NCBI GenBank assembly: GCA_903836465.1
Contig: CAILRB010000064.1
Span: forward strand, 1-45,317
Direction of reading: 5' to 3'
Source of the DNA: an uncultured Chlorobiaceae bacterium
GTDB taxonomy: Bacteria; Bacteroidota; Chlorobiia; Chlorobiales; Chlorobiaceae
Length of the DNA stretch: 45,317 nt
The notes under the pieces were generated by a model that ran no database searches, had not been told where the DNA came from, and saw only the letters and a list, made by a program, of their open reading frames with translations. Each line of letters starts with the position of its first letter. Position 1 is the first letter of the stretch. Shown in pieces: positions 1 to 45,317 of the stretch. A program made the translations under genes and the position numbers.

Positions 1-1
1 C

Positions 2-220
2 AAAACGCTGAATGAAATCGGTCAGGAATTTGGAGTACACCCCGTTCAGGTCGGCAAGTGGAAGAAAGAACTGCAGGAACAGGCATCGAGCTTGTTTGAT
101 GCCAAACGGGGTCCAAAACCAGTTGAACCGTCTGCTGATCCAGAAAAACTTTATACTGAAATCGGCCGGTTAAAGGTTGAACTTGACTGGCTTAAAAAAA
201 AGTCTGGGCTGTGCCTATGA
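2..220 (+). CDS. IS3-family transposase OrfA, C-terminal part (5' end outside window)
   Basis: This frame is open from the window edge to a TGA at 218-220. It encodes the end of a small DNA-binding OrfA. The visible part starts within a helix-turn-helix region (EFGVHPVQVGKWKKEL), passes through a variable linker, and ends in a charged, leucine-spaced helix (EIGRLKVELDWLKKK) that in this family mediates OrfA/OrfAB multimerisation. It overlaps orfB by ten bases. The A-rich run at 194-202 lies just before the stop and fits programmed frameshifting to make OrfAB. OrfA itself normally binds the inverted repeats and regulates transposition. The start codon cannot be seen. Confidence 0.85.
   Translation, partial: KTLNEIGQEFGVHPVQVGKWKKELQEQASSLFDAKRGPKPVEPSADPEKLYTEIGRLKVELDWLKKKSGLCL
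194..202 (+). other. Probable programmed -1 frameshift site (A8G) between orfA and orfB
   Basis: Eight adenines followed by G overlap the last lysine codons of OrfA. Slipping back one base leads straight into the orfB frame, which is open from here through its own GTG at 211. IS3-family elements typically use such A-runs to make the OrfAB fusion transposase. The slippage itself is inferred. Confidence 0.6.
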
Positions 221-1146
221 GTGTGCGTAGATGCTGGATTAGCGACAAAGAGCCATTGCCGGTGGCAAAGCAATGCATACTTGCGTCCGTTAATCGTTCG
301 ACGGTATATTTGCCTTCTATCGTTTTGTTTCCAGATGCAGGAGAGTTGCTGTTGCTTGAACTGATCGATAAGGAGTACACCAGGCATCCATTTTATGGCA
401 GCCGTAAAATCATGCACTATCTGCGAAACGAGGGTTACAAGATCAACCGGAAACGGGTGCAGCGGCTTATGAAAATGTTGGGGCTGGCCGGTATGGCGCC
501 GGGCCCCAACACCAGCAAGCCGCATCCAGAGAACAAGATCTACCCCTATCTGTTGCGGGGAGTTGATGTCATTAGACCCAATCAGGTCTGGTCGACTGAC
601 ATTACCTATATTCGGCTTCAAAAGGGCTTTATGTATCTGGTGGAAGTCATTGACTGGTATTCTCGGAAAGTACTCTCCTGGAGGTTATCGAACTCGATGG
701 AAAGCACCTTTTGTGTTGACTGTCTACAAGAAGCGTTACGGAAGTACGGGACACCGGAAATTTTCAACACTGATCAGGGTGCCCAGTTTACAAGTGCCGC
801 CTTTATAGGAGCACTCACGGCGCACCCATCCATCAGTATCAGCATGGATGGACGTGGCAGGGCACTGGACAACATCTTTGTCGAACGGCTCTGGAGGAGT
901 GTCAAACATGAGGATATTTATCTGAAAGGTTACTCCACTGCAGCAGAATTACAGTGCGGATTAAAGGAATATTTTGTATTGTTTAACGTCGAGAGGCCGC
1001 ATCAGTCGTTGGGCTACAGTACACCGGATAAGGTTTACCGAGCCGCTGACGGAGGCGGAGCAAGAATAGTTGACAAGTATAATAAGATGAACAATCAGAC
1101 AGAAGAGTTAAAGGTAAAAGAGGGGCAGCGCCTTTCCGCTGCATGA
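211..1146 (+). CDS. IS3-family transposase OrfB (DDE integrase catalytic subunit)
   Basis: OrfB of about 311 residues is complete from a GTG at 211. It starts in the minus-one frame relative to OrfA, so the active enzyme is probably the OrfAB fusion. The N-terminal third has the HTH_21-type segment (YGSRKIMHYLRNEG). The rve catalytic core carries Asp130 (WSTDITY), Asp188 (FNTDQGAQFTS) and Glu225 (NIFVERLWRSVKHE), so the DDE triad is intact. The C-terminal RPHQSLGYSTPDKVY motif is typical of the family. After that comes a lysine/glutamate-rich tail. Nothing in the sequence suggests inactivation, so the element may still be able to move if its left end is whole. Confidence 0.92.
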   Translation: MPMSVRRCWISDKEPLPVAKQCILASVNRSTVYLPSIVLFPDAGELLLLELIDKEYTRHPFYGSRKIMHYLRNEGYKINRKRVQRLMKMLGLAGMAPGPNTSKPHPENKIYPYLLRGVDVIRPNQVWSTDITYIRLQKGFMYLVEVIDWYSRKVLSWRLSNSMESTFCVDCLQEALRKYGTPEIFNTDQGAQFTSAAFIGALTAHPSISISMDGRGRALDNIFVERLWRSVKHEDIYLKGYSTAAELQCGLKEYFVLFNVERPHQSLGYSTPDKVYRAADGGGARIVDKYNKMNNQTEELKVKEGQRLSAA

Positions 1147-1223
1147 ATAGGTCAGGTTACCAACTTAAACTCAGCCACTTTTTGTCTACCGGCTGGGGTC
1201 CACTTTACTGCCACCTATAATTA

Positions 1224-1874
1224 ATGACAAAGATGTGTAATGATTTAACGGATGATAGAAAAGCTGAGATCGCATTCAATACAGCGCTTGAGGCCAGAAA
1301 ACTGGAACTTCAGCTCTTTTGGACGCGGTCTTTATTTTTCTGGGGATTCATTGCTGTTACTTTTGCTGCGTATGGTAAGCTTCATCAGGATTTATCTAAC
1401 CTCTCTGTAATAGCAGCCTGCTTTGGGTTGGTATGCTCTTTCGCTTGGTCACTCAGTAATCGAGGTAACAAATTTTGGTATGAGTCATGGGAAACAAAAG
1501 TCAAAGACATCGAGAAACGAGTTACTGGCAAAATTATGTTCGCAGGGCCAGCAGAGGTTTCGCCTGATAAAAAAATCGTTAGCGACTTGAAATGGTGGAA
1601 AAATATTGTTCCGGCCTTGGGTCGTAAGGAAATACGTTACCGTTTTTTTGAGGGAAAGAGATTTTCTGTTAGCAGACTTGCGATAGCTATGAGTGACTAT
1701 ACAGTATTTATCTGGTTATTTCTTATAGCTATGGAGATATATAAACTGTTGAATCAATCTCCATTGGACAAATCCTTTATAATTTCAGTGGTTCTCTTCT
1801 TAATATTCTCGCTTGCCTTTTGCCGCATCATGTATCGTTCTTCTCTACCAGAGCCAGAAAAAAAAGATGAATAA
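1224..1874 (+). CDS. Membrane protein of unknown function, N-terminus probably lost to the IS
   Basis: This 216-residue protein has two N-terminal membrane segments (about residues 33-52 and 57-76), a soluble tryptophan-rich middle, and two C-terminal membrane segments (about 157-173 and 183-202). It opens with CNDLTDDRK...ARKLELQLFW, which matches the fragment at 2631-2846 (CNDLSDRQF...TRKFEIELFW). That fragment carries about 30 further residues upstream. Here an in-frame stop and the end of the IS lie immediately before the ATG, so the gene is probably 5'-truncated and now starts at an internal methionine. Its stop overlaps the nuclease-like gene by eight bases, suggesting translational coupling and joint function. 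I do not recognise a named family. Membrane protein plus nuclease pairs occur in defence cassettes, but that role is inference. Confidence 0.65.
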   Translation: MTKMCNDLTDDRKAEIAFNTALEARKLELQLFWTRSLFFWGFIAVTFAAYGKLHQDLSNLSVIAACFGLVCSFAWSLSNRGNKFWYESWETKVKDIEKRVTGKIMFAGPAEVSPDKKIVSDLKWWKNIVPALGRKEIRYRFFEGKRFSVSRLAIAMSDYTVFIWLFLIAMEIYKLLNQSPLDKSFIISVVLFLIFSLAFCRIMYRSSLPEPEKKDE

Positions 1875-2580
1875 AAAGAGTATGAAATATTTTGACTATA
1901 ACCGTGAAGAACGGGATTTATGTGCACACCTCTTCAGACTTTTACTTGAAGATCAACCACATTGGGGGCCGCTTCGGAGGTTCCTTGGCATGGAAGCCAT
2001 AAGTGCTCCCCGAATTTATTGCGAGGTAGCACTTATCCGTGACACCTATCATGTACGGAAGTCAAAGGCGCAAGATTTTCTGTCCCAGTTGTGCAAGCAA
2101 ATCGCAGTTCAAGAAGAGGTTGATGCTGATGCCTATATAAAATTCGCTGATTTACCGGATAAGATTCGAGACCCGAAAATAACACATCCGAAACAAATCA
2201 AATATAAGCTCGAAGAAGCTGGAAAGCTCATAAGTGAAGCAGATCGAAAAGTATATGGCAGTCTTCAAGGCATGTTTAATGCGAAGCCTGATTTAGCTAT
2301 ATGCTCAGGGAATAAGCTCTTCATTTATGAGGCAAAGTACACTTCGTCTTTCGATGAGGCACAGATGCGGAGAACCATGAACATAAGCAAGATTTGGGCT
2401 GAAACTGAAATCCTCTATACTGACCTTGGATTTGATGAACCACCAGACGTTGAAGCGTATAAGCTTGGACTAAAACGCTTTAACCCGGATATATCATGGG
2501 AGCAGGTTTACGAGATTGCTCAAGAACATTGGGGTGCTGATGATTTTTCAACAAGAGTTTTTTCAAAAGTTTTGAGGTGA
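1867..2580 (+). CDS. PD-(D/E)XK nuclease-like protein
   Basis: The chosen ATG at 1867 gives 237 residues; an upstream in-frame start at 1813 would lie deep inside the previous gene and is unlikely. The C-terminal half contains a good PD-(D/E)XK signature: KPDLAI with Asp142, then a hydrophobic strand ending in YEAKYTS with Glu155 and Lys157, followed by a helix (EAQMRRTMNISKIWAE). The fold is shared by restriction endonucleases, Holliday-junction resolvases and many defence nucleases, so metal-dependent DNA cleavage is plausible. The N-terminal half is not recognised. It overlaps the membrane gene by eight bases in the same operon. Possible roles are a two-gene defence module or a phage/IS-associated nuclease. 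The substrate cannot be inferred from sequence alone. Confidence 0.65.
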   Translation: MNKKSMKYFDYNREERDLCAHLFRLLLEDQPHWGPLRRFLGMEAISAPRIYCEVALIRDTYHVRKSKAQDFLSQLCKQIAVQEEVDADAYIKFADLPDKIRDPKITHPKQIKYKLEEAGKLISEADRKVYGSLQGMFNAKPDLAICSGNKLFIYEAKYTSSFDEAQMRRTMNISKIWAETEILYTDLGFDEPPDVEAYKLGLKRFNPDISWEQVYEIAQEHWGADDFSTRVFSKVLR

Positions 2581-2630
2581 GGGGCTGTTCTGGAAAAAGA
2601 GTTTAACGTCTTTTAAAACTATCACTTTCG

Positions 2631-2846
2631 ATGCGAAAAAATTTATCTAATATTCTTGTGACTTTTGATAAAATCCTTCAAGAACCGGATAGTTTTACGA
2701 TCGATAAAATTTGTAATGACCTAAGTGATCGACAATTTCAAATGCTCATGAAGGCATACGAGACCGCAGTTGAAACCAGAAAGTTTGAAATTGAACTTTT
2801 CTGGAAGCGGTCTTTTTTTTATAGAGGGATAGTCACACATAATTAA
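2631..2846 (+). pseudogene. N-terminal fragment of a paralogue of the 1224 membrane protein
   Basis: This 71-codon frame aligns with the start of the 1224 protein over about 40 residues (KICNDLSD..., then ETRKFEIELFWKRSFFY) and supplies the leading 30 residues missing there. It stops right after the beginning of the first membrane segment (YRGIVTHN), so the remaining roughly 150 residues are absent. It looks like a 3'-truncated second copy. The two copies are clearly diverged, so this is not a recent duplication. It might be expressed as a small peptide, but a remnant is more likely. Confidence 0.6.
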
Positions 2847-2938
2847 CCGTCAGTTTGATGTGTTTCCATCATGATGTTCTTGCGCAACTATAGCAGATAC
2901 CTACAGGAACAACTCACAACGATCATGCTCATTCATTC

Positions 2939-3178
2939 ATGAGACTTTCCAGAATACATTCCGATCCCGTACTTGACTTCTACACGGCGGATCTGGCGAC
3001 TTCTCTGGAGCTGCCACTGTTTGGGACGGGGGTTTCGGCTGGGTTTCCTTCCCCTGCCGAAGATTATGTGGAGCTTGCCCTTGACCTGAACAAGGAACTG
3101 GTCAAACATCCGGCTGCCACCTTTTATGCACGGGTGAAGGGTAGTTCGATGATTGATGCAGGTCATGGATGGAATTAA
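2939..3178 (+). pseudogene. umuD: umuD fragment (S24 peptidase, truncated after the catalytic serine)
   Basis: The 79-residue frame reads as UmuD from its normal start: the cleavage-region motif SAGFPSPAEDY, the LDLN..LVKHPAATFY strand, and the catalytic serine in KGSSMIDAG. Full UmuD has about 140 residues with a catalytic lysine further on. Here the frame leaves the family right after MIDAG and stops nine bases into sequence that reads as umuC in another frame. UmuD is the SOS-regulated accessory subunit of DNA polymerase V. This copy cannot be an active self-cleaving protease. No convincing LexA-type operator was seen upstream. Confidence 0.85.
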
Positions 3179-3305
3179 CGAACGCTATGGGCGCGGCGCG
3201 GTGAGACTTGCTTCTGAAAATATTGAGGGCTGGAAACCGAATCAGGAAAGGCTTTCACCATACTATACGACGAGGTGGAGTGATATTATAACAGTGAAGG
3301 GTTAA
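3165..3305 (+). pseudogene. umuC: umuC 3' remnant (last 46 codons)
   Basis: A frame offset from the umuD fragment reads MDGINERYGRGAVRLASE followed by a segment ending QERLSPYYTTRW, then a stop at 3303-3305. This is the characteristic C-terminal end of UmuC, the Y-family polymerase of Pol V (the DAINxRYG and QxxLSPxYTTRW motifs). It starts exactly where umuD breaks off, so one deletion removed the end of umuD and most of umuC. The remnant has no catalytic domain and is presumably not functional. Confidence 0.85.
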
Positions 3306-3577
3306 AAGAGTGATTTGGCAATAGATTCTCGTCTTGCTGAAAACCTTCCGCAACAGAATCACGGAAGCCTTGCAATAACCACTGTTCTTAATTGTTTTAC
3401 TACCAGTCAATCCATACTTATAAATTTCATTGCCGTAAGTCTTGATCGGTCTTAACAGAGTAATATAGTTGGAATAAGCAGTCAAACTTGCTATAGTACT
3501 TACTAATCGGTAGATTTACGCACAGTATGAATTAATTTTGTATTTCAGGATACACATAACCATAAGGAGTAATTAAC

Positions 3578-3718
3578 ATGCCTACCAAGAAAATTGGCAG
3601 AGATGCAGAAACAGGGAAATTCAAGCCAGTAAAAGATGCTCAAAAAGACAAAAAAGGCTCTATTGTTGAAACCATAAAAACACCTCCAAAGCAAACACCG
3701 CCAAAGAAAAAAAAATAA
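3578..3718 (+). CDS. Small conserved basic protein (46 aa), function unknown
   Basis: An ATG at 3578 is preceded at good distance by AAGGAG (3563-3568), and the frame encodes 46 residues ending in a lysine run. The pattern KIGRDAETGKF.PVKDA, followed by SIVETIKTPPK, resembles a widespread family of very short bacterial proteins of unknown role that share GRDA.TG.F.PVK.A and VVETIK. The low-complexity proline/lysine tail suggests a disordered, possibly nucleic-acid-binding C-terminus. Many relatives are found beside mobile DNA as I recall them, but no function can be assigned. It stands alone between the umuDC scar and the Pycsar operon. Confidence 0.7.
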   Translation: MPTKKIGRDAETGKFKPVKDAQKDKKGSIVETIKTPPKQTPPKKKK

Positions 3719-3939
3719 GCTCAGTATCAACAATTGCCTCCACCAGATGAGAGAAAACTGCCGTATTAACTCATGGGTGCAGGCATTGAAGAACGACAAG
3801 AGTGCGATTTTTACGGCCTCGTCACATGCTCAACGCGCAACGAATTACCTTCATAGTTTGCAGTCGAGCGGCGATCCCGCACCAAATTCTTGAGATTGGT
3901 TATAGGGGATATACTCCCTTCTTACCATGATAGGCATTC

Positions 3940-4767
3940 TTGATAGAAATTCGCTCTTTTTACAGAAAAAACTGTGACGCTATTACAAAAGTAGTTGTTG
4001 GTTATACTAAATATCCCTGCTATCTCATCAAGCATCTATACGATATGGAAGCCACTTATTCTTCTTACGATTACACAAAAAGTCTTGAGCGCATTTCCGA
4101 AATAGTTGCTGGTTCGGATTCTTGTTACGAAGATCACAAGGGCATCCCCTCAAGAGACAAGTTGACGTTCTTAAATGGCTACTATGTCGATGTAACTGTT
4201 CTTTTCATTGATATTCGAGGATCAAAATCGTTAAGCGAAAAACATACCCATCCGGTAATGGCTAAGATTTACCGTGCATATATCTCTGAGGTGGTGGCTG
4301 TGTTGAAAAACAATACAACTGTAAATGAAATTTTCATTGAAGGAGACGGTGTTTGGGCTGTTTTCAATACAAATTTGAAAAGTGAAGTAGACTCTGTTTT
4401 CGAGACGGCGGCACAACTTTCTTCCCTTGTAGACATAATTAACATCAAGCTATCAAAGAAAGGATATTCGACCATTGTGGTTGGAATTGGTATGGATTAT
4501 GGGAAGTCACTTTATATCAAAGCAGGCTATAAAGGAAGCAGTATTAATGAGGTTGTTTGGATTGGAAAAGTAGTAGGATCAGCAGCTAACTTAAGCTCTA
4601 ATGGAAATAAAATCTGGACAGACAAAGAACTGATGGTCTCTGAAGTTTTGTACTGCAATCTTAAAGAGGAGTATAAAGCCTTTTTAGAATGGAATCAAAA
4701 TCGACAATGTTATCATGGAAATGTGATAAATATTATGATGAATGATTGGGTGATAAAAAATGCTTGA
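3940..4767 (+). CDS. pycC: Pycsar nucleotide cyclase PycC
   Basis: This 275-residue class III nucleotidyl cyclase matches the PycC family of Pycsar anti-phage systems, which make cCMP or cUMP on infection. Family hallmarks include YLIKHLYDMEATY near residue 28, IPSRDKLTFLNGYYV near 69, the first metal-binding aspartate Asp91 in FIDIRGS, the second, Asp136, in IEGDGVW, and KAGYKGSSINEVVWIGK around 194-210. The start is a TTG at 3940, chosen because the residues it adds (IEIRSFYRKN) look like the family N-terminus; the ribosome site is weak. It overlaps the effector gene by eight bases. The usual Asp/Asn pair after the WxG motif is replaced here (GKVVGSAANL), which may affect base choice or activity. 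The nucleotide made cannot be decided from sequence. Confidence 0.9.
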   Translation: MIEIRSFYRKNCDAITKVVVGYTKYPCYLIKHLYDMEATYSSYDYTKSLERISEIVAGSDSCYEDHKGIPSRDKLTFLNGYYVDVTVLFIDIRGSKSLSEKHTHPVMAKIYRAYISEVVAVLKNNTTVNEIFIEGDGVWAVFNTNLKSEVDSVFETAAQLSSLVDIINIKLSKKGYSTIVVGIGMDYGKSLYIKAGYKGSSINEVVWIGKVVGSAANLSSNGNKIWTDKELMVSEVLYCNLKEEYKAFLEWNQNRQCYHGNVINIMMNDWVIKNA

Positions 4768-5329
4768 TAAATTAGATTTCATTTCTGCGGCAATTTTAGA
4801 CACTCAAACAACGATACGCGCAATTGACGTAAAAGTGGCAGCTCTTCTTGTTGGTATTCTGGCACCCTTACCGAATATTAACCGCATTTTTTCTCACTTA
4901 AATCATTTTGGAGTTCAATCACCTCGATGGCTTTTCTGTGGTGTAGTTGTTTTATTTCTTCTGTCATGGTTGCTGGCGTTGCTGGCGTTAGTGCGTGCAA
5001 TTGGTGGCATCGATAATCCAGATCAGCACATAATTAACACAAGCAACTGTAGGGGTATATTTTATGCCGGAGGGCTCTACACATTGGGTATAGTGGATGT
5101 ATTTCTCAATCGAAATATTATCAAAGCATCCAAAGATCTTCAATTGTTTGCAGCACAACTTCCTGCTAATGAAACAGAAATTGAAACGGAACTTGTGTTT
5201 GAGCAAATGAAGTTGGCGTACATCAGAGATGTAAAACTAAATCGACTCCACTGGGGACTCCGATTCTCTTTGCTATGGCTTGTGTTGGGCATCGGTATAT
5301 TCCTGTCATCAAAATACATTATCTTTTAG
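4760..5329 (+). CDS. pycTM: Pycsar membrane effector PycTM
   Basis: The 189-residue protein starts at an ATG inside the end of pycC and has the layout of Pycsar transmembrane effectors. A short N-terminal helix leads to a membrane segment beginning with the family-like Asp-Val-Lys (residues 23-40, AIDVKVAALLVGIL). A strong second segment follows (about 57-82), then a soluble middle of about 80 residues, and a third segment at the C-terminus (about 168-188). In known Pycsar systems the effector senses the cyclic pyrimidine and disrupts the inner membrane, stopping phage growth by cell death or arrest. The overlap with pycC and the absence of another effector make the pair a complete two-gene system. 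Nucleotide-binding residues cannot be pointed to here. Confidence 0.85.
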   Translation: MLDKLDFISAAILDTQTTIRAIDVKVAALLVGILAPLPNINRIFSHLNHFGVQSPRWLFCGVVVLFLLSWLLALLALVRAIGGIDNPDQHIINTSNCRGIFYAGGLYTLGIVDVFLNRNIIKASKDLQLFAAQLPANETEIETELVFEQMKLAYIRDVKLNRLHWGLRFSLLWLVLGIGIFLSSKYIIF

Positions 5330-5489
5330 GGACTAATCTATAGTAGGGGCATTACTGGCCATCACCCGAAGTTGTACAATCAGCTCAACGGTGGTTCTTG
5401 CCTCTCCTTTAGAACCTTGTTCAAGTACTTCGGTTTGGCATATCGGGCGACAACAGTTGAGCAAGCTGCTTCATAAGGCAAGATAGTGA

Positions 5490-5672
5490 TCAAGGCTTAA
5501 TATAAGCGTTCAGCCCTATGGTTATAGGTTTACCGTTAACCTCTGCGTTAGTGACAGTGTTCCCATGCGTGCTGGCGACGACGAGAGTTTTTCCTGATGC
5601 AGAAGGCGTGGGCTTCTCAAGGTCGATTTCGATACAGAGCTTGTTGTTTTTAATTTCGACGGTCATAGACAT
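5490..5672 (-). CDS. Small conserved protein (60 aa), function unknown
   Basis: Reading leftward from ATG 5672, with a GGAG ribosome site (5681-5687) at good spacing, the frame gives 60 residues: MSMTVEIKNNKLCIEIDLEK, then the pattern TPSASGKTLVVASTHGN and GKPITIGLNAYI. I recall similar short proteins with an SASGKTLVVASTHGN core in many bacteria, without an assigned role. The alternating hydrophobic pattern suggests a small beta-sheet protein. A longer frame from 5771 exists, but the Shine-Dalgarno sequence decides for the shorter start. It points away from the resolvase, with the res-like site in between. Confidence 0.7.
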   Translation of the reverse strand: MSMTVEIKNNKLCIEIDLEKPTPSASGKTLVVASTHGNTVTNAEVNGKPITIGLNAYIKP

Positions 5673-5788
5673 CGTTGGTGCTCCTTTGATTATAAATGTC
5701 AAATATACGGATATATTGCATAAATGAATTGAGCAAAGTAAACAGCAAATGAACCATCGAGCCCAACTCACTTCTTCCCTGACACATT

Positions 5789-5905
5789 AGCTGTTCGTAA
5801 ACGACCGTTTATGAACAGCTCAAAAACCCGCCCGAATCAATGTTCATAAAATAGCCTTTTTATATATGGACATGTTCATATATATTTGATACGTTATCGA
5901 ACAGT
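5789..5905. promoter_or_regulatory. res-like recombination/operator region upstream of tnpR
   Basis: Three elements with shared half-sites precede tnpR. Positions 5789-5820 form an almost perfect inverted repeat with 15-base arms (AGCTGTTCGTAAACG against AGCTGTTCATAAACG) around a two-base centre. Positions 5862-5883 form a second imperfect palindrome (ATATATGGACATGTTCATAT). Isolated half-sites TGTTCATA at 5841 and CGAACAG at 5898-5904 complete the set. Serine resolvases of Tn3-type elements bind such multi-subsite res regions, which also serve as operators for tnpR. The subsite assignment is inferred. Confidence 0.6.
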
Positions 5906-5934
5906 TTTGCCAAATAAATCAAACGGAAAACAGG

Positions 5935-6516
5935 ATGGCAACCTTTGCGTATGGACGGGTAAGCACAAAAGACCAGACAACGTACAATCAGCGTCTTGAA
6001 ATTGAGCGTGCAGGCTTCAAGGTTGACTACTGGTTTAATGATGAAGGAGTAAGCGGAAGCTCCCATGCCTCTCAGCGGCCACAGTTCAGTGCTCTGCTTG
6101 GTCAGATCAGAAACGGAGAAACCTTGATTGTCTCAAAACTTGACCGGCTTGGCCGTGATGCCCAAGATGTTCTCTCCACCATGAAAACTCTTGCAGAACG
6201 GGAGATTAAAGTATTCGTGATCCAGCTTGGTCAACTTGACCTCACTTCAACGGCAGGAAAACTCATGCTTACCATGTTGGCAGCAGTAGCCGAGATGGAA
6301 CGGGATATCTTGGTTGAAAGGACACAAGCAGGGTTGGCCAGGGCTAAGCAACAGGGCAAAACATTGGGCCGACCACTCAAAACAACAGAGCAGCAGCGCT
6401 CACAGATCATTGAGATGAGTAAGAGCGGCCAGTCGGTCAGTGCCCTCTCCCGAAGTTTTGGCATATCGCGAGCCACTGTCCTGCGAATAACTTTAAATCA
6501 GGATATCCCGCAATAA
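5935..6516 (+). CDS. tnpR: Serine recombinase, Tn3-family resolvase TnpR
   Basis: A 193-residue resolvase/invertase. The N-terminal catalytic domain has Ser10 in YGRVSTKDQT, the GVSGSS segment, the SKLDRLGRDAQD motif with catalytic arginines, and the long E-helix (AGKLMLTMLAAVAEMERD). A C-terminal helix-turn-helix (about residues 155-187, GQSVSALSRSFGISRATV) binds res half-sites. Length and domain order are normal, and no damage is visible. It would resolve cointegrates between two res copies. The palindromic region just upstream is its likely target and operator. It is followed at once by the remains of tnpA in the same reading frame. Confidence 0.92.
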   Translation: MATFAYGRVSTKDQTTYNQRLEIERAGFKVDYWFNDEGVSGSSHASQRPQFSALLGQIRNGETLIVSKLDRLGRDAQDVLSTMKTLAEREIKVFVIQLGQLDLTSTAGKLMLTMLAAVAEMERDILVERTQAGLARAKQQGKTLGRPLKTTEQQRSQIIEMSKSGQSVSALSRSFGISRATVLRITLNQDIPQ

Positions 6517-6540
6517 GCAACAAGAAAAGGTGACTGGCAC

Positions 6541-6639
6541 GTGGATCAGCATCTCTTACGAAACCTCTCGCCTTTAGGATGGGAGCACATCAACCTGACC
6601 GGCGATTATGTATTTATGGCGCAACCGATTTATGGGTAA
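6541..6639 (+). pseudogene. tnpA: tnpA remnant: last 32 codons of a Tn3-family transposase
   Basis: In frame after the tnpR stop, the sequence reads [20 protein letters not shown] then GDYVF and a stop at 6637-6639. [15 protein letters not shown] is the signature C-terminus of Tn3-family TnpA (normally close to 1,000 residues). Everything upstream has been deleted, leaving the remnant about 24 bases behind tnpR. The terminal inverted repeat follows 38 bases later, as expected for the transposase end of the element. Confidence 0.85.
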
Positions 6640-6677
6640 ATAGGAGCATTTCAGAGCGATCAGGCCGTTACCGTTTC

Positions 6678-6715
6678 CTTAACAAGGTATTTTTTCCGTT
6701 TTGTGAAGCGACCCC
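6678..6715 (-). repeat. 38-bp Tn3-family terminal inverted repeat
   Basis: Read on the minus strand from 6715, the sequence starts GGGGTCGCTTCACAAAACGG and ends GTTAAG at 6678. It is exactly 38 bases long. GGGG at the outer end, an A-rich middle and GTTAAG or CTAAG at the inner end are features of Tn3-family repeats. The repeat lies just beyond the tnpA stop. The five bases outside it (6716-6720, TGATA) would be one copy of a target duplication. Confidence 0.8.
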
Positions 6716-6795
6716 TGATAATACCGTAAACAAAAGCCGCATTTGGTATATTATAGCCTATGAAGACTACCCTATTATCATTGTAAGAATCAGTT

Positions 6796-7803
6796 ATGCA
6801 GCTTGAGGATTGGAGTAAAATAGCTTGGCTTTTATTTATGTTTTCCGACATGCCAAGACTGATATTCAGAGGCGGACTCGTTTTGAAGAATTTGCCAAAA
6901 CTTTTCTTTCAACAGGAGTTTGGACTCAGTGATTTGTTTTCTACAGCTCATCGCCATGAAAACCAATCATGTGGACGCATTGTTTTTCAGGCATTGCTGC
7001 AAAATCTTGGATATATACTCTGCATGATGGTGTTCTTGGTTGTCTTCCATGCAGTTTTTTTTGCTTTTCTTTTGATTACTTATATCCTCATTCTTGCAAT
7101 AAGAGTTAGTATCCAAATAAAGCATAAGAACGCTTATGTGACTTCAAAAAATGGGCATAATATAAATGATTTGTTATTAAAACCCTTGAGGATGATTGTG
7201 CTACTCGTCGCGGTTTGGTGCTTTAATCAGCCAGTTTGGTTACTTGGTTTTGGAGTTCTGTTTGCGAAATGGGTTTTAACAATTCCTCATGATAGAATCT
7301 TTGATGTCCCAAATATATATCATGTGGCAGTTGTTCTTTTTTCAGCAGTACTTTTGTGTGTTCTCTATCCTTATGATATAGGTATGGTAAAGTCAGATGT
7401 GCTGATTTCATTCTTTTCTACGATAACGACGGTATATGCGACATTTGTTGGTTTGATAGCCATATTTTTCTCTATCATCCTTCAGGATAAAAAGACAGAG
7501 CCAGAATATTATCGATACTTTTCTGGTGGAATGATTATTAGTTTTACTACGGCATCAATAGTCATCTTTTTTGGGTTACTTGGTTTGATAATTGTGCCAT
7601 CTGATCAGATTAACTTATCGACAGCCTATATTTTTAGTATGTCCAATCACTTCAACTGGATGAGATATCTATTATTTAGCATTGTGTACGCATTAAGTTT
7701 ATTGGGACTTATGTCAACAGTCTTGATTGGCTATATCATGATTTTTAAAACCAGTAATCTTTTTGTGCCCTATTGGGGGTCTACTCACGAGCCGGAAAAA
7801 TAG
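6796..7803 (+). CDS. Multi-pass membrane protein of unknown function
   Basis: A 335-residue protein with a soluble amphipathic N-terminus of about 75 residues and roughly seven or eight hydrophobic segments. Pairs lie at about 75-100, 130-160 and 175-190, with further ones near 210-230, 247-268 and 290-320. It ends in a short hydrophilic tail (STHEPEK). I recognise no catalytic motif or family. It begins 80 bases outside the Tn3 repeat and runs tail-to-tail with livM, so it is a single-gene unit. Its location between transposon and importer suggests accessory DNA. A membrane effector or channel role is possible but unsupported. Confidence 0.6.
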   Translation: MQLEDWSKIAWLLFMFSDMPRLIFRGGLVLKNLPKLFFQQEFGLSDLFSTAHRHENQSCGRIVFQALLQNLGYILCMMVFLVVFHAVFFAFLLITYILILAIRVSIQIKHKNAYVTSKNGHNINDLLLKPLRMIVLLVAVWCFNQPVWLLGFGVLFAKWVLTIPHDRIFDVPNIYHVAVVLFSAVLLCVLYPYDIGMVKSDVLISFFSTITTVYATFVGLIAIFFSIILQDKKTEPEYYRYFSGGMIISFTTASIVIFFGLLGLIIVPSDQINLSTAYIFSMSNHFNWMRYLLFSIVYALSLLGLMSTVLIGYIMIFKTSNLFVPYWGSTHEPEK

Positions 7804-7817
7804 GGCGCTAAGCCGCG

Positions 7818-8729
7818 TTATTCAGAGCACTCAGGCTGTTCCTGTTTCCTGAAGCGCCCCCTAACAGGTAACAATAACTCTGTCACCCCATGTTTTCCGG
7901 TCATTATGACCATGACTAAAATTACGCCGTAGATAATTTGCCGCATGTTCGCAGCTATGTTGTCGGGCATACCGACAAAGCGGAGTGCTTCGGGCAGCAA
8001 AACTAAAAATGCTGAAGCAAAGAAACTGCCGGAGAGGTTGCCAAGGCCGCCAATGATGACGATGGAGAGAACGAAAATAGATTCATTCACGGTGAAGCTG
8101 GTCGGGTCAATGTAGGAGATGTAATGAGCATAGAACGTACCAGGAATGGCTGCCAACATGGCGCTCAACGTGAACGAGACTGTTTTGGAGAGATAAACAT
8201 TTTTGCCGATGCTTTGGCTGTAGATTTCATCTTCGCTGATTGCTGTCAATGTTTTCCCAAAGCCTGATCGGGTGATATTGCGCAACACAAACCAAATGAT
8301 AACAACAAAGAAAAGCGAAAATATTAGAAATGGGATTTTATTCTCGATGCTGAATCCGAACAGTTGAATGGAAGGAATACCCGGAATACCAAGCGGCCCT
8401 CTGGTCAACTCCATCCAGTTATTCATAATGGAGAAAAGAATAACCTGGATACCGAGAGTGCAAATGATGAAATAATCATCAACTGTCCGCAACGCAATAA
8501 GAGAGACAATAAAGGCTATAAAACCACTGATGAGCATTGCGAGTGGAATACTTGGCCAAAATGAAAAGCCGTAGTATGTGGAAAAGATTGCTGTTGTATA
8601 TGCGCCGATGCCGTAGAATCCTGCATGGGTTAAGGAGATGAGTCCAGCAAAGCCCGCCGAGAGATTCAAGCTTTGTGAAAGCATGGTGTAAAAGCAGATC
8701 AGAATGAAGAGATGCAAAACATATTCCAC
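7818..8729 (-). CDS. livM: Branched-chain amino acid type ABC permease LivM
   Basis: A 303-residue inner-membrane permease of the LivM family, with the typical N-terminal run LSLTHAGFYGIGAYTTA-like segment (here LISLTHAGFYGIGAYTTAI), repeated hydrophobic helices, and the EAA-like loop toward the C-terminus (GGLGNLSGSF). It pairs with LivH to form the channel. It starts at GTG 8729, chosen because a strong GGAGGTG site (8735-8741) precedes it. The livH stop lies three bases upstream, so the two are translationally coupled. The C-terminus RGRFRKQEQPECSE ends the operon. The substrate class (branched-chain amino acids, amides or urea) cannot be read from the permease alone. Confidence 0.88.
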   Translation of the reverse strand: MEYVLHLFILICFYTMLSQSLNLSAGFAGLISLTHAGFYGIGAYTTAIFSTYYGFSFWPSIPLAMLISGFIAFIVSLIALRTVDDYFIICTLGIQVILFSIMNNWMELTRGPLGIPGIPSIQLFGFSIENKIPFLIFSLFFVVIIWFVLRNITRSGFGKTLTAISEDEIYSQSIGKNVYLSKTVSFTLSAMLAAIPGTFYAHYISYIDPTSFTVNESIFVLSIVIIGGLGNLSGSFFASAFLVLLPEALRFVGMPDNIAANMRQIIYGVILVMVIMTGKHGVTELLLPVRGRFRKQEQPECSE

Positions 8730-8731
8730 TG

Positions 8732-9604
8732 CTACACCTCCACTTTTTTCAGCCGTTTGCCGCTAAAGCCAAGTGGCTTCCAGATCAAAAACAGGATGAG
8801 AATAATATAGGTAACGGCATCCATCCATTTTGTATCGAGGTAAAATGCCGCCATGTGCTGTGCTGTTGCTACCAAGAACGATCCTGCAAGTAACCCTCTT
8901 ATGCTGCCAACACCTCCGATAATCATAGCAACAACGCCATACAGCAAAAGATTAAAGCCAAATGTTGGCGTCATGTTAGTATCCATTGCTGACAGGATTC
9001 CGGCAATTGCAGCTAAGGCGGAGCCAAGTGCAAAAGCAATGAGAATGATTTTGTTGGATGAAATGCCGTAAATATTGCAGAGTTCTGGATTGCTTGAAAC
9101 CGCACGAATTGATTTACCTGTTGCGGTGAAATGCAAAAACAGGTTGACTCCAATAAATAAGATAACAGAAACACAAATTGTTATGATTTGAACAGTTGTT
9201 ATGTACGCACCAAATATTTGATGGCCAACGGTTATTTCTGCTGTGTTAATGACTTTTGTATCGTCACCAAAGTAAAGCGAAATGATATTTTGTAAAACGA
9301 TGTATAACCCGATTGATGCTATTAAATAAGCTAATGGTGGTAAGTTGCGTTGGCGCATCGGACGATACAATAACAATTCGCAAAGCATACCTATAAGCAT
9401 TGCGCCAATGATAGCTAAAGCAAAGGAAACTAAATAAAAAACTGATAATTTACTTATGAATAAGTACGCCAAATAAGTTGCGGTAGTAATTATCACAGCA
9501 TGAGATAAATCAAAAAATTTTACACAAGAATATTTAATATTTATTGATAAAGAAATTAATAATATTAAAAAAGATATAGCTATGATATTAAAAATCAATT
9601 GCAT
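8732..9604 (-). CDS. livH: Branched-chain amino acid type ABC permease LivH
   Basis: A 290-residue permease of the LivH family. The central motif ELLLYRPMRQRNLPPLAYLI and the later GGVGSIRGLLAGSFLVA loop, which contacts the ATPases, are characteristic. Its ATG overlaps the stop of the preceding gene by one base (TAATG), so it is now coupled to the inserted membrane/coiled-coil gene rather than to another transporter gene. Base composition changes within the gene: the first 55 or so codons are very AT-rich like the inserted genes, while the rest resembles livM. That may mark a recombination boundary. Confidence 0.88.
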   Translation of the reverse strand: MQLIFNIIAISFLILLISLSINIKYSCVKFFDLSHAVIITTATYLAYLFISKLSVFYLVSFALAIIGAMLIGMLCELLLYRPMRQRNLPPLAYLIASIGLYIVLQNIISLYFGDDTKVINTAEITVGHQIFGAYITTVQIITICVSVILFIGVNLFLHFTATGKSIRAVSSNPELCNIYGISSNKIILIAFALGSALAAIAGILSAMDTNMTPTFGFNLLLYGVVAMIIGGVGSIRGLLAGSFLVATAQHMAAFYLDTKWMDAVTYIILILFLIWKPLGFSGKRLKKVEV

Positions 9605-10347
9605 TATTTATCACTTATTTTTTTTCGAATTCCAATAGTTTTATTTTGTTTTATTAAACTTCGCATTGATGCACGCAAAGAATCATATTGCCGATAGTTA
9701 TCTAAACGGTAAGAATTGATTTGCCAATTCAAACTATCAATTTTATTTCTAATAACAACCATATTGTTGAATTTACTATTCACAACACTTTCTGATTTTT
9801 TTAACCAGAATCCCTGATAAGAAGAATATCCAAGCAGGAAAAGACTTGCAAAAAGCAACAACACAACAAACCTAATTAAATCAATCCAACGTCTTGACTG
9901 TAATTCAATTAAATCATGATTATTGTTTCTATATTTATTTATTTCGCTATCAGATAACTCAATTTTAGAAAGAGAATATTGCAATTTGAGTTTTACAAAA
10001 TCTCCTTTCTGGTTTGTAGTCCTCCATCCTTCATCAAAATTTTTTAATACAAAAAATATTTTTAAAAAAAACAATGTGGCAATAAACAGTGAAGACCATG
10101 ACAAAAGCAATGGAACTATTAACCCAATAGACACAAGAGCATCGAGTTTTATAAGGATAGTAATTAAATAACTTGTTGTGATTGATAGTAAGGCATTGCG
10201 AATATAATCATATTGCAAAATATCTTTTTTAACGAATGATGCCCATTCGTCTGTAAAACTTTTCACATCAAAGAAAATATGCCATATATACTTAATAAGT
10301 GCTAATACAAATAGCCTAACAAAATTTAACCAGTATATACACCGCAC
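9604..10347 (-). CDS. Membrane protein with C-terminal coiled coil, unknown function
   Basis: A 247-residue protein from a GTG at 10347 (no good ribosome site seen; an internal start is possible). Predicted membrane segments lie near residues 5-25, 50-70, 74-100 and 158-178. The last 60 residues are polar with heptad-like hydrophobic spacing (SKFNNMVVIRNKIDSLNWQI and on), suggesting a coiled coil outside the second pair of helices. It is AT-rich and sits between an unknown soluble gene and livH, with which it shares a TAATG junction. No family is recognised. It might anchor or gate the importer or belong to an unrelated inserted cassette. Confidence 0.6.
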   Translation of the reverse strand: MRCIYWLNFVRLFVLALIKYIWHIFFDVKSFTDEWASFVKKDILQYDYIRNALLSITTSYLITILIKLDALVSIGLIVPLLLSWSSLFIATLFFLKIFFVLKNFDEGWRTTNQKGDFVKLKLQYSLSKIELSDSEINKYRNNNHDLIELQSRRWIDLIRFVVLLLFASLFLLGYSSYQGFWLKKSESVVNSKFNNMVVIRNKIDSLNWQINSYRLDNYRQYDSLRASMRSLIKQNKTIGIRKKISDK

Positions 10348-10358
10348 AATGTGTCTGT

Positions 10359-11255
10359 TTATTTATTTATCTCATCAGTAAAACCATTAGCTAATTGTGT
10401 TTTTGAAACATCGTAGAGCTTTTTAAGTTTTTCGTAGCCAAAACGTTTACTTGAATCTAAAGTAATCATGGTATTAAATAAATCACGAGCATCTTGCCAA
10501 TCATCTCTATTAACAGCGTTTAAACTATTCGTTGTTATATTTGAAGAAAGCTGAGCATTTATATGATCAATCATTAGCTTTTCCGAATAGGCATCATAGT
10601 GTCCCTTACATTCCTCAAGAAGTTTTGTATCACTATATCTTCTGATTGCTGATTGAACTATTTCCCCAATTGCTGCGCTTTTTTTTTGGAGGCAAAAAAC
10701 AATAAAATGAAAAATCTGAACCGGATTAGATTCCATATAATTATAAAAAACACATAAATAATAAGGATTATCCCCCCAAAGAAACAAAGCTTTCTCTAAA
10801 TCACATAATAATCTTTTTTCAGGGTCTTCCTCAATTAAATAATTTAATATATCCAGCGAAAGGACTCTTCCTTCTTGAGATTGATGGTTAGTTATACATG
10901 TAAGAAAAAAATTACTTGAAAGACTATTGGGAAATTCTATAGTTTTTAAAAAATCATAATTTCGTTCTATTTTTTGTTGTTTTTTGTATCCATGCTTTGA
11001 ATTAATTATTTTTTCTGCGGACTCAAGCATTTGTAAGTACTCTCTATAAGTATCTAAATAAGTATCTTCCAATAATGGGTGCATATAATTAAGAACAGGA
11101 AAAGCATCAGCGGAGAAATATTCATAATTACCGATTCTTTTTATTAGATCTACTTTTCCAATTGCCACTTGATATGGATGATCTATTAGTTTTTTATCAA
11201 GCAATTCAAATAGTACTTGAGTGAATAATTCTTTATGATTTTCTTCTTTTTTCAT
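10359..11255 (-). CDS. Soluble protein of unknown function
   Basis: This 298-residue protein has no signal peptide or membrane segment. The sequence is rich in Lys, Glu, Tyr and Leu and looks mostly helical, with pairs of amphipathic helices that could form a TPR-like or other helical-repeat scaffold. No catalytic motif stands out. It begins two bases after the methyltransferase stop and ends eleven bases before the next start, so it is part of the same transcript. Strong AT bias is shared with its neighbours and differs from livG, livF and livM. I do not recognise the family. Confidence 0.6.
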   Translation of the reverse strand: MKKEENHKELFTQVLFELLDKKLIDHPYQVAIGKVDLIKRIGNYEYFSADAFPVLNYMHPLLEDTYLDTYREYLQMLESAEKIINSKHGYKKQQKIERNYDFLKTIEFPNSLSSNFFLTCITNHQSQEGRVLSLDILNYLIEEDPEKRLLCDLEKALFLWGDNPYYLCVFYNYMESNPVQIFHFIVFCLQKKSAAIGEIVQSAIRRYSDTKLLEECKGHYDAYSEKLMIDHINAQLSSNITTNSLNAVNRDDWQDARDLFNTMITLDSSKRFGYEKLKKLYDVSKTQLANGFTDEINK

Positions 11256-11257
11256 AT

Positions 11258-12058
11258 TTAAATAGCATTATTATAAATTAAGATTGATTCCAAATACGGC
11301 AGACCTCTTACTTTAGAAGTAACAATGTCATGCTTTAGCCTTAATTTAGATATATATCCAACAACGGTTTCTTTTAATACAAAGTTAGCCTTTATCTCTT
11401 CGGTATAAATTGTAAATTTAAATTTTTTGTAATTCAAAAGAAACAAATACGATTTTACTGTATAAGGCATTCTGATGTTTACAGGAAATCTCATTTTGTA
11501 AAAAGAAAAAAATATATTTTTACGTTTATTATCTATTCCAACTCCACGTTGTTCATAGATTTTTTTTGAATTAAAATATTTAACACCATCTCTAAAGTCT
11601 ATTAATATTAACCCATTAGGATTTGTAATTTTAATAAGCTCATCAATAGCTTTTTTCTGCTCTTCAAAAGTCAAATGTCCTAAAGTATTTCCCCTAAACA
11701 AAATCAGATCATATTTATTGTTGCAGTATTTGCTAAGGTCTAAAACATTGCATGTAAAAAATAAAGATTTATTGATATTTTTTGGTCGTAGGCGATTTAC
11801 TGTAAATTCAACCATTGTGGCACATATATCTGAACCATTGACAGAAAAACCATTTTTATAAAGTTGTTCTATATCGTTACCACTGCCACAGCAAGCGTCA
11901 AAAATAGCATTGATATGGTGTTTTAAAAAAAAAGGAGTTAAAGTGTCCAGTAAATGATTGGAATATTGCCGGTGATCTGAATAAATATAATCGTAATACT
12001 CTAAATTATATTGATAGTTATGCAATAACTTGTCTTTATTTGTACTACTTATTATCAT
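11258..12058 (-). CDS. Class I SAM-dependent methyltransferase
   Basis: The ATG at 12058 gives 266 residues (a TTG one codon upstream is the alternative). The SAM-binding motif I is clear, IFDACCGSGNDIEQL (about residues 55-69). An acidic residue ends strand 2 (NGSDICATM), motif II-like DLILFRGNTLGHL follows, and NPNGLILIDFRDG is the post-motif strand. The glycine N-methyltransferase-like arrangement suggests a small-molecule or protein substrate rather than DNA, since no NPPY or other DNA-methylase motif is present. It overlaps the end of the binding-protein gene by 14 bases, so it is translationally coupled to the transporter. Why an importer operon contains a methyltransferase is unknown. 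Confidence 0.8.
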   Translation of the reverse strand: MIISSTNKDKLLHNYQYNLEYYDYIYSDHRQYSNHLLDTLTPFFLKHHINAIFDACCGSGNDIEQLYKNGFSVNGSDICATMVEFTVNRLRPKNINKSLFFTCNVLDLSKYCNNKYDLILFRGNTLGHLTFEEQKKAIDELIKITNPNGLILIDFRDGVKYFNSKKIYEQRGVGIDNKRKNIFFSFYKMRFPVNIRMPYTVKSYLFLLNYKKFKFTIYTEEIKANFVLKETVVGYISKLRLKHDIVTSKVRGLPYLESILIYNNAI

Positions 12059-13187
12059 CAAATGAGAATTTTTTTATAAATACCAAACTATCATTCAATA
12101 TTTTTAATACTTCAACCTGCTTTAAGACACCACCATGGCCATCAAATGAAGTAACACCTGATAACCCTGCATAATTTTTTATTCCATTAATATATGTAAT
12201 CAGACTATTTGTATTAGTCCCTTTTTTTCTAATAGCATACGCAATAATATTCATAGCATCATAAGCATGACAAACAGTTTCATCAGGCTCTATGCCATTG
12301 ATTTTTTTATAACCAGCAACAAATTTTTTAGAAGACAAGCTTACATTCTTCAAATCAATATATGGTTTAGAAAAAACAACGCCATTTCTTGCAGTGCCCG
12401 CAATTTTCTTACAATCATCAGAATTGACTGTTAAATTAGCAAACCATTCAGGAAAATATCCTATCTCTTTGGATTGCTTTAAAATCAAGCCCATTTCTTT
12501 TGAAAGGGCTGTTAGATATATTGCTTTAATGTTTTTGCTTTTTAGTTTTTGAACTAAAAGCTTATAATCACTTGATTCGCCGTCAAAATAAATATTAGAA
12601 GAAACCGTGCCATTTTGTTTTTTAAATTCCGAAATAAAAGCCTCATTTAATGAAATAGTATAATCATTATTTTGTGTTAAAGTGGTTATCTCCCTAATAC
12701 CACTACTATAAATAATATATGCCATAGCATATCCATCAAAATTATCAGAAGTCCAATTTCTAATAAAATTAGGTTTTATATTTGTCAGTTGAGGACTTGA
12801 TGCACCAGGCGCAAAAAGAAGAGTTTGATTTGGCAAGTTATCTATCAGCACTTTAGTCGTGCTTGAATAAACATCACCTAAAATAATGGCAACATTATTG
12901 ATATTTATCAACTTATTAAGTGCTGAAATTGCATCTTTAGGGTTTGATTTCGCATCTTCATAAATAACCTCTACTTTTTTACCATTAATTCCTCCATCAG
13001 CATTAATTTCATCCACAGCAAAGCGAATTCCTTCTATCGATTTTTTACCATAATCGCCAGCAACGCCTGTTGATGAAAATATAGCACCAATGATAATATT
13101 GTTATTTTGTTTCTGACTATTTGAGTTACAACCAAAAAAAACTGAGATAATTAGCAAAATAAGAATACTAATTTTTATAATTTTCAT
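12045..13187 (-). CDS. Branched-chain amino acid type ABC substrate-binding lipoprotein
   Basis: A 380-residue periplasmic binding protein of the Leu/Ile/Val-binding type (Peripla_BP_6). The N-terminus is a lipoprotein signal with Cys20 after VFFG, so the mature protein should be membrane-tethered. Family motifs include IIIGAIFSSTGVAGDYGKKS, GIRFAVDEINADGGINGKKV and VIYEDAKSNPKDAISALNKL. A Ser/Thr-rich ligand loop (APGASSPQLT) and a C-terminal G.SGVTSFDGHG segment follow. It delivers ligand to LivHM. It is very AT-rich compared with livG and livF upstream. The ligand cannot be told from sequence. Confidence 0.88.
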   Translation of the reverse strand: MKIIKISILILLIISVFFGCNSNSQKQNNNIIIGAIFSSTGVAGDYGKKSIEGIRFAVDEINADGGINGKKVEVIYEDAKSNPKDAISALNKLININNVAIILGDVYSSTTKVLIDNLPNQTLLFAPGASSPQLTNIKPNFIRNWTSDNFDGYAMAYIIYSSGIREITTLTQNNDYTISLNEAFISEFKKQNGTVSSNIYFDGESSDYKLLVQKLKSKNIKAIYLTALSKEMGLILKQSKEIGYFPEWFANLTVNSDDCKKIAGTARNGVVFSKPYIDLKNVSLSSKKFVAGYKKINGIEPDETVCHAYDAMNIIAYAIRKKGTNTNSLITYINGIKNYAGLSGVTSFDGHGGVLKQVEVLKILNDSLVFIKKFSFDDNK

Positions 13188-13204
13188 TATCTATTGATGT
13201 TTAT

Positions 13205-13906
13205 TTATACAAAAATCGAATTTAATTCGTTAATATTAAAACCAGATTTCACTGCTGATTCTATAAATAGCTTGCCCAGCTTCATCCCGACCACTCTACT
13301 CGCAATATTTAAACACTCTTTCACACGATGCTCGACAATAAGTAAAGTAACTCCAAGCCGCTCATTTAGTGACTTCAAATTTCCAGCAATAAAATCAATA
13401 TTCTGAGGCGATAATCCGGCAAACGGCTCATCAATTAAAATCATCTTAGGCTGATGTAATGTTGCCATTGCCAACGTAAGCAATTGGCGCTCACCACCGC
13501 TAAGCGTCATTGGCGTTCGCTTACGATTGGGCTCCAGTGTCTTAAAAACGGATAGCGTATCCTCTATTCTCTGTCGCAACAGCTTATTATCAAGCATCAA
13601 ACCTGCCATCTCCAGATTCTCTTTCACCGTCAGCTCTTCAAAGAGATTATTCTTTTGCGGAATGTAAAGCAACCCTTTTTTCAATAATGCCGCAGTTGGC
13701 TTGCCGGTTATGTTCTCTCCATCAAACCATACCTGCCCATTATCCCACTGAGGCAACATTCCGTAAATGGCTTTCAGCAAGGTTGACTTCCCGCTGCCGT
13801 TGTTGCCCGCAAGTAAAACAATATCGCCTTTGTTCACTTCCAAAGAAACATTAAAAAGCACCTGCTTTTTGCCATAGCCTGTTGACAGGTTTTCAACTTT
13901 CAGCAT
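13205..13906 (-). CDS. livF: ABC importer ATPase LivF
   Basis: A 233-residue ATP-binding subunit. Walker A is GNNGSGKST (about residues 34-42), the Q-loop is IPQKNNLFEELTV, the signature is LSGGERQLLTLA, Walker B is MILIDEPFAGLSP, and the switch histidine is in IVEHRV. Size and the NLEMAG segment after the Q-loop match LivF. It begins seven bases after livG and ends 18 bases before the binding-protein start, in the same operon. It should form a heterodimer with LivG to power uptake. Confidence 0.9.
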   Translation of the reverse strand: MLKVENLSTGYGKKQVLFNVSLEVNKGDIVLLAGNNGSGKSTLLKAIYGMLPQWDNGQVWFDGENITGKPTAALLKKGLLYIPQKNNLFEELTVKENLEMAGLMLDNKLLRQRIEDTLSVFKTLEPNRKRTPMTLSGGERQLLTLAMATLHQPKMILIDEPFAGLSPQNIDFIAGNLKSLNERLGVTLLIVEHRVKECLNIASRVVGMKLGKLFIESAVKSGFNINELNSIFV

Positions 13907-13913
13907 AGCATTC

Positions 13914-14663
13914 TCATAGGTATGCCGCCATTACCTGCTTGTCTTGCCGAAGCGCATCCATAGTCTCAAAGGTGGAAAGGGTTCCTTCATGCAAAAAGAA
14001 AATCGTGTCGGCAACATCGGCAATAAAATCGGTGTTGTGCTCAATCAGCAAAATGGTTTTGCCCTGCTGTTTCAAGGTAAGAATAAGCTTGGCAATTTTA
14101 TTACGATACTCTGGCTGGATTCCTGCTACAGCTTCATCAAGTAGCAGCAGCTTTGCGCCGTTGGCAACACAGCAGGCGAGCGTCAACAGCTTTTGCTGTC
14201 CGTAGGAGATTTCACCAGCCAACGAATTCTTCACATCATTGAGGTAATACTCTTTAGTAATATCATCCGCTATTTGACCTAACTGCTTATTTGCAGAACG
14301 GTAAAACTGTCCAGGCAGCATGGCATGGAGCCAATTATCCGTTGGATTGTGCTGCATTGCCAGGATAATATTCTCTTTTACCGTCAGTTTTGTAATGAGC
14401 CGCAAATCCTGAAAGGTTCTGCCAATGCCTTGCCTGTTGATGGTGTATGGCTGTTGGTGTGTCAGATTCTTTCCCTCGAACAAAATCTCTCCGTTTTGTG
14501 GCTTCATGAAGCCGGTAATCAGATTGAACAGCGTTGTTTTCCCCGCGCCATTGCCACCCATCAAGGCATAAATCTTCTTTTCCTCCAGCGACAATGAGAG
14601 GTCTTTGAGGATTTGCTTTTCAGGAACAAAGCCAAAAGTGAGATGTTTGAGTTCTATTATCAC
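13914..14663 (-). CDS. livG: ABC importer ATPase LivG
   Basis: A 249-residue ATP-binding subunit with Walker A GGNGAGKTT (about residues 35-43), Q-loop RTFQDLRLITKLTV, signature region ISYGQQKLLTLA and Walker B LLLLDEAVAGI. The signature has Tyr and Gln in place of Gly-Gly (SYGQQ), a normal LivG variant. IEHNTDFI carries the switch histidine. The start is a GTG at 14663 with no strong ribosome site. A short frame ending TNPFVPEQ stops at 14660-14662, overlapping this start. That suggests livG was once coupled to an upstream gene now lost. Confidence 0.88.
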   Translation of the reverse strand: MIIELKHLTFGFVPEKQILKDLSLSLEEKKIYALMGGNGAGKTTLFNLITGFMKPQNGEILFEGKNLTHQQPYTINRQGIGRTFQDLRLITKLTVKENIILAMQHNPTDNWLHAMLPGQFYRSANKQLGQIADDITKEYYLNDVKNSLAGEISYGQQKLLTLACCVANGAKLLLLDEAVAGIQPEYRNKIAKLILTLKQQGKTILLIEHNTDFIADVADTIFFLHEGTLSTFETMDALRQDKQVMAAYL

Positions 14664-14764
14664 TGTTCAGGTACAAACGGATTGGTTGTTCCACAGACTG
14701 TATGAGTAACTCTCTTCCTTCATTTTACCCTCAGTGCCGGTTTTATTACCCCCCGCTTCTGTAA

Positions 14765-14781
14765 GTTTCTGAATCAGAAAC
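14765..14781. repeat. Perfect 8-bp inverted repeat around one base
   Basis: GTTTCTGA-A-TCAGAAAC is a perfect palindrome about 100 bases ahead of the livG start. It has no T-run, so it is not a terminator. It could be an operator for the importer operon. Confidence 0.5.
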
Positions 14782-14801
14782 CCGTATCCAGCAGATTTGG
14801 C

Positions 14802-14815
14802 TTAGCTTAAGCTAA
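14802..14815. repeat. Perfect 14-bp palindrome
   Basis: TTAGCTTAAGCTAA is fully self-complementary and lies 20 bases from the previous palindrome. A dimeric regulator binding here could control livG, but there is no regulator gene nearby to support it. Confidence 0.45.
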
Positions 14816-15374
14816 TTCGGTAATACCCTGTTTGTTTTTTACTTCAATAACTTACTATTTTACAAAACATTCAGGTCAATTTCAAAGCTTCTGGGATAAC
14901 CTACTAACAGTCCTATCGAACGAACGATAGAGTATACAGGGAACAACATTTCACGCTCCTTGAAGTCGCAAAGGACTTCGAGCCATCACTCCTGATCTCG
15001 AATGATATGCGAACTAACAGATGGCGACCATTAAATGAAGCCTATTTGTGGAAATCTACACATTTGCACCCGTCAGACGCTTAAACAAACCCAACTCCAC
15101 TCCAAAACAGAAACTTCAGTGTTATTCCAAGCACATTATGTGAAAGAATCCTGAGTGTAGACCGGTGTATGGCAAAATAAACAGCCAGTGGGGTGATAAG
15201 GTACTATACTGTGCCCTCCCCGAAGGTATAATTTCCTCACCTGAGCCTGCAAATAACCCCACTGCGGGATACACTGATAAGACTGGCAAGCGCGGTGACA
15301 TCACAAAAGCGAAGAAACAACGAATTAAAAGAGCCTTATAAAGTCAGGATTTTTTGTTTCATGCAAGAATTGTT

Positions 15375-15509
15375 TTAACGCTCCATAATGGCACCATCCA
15401 AGTTCATCAACACATTCAACAATTCTCGGAAAAAGCCTTGTATGGAAGGAATTTGAGGCCATTCTATTGATATTGAAACCATATCGGCAATCGTCTTGTT
15501 ACTTTGCAT
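15375..15509 (-). CDS. Possible small protein or gene relic (44 aa)
   Basis: On the minus strand an ATG at 15509 opens a 44-codon frame with protein-like composition (IADMVSISIEWPQIPSIQGF, then FFRELLNVLMNLDGAIMER). Immediately upstream another frame reads MLMNLSEYQMLQSAQNYAK and stops inside the first codons of this one. The two could be one small gene split by a frameshift. No family is recognised and no clear ribosome site was found, so this is tentative. Confidence 0.25.
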   Translation of the reverse strand: MQSNKTIADMVSISIEWPQIPSIQGFFRELLNVLMNLDGAIMER

Positions 15510-15829
15510 AATTTTGAGCCGATTGAAGCATTTGATATTCAGATAAATTCATCAACATAATGGTGTTATTCGAGCTAAAACGCTATCCACCGGCGGCACG
15601 GTTGCCAGTGGTGACGGCACAAAATTACGCTCTCATGCAGATCAGGCGGACAGCTCAATAAACAGAGGGTTGAAAAAGTTAGTCCAGAAGTCCAGACTAC
15701 TATAGGAGCTGGACAACTGGACTATCAAAAACAGAGGGCTGAATTTTCAACCTTTAGGCAGATCAGACGGAGCCGGGCCGGGTTGGTGCCGTGTAGGTTA
15801 TTTAGTCTCTCAAAAAAACAAATAATATA

Positions 15830-15858
15830 TTGACGTTTCAGCAAAGGAATATTATCTA
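15830..15858 (+). promoter_or_regulatory. Candidate sigma70-type promoter upstream of panD
   Basis: TTGACG (15830-15835), a 17-base spacer and TATCTA (15853-15858) form a good match. It would give an untranslated leader of about 170 bases for the panD transcript. Confidence 0.4.
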
Positions 15859-16037
15859 CTTTTCCCTCTTTATTCTTAAATTCCCGACATGTTTCTAAAG
15901 TGTCGAAAGTAGGCAATAAAAGAGATTTTGAAGAGATTTGTAAAGTTTTTGTAAAGTTTACGCTTTTTAACTAAGCAAAGTCTCTGTATAAGTTGCTTTA
16001 ATACAATCAAATACAGCTATTCTATTAAAAACCATTC

Positions 16038-16424
16038 ATGAAATTACACGTTTTAAAATCAAAAATCCATAACGCTATAGTGACAAGCGGTGATCTCGAA
16101 TATGAAGGAAGCATAACCATTGACAGTGAGCTTCTTGACATGGTCGATATGATTCCTAACGAGAAAGTTCTTGTGGTCAACAACAATAACGGTGAGCGAT
16201 TTGAAACGTACATTATCAAAGGGGCCCATGGCTCCCGGGAAATTCAGCTCAACGGAGCTGCCGCACGATGCGCTCTGGTTGGTGATGAGATCATTATCAT
16301 GACCTTTGCTGTCATGGATGTTACTGAGGCGCGAAACTTTAAGCCGATGGTTCTTATTGTCGACAGAGAAAACAATCCAAAAAGCAGACACCATGTAGGC
16401 GAGGCAGATGAGCCGTTATCATAA
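16038..16424 (+). CDS. panD: Aspartate 1-decarboxylase PanD (pyruvoyl enzyme)
   Basis: A 128-residue proenzyme of normal length. It converts aspartate to beta-alanine for pantothenate and coenzyme A synthesis. The self-cleavage site is exactly placed: Gly24-Ser25 in YEGSITID, where Ser25 becomes the pyruvoyl group. Other conserved pieces are the N-terminal [10 protein letters not shown] (Lys9), [10 protein letters not shown] and the [18 protein letters not shown] segment. The ATG at 16038 is the family start. It is followed by the GlmU-type gene 38 bases downstream on the same strand, which may be co-transcribed. Confidence 0.95.
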
Positions 16425-16462
16425 TACTTTCTGATGCCCTTCACAGAATATCAAAGAAATCA

Positions 16463-17212
16463 ATGGCACTTGCAGTAATTATCATGGCCGCAGGAAAAGG
16501 CACTCGAATGAAGTCAGACCTCCCAAAGGTGCTTCATAGAGCAAACGGACGTCCTCTTGTCGAATATGTTCTCGATACAGCCCTCTCTCTTGACCCTGAA
16601 AAAATTGTGTTAATTGTTGGACATCAGGCTGAGCTTGTCAAGAAGGCCACTGCCCGATACAGAATAATTGCCGCACTTCAGGAGCCACAGCTTGGAACCG
16701 GCCATGCCGTCATGCAGACTGAATCGCTGCTCAATGATTTTAACGGAGAGGTGCTTATTCTGTCTGGAGACGCTCCATTGGTCAATGCTGAGACACTACA
16801 GAAACTGATAGCATTTCACCGTTCCAGCCATGCTGCTGCTACAGTCCTCACTGCAGAACTTAATGATCCAACAGGATACGGAAGAGTTATTCGAGAGCTC
16901 AACAGTGACCATGTCCTGAAAATTGTGGAACAAAAAGATGCTTCCGAACAGGAACTTGTCGTCAGGGAGATCAATTCCGGTGTTTACGTGTTCGACAAGC
17001 GCATGCTTTTCGAGGCTCTTGGACAGATCAACACCAACAACGCTCAACAAGAGTACTATCTGACTGACGTTTTCGGTATCTGCTTTGAGTGCGGCCAAAA
17101 GGTTTGCGCTTTCAAAACCGACAATCCAGACGAGATTCTCGGCATTAACACCCCGGAACAACTTGTGGAAGCTGAACGGCTGCTAATAGCGAGCCGTAGG
17201 TACCCCAACTGA
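16463..17212 (+). CDS. glmU: GlmU-type UDP-GlcNAc pyrophosphorylase, uridylyltransferase domain only
   Basis: A 249-residue nucleotidyltransferase with the GlmU N-terminal signature IIMAAGKGTRMKSDLPKVLH (residues 6-25), the QLGTGHAV motif, LSGDAPL with its metal-binding aspartate, GYGRVIR, EINSGVYVFD and QQEYYLTDV. It should make UDP-GlcNAc from GlcNAc-1-phosphate and UTP for peptidoglycan and lipid A. Ordinary GlmU has about 450 residues with a C-terminal left-handed beta-helix acetyltransferase. That half is absent here, and the next gene runs the other way, so acetylation must come from another enzyme or the true substrate differs. The single-domain form looks normal rather than truncated, as it ends in a natural helix. 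Confidence 0.85.
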   Translation: MALAVIIMAAGKGTRMKSDLPKVLHRANGRPLVEYVLDTALSLDPEKIVLIVGHQAELVKKATARYRIIAALQEPQLGTGHAVMQTESLLNDFNGEVLILSGDAPLVNAETLQKLIAFHRSSHAAATVLTAELNDPTGYGRVIRELNSDHVLKIVEQKDASEQELVVREINSGVYVFDKRMLFEALGQINTNNAQQEYYLTDVFGICFECGQKVCAFKTDNPDEILGINTPEQLVEAERLLIASRRYPN

Positions 17213-17223
17213 AGAATTCAGAG

Positions 17224-17721
17224 CTATTTTCTGGAACGGCGAGTTTTTTTTGTTTCAGTTGCTTCTACTGTTTTCTGTCGGCTGCCAATATCGAAAGAAC
17301 CGGGAGTTGAAATATCTATATCTGCACTGTCTTGCTGTAGGCCCGTTTCATGCATGGAATAAAACTCCACAAGATTGCCGTCAGGATCCATGACAAAAAA
17401 AGCCCTGCCTTCCCGACGATGAGCTGGTTGGGTAACAATATGGACTCCCTTATTATCAAGGTAGCGTGCGGCAGCGTCTACTTCAGCATCTGAAGCAAGC
17501 CTGAAACCAAAATGATCAACCCTGATATCCCTTGCCTCAGGAGATCCTGGTGTTTCAGCTTTCACAAGAACCAGCATATCCGAATTGAGACGAAGAAAGG
17601 AAATATTTGCTCCAACCCGGTGGTCAATTTTGATGCCAAGAATATCACTATAAAATTCTTCGGCTATTCGCAGGTCATTAACGCGAAGGGTAATCTGGTT
17701 AATCCCCGTCAGTTTCATCAT
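17224..17721 (-). CDS. VOC (glyoxalase/bleomycin-resistance) family protein
   Basis: From ATG 17721 (or the next ATG, 17718) the product is 165 residues. The single VOC domain shows INQITLRVNDLRIAEEFYSD, DHFGFRLASDAEVDAA and the GRAFFVMDPDGNLVEFYS end strand. His and Glu of the paired beta-alpha-beta-beta-beta units (DHFGF, LVEFYS) could bind a metal. A charged tail (TETKKTRRSRK) follows. The start lies inside the end of the omega-like gene, so the two share about 20 bases in different frames and are probably translationally coupled. Substrate unknown; VOC proteins range from lyases to dioxygenases. Confidence 0.8.
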   Translation of the reverse strand: MMKLTGINQITLRVNDLRIAEEFYSDILGIKIDHRVGANISFLRLNSDMLVLVKAETPGSPEARDIRVDHFGFRLASDAEVDAAARYLDNKGVHIVTQPAHRREGRAFFVMDPDGNLVEFYSMHETGLQQDSADIDISTPGSFDIGSRQKTVEATETKKTRRSRK

Positions 17722-18052
17722 CTTCTTCTGTTTGAACAACCTTTTTTTCTACTGGTTTCTCCAGCGTATAATCGTATTTATGCTCAAAATACTCGGCAAC
17801 TGCCTTGTGTGAAGACTTTTCACGAACTTCAAATTCAAGACTTATCGCGATCTGTTCCGGAAAAATTTTGTCCGATTCAGATTCGCTGCTGGGATTGCGG
17901 ATCATCTCCTTGTAGGGAAGAAGCTTGTCTTCAAGCTCTGCCCGCTCTTCATCATGTAATCTTTTTGCTTTTTTTGAAATGGCAACCACCGTTTCATACA
18001 AATTCGAATGCGCACTTCTTAATTTATTCAGGTCAACTGGTTTAACCGACAT
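17699..18052 (-). CDS. rpoZ: RNA polymerase omega subunit-like protein
   Basis: A 117-residue acidic protein lying directly downstream of gmk, the classical rpoZ position. The N-terminal part (VDLNKLRSAHSNLYETVVAI, then SKKAKRL) matches the omega helix that folds around the C-terminus of beta-prime. Further on are a Pro/Ser/Asp linker and a second conserved part (EQIAISLEFEVREKSSHKAV). An acidic tail (TEEDDETDGD) closes it. Omega sequences in the Bacteroidota/Chlorobiota branch are divergent, so assignment relies on context as well as similarity. The end overlaps the VOC gene. Confidence 0.65.
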   Translation of the reverse strand: MSVKPVDLNKLRSAHSNLYETVVAISKKAKRLHDEERAELEDKLLPYKEMIRNPSSESESDKIFPEQIAISLEFEVREKSSHKAVAEYFEHKYDYTLEKPVEKKVVQTEEDDETDGD

Positions 18053-18063
18053 TGCACTTTATT

Positions 18064-18648
18064 TTACGTGTTTGAAAGAAATTTGCTGATTATTGACGTC
18101 ACCCTGATAACCGCCTCGTCAAGTTTATCGTTGACTACCACCTCATCAAACTGATCTGCATATCCCAACTCCAATCGGGCCCGCTCAAGACGCTCGTTGA
18201 GAGTATCTTCGTCTTCACTCTCCCTGCCTTTAAGTCTCTCTTTTAAAGCCTCCATGCTCGGCGGTTCTATAAACAGCAATAAAGAAGTTTCAGGAAAAAG
18301 CTTTTTCACGTTGAGCGCGCCTTTCACATCAAGATCAAGCAAAATATTGGTGCCTGAGTCAATAACATTATATGTTTTATCAAGCAGTGTACCGTAATAG
18401 TTTCCAAAAAAAAACTCATGTTCGATAAAGCCGCCTGTGAGGATTTTTGTTTCAAAATCCTCTCTGTCGAGAAAATAATAGTTTACACCATCTTGCTCTC
18501 CAGCCCTTTTCGACCGGGTAGTAGCTGATACAGAAAATCTGATATTTTGCAGACGTTCAAGCACCATTTTCGCTATGGTCGACTTTCCCGTGCCTGATGG
18601 AGCTGAAAAAACAACCAGTTTTCCCTGCTGCTGCCTCTCTTCAACCAT
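18064..18648 (-). CDS. gmk: Guanylate kinase
   Basis: A 194-residue enzyme phosphorylating GMP to GDP. The P-loop SAPSGTGKST is at about residues 15-24. The GMP-binding segment has SATTRSKRAGEQDGVNYYF, and the lid includes E(F)IEHEFFFGNYYGT. FIEPPSMEALKERLKGR is the later signature. Length is normal. It starts four bases after the yicC stop and precedes the omega-like gene by 11 bases, so yicC-gmk-rpoZ form one transcript. Confidence 0.95.
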   Translation of the reverse strand: MVEERQQQGKLVVFSAPSGTGKSTIAKMVLERLQNIRFSVSATTRSKRAGEQDGVNYYFLDREDFETKILTGGFIEHEFFFGNYYGTLLDKTYNVIDSGTNILLDLDVKGALNVKKLFPETSLLLFIEPPSMEALKERLKGRESEDEDTLNERLERARLELGYADQFDEVVVNDKLDEAVIRVTSIISKFLSNT

Positions 18649-18652
18649 GGAA

Positions 18653-19540
18653 TTACTCTATATTTTGCAGTTGTTCCCTTATTTTCTCAAGATCTTCCTT
18701 GATCTGAACAATCTTCTGGGAAATATCTGCATTCTGGGATTTTGAAGCAATCGTGTTTGCTTCGCGCAACTGTTCCTGAAGCAGAAAATTCAGTTTTCTG
18801 CCGGTACCGCTTTCATCATTGCTTAACTCTTCAAGAAAAAACTTGTTATGACTGGCAAACCGCGTCAACTCCTCCGTAATATCAAGCTTATCGGCCGCAA
18901 GAATCAGTTCCATTTCAAGACGATCCCGGCTATAGGTCAAATCCCTGCCTGCAATAGCCTCCACTTTAGCTGCAAGTCTTTTTCTTACCGCTTCAAGATT
19001 ATCAGACGCAAGAGTAGTGATGAGTCCAAGGGTACACTCTATTTCAGCAATTCTTTTACTAAAATCAACTGAAAGTTCCTCGCCTTCTCTCTGTCGCATT
19101 GCCTTAAGACGAACAATCGCTTCTTGCAAAAGAGTTTTGACCAATGGCCAAAGCTGATCGACATTGTCAAGTGATGACGTTCCATTATCAAATATATCAG
19201 GAAACCTGAGGATATGCTCAAGAAGAATAGGGGTATCAAGAGAAGATTCCCTCTTGAGGGTGTCAAGCAACTCTTTATAGGCTTTTACTTTCGCGGCATT
19301 GACGCTTAAAGAGATAGACTGCTCTTCGCCAACCTGAATCTGAATAAACGCAGAAATTTTCCCCCGCTGAAAATGGGCGCGGATCAGTTCCCTCACTTCG
19401 AGTTCAAAAGAGAGTAGCTGACGGGGAAGTTTGACACTGATTTCTGCGAACCGGTTGTTCACTGAGCGCAACTCTACTAAAGTCCTCACACCACTTCCGA
19501 CTGACTCTGCGCTGCCATATCCGGTCATACTTTCCAACAT
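18653..19540 (-). CDS. yicC: YicC-family endoribonuclease-like protein
   Basis: A 295-residue YicC/YloC protein. The N-terminus MLESMTGYGSAES is diagnostic, followed by ELRSVNNRFAEISVKLP. The C-terminal DUF1732 region (DELSNDESGTGRKLNFLLQE-like, then REANTIASKSQNADISQ) is present and complete. Members of the family in other bacteria have RNase activity affecting small RNAs. The middle is rich in coiled-coil-like helices. It heads a yicC-gmk-rpoZ group after the rpsO terminator. Confidence 0.92.
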   Translation of the reverse strand: MLESMTGYGSAESVGSGVRTLVELRSVNNRFAEISVKLPRQLLSFELEVRELIRAHFQRGKISAFIQIQVGEEQSISLSVNAAKVKAYKELLDTLKRESSLDTPILLEHILRFPDIFDNGTSSLDNVDQLWPLVKTLLQEAIVRLKAMRQREGEELSVDFSKRIAEIECTLGLITTLASDNLEAVRKRLAAKVEAIAGRDLTYSRDRLEMELILAADKLDITEELTRFASHNKFFLEELSNDESGTGRKLNFLLQEQLREANTIASKSQNADISQKIVQIKEDLEKIREQLQNIE

Positions 19541-19565
19541 AGTTTTTCCCCTGGTGCATTCTTTG

Positions 19566-19599
19566 TTAAAAAGATAACCTGCAGGGCGTAACCCTGCAG
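19566..19599 (-). terminator. Rho-independent terminator after rpsO
   Basis: On the minus strand CTGCAGGG-TTACG-CCCTGCAG (19599 to 19579) forms a perfect 8-bp stem with a 5-base loop, followed by GTTATCTTTTTAAC. It lies 34 bases past the rpsO stop and would close the nusA operon before yicC. Confidence 0.8.
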
Positions 19600-19632
19600 A
19601 AATCAGGCAATAAAAACTCGGATTGACTCCTC

Positions 19633-19902
19633 TTATTTACGAAGATCAAGTTCTCCAATCACCTTGCGATAACGATCAATATCAACGTTTTTAATGTAAT
19701 TCAACATTTTTTTACGTTTTGCAACCAGCATAAGTAATCCACGACGGGAATGCTTATCCTTCTGGTGCAACTGTAAATGGCCGGTAAGATCACTGATTCT
19801 GCGGGTGTACAATGCAACCTGCACCTCGGACTTTCCCGTATTCTTTTCTGAAGCGCCAAACTGCTTGATAACTTCCGCTTTAAATTCTTTTGTCAGGCTC
19901 AT
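19633..19902 (-). CDS. rpsO: 30S ribosomal protein S15
   Basis: The 89-residue protein is full length for S15. It shows GASEKNTGKSEVQVALYTRR, ISDLTGHLQLHQKDKHSRRG, LLMLVAKRKKMLNYIKN and the final YRKVIGELDLRK. It binds the 16S rRNA central domain early in 30S assembly. In many bacteria S15 represses its own mRNA; no specific leader structure was identified. It is the last gene of the rimP-nusA-infB-rbfA-truB-ribF-rpsO operon, 48 bases after ribF, and precedes a strong terminator. Confidence 0.97.
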   Translation of the reverse strand: MSLTKEFKAEVIKQFGASEKNTGKSEVQVALYTRRISDLTGHLQLHQKDKHSRRGLLMLVAKRKKMLNYIKNVDIDRYRKVIGELDLRK

Positions 19903-19950
19903 ATCTCTTCGTTTGTTATGTTAAATCGGTTGACCTTGAATATAATATTA

Positions 19951-20913
19951 TTAGCAATACATCTCTACCGTTTTTTTATCTTTTTCAAGCTGGATTTTCA
20001 GCTCTTCAAGAGTCGAAAATTTCTTTTCCTCCCTGATAAATTTGAGCAGACTGAACCTGACAAGAGACCCATAAAGAGTACCACTATAGCCTATAAGGTG
20101 CGCCTCAACTGTCTTAATCCCTTCGGTAGAGACCGTTGGCCGAACGCCAATATTCATCATAGCAAGAAAGGAAACGCCATTGATTTCCGTTTGAGCCAGA
20201 TAAACCCCCGCGCGAGGCAGCAGTTTATTTGAATCGGACAACCTCATGTTCACTGTTGGAAATCCAATATCCCGTCCGCGCTTGTCACCATGAACAACGG
20301 TGCCGGTAAGTAAATAGGGAGACCCGAGAAATTCATTTGCCTCCTCAATCTTGCCGCTTTCAAGTAAAGTTCTTATCCGTGTACTTGAAAAATGTTCATC
20401 ACCAATCAGCACCTCGTCGATAACCTCTACATTAAAATCAAGCTCACGTCCAAGAGTTTCAAGCGTATGGCAGCCCCCACTCCTGTCGCGACCAAACGCA
20501 TGGTCATACCCAACAATAACGCTTTGTGCGCCAAGCAGTCCGACCAGAACATTTCTGATAAAATCGTCCGAACTTCGTGAAGCAAAATCAGCGGTAAAAC
20601 GCACAAGAAAAAGAAGATCAACGCCTTCCCCGGCAAGAAGATCAATTTTTTCATCAAGTGTGGTCAACAGCCCAAGTGAAGCGGAACCCGCTTCTTTGAG
20701 AACCCTTCTTGGATGCGGCTCAAAGGTAACAACAACACTTCTCAAACGGCGGCTTTCTGCAACAGCAACCATCCTTGCTATAATCATCCTGTGCCCTTTA
20801 TGGACACCGTCGTATGAACCTACGGTCACTACTGAGGGAATCGGCAAAAACTCAAGCGGTACGAGAGAACCGTAGCTGTAGACATGGTTATTATCATATT
20901 CAACAATACGCAT
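19951..20913 (-). CDS. ribF: Bifunctional riboflavin kinase/FAD synthetase
   Basis: The ATG at 20913 is chosen because AAGGA precedes it; the frame is open further upstream but would run into truB. The product of 320 residues has an N-terminal adenylyltransferase domain with VTVGSYDGVHKGHR (nucleotidyltransferase GxYDGxHxGH motif), VIVGYDHAFGRDRSGG and the FSSTRIR end motif. The C-terminal riboflavin kinase domain has GTVVHGDKRGRDIGFPTVNM and GVYLAQTEING. It makes FMN from riboflavin and then FAD. It follows truB by ten bases in the same operon. Confidence 0.94.
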   Translation of the reverse strand: MRIVEYDNNHVYSYGSLVPLEFLPIPSVVTVGSYDGVHKGHRMIIARMVAVAESRRLRSVVVTFEPHPRRVLKEAGSASLGLLTTLDEKIDLLAGEGVDLLFLVRFTADFASRSSDDFIRNVLVGLLGAQSVIVGYDHAFGRDRSGGCHTLETLGRELDFNVEVIDEVLIGDEHFSSTRIRTLLESGKIEEANEFLGSPYLLTGTVVHGDKRGRDIGFPTVNMRLSDSNKLLPRAGVYLAQTEINGVSFLAMMNIGVRPTVSTEGIKTVEAHLIGYSGTLYGSLVRFSLLKFIREEKKFSTLEELKIQLEKDKKTVEMYC

Positions 20914-20923
20914 ACTTTTCCTT

Positions 20924-21658
20924 TTATCTTCCGTCACCCGGAGATGCACTTGATGCCTGCTGCAAAATGACTTCAATGGTATCGGATACTGTCCTTGATG
21001 AACGGAGTTGCCATGTACCTATGGAAACCCTCCTGAGAGATGCCAGATAGCCTCCGACACCAAGAGCCGTTCCAAGCTCATGCGCTATAACCCTGATATA
21101 AGCTCCCTTTGAAACATGCAGAATAAAATAAACCATCGGAAGTTCAATATGAGTAATCTCAAAGCGATGAATAACGATCTCTTTTGCTTTTCGTTCCTCA
21201 ATCACCACTCCCTTGCGCGCATGTTCGTAGAGCCGTTTTCCATTATGCCATGCTGCAGAATGCATCGGAGGCTGCTGCTGGTGCATCCCGACAAATCCGG
21301 CAGCAACTGAACGGATTGTATTCTCTGTCAGATGAGCTGTACTGCAGTGACCGTATTCAGAAGTTTCACTATCGTGGCTTTCCGTCATAACGCCGAGCTT
21401 GATAGCTCCGTCATAGACCTTGTCAAGCACTTCAAGGCTGGCAATTTCTTTTGTTTTCCGGCCAGTAGCAAGAATAAGCAATCCTGTTGCTTTAGGATCA
21501 AGCGTTCCGCAATGGCCCACTTTGCGCTTTAACCCACTCTGCTTATAGGTATTCCTGATTTTTGCCACGACATCGAATGACGTCCAGTCAAGAGGCTTGT
21601 CAATCAGGAGAAAATCGCCTTCATCAAGAAGCTGTTCCCTGTCACGCTGTTCATCCAT
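20924..21658 (-). CDS. truB: tRNA pseudouridine(55) synthase TruB
   Basis: The 244-residue enzyme makes pseudouridine 55 in the tRNA T-loop. The catalytic Asp54 lies in GHCGTLDPKATGLL. Other TruB marks are LLIDKPLDWTSFDVV at the start, YDGAIKLGVMTESHD, QQQPPMHSAAWHNGKRLYEHAR and the later VSKGAYIRVIAHELG. It lacks a large C-terminal PUA domain, so it is the short form common in several phyla. The gap to rbfA is 28 bases. Confidence 0.95.
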   Translation of the reverse strand: MDEQRDREQLLDEGDFLLIDKPLDWTSFDVVAKIRNTYKQSGLKRKVGHCGTLDPKATGLLILATGRKTKEIASLEVLDKVYDGAIKLGVMTESHDSETSEYGHCSTAHLTENTIRSVAAGFVGMHQQQPPMHSAAWHNGKRLYEHARKGVVIEERKAKEIVIHRFEITHIELPMVYFILHVSKGAYIRVIAHELGTALGVGGYLASLRRVSIGTWQLRSSRTVSDTIEVILQQASSASPGDGR

Positions 21659-21686
21659 GCAAACTGTTTAAAAAAAAAGCGCTCTG

Positions 21687-22046
21687 TTAATCGGGTTCAA
21701 TCGAACCTTTTCTCACCTCATTCAAAAGCTGCTCAATCCTGTTTGCACGCTCATAGAGGTGATCCTCATGAAATTCGAGTTCAGGAATACGCCTGAACTG
21801 GTGACGAATTCTCGATGAAAGAATTTTTCTGATACTTTTTGTTTTATCCTTCAATTCGGCCATTGCTGTGGCCTGTTCTTTAAGCGTACCAATAATAGAA
21901 ACATAAATCCTTGCGATGCTTAGGTCTACCGTAACCTTGACATCGACAACGGTAATAATCGGACCGCTGCGGGAAAGTTCCTTTTGAAGAATTGCGCCCA
22001 GTTCCTGCTGCAGCAATGATGCAACTCTCTCAGTACGTATCGACAT
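21687..22046 (-). CDS. rbfA: 30S ribosome-binding factor A
   Basis: A 119-residue RbfA, with the KH-like fold seen in RTERVASLLQQELGAILQKE, ITVVDVKVTVDLSIARIYVS and the end motif FRRIPELEFHEDHLYE. It helps mature the 16S rRNA 5' end on the small subunit and is linked to cold adaptation. It follows infB by 18 bases, the usual order. Complete and unremarkable. Confidence 0.95.
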   Translation of the reverse strand: MSIRTERVASLLQQELGAILQKELSRSGPIITVVDVKVTVDLSIARIYVSIIGTLKEQATAMAELKDKTKSIRKILSSRIRHQFRRIPELEFHEDHLYERANRIEQLLNEVRKGSIEPD

Positions 22047-22064
22047 GTGTCAACAATAAGCTGT

Positions 22065-24893
22065 TCAAAGTTTACGTTTTTTCTCAACGATTTTATAAGC
22101 CTCGACAATGTCGCCAACCTTGATATCATCATAGTTCTTCAGGCTCATACCACACTCATAGCCTGCATCAACCTCCTTGACATCGTCCTTGAAGCGCCTC
22201 AGCGCTGCAAGCTGGCCTTCATAGATCTGAACACCGTCACGAAGCAGACGGACTTTGGAATCCCGGAAAAGCTTACCCTCCAGCACATAACATCCGCCGA
22301 CATTGCCAATTTTCGGCACTTTAAAAATCTGGCGGATCTCAAGAGAACCAAGACTCTCTTCATGAAGTTCAGGAGAGAGCATTCCTTCGAGCGCTTTTTC
22401 TACATCTTCAAGAACATGATAAATGACACTGTAAAAGCGTACGTCAAGATCTTCCTTTTCTGCAAGTTTTTTTGCATTGACATTCGGACGCACCCTGAAG
22501 CCGATAATAATGGCATCGGAAGCCGCAGCAAGCAAAACGTCAGTTTCAGTAATCTGCCCGACACCCTGGTGAATGATCTGTACCTTGACCTCATCATTCT
22601 GAATTTTCATCAATCCATCTGCCAGCGCCTGAATAGAGCCATCGGTATCCGCCTTGATAATGACGCTCAGCTCTTTCATCAGCCCTTCCTTGATCTGGCG
22701 GGCAATACTGTCAAGCTTGACACGGGTGCTGCGGCGGAAATCATGCTCCCGACGGATAACCTGACGTTTCTGCGCCAAGTCGCGTGCCTCCCTGTCGGTC
22801 ACCATAACGGTCAGCGCATCTCCTGATTGCGGAAGATCCTCAAACCCAAGCACTCTGACCGGCTGAGAAGGATTGGCAACAAGAATTCTCTTCCCTCTTT
22901 CATCCATAAGAGCACGAACCTTGCCCATGGTATTGCCTGCAACAAAAGGATCACCCACTTTGAGAATTCCACGTTGCACAAGAACTGTGGAAATAACACC
23001 CTTTCCTTTGTCAAGCTCTGATTCTACAATAATGCCGCTTGCTGGTATATCCCTTGAATAATTGCCTTTCAGCTCCCGCATTTCAGCTTCGGTCAACACT
23101 TTTTCCATGAGTTCAGCAATGCCGATACCCTTCTTTGCAGAGATCTCCTGGCACTGATAAACACCACCCCACTCTTCAACAAGAACTCCCGCTTCGGACA
23201 ACTGAGTTTTTATCTTCTCGGGATTAGCTTCCACCTTGTCAATTTTATTAAGAGCAACAACAATAGGAACACCGGCCGCCTTGGCATGATTGATTGCCTC
23301 AATAGTCTGGGGCATAACACTATCATCAGCCGCAACAACAAGAATAACAATATCGGTCACTTGTGCACCCCTTGCCCGCATAGCAGTAAATGCTTCATGG
23401 CCAGGTGTATCAAGGAAAGTGATTTTTCTGTTACCATCCACAGTGACTTCGTAAGCGCCAATATGCTGGGTAATACCACCAGACTCACCAGCAACAACTT
23501 TGCTGTTTCGAATATGATCAAGCAGAGAGGTCTTGCCATGATCAACATGGCCCATGATAGTGACTACCGGCGGGCGAGTCTGTAAATCAGATTCGTCATC
23601 TTCAGTCACAACAACAGCCGTAGCCTCAATTTCTGAAATAAACTCTGCTTCAAAGCCGAATTCAAGAGCAATCAGCTCAATTGACTCTTTGTCAAGCCGC
23701 TGATTGATTGTTACAAATTTGCCAAGGGCAAAACACTTCTGGATAATATCCTTTGCCGTAATTCCCATAAGCTCCGCCAGCTCATGCGGTGAAGCATACT
23801 CGGTAACCCTGACAATCATCCGCTGCGATTCACGAAACGCCTCATCTTCCTCATGTTCACGCTCACGCTCATTTCGGCGCATTTTGCGGAATTTCTGACG
23901 CGAACCAGTCCCACTGCGATCATCAATAACACTGATCGTTTTTTGAATATTCGCAGCGATTACCTTGTCATCAACTTCCGGCTTCTTTTTCTTCTTTCCT
24001 TTTTTCTTTTTGATCGAAGAACTCTCTGCAACTAAAGGCTTTGGCTTCGCTTCAACAATAGCTTTGACCGGCTTCTTTGCAGCAACCACTTTCTCTTCTT
24101 CATGGGGTTGTTCTGGAAGCTTTGTTTCAAACTCGTCTTTCAACGCATCAGCCTGCTCCTGAAAATTCTTTTTCCGGTTTTTTTTATTCCTGCCAGCTTG
24201 CATATCAAGGGTTCCAAGTACCGTAAGGCCACCCATCATCTGAGGAGCATCAAAAGAAACCAGATGTTCGTTAACCGAAGGTTCCTCTTTTATTTGCTCT
24301 AATTCGACTATTTCTATAATCTCAGGCACTTCCGGTTCTGCAAGAAGCTCAGGTGGTTCAGGTGACTCGGGTAACTCTGGAGATTCCTCAGAAGGGATTT
24401 CCTGCTGTAACGGAGATTCTGGAAGATCCCCTGTGACTACGTCAGAAACAACATCTGTTTTATCTTCACGGACAACCGGTGCTGGAGCCGGGGAAGACAC
24501 AAGAGTTGGAGAAACTACCGAGACTGACGGAGCTGCAGGGACTGGCGGAGTTGCAAGAGTTACCGGCGTTACCGGAGTTACAGTGACTGGTGGAGGACTG
24601 AGAGTTTCACTGAGATGCTGCTCTTTTTCATAGGTTTTCCTTGACTGTTCTTCCAGCCTCGACAAGCGTCTCTCCTTCTCTGCCCTTATTTTTTTAGTCT
24701 CATCGACCATTTTCTTTTCAACACTGAAATGGCCAAAAATCAAACTGTGTATCTCTTCACTCACCATAGAGGATGTAGAGGCCACCCTGACTCCTTCCTG
24801 CTTGACAAAAAGTAATACTTCCTGCGGGCTTACCTGCAGTTCTCTTGCTATATCACTTATCCGATATTTCTTTTCCCTGTCCTCAAGCTCCAT
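22065..24893 (-). CDS. infB: Translation initiation factor IF-2
   Basis: A 942-residue IF-2. The N-terminal IF2_N helical module ([20 protein letters not shown]) leads into about 300 residues of low-complexity Pro/Glu/Val/Lys linker (repeats such as [16 protein letters not shown] and a lysine run). The GTPase core has G1 [10 protein letters not shown]3 DTPGHEAF, G4 NKID and G5 SAKKG. Domains II, III and C2 follow, with the fMet-tRNA-binding C2 domain intact ([19 protein letters not shown]). It is preceded by a strong AGGAGG site (24897-24903). It lies 64 bases after nusA. IF-2 delivers initiator tRNA to the 30S subunit. Confidence 0.97.
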
Positions 24894-24957
24894 TACATCC
24901 TCCTCTGGATTTATAAACTCTTTACTACTTTAGCAATGCCTGGTCTCTGCCCGATGC

Positions 24958-26505
24958 TCATGATTCATCAGCCGTCATTTCATCCGACTCCGTGTCTGAA
25001 GTCTCTTCATCAAAAAGGCCCTTCAAATCTGCCTCGGTGAACTGCTCCTTCACCGTTTTATAGATATTTTCAGCAATCTTCTTCCAATAGCGCTTTTCAT
25101 CGTCGGTCACTTTTCGTTCCCTCGGTTTTACGCTGCTTTTATAACTTTTACCAAAAACCGTCTGTTCTTCGGTTTTTGAGGATCCCAGAAGAGAGAGTTC
25201 AATCTCATCCACTCCGGCTTTAAGTACTTTTTTAGCCGTGTCAAGACCACCATCCAAAAGCTGGTAAATCATATCATCACCAAACTCTTCACGAAACTCG
25301 ATAATATCAATATCCGTAGGATCTTCTGTCGATTTATCGATAACATCCCGATACACATCTATCTCATAGCCGGTAAGCTTTTCCGCCAAATGGATATTAT
25401 TGCCATTTTTACCGATTGCATATTTTATCTGGTCAGGCTTAAGCATTACCCTTGCTTTCCGGGTTTTCATATCCGCATGAACAGTCAGAGGATCTATTTT
25501 GGCTGGCTGCATCGCCCTTGAAATATAAATCTGCGGCTCATCTGCGTAGTAGATGACATCAATATTTTCGTTGTTCAGCTCCTTAACAATACTCTGGATA
25601 CGTTTTCCCCGGTATCCGACAGTAGCTCCAACAGGATCAATCCTTGCACTGGTTGATTCGACGGCAACTTTTGCCCGTTCACCAGGCACTCGTGCAATGG
25701 CCTTGATGACAATAAGACCATCCAGAATTTCCGGAACCTCATGCTCAAAAAGTTTGTATAAAAACCGGTCATCTACTCTCGATACAATGACCTTCATGCC
25801 GCCATCAGCTTTTTCACGTTCAACCATACTGCCGTCATCAAGCCTCACTTTTGCTTTTTCCCTTTCGATACGCTTGACATAGAGCTTCATCCTCGGAGTT
25901 CTGCGGGGATTATCCTTTTTCATCATTTCCGACTTCGGCAAAACAAGCTCAACACGATGATCTTTCGACGTATTATAAGTGAAAATGACCTCATTTGCAC
26001 GAATCTGGTAAACTTCACCGGCAACGATCTCGCCTACTTTTTCAAGGCATTCTTCATAAACAACCAGACGTTCAAGATCCCTTACTTTTTTCTGCACAGA
26101 CTGTTTGATAATCTGTATTGATTTGCGAGTCAGATAGTCTTCAAGCCTTATCGGGCCTTCCTCATAATAATCACCTATTTCAAGGGAGTCGTCGATTTTT
26201 CTTACTTCTTTCAGGGAAATCTCAATACTTTCAATGTCTACTTCATCGACAATCTTTTTAAGAATATAGACCTCAAAATCGCCCCGCTCGGGGTTGATGA
26301 AAATGTTGGATTCAACTTCAGGATCATAATCCTTTATGAGCTGTTTCTGGATAATATCCTTGAGAAGATCGGCAATGTCCATTTTAACAGCCGCACTTTC
26401 AGTGCGTTTATCCAGAAAGATTTTGGACTGCTCAATTTCTCCAAATGCACTGGCAATCTGCAACCTCCTGTCCTGTCCCTCATCTTTTATCTTCTTTTTG
26501 ACCAT
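24958..26505 (-). CDS. nusA: Transcription termination/antitermination factor NusA
   Basis: A 515-residue NusA. The N-terminal polymerase-binding domain (ADLLKDIIQKQLIKDYDP and GDFEVYILKKIVDEV) is followed by an S1 domain (GEIVAGEVYQIRANEVIF) and two KH domains (ARVPGERAKVAVES, DPVGATVGYRGKRIQSIVKE, then AIGKNGNNIHLAEKLTGYEI). The C-terminus is acidic (EETSDTESDEMTADES), not the long helical repeat domains of E. coli. It controls pausing, termination and antitermination. It follows rimP by 58 bases; a terminator-like hairpin in the leader of this operon would be a natural target for NusA feedback. Confidence 0.97.
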   Translation of the reverse strand: MVKKKIKDEGQDRRLQIASAFGEIEQSKIFLDKRTESAAVKMDIADLLKDIIQKQLIKDYDPEVESNIFINPERGDFEVYILKKIVDEVDIESIEISLKEVRKIDDSLEIGDYYEEGPIRLEDYLTRKSIQIIKQSVQKKVRDLERLVVYEECLEKVGEIVAGEVYQIRANEVIFTYNTSKDHRVELVLPKSEMMKKDNPRRTPRMKLYVKRIEREKAKVRLDDGSMVEREKADGGMKVIVSRVDDRFLYKLFEHEVPEILDGLIVIKAIARVPGERAKVAVESTSARIDPVGATVGYRGKRIQSIVKELNNENIDVIYYADEPQIYISRAMQPAKIDPLTVHADMKTRKARVMLKPDQIKYAIGKNGNNIHLAEKLTGYEIDVYRDVIDKSTEDPTDIDIIEFREEFGDDMIYQLLDGGLDTAKKVLKAGVDEIELSLLGSSKTEEQTVFGKSYKSSVKPRERKVTDDEKRYWKKIAENIYKTVKEQFTEADLKGLFDEETSDTESDEMTADES

Positions 26506-26563
26506 CTCTTTCTTAGATTGTACATTTTGTAAAAGAAAATTTCCACTACCCCTTTATAACCTG

Positions 26564-27085
26564 CTATAACTCCGCCTCAGGAACCGCACGGATTACCTTA
26601 TTGAGGTAAAGTGTTATCCCTTCTGTTTTTGGCTGCTGCTTATTTCTTTTTTCTCTTTCCGGTATAATGACAATCCGAGCCTCACTCTCCTCAGAAAGAG
26701 ATACCTCCTGAAGGTGACCACGCAGTTCGGCCTGCTCACCAAGAGAGTCGATATAGCTGATCTGCAAGAGCTTTCCAAGATGTCTTATGTACTGCCGGGA
26801 AATAATAATGGGTTCACCAAGACCAGGAGAGGAGACCATCAAGTCAAAATTTTCACCGATCAACTCCAAAAGTTCATCATCACCTTCAAGCTTTTCTCTG
26901 ATCCGTCTGCTGAGATAAGCGCACTGATGAATGCGGATACCACTATCAGCATCCATCAATATCTCTATTTTCCTGCCACTTGCTTTTCCTTTTACCTTGA
27001 GATCAATAAGATAGACCCCTTCGCCCCGAGTACCCTCGGACTCTGCTATAACCTGGAGAACACAATTACTGATGCGCTCTTGCAT
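26564..27085 (-). CDS. rimP: Ribosome maturation factor RimP
   Basis: The ATG at 27085 is chosen because GAGGTG (27089-27094) stands five bases away; a longer frame from 27136 begins inside the leader hairpin. The 173-residue product has the RimP N-domain (VYLIDLKVKGKASGRKIEIL with MDADSGIRIHQCAYLSRRI) and the VSSPGLGEPIIISRQYIRHLGK motif. It helps assemble the 30S subunit. It is the first gene of the nusA operon, the classical position. Confidence 0.93.
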   Translation of the reverse strand: MQERISNCVLQVIAESEGTRGEGVYLIDLKVKGKASGRKIEILMDADSGIRIHQCAYLSRRIREKLEGDDELLELIGENFDLMVSSPGLGEPIIISRQYIRHLGKLLQISYIDSLGEQAELRGHLQEVSLSEESEARIVIIPEREKRNKQQPKTEGITLYLNKVIRAVPEAEL

Positions 27086-27110
27086 GAACACCTCATACGA
27101 ACTTTTATAG

Positions 27111-27138
27111 AAAACAAAAAAGTGGGGAACCCCCACTC
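27111..27138 (-). terminator. Terminator-like hairpin in the probable rimP-nusA leader
   Basis: On the minus strand a 7-bp perfect stem, AGTGGGG-GTT-CCCCACT (27137 to 27121), is followed by TTTTTGTTTTC. It may end transcription from the 27215 gene and genes before it. A TATAAT box lies upstream of it (27181-27186), so it may also act as an attenuator inside the leader of rimP. Confidence 0.75.
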
Positions 27139-27180
27139 CAGTTAAGATAATTCCACTCCCCGTTTCAAATCAAGCACGCC

Positions 27181-27209
27181 ATTATACGAATAAATCTGTC
27201 AACAGCAAA
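27181..27209 (-). promoter_or_regulatory. Candidate promoter for the rimP-nusA operon
   Basis: Read leftward, TTGCTG lies about 16 bases before a perfect TATAAT (27186 to 27181). A TTGACA also occurs but only ten bases from TATAAT, too close to serve as its -35 box. Initiation near 27174 would place the terminator hairpin 40-55 bases into the transcript. Confidence 0.45.
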
Positions 27210-27214
27210 ATACC

Positions 27215-27436
27215 TTATGTAACATCCCTCTCTTTATCATTGAGATGACTTTCGATAACCTCAAAATCGGCCTCTTCGAGCTGCTCCCCTGAAGAAAATG
27301 AGGCAGGTGAATTGCCGGTACGATCAAATGTTTTATTGAAAGAAAAAACTTTTCCACGCAACAGACGCGCTACTAATCGCATCACCAAACGCATCATCAG
27401 AGAAAAGACAATAACAAGAAGAAGAAACTTCAGCAT
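27215..27436 (-). CDS. Small membrane-anchored protein of unknown function (73 aa)
   Basis: An N-terminal hydrophobic helix (residues 1-24, MLKFLLLVIVFSLMMRLVMR) is followed by a basic stretch and an acidic end with EEADFEVIESHLNDKE. A single membrane anchor followed by an EADFEVIE-type motif recalls small DUF4834-like proteins of the Bacteroidota/Chlorobiota lineage, but the match is from memory. It stands 77 bases after the glutaredoxin-like gene and just ahead of the rimP promoter. No function is known. Confidence 0.6.
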   Translation of the reverse strand: MLKFLLLVIVFSLMMRLVMRLVARLLRGKVFSFNKTFDRTGNSPASFSSGEQLEEADFEVIESHLNDKERDVT

Positions 27437-27513
27437 CGCAACAGAACGTTATCGTTGATCATTTCAGGGGTCATATTCTTGCACCTATATCCCTGACAGA
27501 TTGCTTTGGCTTA

Positions 27514-27762
27514 TCAAGTATGCAGTAATGCCCTGAACCGAGCCTCATTCACCCGGTATTTGAATGCCTGAACACCGTCAACGAAAATGACTGGAATTTT
27601 AAGGCCAAACTCGGCAAGAAGATCCTGATTATCGGAAATATCTATTTTCTCCAAATCGAAAGGCACTGATAGAGCAACTTTTTGCAGAATTTCAAGAGCC
27701 TCGTCACACAGGCAGCACTCTTTTTTTCCGTAAAGCGTTACTTTATGTCTTTTTATCGTCAT
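27514..27762 (-). CDS. Glutaredoxin-like thiol protein
   Basis: An 82-residue thioredoxin-fold protein. The CxxC motif sits in [15 protein letters not shown] (residues 12-26), a cis-proline strand follows in KIPVIFVDG, and the C-terminal helix is short. This matches the DUF836 glutaredoxin-like family. It overlaps the hisS stop by four bases (ATGA), so it is the last coupled gene after hisS. Its partner is unknown. Confidence 0.82.
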
Positions 27763-29051
27763 ACGTCAAGCAGTTCCCTGGCTGCAGGTTTATGCAGAAT
27801 CTGAAGCACAGCCTCCAAAGAGAGTGTTGTCTGTACAGAAGTTGCCAAATTTTTCAGGGTATAGTTCCCTGTTGTATATTCTGCAGTACCAATAAACAAC
27901 GCATAAGAGGATCTTATCCTGTTTGCTTCTCTCATCTGCGCTTTCATACTCCTTGCCGCCAAATCTATTTCGGTACTTATACCCGCCTTGCGCAATCGCC
28001 AGGCAATCTGATGAGCGTGATCAGTCAGATCCTGCTGCTGCACCACAACATAAACAAGCGGTCCCGGAGGATTTAGTGCAGCAAAAAGGCCCTGCTTTTC
28101 CATCGTTATCAACAGCCTCTCCATTCCAACAGCAAAGCCGGATGCAGGAACATCTGCAGAACTGCCAAGTTCACGGGCAAGACCATCGTAACGCCCTCCA
28201 CCACCTATGGCATCCTGCGCTCCAAGCTCTGAACTTGTCACCTCAAACGCTGTATGACAATAGTAATCAAGCCCTCGGACAAGACGATAATCGATATCAT
28301 AAGCAATAGAACGTTCAGAGAGGTAAAAAAGCACTTTTTCAAAATCCTGAAGAGAAGAATCATTGAGATAATCGTACAATCTCGGTGCTCCATCAACCAG
28401 CTCTTGCACTGCAGGATTTTTTGAATCAAGAATTCTTAGCGGATTTTTTTCGAGACGCTCTTTCGATGCATCGTCAAGAATTTCGTGAAAGGGAGCAAAA
28501 TAGGCTTGCAAAGCCTCTCGGTATCGAGCCCGTTCGGCGGTGTCACCAAGGGTATTGATCCTGAGTTTCAGACCCTTTAAGCCCAGAGATTCAAAAACCT
28601 GCATCATAAACGTGATAACTTCTGCTACGGCTGCAGGGGTGGAGGTTCCAAGCAGTTCCGCCCCAAACTGTGAGAACTGACGCTGCCGTCCAGCCTGCGG
28701 CCTCTCCTTGCGAAACAGTTCTCCGATATAGAAGAGTTTGTGAAAAGGAGCGGAAGAAAACAGATTTTTCTGAAGTGCGGCTCTCATGACCCCGGCCGTC
28801 ATCTCGGGACGCAAGGTTAGTGAGCGCCCTTTCGGGTCCGGTTGAAAAGAAAACATCTCTTTTCCAACAATATCTGTGGTTGAACCAATACCTCTCTGGA
28901 AAAGCTCCGTGTACTCGAATACCGGAGTTCGTATCTCGCTGAAACCATACAGCGATGCAAGAGTATGAACAATCCCTTCAACATATTTCCACTGCGTGGA
29001 CTCTTCAGGAAAAATATCCCTTGTACCCTTGACTGCCTGATACTGCGACAT
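27759..29051 (-). CDS. hisS: Histidyl-tRNA synthetase
   Basis: A 430-residue class II synthetase. Motif 1 precedes the [19 protein letters not shown] region. Motif 2 is [20 protein letters not shown]. The histidine-binding motifs are LVRGLDYY and [13 protein letters not shown], and motif 3 is [14 protein letters not shown]-terminal anticodon-binding domain ([19 protein letters not shown]) is complete. It starts two bases after the ptsN-like gene and overlaps the glutaredoxin-like gene. Confidence 0.96.
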
Positions 29052-29053
29052 AA

Positions 29054-29524
29054 CTATATCTCCGGAAAATCCTTTTCCTCTTCCCTGAAAAGCTCAATAA
29101 TCTCTTCTGGTGATTGAGCAAGAACGAGACGCTGACGAACATCTTCCCTGCCTGCCAGCCTTGTAATCCGACCAAGGAGCTTCAAATGCTCAGCAAGCAT
29201 CTCCTCAGGAGTTGCAAGAAGAAAAACAATTTTTACCGGTTCATTATCAATTGAATCGAAATTAAGTTCATTCTTTAAAGTCGCAAAAGCCATAACCGGC
29301 TGGCTCACCCCCGCACTCTTGGCATGCGGAAGGGCTAATGTCTTACCTATACCCGTTGACATATCCTGTTCACGCTTAAGAACATCCTCCCGAAGCTTGC
29401 TGATATCCGTCACTCCTGGATGATCGTCCACAATGGAAATCATTTTTTCGATGACCTGGCTTTTCAAGGAAAGGTCAAGGTTTAAAACTATATATTTATT
29501 GGAAAGAAGACCTTCAATTTTCAT
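29054..29524 (-). CDS. ptsN: PTS IIA-like (PtsN-type) regulatory protein
   Basis: The 156-residue protein is a single EIIA-Fru/Ntr domain. The phosphorylatable His67 is in [10 protein letters not shown], with [12 protein letters not shown] as the family motif. [20 protein letters not shown] is the second motif. No transporter EIIB or EIIC is nearby, so a regulatory role is more likely than sugar uptake. It sits two bases ahead of hisS in the same transcript. No HPr or EI gene is in the window. Confidence 0.88.
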
Positions 29525-29660
29525 TATGACAACCTCTGGCGATTAATACTCATGCCTGTGGATGAATGTGATACGGATGATCTGTATGTTGAAATTTCAC
29601 AGGTAATATATAAAAACATTTAGCATCGCTACTGCAAACCCCGGCCGTCTTGCTCTCAAT

Positions 29661-30482
29661 TCAGAGATGAAACGTAATAAAGTAAATAAATGGGGAAACA
29701 AACATGATCGTGTCAAACCGGTCAAGCACTCCTCCATGCCCAGGAATCAAACCGGAAGAGTCCTTTACGCCGGCATCTCTCTTTAACATGGATTCGATAA
29801 GGTCACCAGCCGGACTTGCCAGACCAATCAGCAATCCTGTCAGTATCACTGTCGTTAATGGCAACTGGGGAATAAAAAAGCTGTAACTCATTGATGCAAT
29901 AATACTTCCTGCCAAACCAAACAAAAAACCTTCCCATGTTTTATGAGGGCTCAAGCGCTCAAATAATTTGCGATGAATAAATTTTCCACCGAGTGCGCTT
30001 CCTCCGAAATAGGCAAAAATATCAGCCGCCCAGACACAAAAAAACATAAGAAAAACCATGATCTCTCCTCTCCCGCCAGGGGCTTCGAGACGAAGCCTCA
30101 ACAGAGAGCCGAAAGAGAGATTTACATAGAGCAAACCGGGCAAAAGAGCGCCAAGATTAAGCAGAGGAGAGCCCTCTTTTAAAAAAAGCTCCATAACCAG
30201 GAGAGCAAGAACAACCGCAAGTAACAACTCCCAAACTTCCGCCAGATGCATATAGAAATTCACCTGAAAAAGCAGCGTTATCAGCAACACAATCCAGAGC
30301 GCTGGAGGATGGGCCTTATGCCGTGCAAGACGATGGAACTCAAAAACAGCAAGAAGTGCCAGCAGTAAAAAGAAACCAAAAAACCATAAACCACCAACCT
30401 TGATCAGCCAGAGCAGAAAGGGTATTCCGGCAAGCGCCACAATGACCCTCTGTAATAAATTAACACTCAAGAGTTTACCCAT
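29661..30482 (-). CDS. cdsA: Phosphatidate cytidylyltransferase CdsA
   Basis: A 273-residue integral membrane enzyme making CDP-diacylglycerol for phospholipids. About eight hydrophobic segments are followed by the CDP-alcohol signature near the end: SPAGDLIESMLKRDAGVKDS, then IPGHGGVLDRFD. HKTWEGFLFGLAG is another family motif. It is complete. It is 58 bases after the CPBP gene and 136 bases before the ptsN-like gene. Confidence 0.95.
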   Translation of the reverse strand: MGKLLSVNLLQRVIVALAGIPFLLWLIKVGGLWFFGFFLLLALLAVFEFHRLARHKAHPPALWIVLLITLLFQVNFYMHLAEVWELLLAVVLALLVMELFLKEGSPLLNLGALLPGLLYVNLSFGSLLRLRLEAPGGRGEIMVFLMFFCVWAADIFAYFGGSALGGKFIHRKLFERLSPHKTWEGFLFGLAGSIIASMSYSFFIPQLPLTTVILTGLLIGLASPAGDLIESMLKRDAGVKDSSGLIPGHGGVLDRFDTIMFVSPFIYFITFHL

Positions 30483-30540
30483 ACATCATATTTTAAACAA
30501 CTCATCAGCCTTATTGTCAGCGCTACTGCTCATCTGGCGT

Positions 30541-31479
30541 TCAGCCCTCAGTAAAGAGGGGTGCCGAAAATAGCAAAAGAACCTTAATTAACAGAAGTGA
30601 ACTACCAGCAACAAAAAACCACCACAAAGGAGTGTTGACAAAATTTTCAGGATGAGATCCCAATATTAAATCGCCTTCCCCTGAACATAACAGCAACAAC
30701 AGTGCAGCAAGATTATTCGCAAGATGAATAAAAAAAGGGAACGCAATATTCCCTGTTCTGCTGTAAATATAGCCAATATAACACCCAAGTAAAGCAAGGG
30801 GTAGAAGATTTGCTGCACTCAGATGGAAAAAAGCAAAAACACAACCTGTCAAAAGAATGGCTCTGCCTGTCGACATGGAACGGTTATAATTCTGCTGAAT
30901 ATAGCCCCTGAAAAAAAGCTCTTCACAAACTGCGGGGGTAAGAGCAAAAACAAAGACAACCGACAAAAATTCAGGAAAGGTGCCCACCTGCGCCAGCTCT
31001 TTGATAAATAAGTCCATCACATCACGCTGACGAACCACCTCTGCTCCTGCGTTGCCAAGAGAAGGCCACAGATAGATATCCTGAAGCGCAGTCACGGTAT
31101 ACAACAGCGGTTGAAGCAGAAAAATTCCACTGACGGCAAAAGCAACAGGACCAAAATCAACACGCCTGCGTATTCCTAAAAAAGCGAGGCTCTCCGGGGA
31201 AAAAGGATTTTTCTTGCCAGTATGCCAACCAGCAAGGAGCAAAACTGGCAGGGCAAGTACAAGAATTTGCCCGACAGACTGAATCATGCGAAGCAGAGGA
31301 AGCATACCCCTGACGGGATGTAACAGTGCCGAACTCGCCTGGTGACCTGCTCCAACAAGAGAGAAAAGAGCCGCGCCTGCAATCGGGTAAAGCACCATAA
31401 TGCTGATCAAAACGAGGGTATTTGTAAAAAAAGAAGGGCGCTTTGCAGCAAAATGGTCGGAAAAGGAAAAAGTCTGCAT
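30541..31479 (-). CDS. CPBP-family intramembrane metalloprotease
   Basis: A 312-residue membrane protein with the CAAX-protease/bacteriocin-processing (ABI) signature. Glu186-Glu187 and Arg191 lie in CEELFFRGYIQQ, and His219 lies in FAFFHLSAANLLPLALLG. These form the presumed metal site. Seven or eight hydrophobic segments surround them. The family includes prenyl-protein and bacteriocin-related proteases; the substrate here is unknown. It is transcribed away from the glycosyltransferase cluster and toward cdsA. Confidence 0.9.
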   Translation of the reverse strand: MQTFSFSDHFAAKRPSFFTNTLVLISIMVLYPIAGAALFSLVGAGHQASSALLHPVRGMLPLLRMIQSVGQILVLALPVLLLAGWHTGKKNPFSPESLAFLGIRRRVDFGPVAFAVSGIFLLQPLLYTVTALQDIYLWPSLGNAGAEVVRQRDVMDLFIKELAQVGTFPEFLSVVFVFALTPAVCEELFFRGYIQQNYNRSMSTGRAILLTGCVFAFFHLSAANLLPLALLGCYIGYIYSRTGNIAFPFFIHLANNLAALLLLLCSGEGDLILGSHPENFVNTPLWWFFVAGSSLLLIKVLLLFSAPLFTEG

Positions 31480-31605
31480 TGAAAATTATGCGTTACAATG
31501 AATCCATAAGAATGTGATACTTTGTCTCTTCCTAATACTTGGAAAACCACTATTGCCAAGCATGATTCAACATCAAGATAACACAAATAATTAAAGAAGT
31601 TACGG

Positions 31606-32679
31606 ATGAATATCATGATTTTCGATGCCACACCACACTGGTCCGGTGGAGCAAACCGAATACTTTTATTCAGTAAAGAACTTAAAAAACGTGGTCATTG
31701 CGTAACCGTCTGTTGTTTGCCTGAAAGTGGTCTTGCGCTACGCCTTCCAGAAGAAAATATCCAGGTATATACCATTAATCCAAAATCTGATGTCAACCTC
31801 TTTGTAATGCCAAAAATTATACGGCTTATCAAGGAGAACAACATTGACATTATAGAAATCTGCTCTCCGAAATTTTATTGGGTCTCATCATTGGCAGCCA
31901 AAGTAACAGCCAGGAAAGTTATTTTGACTCGAAATGTTCCTTACAGGAAAAAGGGAGTAAAAAAGCTGATTAACCGCATTCTTTACTCTACACTGGTTGA
32001 CAGAATTATTGCGATTTCAGATAAAATCAAACGAGAACTTATTGAAGATTTTTCTCTGCCAGAAAATAAAATCACCGTTATTTATGATGGGATAGACCTC
32101 CTCCGGTTCAAGCAAACAAAAGCAGAAAAATGCCGCAGTAACCCGGATCAATATGTCGCCGCAGTAATAAGCAGACTTGACGAAAATAAAGGGCTGGAAT
32201 ACTTTATCAATGCAATTCCGAAAATAGCTGAAATAATCACAAATATTCATTTCATTATTGTTGGTACGGGAAGTATTGAGCTGAAATTAAAAGAGTTAAC
32301 AAAAAAACTGAAGATATCGGACAGAGTACAGTTTACCGGATTCAGAAAAGATATCCCTGAAATACTCTCAGAAGTGGATATCTCAATAATGCCTTCACCA
32401 GCAGAAGGCATGTCAATGAGTGCGCTTGAATCTATGGCATCAGGCATACCAGTAGTGGCAACATCAGGCTGTGGATTAGTTGATGTGATTGTGAACAACA
32501 CATCAGGCAATATTGTAAAACCTTATAACAGCAACGAATTGGCTGATGGTGTCATAAGATTGTTACAATCTGATTATAGACAGGCCGGAAAAGCAGCTCG
32601 TAACATTGTAGAAGAAAAATTTGCGCTACAAAAAGTCGTAAGCAGGTACGAGTTGCTGATTGCAGAAGTAATAAAATAA
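31606..32679 (+). CDS. Glycosyltransferase family 4
   Basis: A 357-residue GT-B fold transferase. The N-terminal domain has the glycine-rich start WSGGANRILLFSKELKKRGH. The C-terminal Glycos_transf_1 domain has ISRLDENKGLEYFINA, IVGTGSIELKLKELTKKL and the donor-binding E-x7-E motif in SPAEGMSMSALESMASGIPV. It probably adds a sugar in LPS or glycan assembly. It begins the plus-strand group and is followed by a GT9 gene 20 bases away. Confidence 0.9.
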   Translation: MNIMIFDATPHWSGGANRILLFSKELKKRGHCVTVCCLPESGLALRLPEENIQVYTINPKSDVNLFVMPKIIRLIKENNIDIIEICSPKFYWVSSLAAKVTARKVILTRNVPYRKKGVKKLINRILYSTLVDRIIAISDKIKRELIEDFSLPENKITVIYDGIDLLRFKQTKAEKCRSNPDQYVAAVISRLDENKGLEYFINAIPKIAEIITNIHFIIVGTGSIELKLKELTKKLKISDRVQFTGFRKDIPEILSEVDISIMPSPAEGMSMSALESMASGIPVVATSGCGLVDVIVNNTSGNIVKPYNSNELADGVIRLLQSDYRQAGKAARNIVEEKFALQKVVSRYELLIAEVIK

Positions 32680-32699
32680 GAAATTCTCATTACTGGAAT

Positions 32700-33740
32700 A
32701 TGAAAAAGCATAACTGGTTATTTCGCAAGCGCTTTGCAAAAACCCTCCAGGTCATCGCCAAACGGAGAAGAACAAAGCCGTTTCTTCAGAAAGCGCCAGA
32801 CAGCATCGTCATTCTTGCTCGCGAATGCTATGGTGACTGTATTTTGCTCACCCCGCTTATCGGTACCCTCAGAAGGGAGTACCCGGAGCTTTCAATCTAT
32901 ATCATCGCCTTCAGTCAGATTATCTTAAATTTTTTCAGCGCCGACCCTAATATTACCGCCGTGTATCATGCCAAAAAGAACATGAGGCGATATTACAACG
33001 ATCTTCTTTCAAAAAAATTTGACCTGCTTTTCAACCCCAAAGATCACCCTTCTGTCCATTTTCTTGTGCAGTCCATGCTCATCCGTGCCCGGCACAAAAT
33101 AAGCCACTTTAGTCCCTATCACGAAGGTCTGTTCGACTACCTCATCAAACTTGAGCCGGATACCCATGAGTCATTAAAAAACCTTTCACTTCTGAACATT
33201 CTCGGTACCAAAACATTTGAGCGTCCATGCAGACCATATTTGCCTGTCATGCCTGTTTCGGCGGAAACGGCATCTTTCATAGAGACGCTTCAGCAAGACA
33301 AATTCGTCGGCATCAATATCAGTGCAGGCCACAGTGGAGGGCACCGAACACTGCAACAATGGTCTGAACTCATTCAAGCTTTCCCTGACACACCTTTTAT
33401 CATCTTTTCAACTCCTCAAGATCTTGAAGAAAAAAGACAACTCGAACAACCACATACCAACGTCATACCGTCACCTTCAACCAAAAATATTTATGAGGTC
33501 GGCGAAATTGTCAAAAAGCTCAAGCTCCTTGTCACCCCAGACACCTCTCTGGTTCATATAGCAGCATGCTCCGACACTCCGCTGATAGCCCTCTATAGAG
33601 AATATCCCGTTGATCGTAAACAGTTCGGGCCACTGAGCACCATACAAAAAGTTATAATATCGCAAACACCTGACATTATTGATATTGAACCTGCCGAAGT
33701 TTCAACAGCATTACATGAAATGCTGAACAAGCTTTCGTAA
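32700..33740 (+). CDS. Glycosyltransferase family 9 (heptosyltransferase-like)
   Basis: A 346-residue GT9 protein. The N-terminal domain shows ILARECYGDCILLTPLIGTL (heptosyltransferase start motif, usually GDxLLxTP). The second domain has GINISAGHSGGHRTLQQWSE and the ADP-heptose-site-like DTSLVHIAACSDTPLIALY. It resembles WaaF/WaaC/WaaQ but is not assignable to one. A role in LPS inner core synthesis is likely. Spacing to the GT4 gene indicates an operon. Confidence 0.85.
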   Translation: MKKHNWLFRKRFAKTLQVIAKRRRTKPFLQKAPDSIVILARECYGDCILLTPLIGTLRREYPELSIYIIAFSQIILNFFSADPNITAVYHAKKNMRRYYNDLLSKKFDLLFNPKDHPSVHFLVQSMLIRARHKISHFSPYHEGLFDYLIKLEPDTHESLKNLSLLNILGTKTFERPCRPYLPVMPVSAETASFIETLQQDKFVGINISAGHSGGHRTLQQWSELIQAFPDTPFIIFSTPQDLEEKRQLEQPHTNVIPSPSTKNIYEVGEIVKKLKLLVTPDTSLVHIAACSDTPLIALYREYPVDRKQFGPLSTIQKVIISQTPDIIDIEPAEVSTALHEMLNKLS

Positions 33741-33809
33741 CAGGCAATTTCTGACCTGACCACAAAAATCGTCAACATCGAATACATTGTCTCAATCATC
33801 TCCAGAGTC

Positions 33810-34808
33810 ATGACTATACCTTCATTGCTGATCAGCCTTCTCATCATTGCTCTGGTACCACTCGTCATAGCCCGCTACAGAAAGCATTGCAAAAAAAAGG
33901 TTTTGCGGCGAAGCAAGGAAACATGGGCTATCGGCATCTACGAAGGAGTATCACCTCTTGAGCTGTTGCCATCCAAAAACATTACAAATCCTGTGATCAC
34001 AGCAAAAGAGGTCACCGATATTTCTGCCCGTTTTGTCGCAGATCCATTTATGATACAGAGTGAGGCTGGCTACCATCTTTTTTTTGAAGTCTTAAACGAC
34101 AAAAGAAATATCGGTGAAATTGCCTGGGCCTTCAGCCATAACGGATTACAATGGAAGTATCGAAAGGTCATTCTGAAAGAGCGTTTTCACCTCTCCTATC
34201 CCTATGTCTTTATGGCAGAAGGCGACTATTATATGATCCCTGAATGTATGGGATCAGGCGGCATTCAACTCTATCGGGCAAAGCATTTTCCTGATGAGTG
34301 GCAGCATAGCGCAACCCTTGTCAAAGGCAAAAAAGGCTTAGCCGCAACGGTTGATCCATCAATTATTTACTACCAAAACCGCTGGTACCTTTTCAGTTAC
34401 GCGCCTAAGTCAAAAAACCTTCACCTTTTCATTGCTGAAACCTTGACCGGGCCTTGGAAAGAACATCCGAAAAGTCCTGTCGTCTCCAACAGTCCCCAAT
34501 TCGCTCGCCCTGGAGGACGAGTAATTCTTTACAATGGAGCCATCTATCGATATGCACAAGATGAGATCCCAAACTACGGCACCAAAGTCTGGACATTCAG
34601 AATAACTGAACTTACAGAAAACAGTTATAACGAAGAGCTGGCATCGAATAAACCAGTAGTGGAACCAGGGAATGAGTGGTGGAACCTGACAGGCATGCAT
34701 ACCGTCGATCCGCATCAGAGAGCAACTGGCGAGTGGTGGGCGCTGGTTGATGGCTTCTCAATAAAGCAGCAAACCGTGAAAGGTTATCATCACCCATCGG
34801 AACACTGA
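33810..34808 (+). CDS. Beta-propeller glycosidase/glycosyltransferase-like protein with N-terminal anchor
   Basis: A 332-residue protein. An N-terminal membrane helix (residues 5-22) is followed by a five-bladed propeller of the GH43/GH32-like type. VADPFMIQSEAGYHLFFEV is a typical first blade, AWAFSHNGLQWKYRKVIL the second, and further blades carry PEC, VDPSIIYYQNRWYLF and VDPHQ. The family resembles the C-terminal domain of plant glucosamine inositolphosphorylceramide transferases and bacterial polysaccharide-cluster proteins. It may act as a hydrolase or in sugar transfer. The convergent waaF-like gene is 14 bases away. Confidence 0.65.
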   Translation: MTIPSLLISLLIIALVPLVIARYRKHCKKKVLRRSKETWAIGIYEGVSPLELLPSKNITNPVITAKEVTDISARFVADPFMIQSEAGYHLFFEVLNDKRNIGEIAWAFSHNGLQWKYRKVILKERFHLSYPYVFMAEGDYYMIPECMGSGGIQLYRAKHFPDEWQHSATLVKGKKGLAATVDPSIIYYQNRWYLFSYAPKSKNLHLFIAETLTGPWKEHPKSPVVSNSPQFARPGGRVILYNGAIYRYAQDEIPNYGTKVWTFRITELTENSYNEELASNKPVVEPGNEWWNLTGMHTVDPHQRATGEWWALVDGFSIKQQTVKGYHHPSEH

Positions 34809-34822
34809 CAACGTTGCAATTT

Positions 34823-35779
34823 TTACGAGCTGCATAACTTTTCCATTGCCTCTGCGACAGTTTTTGGGGTAATATTTTCAAGACAGCGGTAGTGCTGGTA
34901 ACGGCAAGTTTTATCAAAACATGGGGCACATGGCTCAGGCACATTGAGCGCAATACTTTTTTTACCGATGGGATGCGTCCATACAGGACTGGTAGAACCA
35001 AAAAGACCAATAACCGGCGTTCCAATATAAGCGGCAAGATGCATCAAACCGGAATCGTTTGAGATGACTGCTCGAGCACTTGCCATGATAGCGGCAACCT
35101 CTGTCAGCGAAGTCTTGCCGGTCAAATCCTGCACCCGTTCAGGAGCCGTCCGCACAATCTCCTGCGCTGGTTCACCATCCTCACGCGATCCGAGTATCAC
35201 AATGTTATAGCGCTCCTGCAACAACGCGAGTTCAGAAAAATGACGCCATTTCTTGGCTGGCCCGTATGCCGCACCTGGACAGTAAACAATCGATCCGGTA
35301 TAATTCGCATCAGGCAGAATAGTTACCCCATTCCACTCTTCAGGAGGCAGATATGGAGTATCGAGAATTTCAGCATATTCATGGGTGATATGGTGCAACT
35401 TTTTATTATTAAGATTAACAACATCTCTTGGCAATGGATCGGTCAAGAGAAATCGCCTCATTTCCCGAGATAACCCCCTTCTGACAGACACACCGGTTTT
35501 CATAGCAAACCATGCAGAAGAGAAGGAAAAAGGGAGGAGGTACATAGTCTGGAACCTCCCCATGCGCACGGCTTCCACAGTACGTTTTCGTTTGTCCGCA
35601 TCACTTCGGCCATACTCGATCACCGGTAACTCACACAACATTCTCACCAAACTACTCATCTGCCCGGGAACCAGAAGCGTTGTCTGTGTGCGGCGACTTT
35701 CAGGCAATCGCATAACAACGGAAAGGGCCAGGAGCATGTCTCCTATCCAGTTTGGCAATAAAACAATGGAAGAGTTCAT
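34823..35779 (-). CDS. waaF: Lipopolysaccharide heptosyltransferase II-like protein
   Basis: The ATG at 35779 gives 318 residues; a GTG two codons upstream is the alternative. The N-terminus has SSIVLLPNWIGDMLLALSVV, and the donor-binding part has CPGAAYGPAKKWRHFSELAL and ISNDSGLMHLAAYIGTPVIG. GSTSPVWTHPIG and a cysteine-containing end (CAPCFDKTCRYQHYRC) are classical WaaF features. It should add the second heptose to the LPS inner core. It reads leftward and is convergent with the propeller gene. Confidence 0.88.
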   Translation of the reverse strand: MNSSIVLLPNWIGDMLLALSVVMRLPESRRTQTTLLVPGQMSSLVRMLCELPVIEYGRSDADKRKRTVEAVRMGRFQTMYLLPFSFSSAWFAMKTGVSVRRGLSREMRRFLLTDPLPRDVVNLNNKKLHHITHEYAEILDTPYLPPEEWNGVTILPDANYTGSIVYCPGAAYGPAKKWRHFSELALLQERYNIVILGSREDGEPAQEIVRTAPERVQDLTGKTSLTEVAAIMASARAVISNDSGLMHLAAYIGTPVIGLFGSTSPVWTHPIGKKSIALNVPEPCAPCFDKTCRYQHYRCLENITPKTVAEAMEKLCSS

Positions 35780-35903
35780 AAACACAGGATGTATGGTTGA
35801 CCGGTACCCCGAAGCTGTAAAAGCGCTCCGACAAAAGCGTGTGTGCGAATATATAGCGTAAAGCGGATTTCAGTGAAGTCGATATATCCTGATTTTCCTG
35901 TGA

Positions 35904-36770
35904 TCACGGCTGTATTGCGATGAAATGTTTTTTACTCAGTTCCAGCCCGAACCAGCGTTCGAGGCGTAACATGAACCGATGCTTTTTCTCCCGACGAGTG
36001 AGCACATGACTGGAATTTGCCTGAAAAACTCCCGGTTCTGTCGGAAGCCATTCGCGTATAATTGCGGGATGAGAACCGGTAAACAGACGGATAATCTGCT
36101 GGTCGATCTCTCCGTAGTCAATCTGTTTATGATTCTTGTTCCAATACTTCTGCACATGCTCCGATTTTCGGTTCATCTCCTCCTCGCTCCGCACCCACCC
36201 ATAGTGGAAGATTGATGCGCCGGTATGGGCAGCATTCGGATAACGGGCAATCTTGCTTTTGCTGGTGAGCACGTGCCAATACAACCCATCTGGGGCATAA
36301 GAGCGTATCGAATTTCGAATAATTCTCGCCTCACGACGATACCAGGCCGGTGAATCAAGATAACTGTTTGCATTGCCATAGAAATGATAATAGTCGAACG
36401 TCAGCGCTTCAACGCGCTCATCCGGAAGATGTTTCCGGCAGGCATTGACAATATTTTGCAGATCCTCCTCATGCACTATTTCATCTCCTTCCAGATAGAA
36501 CGCCCAATCGCCGGTACAGTTGAATTGTGCAATCATTTTCTGCTGACCGTACACATAACCGCCGACCCGCATCTTGTCGTTCCAGTGCGACTGGATAATC
36601 CGTATCTTCGGATCACCGATCTCCTTGATTATCTGGAGAGTTTCATCATCACTGTCACCAACGTTGACGACGAATTCATCGACAATCGGCAGCACGGAAC
36701 AAATTGATTCTCTGAATGGAAAACCAAGTATCATTCCATTTTTGATAAAGGTAAAAGCACTGATCTTCAT
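35904..36770 (-). CDS. Glycosyltransferase family 2
   Basis: A 288-residue GT-A transferase. Instead of the usual nucleotide motif it starts ISAFTFIKNGMILGFPF, then VVNVGDSDDETLQII as the first aspartate motif. AFYLEGDEIVHEEDL replaces a classical DxD with EGDE. The acceptor half contains WHVLTSKSKIARYP and aromatic residues. It lies two bases behind the neighbouring GT2 gene on its upstream side, so they are co-transcribed. Specificity unknown. Confidence 0.85.
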   Translation of the reverse strand: MKISAFTFIKNGMILGFPFRESICSVLPIVDEFVVNVGDSDDETLQIIKEIGDPKIRIIQSHWNDKMRVGGYVYGQQKMIAQFNCTGDWAFYLEGDEIVHEEDLQNIVNACRKHLPDERVEALTFDYYHFYGNANSYLDSPAWYRREARIIRNSIRSYAPDGLYWHVLTSKSKIARYPNAAHTGASIFHYGWVRSEEEMNRKSEHVQKYWNKNHKQIDYGEIDQQIIRLFTGSHPAIIREWLPTEPGVFQANSSHVLTRREKKHRFMLRLERWFGLELSKKHFIAIQP

Positions 36771-36772
36771 AA

Positions 36773-37585
36773 TTATTTGCTTAAAAGATACTTATCGATG
36801 CCATTCCGGCATGTGGTCAGCTTGCCGGCAATAGCCTGTTCGAGTATCCGGTCATTATCGGCAAGCGACCTCCTCGGATTCTCACGATGCCCGAGATGAC
36901 ATGCAAGAGCGCTGAACCTGACATTACGCCGTAAAATCCCGTTATTGATAAGCCGAACGGCAAATTCACTATCTTCCCGACCCCACCCGACAAAATCCTC
37001 ATTGAAGCCGTTGACACTGATACAGTCATTCCTGAAAAACGACATGTTACAACCTCTTATGCCATGGAGAGATCGAGTCTTCAACGCAAGAAGTCTTGAA
37101 AGAAACAATAAATGAAGAGTATTCTTCCGGTTTTCAATCCCCCGTCCAAAAAAAGAAAACGAAATATTTTTCGTTTTGAGCCGTTGTGGAGTATTCTCCT
37201 GCGAGAGCAGCACTCTCGATCCCTGGATAAACGTACCTTCAATCGCAAGCTGTCTGTGGTCACGGATAAAGTCACGATGCAAAAGCATATCTCCGTCGAT
37301 AAGGACAATATAATTGCCCCTTGCCACTGCAATCGCCCTGTTCCGTGATGCTGCCAACCGATATCCCAAGTCTTCCTGCCATACATGAACCACCGGTATC
37401 TTCGCTGCCGCATGGTACGTTTCAACAAGCCTTGCCGTGTCATTGTTGCTGCCATCGTCAGCAACAATGATTTCGCAGGGCGTCTCGGACTGCGCAAGTG
37501 CGCTGCGAAGAACAAGATCAAGCGCTTCAGGCGAATTGTAGGTCGTGATAACGAGGCTACAGGCGATGCTCTCTGTCGGCTTCAT
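36773..37585 (-). CDS. Glycosyltransferase family 2 with galactosyltransferase-type C-domain
   Basis: The ATG at 37585 is chosen; a longer frame starts at 37621 inside the end of the WaaE-like gene. The product is 270 residues. SLVITTYNSPEALDLVLRSA and IVADDGSNNDTARLVETY are the donor-binding motifs, and YIVLIDGDMLLHRDFI contains the DxD. The C-terminal EDFVGWGREDSEFAVRLINN is the Glyco_transf_7C motif seen in chondroitin-polymerase-like and galactosyltransferase enzymes. It overlaps the upstream gene by 29 bases. Likely role: core or O-chain extension. Confidence 0.88.
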   Translation of the reverse strand: MKPTESIACSLVITTYNSPEALDLVLRSALAQSETPCEIIVADDGSNNDTARLVETYHAAAKIPVVHVWQEDLGYRLAASRNRAIAVARGNYIVLIDGDMLLHRDFIRDHRQLAIEGTFIQGSRVLLSQENTPQRLKTKNISFSFFGRGIENRKNTLHLLFLSRLLALKTRSLHGIRGCNMSFFRNDCISVNGFNEDFVGWGREDSEFAVRLINNGILRRNVRFSALACHLGHRENPRRSLADNDRILEQAIAGKLTTCRNGIDKYLLSK

Positions 37586-38315
37586 AAAGCTTGATGTATT
37601 TATAAAAAACGCCGTTCGCATTTGACACCGATATCAGCAACCCCTCATAACCGAATCGCCAACCATTTTTGAGCAGGTAAGATTTCAAAAAAGTAAGCAT
37701 TCCGTACAGCATAGCCTTGAGGGGTGAAGCTTTTTTTCGACCATGATACTCTTCAGCCCAGAGCGTGGAATAATGCTGCATTTTCTGTAGAAGCTGCGAT
37801 GCATGGTCGTAAGGATAATGCTTCAGCCTGCCCGACAACAGTTCTGTTTTCAGGTTGCCAGTCATAGTGAGCCCTTCGTGAACCAGCTTGTCATCATATC
37901 GGGTGCTCTTTCGGTTAAAGAGCCGTTCAACCCGATCATTATCCCAGCCACAGCCACGAATCAGCCGTCGATGATAATAGTTGTCACGCTCCATGATGTA
38001 AACCATGTTGCAATCAAGCTTGAGGCTCAGAATTTCACGTGCCAGCTCTGGTGTTACAATTTCGTCGCTGTCGACCGACAAAATCCAGTCGTTCGAGGCG
38101 TTATCAACCGCAATGTTCTTCATCGGGCCAAACCCGATGAACGGGTGCTCGTGCAGTGTAACGTTTGTGAAACCCGAAGCAATGGCTATGGTGTTGTCAG
38201 TCGAGCCATTATCGACAATCACCACCTCAGAAAACGCTTGAAGAGCGCTCAAACACTCAAAAAGATACGCTCCTGAATTATGGGTAAGGATGGTTACCGA
38301 GATGTTGTCAGCCAC
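37557..38315 (-). CDS. Glycosyltransferase family 2, WaaE/KdtX-like
   Basis: A 252-residue GT2 from a GTG start, overlapping the upstream GT9 stop by 22 bases. It shows ISVTILTHNSGAYLFECLSA, EVVIVDNGSTDNTIAIA, FIGFGPMKNIAVDNASNDWI and LSVDSDEIVTPEL (DxD). This set is the signature of WaaE-like enzymes that transfer glucose to heptose I in the LPS inner core. The RLIRGCGWDNDRVERLFNRK and HEGLTM segments are also family marks. The exact sugar is inference. Confidence 0.87.
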   Translation of the reverse strand: MADNISVTILTHNSGAYLFECLSALQAFSEVVIVDNGSTDNTIAIASGFTNVTLHEHPFIGFGPMKNIAVDNASNDWILSVDSDEIVTPELAREILSLKLDCNMVYIMERDNYYHRRLIRGCGWDNDRVERLFNRKSTRYDDKLVHEGLTMTGNLKTELLSGRLKHYPYDHASQLLQKMQHYSTLWAEEYHGRKKASPLKAMLYGMLTFLKSYLLKNGWRFGYEGLLISVSNANGVFYKYIKLYEADREHRL

Positions 38316-39382
38316 TCTCTGATTTCGTTAAAAATGACATCAGGATCGATATGATAAAGGCACTCACTTGCACCATGATGGTCGTCGCAACCCGCCTTGC
38401 CGCAGGCCACACACGGCATATCTGCCTGAAAGATAGTGACATTCCCATAAGTCTGTATTGATCTGTTCGTGCGGGAGCCACTACGTAACTCATTGCACCA
38501 TGGCGACCACATACTGAGAATGGTTGGTCCATAAATTGCGAAAATGCGGCGGTTCTGCGAAGCGGCAATGTGCATGGTCAGCGTATCTGCCCCAATATAG
38601 GCAATCGATCGGTCACTGAGCGCAATCAGTTCTTCAATGCTGGTCAAACCGATGAAATCGTGAACATTGGCAAACTTCGGAAGCCTCCCTTTAATCTCCA
38701 TATCGAGCGCGCTCTTTGAGCCTGTAATGACCATTGGCACAGAAAGGCTATTGAGTCGTTCGAGCAGCTCATTCCGGAGTTTTTCTGGATACACCTTGTA
38801 ATCGTACTGTGCCCCGGGATGAACAATGATAAATTCACGGATACCTCTCTCAGCCAGCATTTTGCCGACGCTTTTGGCTGCCGTCTCAGAATAATAAGAA
38901 CGAACCGTCAATTTGCCGGAGGCAATACCCAACAAATCGAGAGCTGTCGTATTGTTCTCAATAATGTGTCTGCCGGAATCGAAATCGTAATACGCCGAAA
39001 GCAGCAAACGCTTCCACCAAGATTTTTTCCTTTCGTGCTCCACCGCACTGATAGCCTTGCGGCCAGCGGCCAGCGCAAACAGCACAGATCTGTCGCTCGC
39101 CGTAAGGTTGATGCTTAAATCGTAACGACGAAGAATCTTCTTGAGCAGGTCTGTCGTCTGGGTTCCCCGCCCTCTCCCGTTGCCATTGTAAGTAAACTGA
39201 TGAATGTCAACGATATGCGGCAGTGTTCGGGCAATCGGCAGAGTGTCGCTATTGACCAAAAGATCAATACGCGGTCTGCCATAAGCCTGAAAAAGCCCTT
39301 CGATCAGCGGCGAACTTAGAAAAACGTCGCCGTTCGATCGTTGTACAATAATGAGGATGCTGCGCGGAGTAGATTGGCTCAT
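38294..39382 (-). CDS. Glycosyltransferase family 9 (heptosyltransferase-like)
   Basis: A 362-residue GT9. The start ILIIVQRSNGDVFLSSPLIEG is a heptosyltransferase motif, followed by FIIVHPGAQYDYKVYPEKLR and SIAYIGADTLTMHIAASQNR for the nucleotide-sugar site. IFAIYGPTILSMWSPW and four closely spaced cysteines (CVACGKAGC...C) near the end resemble WaaQ-type proteins. It is the first gene of the left-reading group 39.4-34.8 kb with short overlaps between genes. The exact acceptor is unknown. Confidence 0.87.
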   Translation of the reverse strand: MSQSTPRSILIIVQRSNGDVFLSSPLIEGLFQAYGRPRIDLLVNSDTLPIARTLPHIVDIHQFTYNGNGRGRGTQTTDLLKKILRRYDLSINLTASDRSVLFALAAGRKAISAVEHERKKSWWKRLLLSAYYDFDSGRHIIENNTTALDLLGIASGKLTVRSYYSETAAKSVGKMLAERGIREFIIVHPGAQYDYKVYPEKLRNELLERLNSLSVPMVITGSKSALDMEIKGRLPKFANVHDFIGLTSIEELIALSDRSIAYIGADTLTMHIAASQNRRIFAIYGPTILSMWSPWCNELRSGSRTNRSIQTYGNVTIFQADMPCVACGKAGCDDHHGASECLYHIDPDVIFNEIREWLTTSR

Positions 39383-39566
39383 AAATTATAAATGTTTTCT
39401 CCACTTACCATTCGTTTATACTGAGCCAAACAATTTGAACCACACAAAGCCGAAGTAATAATGAGCCAAAGTACAATCCCGACAATACTTTGGAGAACCG
39501 GAACAACACGCTCAGTTCTGCCATATATTTTTGCTGACAGTCGAGTATCACAAACAATACAAATTT

Positions 39567-40574
39567 TCAGATGCGCTCTGTTGACAGCTTATGCATCAAT
39601 TTTTTGACAGAGAAAAAAATTCGCCATTTTTTCTCACGAAACCATGATTTGAAAAAAACCGACAAAAGACCTCTCCTGGCAGAATAGAACATCAGCCTTA
39701 AAAACCGGTAGTTTTTTATCCAGACTTTTCGCATCAATAAAGCTTCGGTACGTTTGCTTTTTATCTGTAATTGCAAATCAATGTTACCAATTCTTTTCAG
39801 ATCAGCCAATCGCTGGGAAAGTACCGCCAAATATCCTTCCTGAGCACCAAGTTTTCTGCTGAAAAATTCATCAAATGACTGGTTACTGCGACCGGATCTC
39901 GCTGTTATGCCAGATTCAGACCTGTATAAAATCAGCGGCTTATCCATAAATTCGAGACCTCCGATCAAGGCACTTCGAAATCCCAAAACAAGATCCTCTA
40001 TGCACTTGCTATATGTTATCGAACCAAATATTTCTTCAATATTTCTGGTAAACGCGCTTGTAGCACCAATAATCAGCGCGCCACTGACTGCCATGCCCCG
40101 AATATCAAGACCACCGGAAATCACCGGTGGTAACCGCATTCCTATCCTGTTTCCATCATTATCAATCAGATAAACTGAGGAGTGAATCAAAGAAGCTTTA
40201 CCTCCGGAAGACAAATAACGCTCGACCAACGTTTCTGTCCTTTCAGGAAGCGAAATATCGTCACCTGCAGCATAAATAATAAGCTCACCATAAGAAAGTG
40301 AGGTTATCATGTTGATGTGCCCGATAAGTCCAAGATTCTCCCGGTTCCGATTAATAACAACCTTATGCTGGCCATCGTATTTTTCGCACATCTCCTTGAT
40401 GATCCCGAATGTCCCGTCCGTCGAACAGTCGTCGGATATGACGATTTCCAGAGGCGAATACGTCTGGCTGAAAGCTCCCTCAATTGCCTCCCGCACATAC
40501 CGTTCCTGATTATACGTGATCAGAAAAAAGGTTGCCAGCATCCTGCTGTCACTAAATCCATGCGACATCGGCAT
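39567..40574 (-). CDS. Glycosyltransferase family 2
   Basis: The start is uncertain. The frame opens at 40643, inside the preceding gene; ATG 40574 is preferred, and ATG 40541 (MLATFFLITYNQ) is another possibility. The GT-A domain shows TFFLITYNQERYVREAIEGA, LEIVISDDCSTDGTFGII and ELIIYAAGDDISLPERTETL (GDD in place of DxD). The C-terminal 100 residues are basic and carry hydrophobic stretches, perhaps for membrane attachment. Acceptor unknown. About 180 bases of non-coding DNA separate it from the next gene downstream. Confidence 0.82.
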   Translation of the reverse strand: MPMSHGFSDSRMLATFFLITYNQERYVREAIEGAFSQTYSPLEIVISDDCSTDGTFGIIKEMCEKYDGQHKVVINRNRENLGLIGHINMITSLSYGELIIYAAGDDISLPERTETLVERYLSSGGKASLIHSSVYLIDNDGNRIGMRLPPVISGGLDIRGMAVSGALIIGATSAFTRNIEEIFGSITYSKCIEDLVLGFRSALIGGLEFMDKPLILYRSESGITARSGRSNQSFDEFFSRKLGAQEGYLAVLSQRLADLKRIGNIDLQLQIKSKRTEALLMRKVWIKNYRFLRLMFYSARRGLLSVFFKSWFREKKWRIFFSVKKLMHKLSTERI

Positions 40575-40620
40575 AGCATTCGTTATGGTTCTCAATAAAA
40601 GCAAGGAACAACCTGATATT

Positions 40621-41448
40621 TCAATGCGTCTCCCACTCCCCATTCCTGCGTAACATATGAAGCGAATAACCCGATCTTAATCTTTCCTGATTTATCCACT
40701 TCCTGAACTCAAACCACAACAGGACGTTATCTCTTTTTCTTGTCCACCATTTTGAACCAACCCTGGTGCGAAAATATTTTCTGTCTCCAAGAGATTTCAT
40801 GCCAGTCTTTTTTTTAATCGCTTTCTGGGTAATCGAACCGAAATGGTGAAACACCGAATCGCCGACAATTCCTACAGGGATATCTGCACTCCTGCACCTA
40901 AACTGAAATTCAGCATCTTCATAGCCACCAAGACGCCTGTCGGTATCCGGAAAACCAATTTTTTCGAGCACACTTCGATGCACGGCAAAACATACCCCAT
41001 GCAACCGGTTCTTGCGAATCATTCCGGACATTTTACACTTGTAATCCCTCGAAAACGTACTGAAATCATAATCATTCTCCCCTTCGAGTAGTGCCGGACT
41101 GACCACACCTAACTTTTCTCGCTCAGCCGCATCCAGCAGGGAGCCAATGGCATCTGGACCAGAAAGCACGTCGTTGTTGAGCAACACTATCCATTCAGCA
41201 TCAGGGCTAAGCACCACCCCCTGTGTCCAGGCACAACCACAACCGAGATTTGTCCGATTGCGGTGCTGTTTAAGCTCAGGATGTTCCTCCAGCCATTGTT
41301 GTGTATCATCGATGCTTGCGTTGTCAATAATCAGGATATCTTCAGGCTTGACATGCTGAGCCAGCAGGCTTTCCACACACTGCACCGTGTACTGAAGTTG
41401 GTTAAAAACCGGAATGACAACAACGTAGCGATTATAGTTATTTGGCAT
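40621..41448 (-). CDS. Glycosyltransferase family 2 (rhamnosyltransferase-like)
   Basis: A 275-residue GT2. VVVIPVFNQLQYTVQCVESL, ILIIDNASIDDTQQWLEE and AEWIVLLNNDVLSGPDAIGS (NND in place of DxD) form the donor site. GGYEDAEFQFRCRSADIPVG is the late ED motif. It resembles rhamnosyl/mannosyl transferases acting on O-antigen or other glycans. It lies 60 bases after the acyltransferase and the frame ends near the next GT2 start. The sugar is not assignable. Confidence 0.87.
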   Translation of the reverse strand: MPNNYNRYVVVIPVFNQLQYTVQCVESLLAQHVKPEDILIIDNASIDDTQQWLEEHPELKQHRNRTNLGCGCAWTQGVVLSPDAEWIVLLNNDVLSGPDAIGSLLDAAEREKLGVVSPALLEGENDYDFSTFSRDYKCKMSGMIRKNRLHGVCFAVHRSVLEKIGFPDTDRRLGGYEDAEFQFRCRSADIPVGIVGDSVFHHFGSITQKAIKKKTGMKSLGDRKYFRTRVGSKWWTRKRDNVLLWFEFRKWINQERLRSGYSLHMLRRNGEWETH

Positions 41449-41508
41449 GATAATTAATAATAAACTCTTGACTGGATCGAAAAACAGTGTGGATGATTGA
41501 GATCAACA

Positions 41509-42459
41509 TCATCCACACGTTTGCCCGTCGCCACCGTTTTTCCAGCGGTTGTGCAGCCAAAACCATTCTTCAGGCCAACGTTTGATGTACTCCTCAAGCA
41601 CACGAGTATAGCGTGAAGCAAGAGTTGAGATATCCTCCTTGCAGAAGGTCAGATCCGAAGTATTGATTTCCTGCATTTCGATCTTGTATTTGCCGTTGGT
41701 GATGGACCTGCACATACCAACGAAAAGCGGCACCTGTGCCTTGAGTGCAAAAAATGCCGCACCGTTGAAAATCGTCGCCCTCCTGCCGAGAAACTCCCCG
41801 AAATAGGTCGCAGTTGGGTCCGATTGATCTGCAAGAATAGCCAGAACTCCTCCTTCGGAGAGCAGCCTCAAACCCTTCCTTAGCGACAAGTTATCATAAA
41901 CGACGCTGTTTCCCCTCAGGGTACGCAGCTCGTTCATCCTCTGATCGACAAGGTCGTTGCTCAGACGCTTGACGATCATGGTTACCGGCTTGACCATGAT
42001 GCCAAATGCCAAGGCCATAAGTTCCCAGTTACCGAAATGACCGGATACCATGACCGACCCTGTCTGCCCGTTCCGTGTTCTGCGCATGAATTCACTCACA
42101 TCCACATCCATATCAACAAGAACTGCGGCATCTTCACGGTTCCTGATAAGCGGAAAGCGCAGTACATCAATCAAGGTGACGGCCACATTCCTGTAAACGC
42201 CCATGGCGATCCTACAGATTTCGGCCGGAGACTTTTCTGGAAAGGAAATGCCAATGTTCGTATAGACCAGTTCGCGCCGAAGGCCAACCACATGGTGCAA
42301 AAAATCTCCAAGCAGACACGCTACACGACGAGCCAAGCGCCGACTCATCAAGCGGGCAAGAACACCTAGCAGACTTACTACACTAAATATCGTGGCATCC
42401 AAAGCAGATTTAATTTGCTGCCGTTTTTTCTCTCCGAGCCGTTCTATAAAGTGGCTCAT
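41509..42459 (-). CDS. Lipid A biosynthesis acyltransferase (LpxL/HtrB family)
   Basis: A 316-residue late acyltransferase, with catalytic His141 and Glu146 in VSGHFGNWELMALAFG, the Arg-containing motif around MNELRTLRGNSVVYD, and GGVLAILADQSD. The N-terminal hydrophobic region (residues 22-38) may anchor it in the inner membrane. It would add a secondary acyl chain to lipid A. The C-terminal RYTRVLEEYIKRWPEEWFWLHNRWK is a classical end motif. It diverges from msbA, and both act in lipid A maturation and export. Confidence 0.93.
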   Translation of the reverse strand: MSHFIERLGEKKRQQIKSALDATIFSVVSLLGVLARLMSRRLARRVACLLGDFLHHVVGLRRELVYTNIGISFPEKSPAEICRIAMGVYRNVAVTLIDVLRFPLIRNREDAAVLVDMDVDVSEFMRRTRNGQTGSVMVSGHFGNWELMALAFGIMVKPVTMIVKRLSNDLVDQRMNELRTLRGNSVVYDNLSLRKGLRLLSEGGVLAILADQSDPTATYFGEFLGRRATIFNGAAFFALKAQVPLFVGMCRSITNGKYKIEMQEINTSDLTFCKEDISTLASRYTRVLEEYIKRWPEEWFWLHNRWKNGGDGQTCG

Positions 42460-42859
42460 AAAAACCGAAAACAGTAAGTGTTGGTACCTTTCATACTTAT
42501 TTGCAAATAATGCGCCACCAGATTGCTGGCAATGGCAAGACGAACAAGTTAAAAATTAAAACTGCCAAAGCTATCCTCTCAATGCTTGAAGCTGGGGTCA
42601 CAAACGGTTACAACCAAGTGCACCAAGAGCCGATAACTTGACAAAAGTACGAAACATACTATAGAAAAGGAAAATCCTTCACTCGAAGAACAAGCAAAAA
42701 CACAACCGCTTTCAATTCTACTGTCGCCCCTTGTACAGAATGTCATTCTAAGGAGACAAACAGAACACACTATTCTGAATAAAGCCAAGTTTAGAATTAT
42801 TGCATTATATTGATAAACAATTATCAATCAACCCATATACGAATTTTTGTAACGCGTAC
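42460..42859. other. 400-bp divergent intergenic region between the acyltransferase and msbA
   Basis: No gene is convincing here. A frame on the minus strand (42579-42827) has no family features. A promoter-like sequence toward msbA is noted separately. No repeats or RNA structure were recognised. Confidence 0.5.
42638..42665 (+). promoter_or_regulatory. Candidate sigma70-type promoter upstream of msbA
   Basis: TTGACA (42638-42643), a 16-base spacer and TATAGA (42660-42665) make a near-consensus promoter. Transcription from about 42672 would give a leader of about 190 bases before the ATG at 42860. Confidence 0.45.
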
Positions 42860-44818
42860 ATGAAGTTACTGCTGAGAATTCTCCGATACCTCGCTCCATC
42901 GAAAGGCAAAATCGTCCTGGTCGTCTTTGTAAGCATGATCACTTCCCTTTTTAGCGTCGTCTCTATCTACTCCATCCTCCCTCTGTTAAACGAGGTTTTT
43001 TCTACAGGCTCAACCGTTCAGACCAGTACTCGAAATGAGCCACCATCAAATACGAAGGCGCAAGCTGTGACACAGCAAAATGCACTAATGCAAGTAGTAA
43101 AAGAAAAGACAACGCCTGAACAAAAAAAAGTTACGAGCTCCGCAAACCTTAAAAACACTGAGCGCCTGAAAGCATGGGCACTTGAGAAATTTAAGGAGAT
43201 GTTCAGCGCGCCCACGCGGGAACTGGCGCTGTTGAAAATTTGCCTGTTCCTCATCTCCACATTTGCCATAAAAAACCTGTTCATTTACCTCAACGGACAG
43301 ATCATCTTCCGAATACAGACCAAAACGGCCAAAAAGCTCCGGGACGACGTTTTCAGAAGCATTATCGAGATGCATCTCGACTACTTCAATAAAAACCGTG
43401 TCGGGAATCTCATGAATTACGTTTACAATGATGTAGAGAACGTCAACAACAGCATTAGTTCAACCTTCGTCAACTTCCTGCAGAACCCCTTTTCAGTCTT
43501 TGTCTACATGGGCGTACTGCTCGCCCTCAACTGGAAACTGACACTCTTTTCTGCTCTGACCTCGCTGAGTATTCTCTTCGTTATCCGCATGATTGGTAAA
43601 AACGTCAAAGGCCTTGCCCTGAGCTTTCAGACAAGGATGGGCGACATGAACTCCGTGCTTCAGGAAAAATTCAACGGCATCAAAGTTATCAAATCAACCG
43701 CCTTCGAAGAGATAGAGCTGGACAGGTTCAAGACGTTCACCAAAGACTTTCGGAAACTAGGGATCAAAATCGCGCAGCTCAGGAACCTGATCAGTCCTCT
43801 CAATGAGACACTTCTAATCGGGGCAATCGCAATGGTACTTTGGTTCGGAGGCATTCAAGTGTTTCATGGCGAAATGACGGCCAATGAACTTCTTGTCTTT
43901 GCATTTACCCTCTATTCCACCATGGGCCCAATCAAATCACTTGGCGAAGCCAATACTTCAATGCAGATGGGTCTGATCTCTGTTGAACGGTTATTTGAAC
44001 TTCTCGACACTCAACCGGCCATTATCAATGGATCCCTTGCTATCAACAGCTTTTCGAACACTATCAGGTTTGAAGATGTCTGCTTCAAATACAACAAAGA
44101 GCAACCCGACGCACCCAACATTCTTGATCACGTATCTTTCGAAATCAAAAAAGGTGAAATGGTCGCCTTGATAGGCCAGTCAGGATCCGGCAAATCCACT
44201 GCGGTCGATCTCTTAATGCGGTTCTACGATGTCGATTCTGGTCGCATCACCATCGACGGTATAGACATTCGTAAATTCGATTACAAACAGCTCAGGAAAA
44301 TGATCGGGGTGGTAAGTCAGGAAGTAATCCTTTTCAATGACTCGATTGAACAGAATATCGCCTATGGGGTTCATGATGAGATCAACAGTACCCGTATTGA
44401 ACAAGCAGCCAGACTTGCAAACGCTCACGGGTTCATCATGGAAAAACCACATCAATACGAAACAATGATCGGAGACCGGGGCATACAGCTTTCAGGTGGT
44501 CAGCGTCAGCGTATAGCAATAGCCCGTGCCATGGTCAAAAACCCTGAGCTTCTGATTTTTGACGAAGCGACCAGTGCACTCGACAATGAATCTGAAAAAG
44601 TGGTGCAACAAGCCATAGATCATGCTATGGAAAACAGGACTTCTCTTGTTGTCGCCCACAGACTGTCGACCATCAAAAACGCCGACAAAATCATTGTCAT
44701 GGAAAGAGGAATGGTTGTTGAAGCAGGAAACCATAAAGAACTGCTTGAACGGAACGGGATTTACAAAATGCTGTATGACATCCAATTCGCAGGTAAGCCA
44801 GCACAAACTGTCATCTGA
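42860..44818 (+). CDS. msbA: MsbA-type lipid A/LPS ABC exporter
   Basis: The ATG at 42860 is taken as start, because residues added by the upstream ATG (42800) are not family-like. The half-transporter of 652 residues has six membrane helices and an ATPase. Walker A is GQSGSGKST (about residues 439-447), the signature is LSGGQRQRIAIARAM, Walker B is LLIFDEATSALD and the H-loop is VVAHRLS. It flips lipid A-core across the inner membrane. Between membrane helices 1 and 2 there is an unusual hydrophilic insert (about residues 48-120, Thr/Gln/Lys-rich), so the protein is longer than the usual 580. Its genomic position beside lipid A acyltransferase supports MsbA. Confidence 0.9.
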   Translation: MKLLLRILRYLAPSKGKIVLVVFVSMITSLFSVVSIYSILPLLNEVFSTGSTVQTSTRNEPPSNTKAQAVTQQNALMQVVKEKTTPEQKKVTSSANLKNTERLKAWALEKFKEMFSAPTRELALLKICLFLISTFAIKNLFIYLNGQIIFRIQTKTAKKLRDDVFRSIIEMHLDYFNKNRVGNLMNYVYNDVENVNNSISSTFVNFLQNPFSVFVYMGVLLALNWKLTLFSALTSLSILFVIRMIGKNVKGLALSFQTRMGDMNSVLQEKFNGIKVIKSTAFEEIELDRFKTFTKDFRKLGIKIAQLRNLISPLNETLLIGAIAMVLWFGGIQVFHGEMTANELLVFAFTLYSTMGPIKSLGEANTSMQMGLISVERLFELLDTQPAIINGSLAINSFSNTIRFEDVCFKYNKEQPDAPNILDHVSFEIKKGEMVALIGQSGSGKSTAVDLLMRFYDVDSGRITIDGIDIRKFDYKQLRKMIGVVSQEVILFNDSIEQNIAYGVHDEINSTRIEQAARLANAHGFIMEKPHQYETMIGDRGIQLSGGQRQRIAIARAMVKNPELLIFDEATSALDNESEKVVQQAIDHAMENRTSLVVAHRLSTIKNADKIIVMERGMVVEAGNHKELLERNGIYKMLYDIQFAGKPAQTVI

Positions 44819-45178
44819 ATTTAGATTTTCGCTAAAAATAACGCACATTCCGAACTGCTGAATTTAAAATAACCTGTTTGTGGATTCTGAAATGATAATC
44901 TTATACGTTCGGCAATGTTAGTTTTCACTTATGGAATCGTCTGAAAAGCATACTTTTAAAGGGAAATTCAGACAATATTTGCTCTGATCCGAGGTACTTC
45001 TCCCATGAAAAAAACAAAATATCTTGTTCTTTCAGGAAATTTTTTCAACCGGTCATTACTGTTGCAAGCTAACAGGAACCAAACAAACGATACCTCTGCA
45101 GTTAAGATCGGAAAACAAGAATAAGCCAATAACCCTATTGTCACGTCAAGACTAAAATGACGGATAAAGCCTCTTCAA
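44819..45178. other. 360-bp intergenic stretch, nothing recognised
   Basis: Positions 44819 to about 45178 separate msbA from the probable intron end. No coding frame longer than short fragments, no T-tracted hairpin for msbA and no repeat was recognised. It would be the downstream exon side of the intron. Confidence 0.4.
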
Positions 45179-45317
45179 ATCGGGATAGGGGACGGCCAGA
45201 AATCCTGTCCGTTCCCACCGGGTCGCAGGCCCGGTCTCCCGGTACCTGCTCCCACACAACGTAGCGTGCAGATTTCCCGCACTACGCTCTTCAGAAGATG
45301 GCTCACAGAATTGCAAG
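45179..45317 (-). mobile_element. Probable 3' end of a group II intron (minus strand)
   Basis: Read on the minus strand, the segment has a hairpin matching intron domain V (see separate entry), then a GAGA-capped stem (GCAGGTACCGGGAGACCGGG and CCTGC), then a further stem resembling domain VI with a possible branch adenosine eight bases before a terminal GAT near 45179. The intron-encoded reverse transcriptase would lie outside the window to the right. The exact 3' splice site is not proven. Confidence 0.5.
45258..45289 (-). ncRNA. Group II intron domain V-like hairpin
   Basis: On the minus strand GAGCGTAG pairs with CTACGTT, with an unpaired CG on the 3' side, and an upper stem TGCGG/CTGCA closes a loop containing GAAA. 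The AGC catalytic triad near the 5' base, the two-base bulge, the GAAA loop and a length of about 32 bases are domain V features. Similarity is by eye. Confidence 0.5.

Follow-up and report, generated by a model that had tools for sequence, protein, structure and literature searches.

Variable cassettes on a shared LIV-type importer core suggest a rapidly diversifying, previously undescribed system of sensing or defence-like type

The window analysed here, a whole stretch of 45,317 nucleotides from an uncultured Chlorobiaceae bacterium (contig CAILRB010000064.1, positions 1 to 45,317), contains a LIV-type importer operon in which three genes of other kinds lie between the binding-protein gene and livH. 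Did these genes enter the operon by chance, or do they belong to it, and if so, what might they do there? The first-pass annotation read them as three inserted genes and suggested a specialised system, or a cassette that had merged with an importer operon.

The operon and its relatives

Open reading frames and Pfam matches define a minus-strand operon in the order LivG, LivF, binding protein (SBP), methyltransferase, U298, membrane protein, LivH, LivM. All parts of a LIV-type importer are present, with a Peripla_BP_6 SBP, two BPD_transp_2 permeases and two ABC ATPases. The core ATPases LivG (13914..14663; 94% identical to locus L029 and 91% to L030) and LivF (13205..13906) precede the SBP gene (12045..13187; Peripla_BP_6, 8e-42; lipobox FFGC). 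The cargo comprises a SAM-dependent methyltransferase (11258..12061; Methyltransf_25, 1e-11), the 298-residue soluble protein U298 (10359..11255) and a 247-residue membrane protein (9604..10347), a candidate effector with about three hydrophobic segments by hydropathy and a coiled-coil-like C-terminus. The permeases LivH (8732..9604) and LivM (7818..8729) complete the operon, and LivM, part of the conserved core, is 89-91% identical to relatives with different cargo. The SBP and methyltransferase genes overlap by 14 nt with the ATG start at 12058, or by 17 nt with a TTG start; a 2-nt gap separates the methyltransferase gene from U298, and the membrane-protein gene overlaps livH by 1 nt. These junctions are as first described, except that the 11-nt gap between U298 and the membrane-protein gene had gone unmentioned. 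Walker A and signature motifs, as expected of transport-competent ATPases, were found in the importer ATPases, and the Walker B pattern was missed in a minority of copies, none of them in the window. The leader or promoter region 5' of livG (14664..14895, minus strand) is 81-82% conserved with the paralogous operon on contig C44 and with genome G026. Its best promoter-like site, by consensus match alone, has a -35 element at 14885 and a -10 element at 14857; Rfam gave no match to a known RNA element.

A LivM-profile scan of genome contigs yielded 47 loci, and a phylum search added further ones; several taxon labels rest on metagenome bins and could be mistaken. The liv core is combined with cargo at approximately 36 loci, most of which belong to Chlorobiota, Bacteroidota and Ignavibacteria. 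Cargo of one to five genes beyond the SBP was present in 30 of 30 complete LivG-LivF...LivH-LivM operons, leaving no importer-only operon among them, and therefore represents a standing part of the system. The suggestion of a specialised system or merged cassette thus survives in spirit, but as a regular component of these operons. In relatives further removed, the genes follow the usual SBP-H-M-G-F order, and a second arrangement, cargo-SBP-cargo-H-M-G-F, carries SLATT and TIR proteins in L114 and TIR and caspase proteins in L116. Only 13 of 394 sampled genomes of the phylum yielded LivM matches at 1e-70, and some of these were ordinary operons; the system is therefore rare, with a patchy distribution. 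A plasmid- or phage-borne island was rejected as an explanation, because viral contigs held no copy of the system and plasmids no close copy (best match below 60% identity, in Azospirillum). PADLOC models gave about 132 hits near the operons and 60 in control stretches, over 108 and 106 proteins, respectively, a roughly twofold difference in model hits, which are not distinct proteins.

L029 is a second operon in the window's own genome, with LivG, LivF, LivH and LivM 94, 83, 79 and 90% identical to those of the window, but it carries a radical SAM enzyme together with a TIR protein. Among the loci of congeneric genomes, L030 carries an aminotransferase, a 304-residue membrane protein and two large proteins of unknown type, L031 pairs a RelA/SpoT protein with a SEFIR-NTPase, L046 pairs a SLATT-like 2TM protein with a GGDEF protein, and L032 has a membrane protein beside two radical SAM enzymes. 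Typical cargo is one small-molecule enzyme plus one membrane-anchored protein, which sometimes bears a conflict-type domain. The enzymes include radical SAM and B12-radical SAM proteins, EgtD-like and other methyltransferases, polyprenyl synthetases, class II aaRS-like proteins and aminotransferases. Conflict-type domains across the cargo are TIR, SEFIR, SLATT, caspase, RelA/SpoT and GGDEF (bSEFIR 2e-14, SLATT_1 7e-18 and caspase 5e-17, with CBASS 2TM/SLATT also matched); many sets, such as polyprenyl synthetase with a 2TM protein, contain no known conflict domain. Most membrane cargo proteins have one to three predicted transmembrane segments, and some appear by inspection to have an extracytoplasmic segment between two of them. 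L077 encodes two predicted transmembrane segments and an EgtD-like methyltransferase domain in one protein, which links the membrane and enzyme roles. The caspase His/Cys, GGDEF motif and TIR Glu are intact in the proteins checked. The 20 radical SAM proteins checked all retain the cysteine triad, some with unusual spacing, which rules out catalytically dead decoys for these enzymes. A single adaptor domain common to all membrane cargo was also considered, and profile comparison was at noise except for the L029/L059 pair.

The window's own allele is less readily classified. U298 and the membrane protein gave no Pfam, NCBIfam or PADLOC match, contain no recognisable effector domain and are absent from 60 relatives; no homologues of the membrane protein were found. 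Other genomes carry cargo between the same liv genes, but the exact trio occurs only in the window's genome among those searched. That restriction is what one would expect of an ordinary liv operon that received unrelated genes by chance, and the first-pass annotation had named the lack of such genes with liv genes elsewhere as the mark of a chance insertion. L073, from a Bacteroidota metagenome-assembled genome, speaks against this. It has the SBP closest in the set to that of the window (35%), together with a gene distantly homologous to U298 (25%; phmmer E=0.0012 within the cargo proteins) and, in the same operon place, an EgtD-like methyltransferase accompanied by a small membrane protein. 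Recognisable selfish insertions, namely a transposase in L054 and an AbiE pair in L114 and L116, look different from cargo. Chance insertion is ruled out as a general account by the cargo found between the same genes in every complete relative, by its association with the SBP and by its base composition (both described below), and we consider it very improbable.

Composition and boundaries of the exchanged unit

The earlier description of an AT-rich block that includes the SBP gene and the first part of livH proved accurate, with cassette genes at 27-30% GC compared to 42-45% for LivG, LivF and LivM. GC per gene and codon use, the check proposed at that stage, gave GC/GC3 values of 0.27/0.23 for the methyltransferase, 0.29/0.18 for U298, 0.28/0.23 for the membrane protein and 0.30/0.20 for the SBP, versus 0.45/0.52 for LivG, 0.42/0.45 for LivF and 0.44/0.53 for LivM; GC3 thus spans 0.18-0.23 in the cassette and 0.45-0.53 in the core. 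The 5' ~300 nt of livH have 14-41% GC per 75 nt, and the remainder 32-48%. Cargo is more AT-rich than LivG, LivF and LivM at 38 of 40 loci (Wilcoxon p=5.6e-10), a shared bias that argues against chance.

Alignment of the Chlorobiaceae copies revealed a mosaic. DNA identity across livG and livF is about 73-98% up to approximately nucleotide 1275 of the pair and drops to 44-80% over the final ~180 nt of livF. For copies with a core at ~85-95% DNA identity, the value is only ~50% between the final ~150 nt of livF and the initial ~300 nt of livH. In livH, identity is 41-69% over the first 300 nt and then returns to about 72-96%, and in the LivH protein alignment the divergence stops near residue 93. 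The GC shift in the window falls at the same places, so that the last ~150 nt of livF (about 13205-13355) and codons ~1-95 of livH (9604 to ~9310) lie on the variable side, and the rest of LivH, which is ~90% identical, belongs to the core. Pairs from other lineages with LivM identity of at least 80% and unshared cargo mostly show 71-93% identity in the C-terminal part of LivH, 38-63% in its N-terminal part and 23-42% in the SBP. The LivH N-terminus is less conserved generally (36 versus 60% over all pairs), and the saturated DNA identity in close pairs is therefore the stronger evidence. The emrAB-like genes 3' of LivM are common to four congeneric genomes, and at this site three species each have a different cargo, whereas the fourth has a deletion that joins LivG to LivM.

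Together, the DNA-identity mosaic, the GC shift and the shared emrAB-side site indicate that the exchanged unit begins in the 3' end of livF, takes in the SBP gene and extends through the 5' third of livH. As judged from these alignments, the cassette is exchanged between copies of the core. The three genes do sit inside a liv operon, but calling them the insertion understated its extent, which also takes in the SBP gene and parts of livF and livH.

Co-inheritance of binding protein and enzyme

SBP identity barely tracked LivM identity (r=0.17 over 36 loci). The 24 pairs that share cargo homologues averaged 42.5% SBP identity compared to 29.5% in the rest, with LivM at 64 and 65%, respectively (Mantel p=5e-5). 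A cargo-sharing locus was the best SBP match for 20 of 28 loci and the best LivM match for only 4 of 28. Tracking of the enzyme by the LivH N-terminus was unsupported (p=0.21).

The L029 and L059 cassettes are a case of a changed effector. Their SBPs are 54% and their radical SAM enzymes 47% identical, and the C-terminal ~240 residues of the L029 TIR protein match the L059 membrane protein in its soluble part (26%, 1e-8). The same C-terminal domain is thus headed by TIR in L029 and by predicted membrane segments in L059. The L055/L113, L057/L080 and L031/L074 pairs likewise have related enzymes and SBPs with different other cargo. Because SBP and enzyme stay related while the remaining cargo differs, these two proteins look like the specificity unit, with an interchangeable effector. 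Their co-inheritance could instead stem from linkage within a single transferred cassette and need not mean that they share a ligand.

What ligand could be involved? The SBPs resemble Leu/Ile/Val-binding proteins in the PDB, as does that of the window, and many show an SS / P-x-x-SSP-x-LT motif when read by eye. The window methyltransferase is weakly and distantly related to glycine/sarcosine N-methyltransferases and matches the L113 cargo methyltransferase (1e-8). These likenesses of enzyme and SBP lead us to propose an amino-acid-like ligand that would be made or processed by the methyltransferase.

A ligand shared by SBP and enzyme would also suit private small-molecule signalling or scavenging of the siderophore or Lsr/AI-2 kind, in which the enzyme makes a modified amino acid, a membrane protein serves for its export or sensing, and the SBP and importer retrieve it; cassette diversity would then reflect private strain specificities and not immunity. 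Co-travel of enzyme and SBP fits this explanation, as do the retained catalytic motifs and the many enzymes of kinds that typically synthesise modified amino acids or small molecules (radical SAM, EgtD-like, aaRS-like and aminotransferase). TIR, SEFIR, SLATT, caspase and RelA/SpoT cargo would be unexpected of scavenging, however, and membrane proteins with mostly one to three predicted transmembrane segments are unlike the usual exporters. We regard this explanation as unlikely, though it is the most serious competitor. The Lsr/AI-2 system itself joins an ABC importer and a small-molecule enzyme in one operon with fixed cargo, whereas here the enzyme type changes with the SBP and effectors are present. 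In the agr and pyoverdine loci, a hypervariable centre lies between conserved flanks, and the specificity module and receptor are exchanged together with breakpoints inside flanking genes. Here an ABC binding protein is the candidate for the receptor and diverse enzymes are those for the synthase, with effector domains in addition.

A putative ligand-sensing, effector-bearing system

We propose that the locus represents one allele of a modular system that senses a ligand and bears effectors, built from a LIV-type core and an exchangeable cassette and used in a conflict-type response, and we put the odds of this reading slightly above even (about 0.55). The conserved core (LivG, LivF, most of LivH, and LivM) would house a cassette of SBP, small-molecule enzyme and at least one effector or membrane protein. 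The SBP would capture an amino-acid-like ligand that the enzyme of the cassette produces or processes, and import of this ligand, or importer occupancy, would inform the cell about it. That signal may gate an effector arm, formed in the window by U298 and the membrane protein and elsewhere by TIR, SEFIR, SLATT, caspase, RelA/SpoT or GGDEF proteins, which would then lead to arrest or death of the cell. Homologous recombination in the conserved flanking sequences would swap cassettes and so diversify ligand and effector. From the domains of the sister cassettes, the role is probably in conflict. Several observations weigh against this reading: the window's U298 and membrane protein show no recognisable effector domain, the excess of defence-gene hits near the operons is only about twofold, viral contigs held no copy and plasmids no close one, and many cargo sets lack a known conflict domain. 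A narrower version, an undescribed immune- or kin-recognition-like system in which cassettes of SBP, cognate enzyme and swappable killing or dormancy effector ride on an importer chassis, is plausible at a little under even odds.

The GGDEF and RelA/SpoT cargo, and the membrane proteins that by inspection place an extracytoplasmic segment between two transmembrane segments, are also consistent with an importer-coupled sensory switch. The ABC importer would then be a receptor for an environmental amino acid, and its occupancy would act on a cytoplasmic enzyme or messenger in ordinary signal transduction. Hypervariability, AT-rich cargo and effector-head swapping would be unusual for housekeeping signalling, and we consider such a switch improbable.

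Known systems share parts of the proposed conflict-type system. LIV/HAAT importers (LivKHMGF, UrtABCDE) are alike in all five components, in the ATPase motifs of most copies and in PDB relatives of the binding protein, but they are ordered SBP-H-M-G-F, whereas this operon is ordered G-F-[cassette]-H-M with obligatory variable cargo, a hypervariable SBP and mosaic livF and livH. CBASS, Thoeris and SLATT/TIR systems use TIR, SEFIR, SLATT/2TM and caspase domains that also occur in the sister cassettes, where TIR and transmembrane heads replace one another on one effector; the sensor side here appears to be the SBP and importer. CBASS-like 2TM/SLATT or TIR effectors are found in L046, L114 and L029 and are not recognisable in the window, and no CBASS CD-NTase (SMODS) match was found in the window or in the sister cargo scanned. 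ThsB-like TIR proteins occur in L114, L116 and L029, but the cargo scanned contained no match to ThsA of Thoeris. The diversifying conflict systems of multicellular prokaryotes (Kaur et al. 2020, PMC7159879) likewise join effector modules that vary greatly to a conserved core, there of MoxR-vWA, GTPase or protease type. The cargo scanned held no MoxR-vWA or GTPase-protease core domains of their ternary systems, and the term "ABC" is absent from the main text of that paper. No description of the present system was found in the open-access library searched.

If the proposal is correct, ABC importers and their binding proteins would join the bacterial repertoire for sensing and responding in conflicts. 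The loci would then offer natural pairs of receptor and enzyme by the dozen, with ligands that may be predictable from the enzyme and directly testable, and they would exemplify how recombination can reshuffle receptor specificity and effector jointly.

Leader conservation and cassette loss

Upstream of livG, the importer operon of the window carries a leader of approximately 230 nt (window 14664-14895, minus strand), which is 81-82% conserved with the second operon of the same genome and with a deleted remnant in the congeneric genome G026. A comparison of this leader with Rfam gave no match. In the G026 remnant (livG-livM junction, L047 2955-3883 on contig C32), an internal deletion has left livG with its opening ~140 codons, which are joined to the final ~185 codons of livM. 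The whole cassette has thereby been lost from the emrAB-side chromosomal site that holds three different cargoes in three other species.

Genes flanking or interrupting liv loci

Directly 3' of LivM in the window, and convergent with the importer operon, are genes for a serine resolvase (5935-6516, plus strand) and an unknown multi-TM protein (6796-7803, plus strand). Among degenerate relatives, an antitoxin/PIN-like toxin pair (L078 8976-9723) separates LivG from LivM, and a transposase-like gene (L054 4150-5196) breaks the binding-protein gene.

Predicted membrane-associated cassette proteins

The binding proteins of the related loci L057, L061, L066, L072, L077 and L083 begin with a hydrophobic segment that lacks a lipobox, which suggests an uncleaved membrane anchor. 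L077 also encodes a single protein (6907-9096) containing two predicted TM segments, a middle domain and an EgtD-like methyltransferase domain.

AbiE-like genes in the second arrangement

L114 and L116, loci in which cargo surrounds the binding protein, contain an AbiEi/AbiEii-like gene pair between cargo and LivH (L114 6791-10012; L116 9299-10917). In L114, a 124-codon LivH fragment precedes this pair and full-length LivH follows it, as if one cassette had been placed ahead of another.
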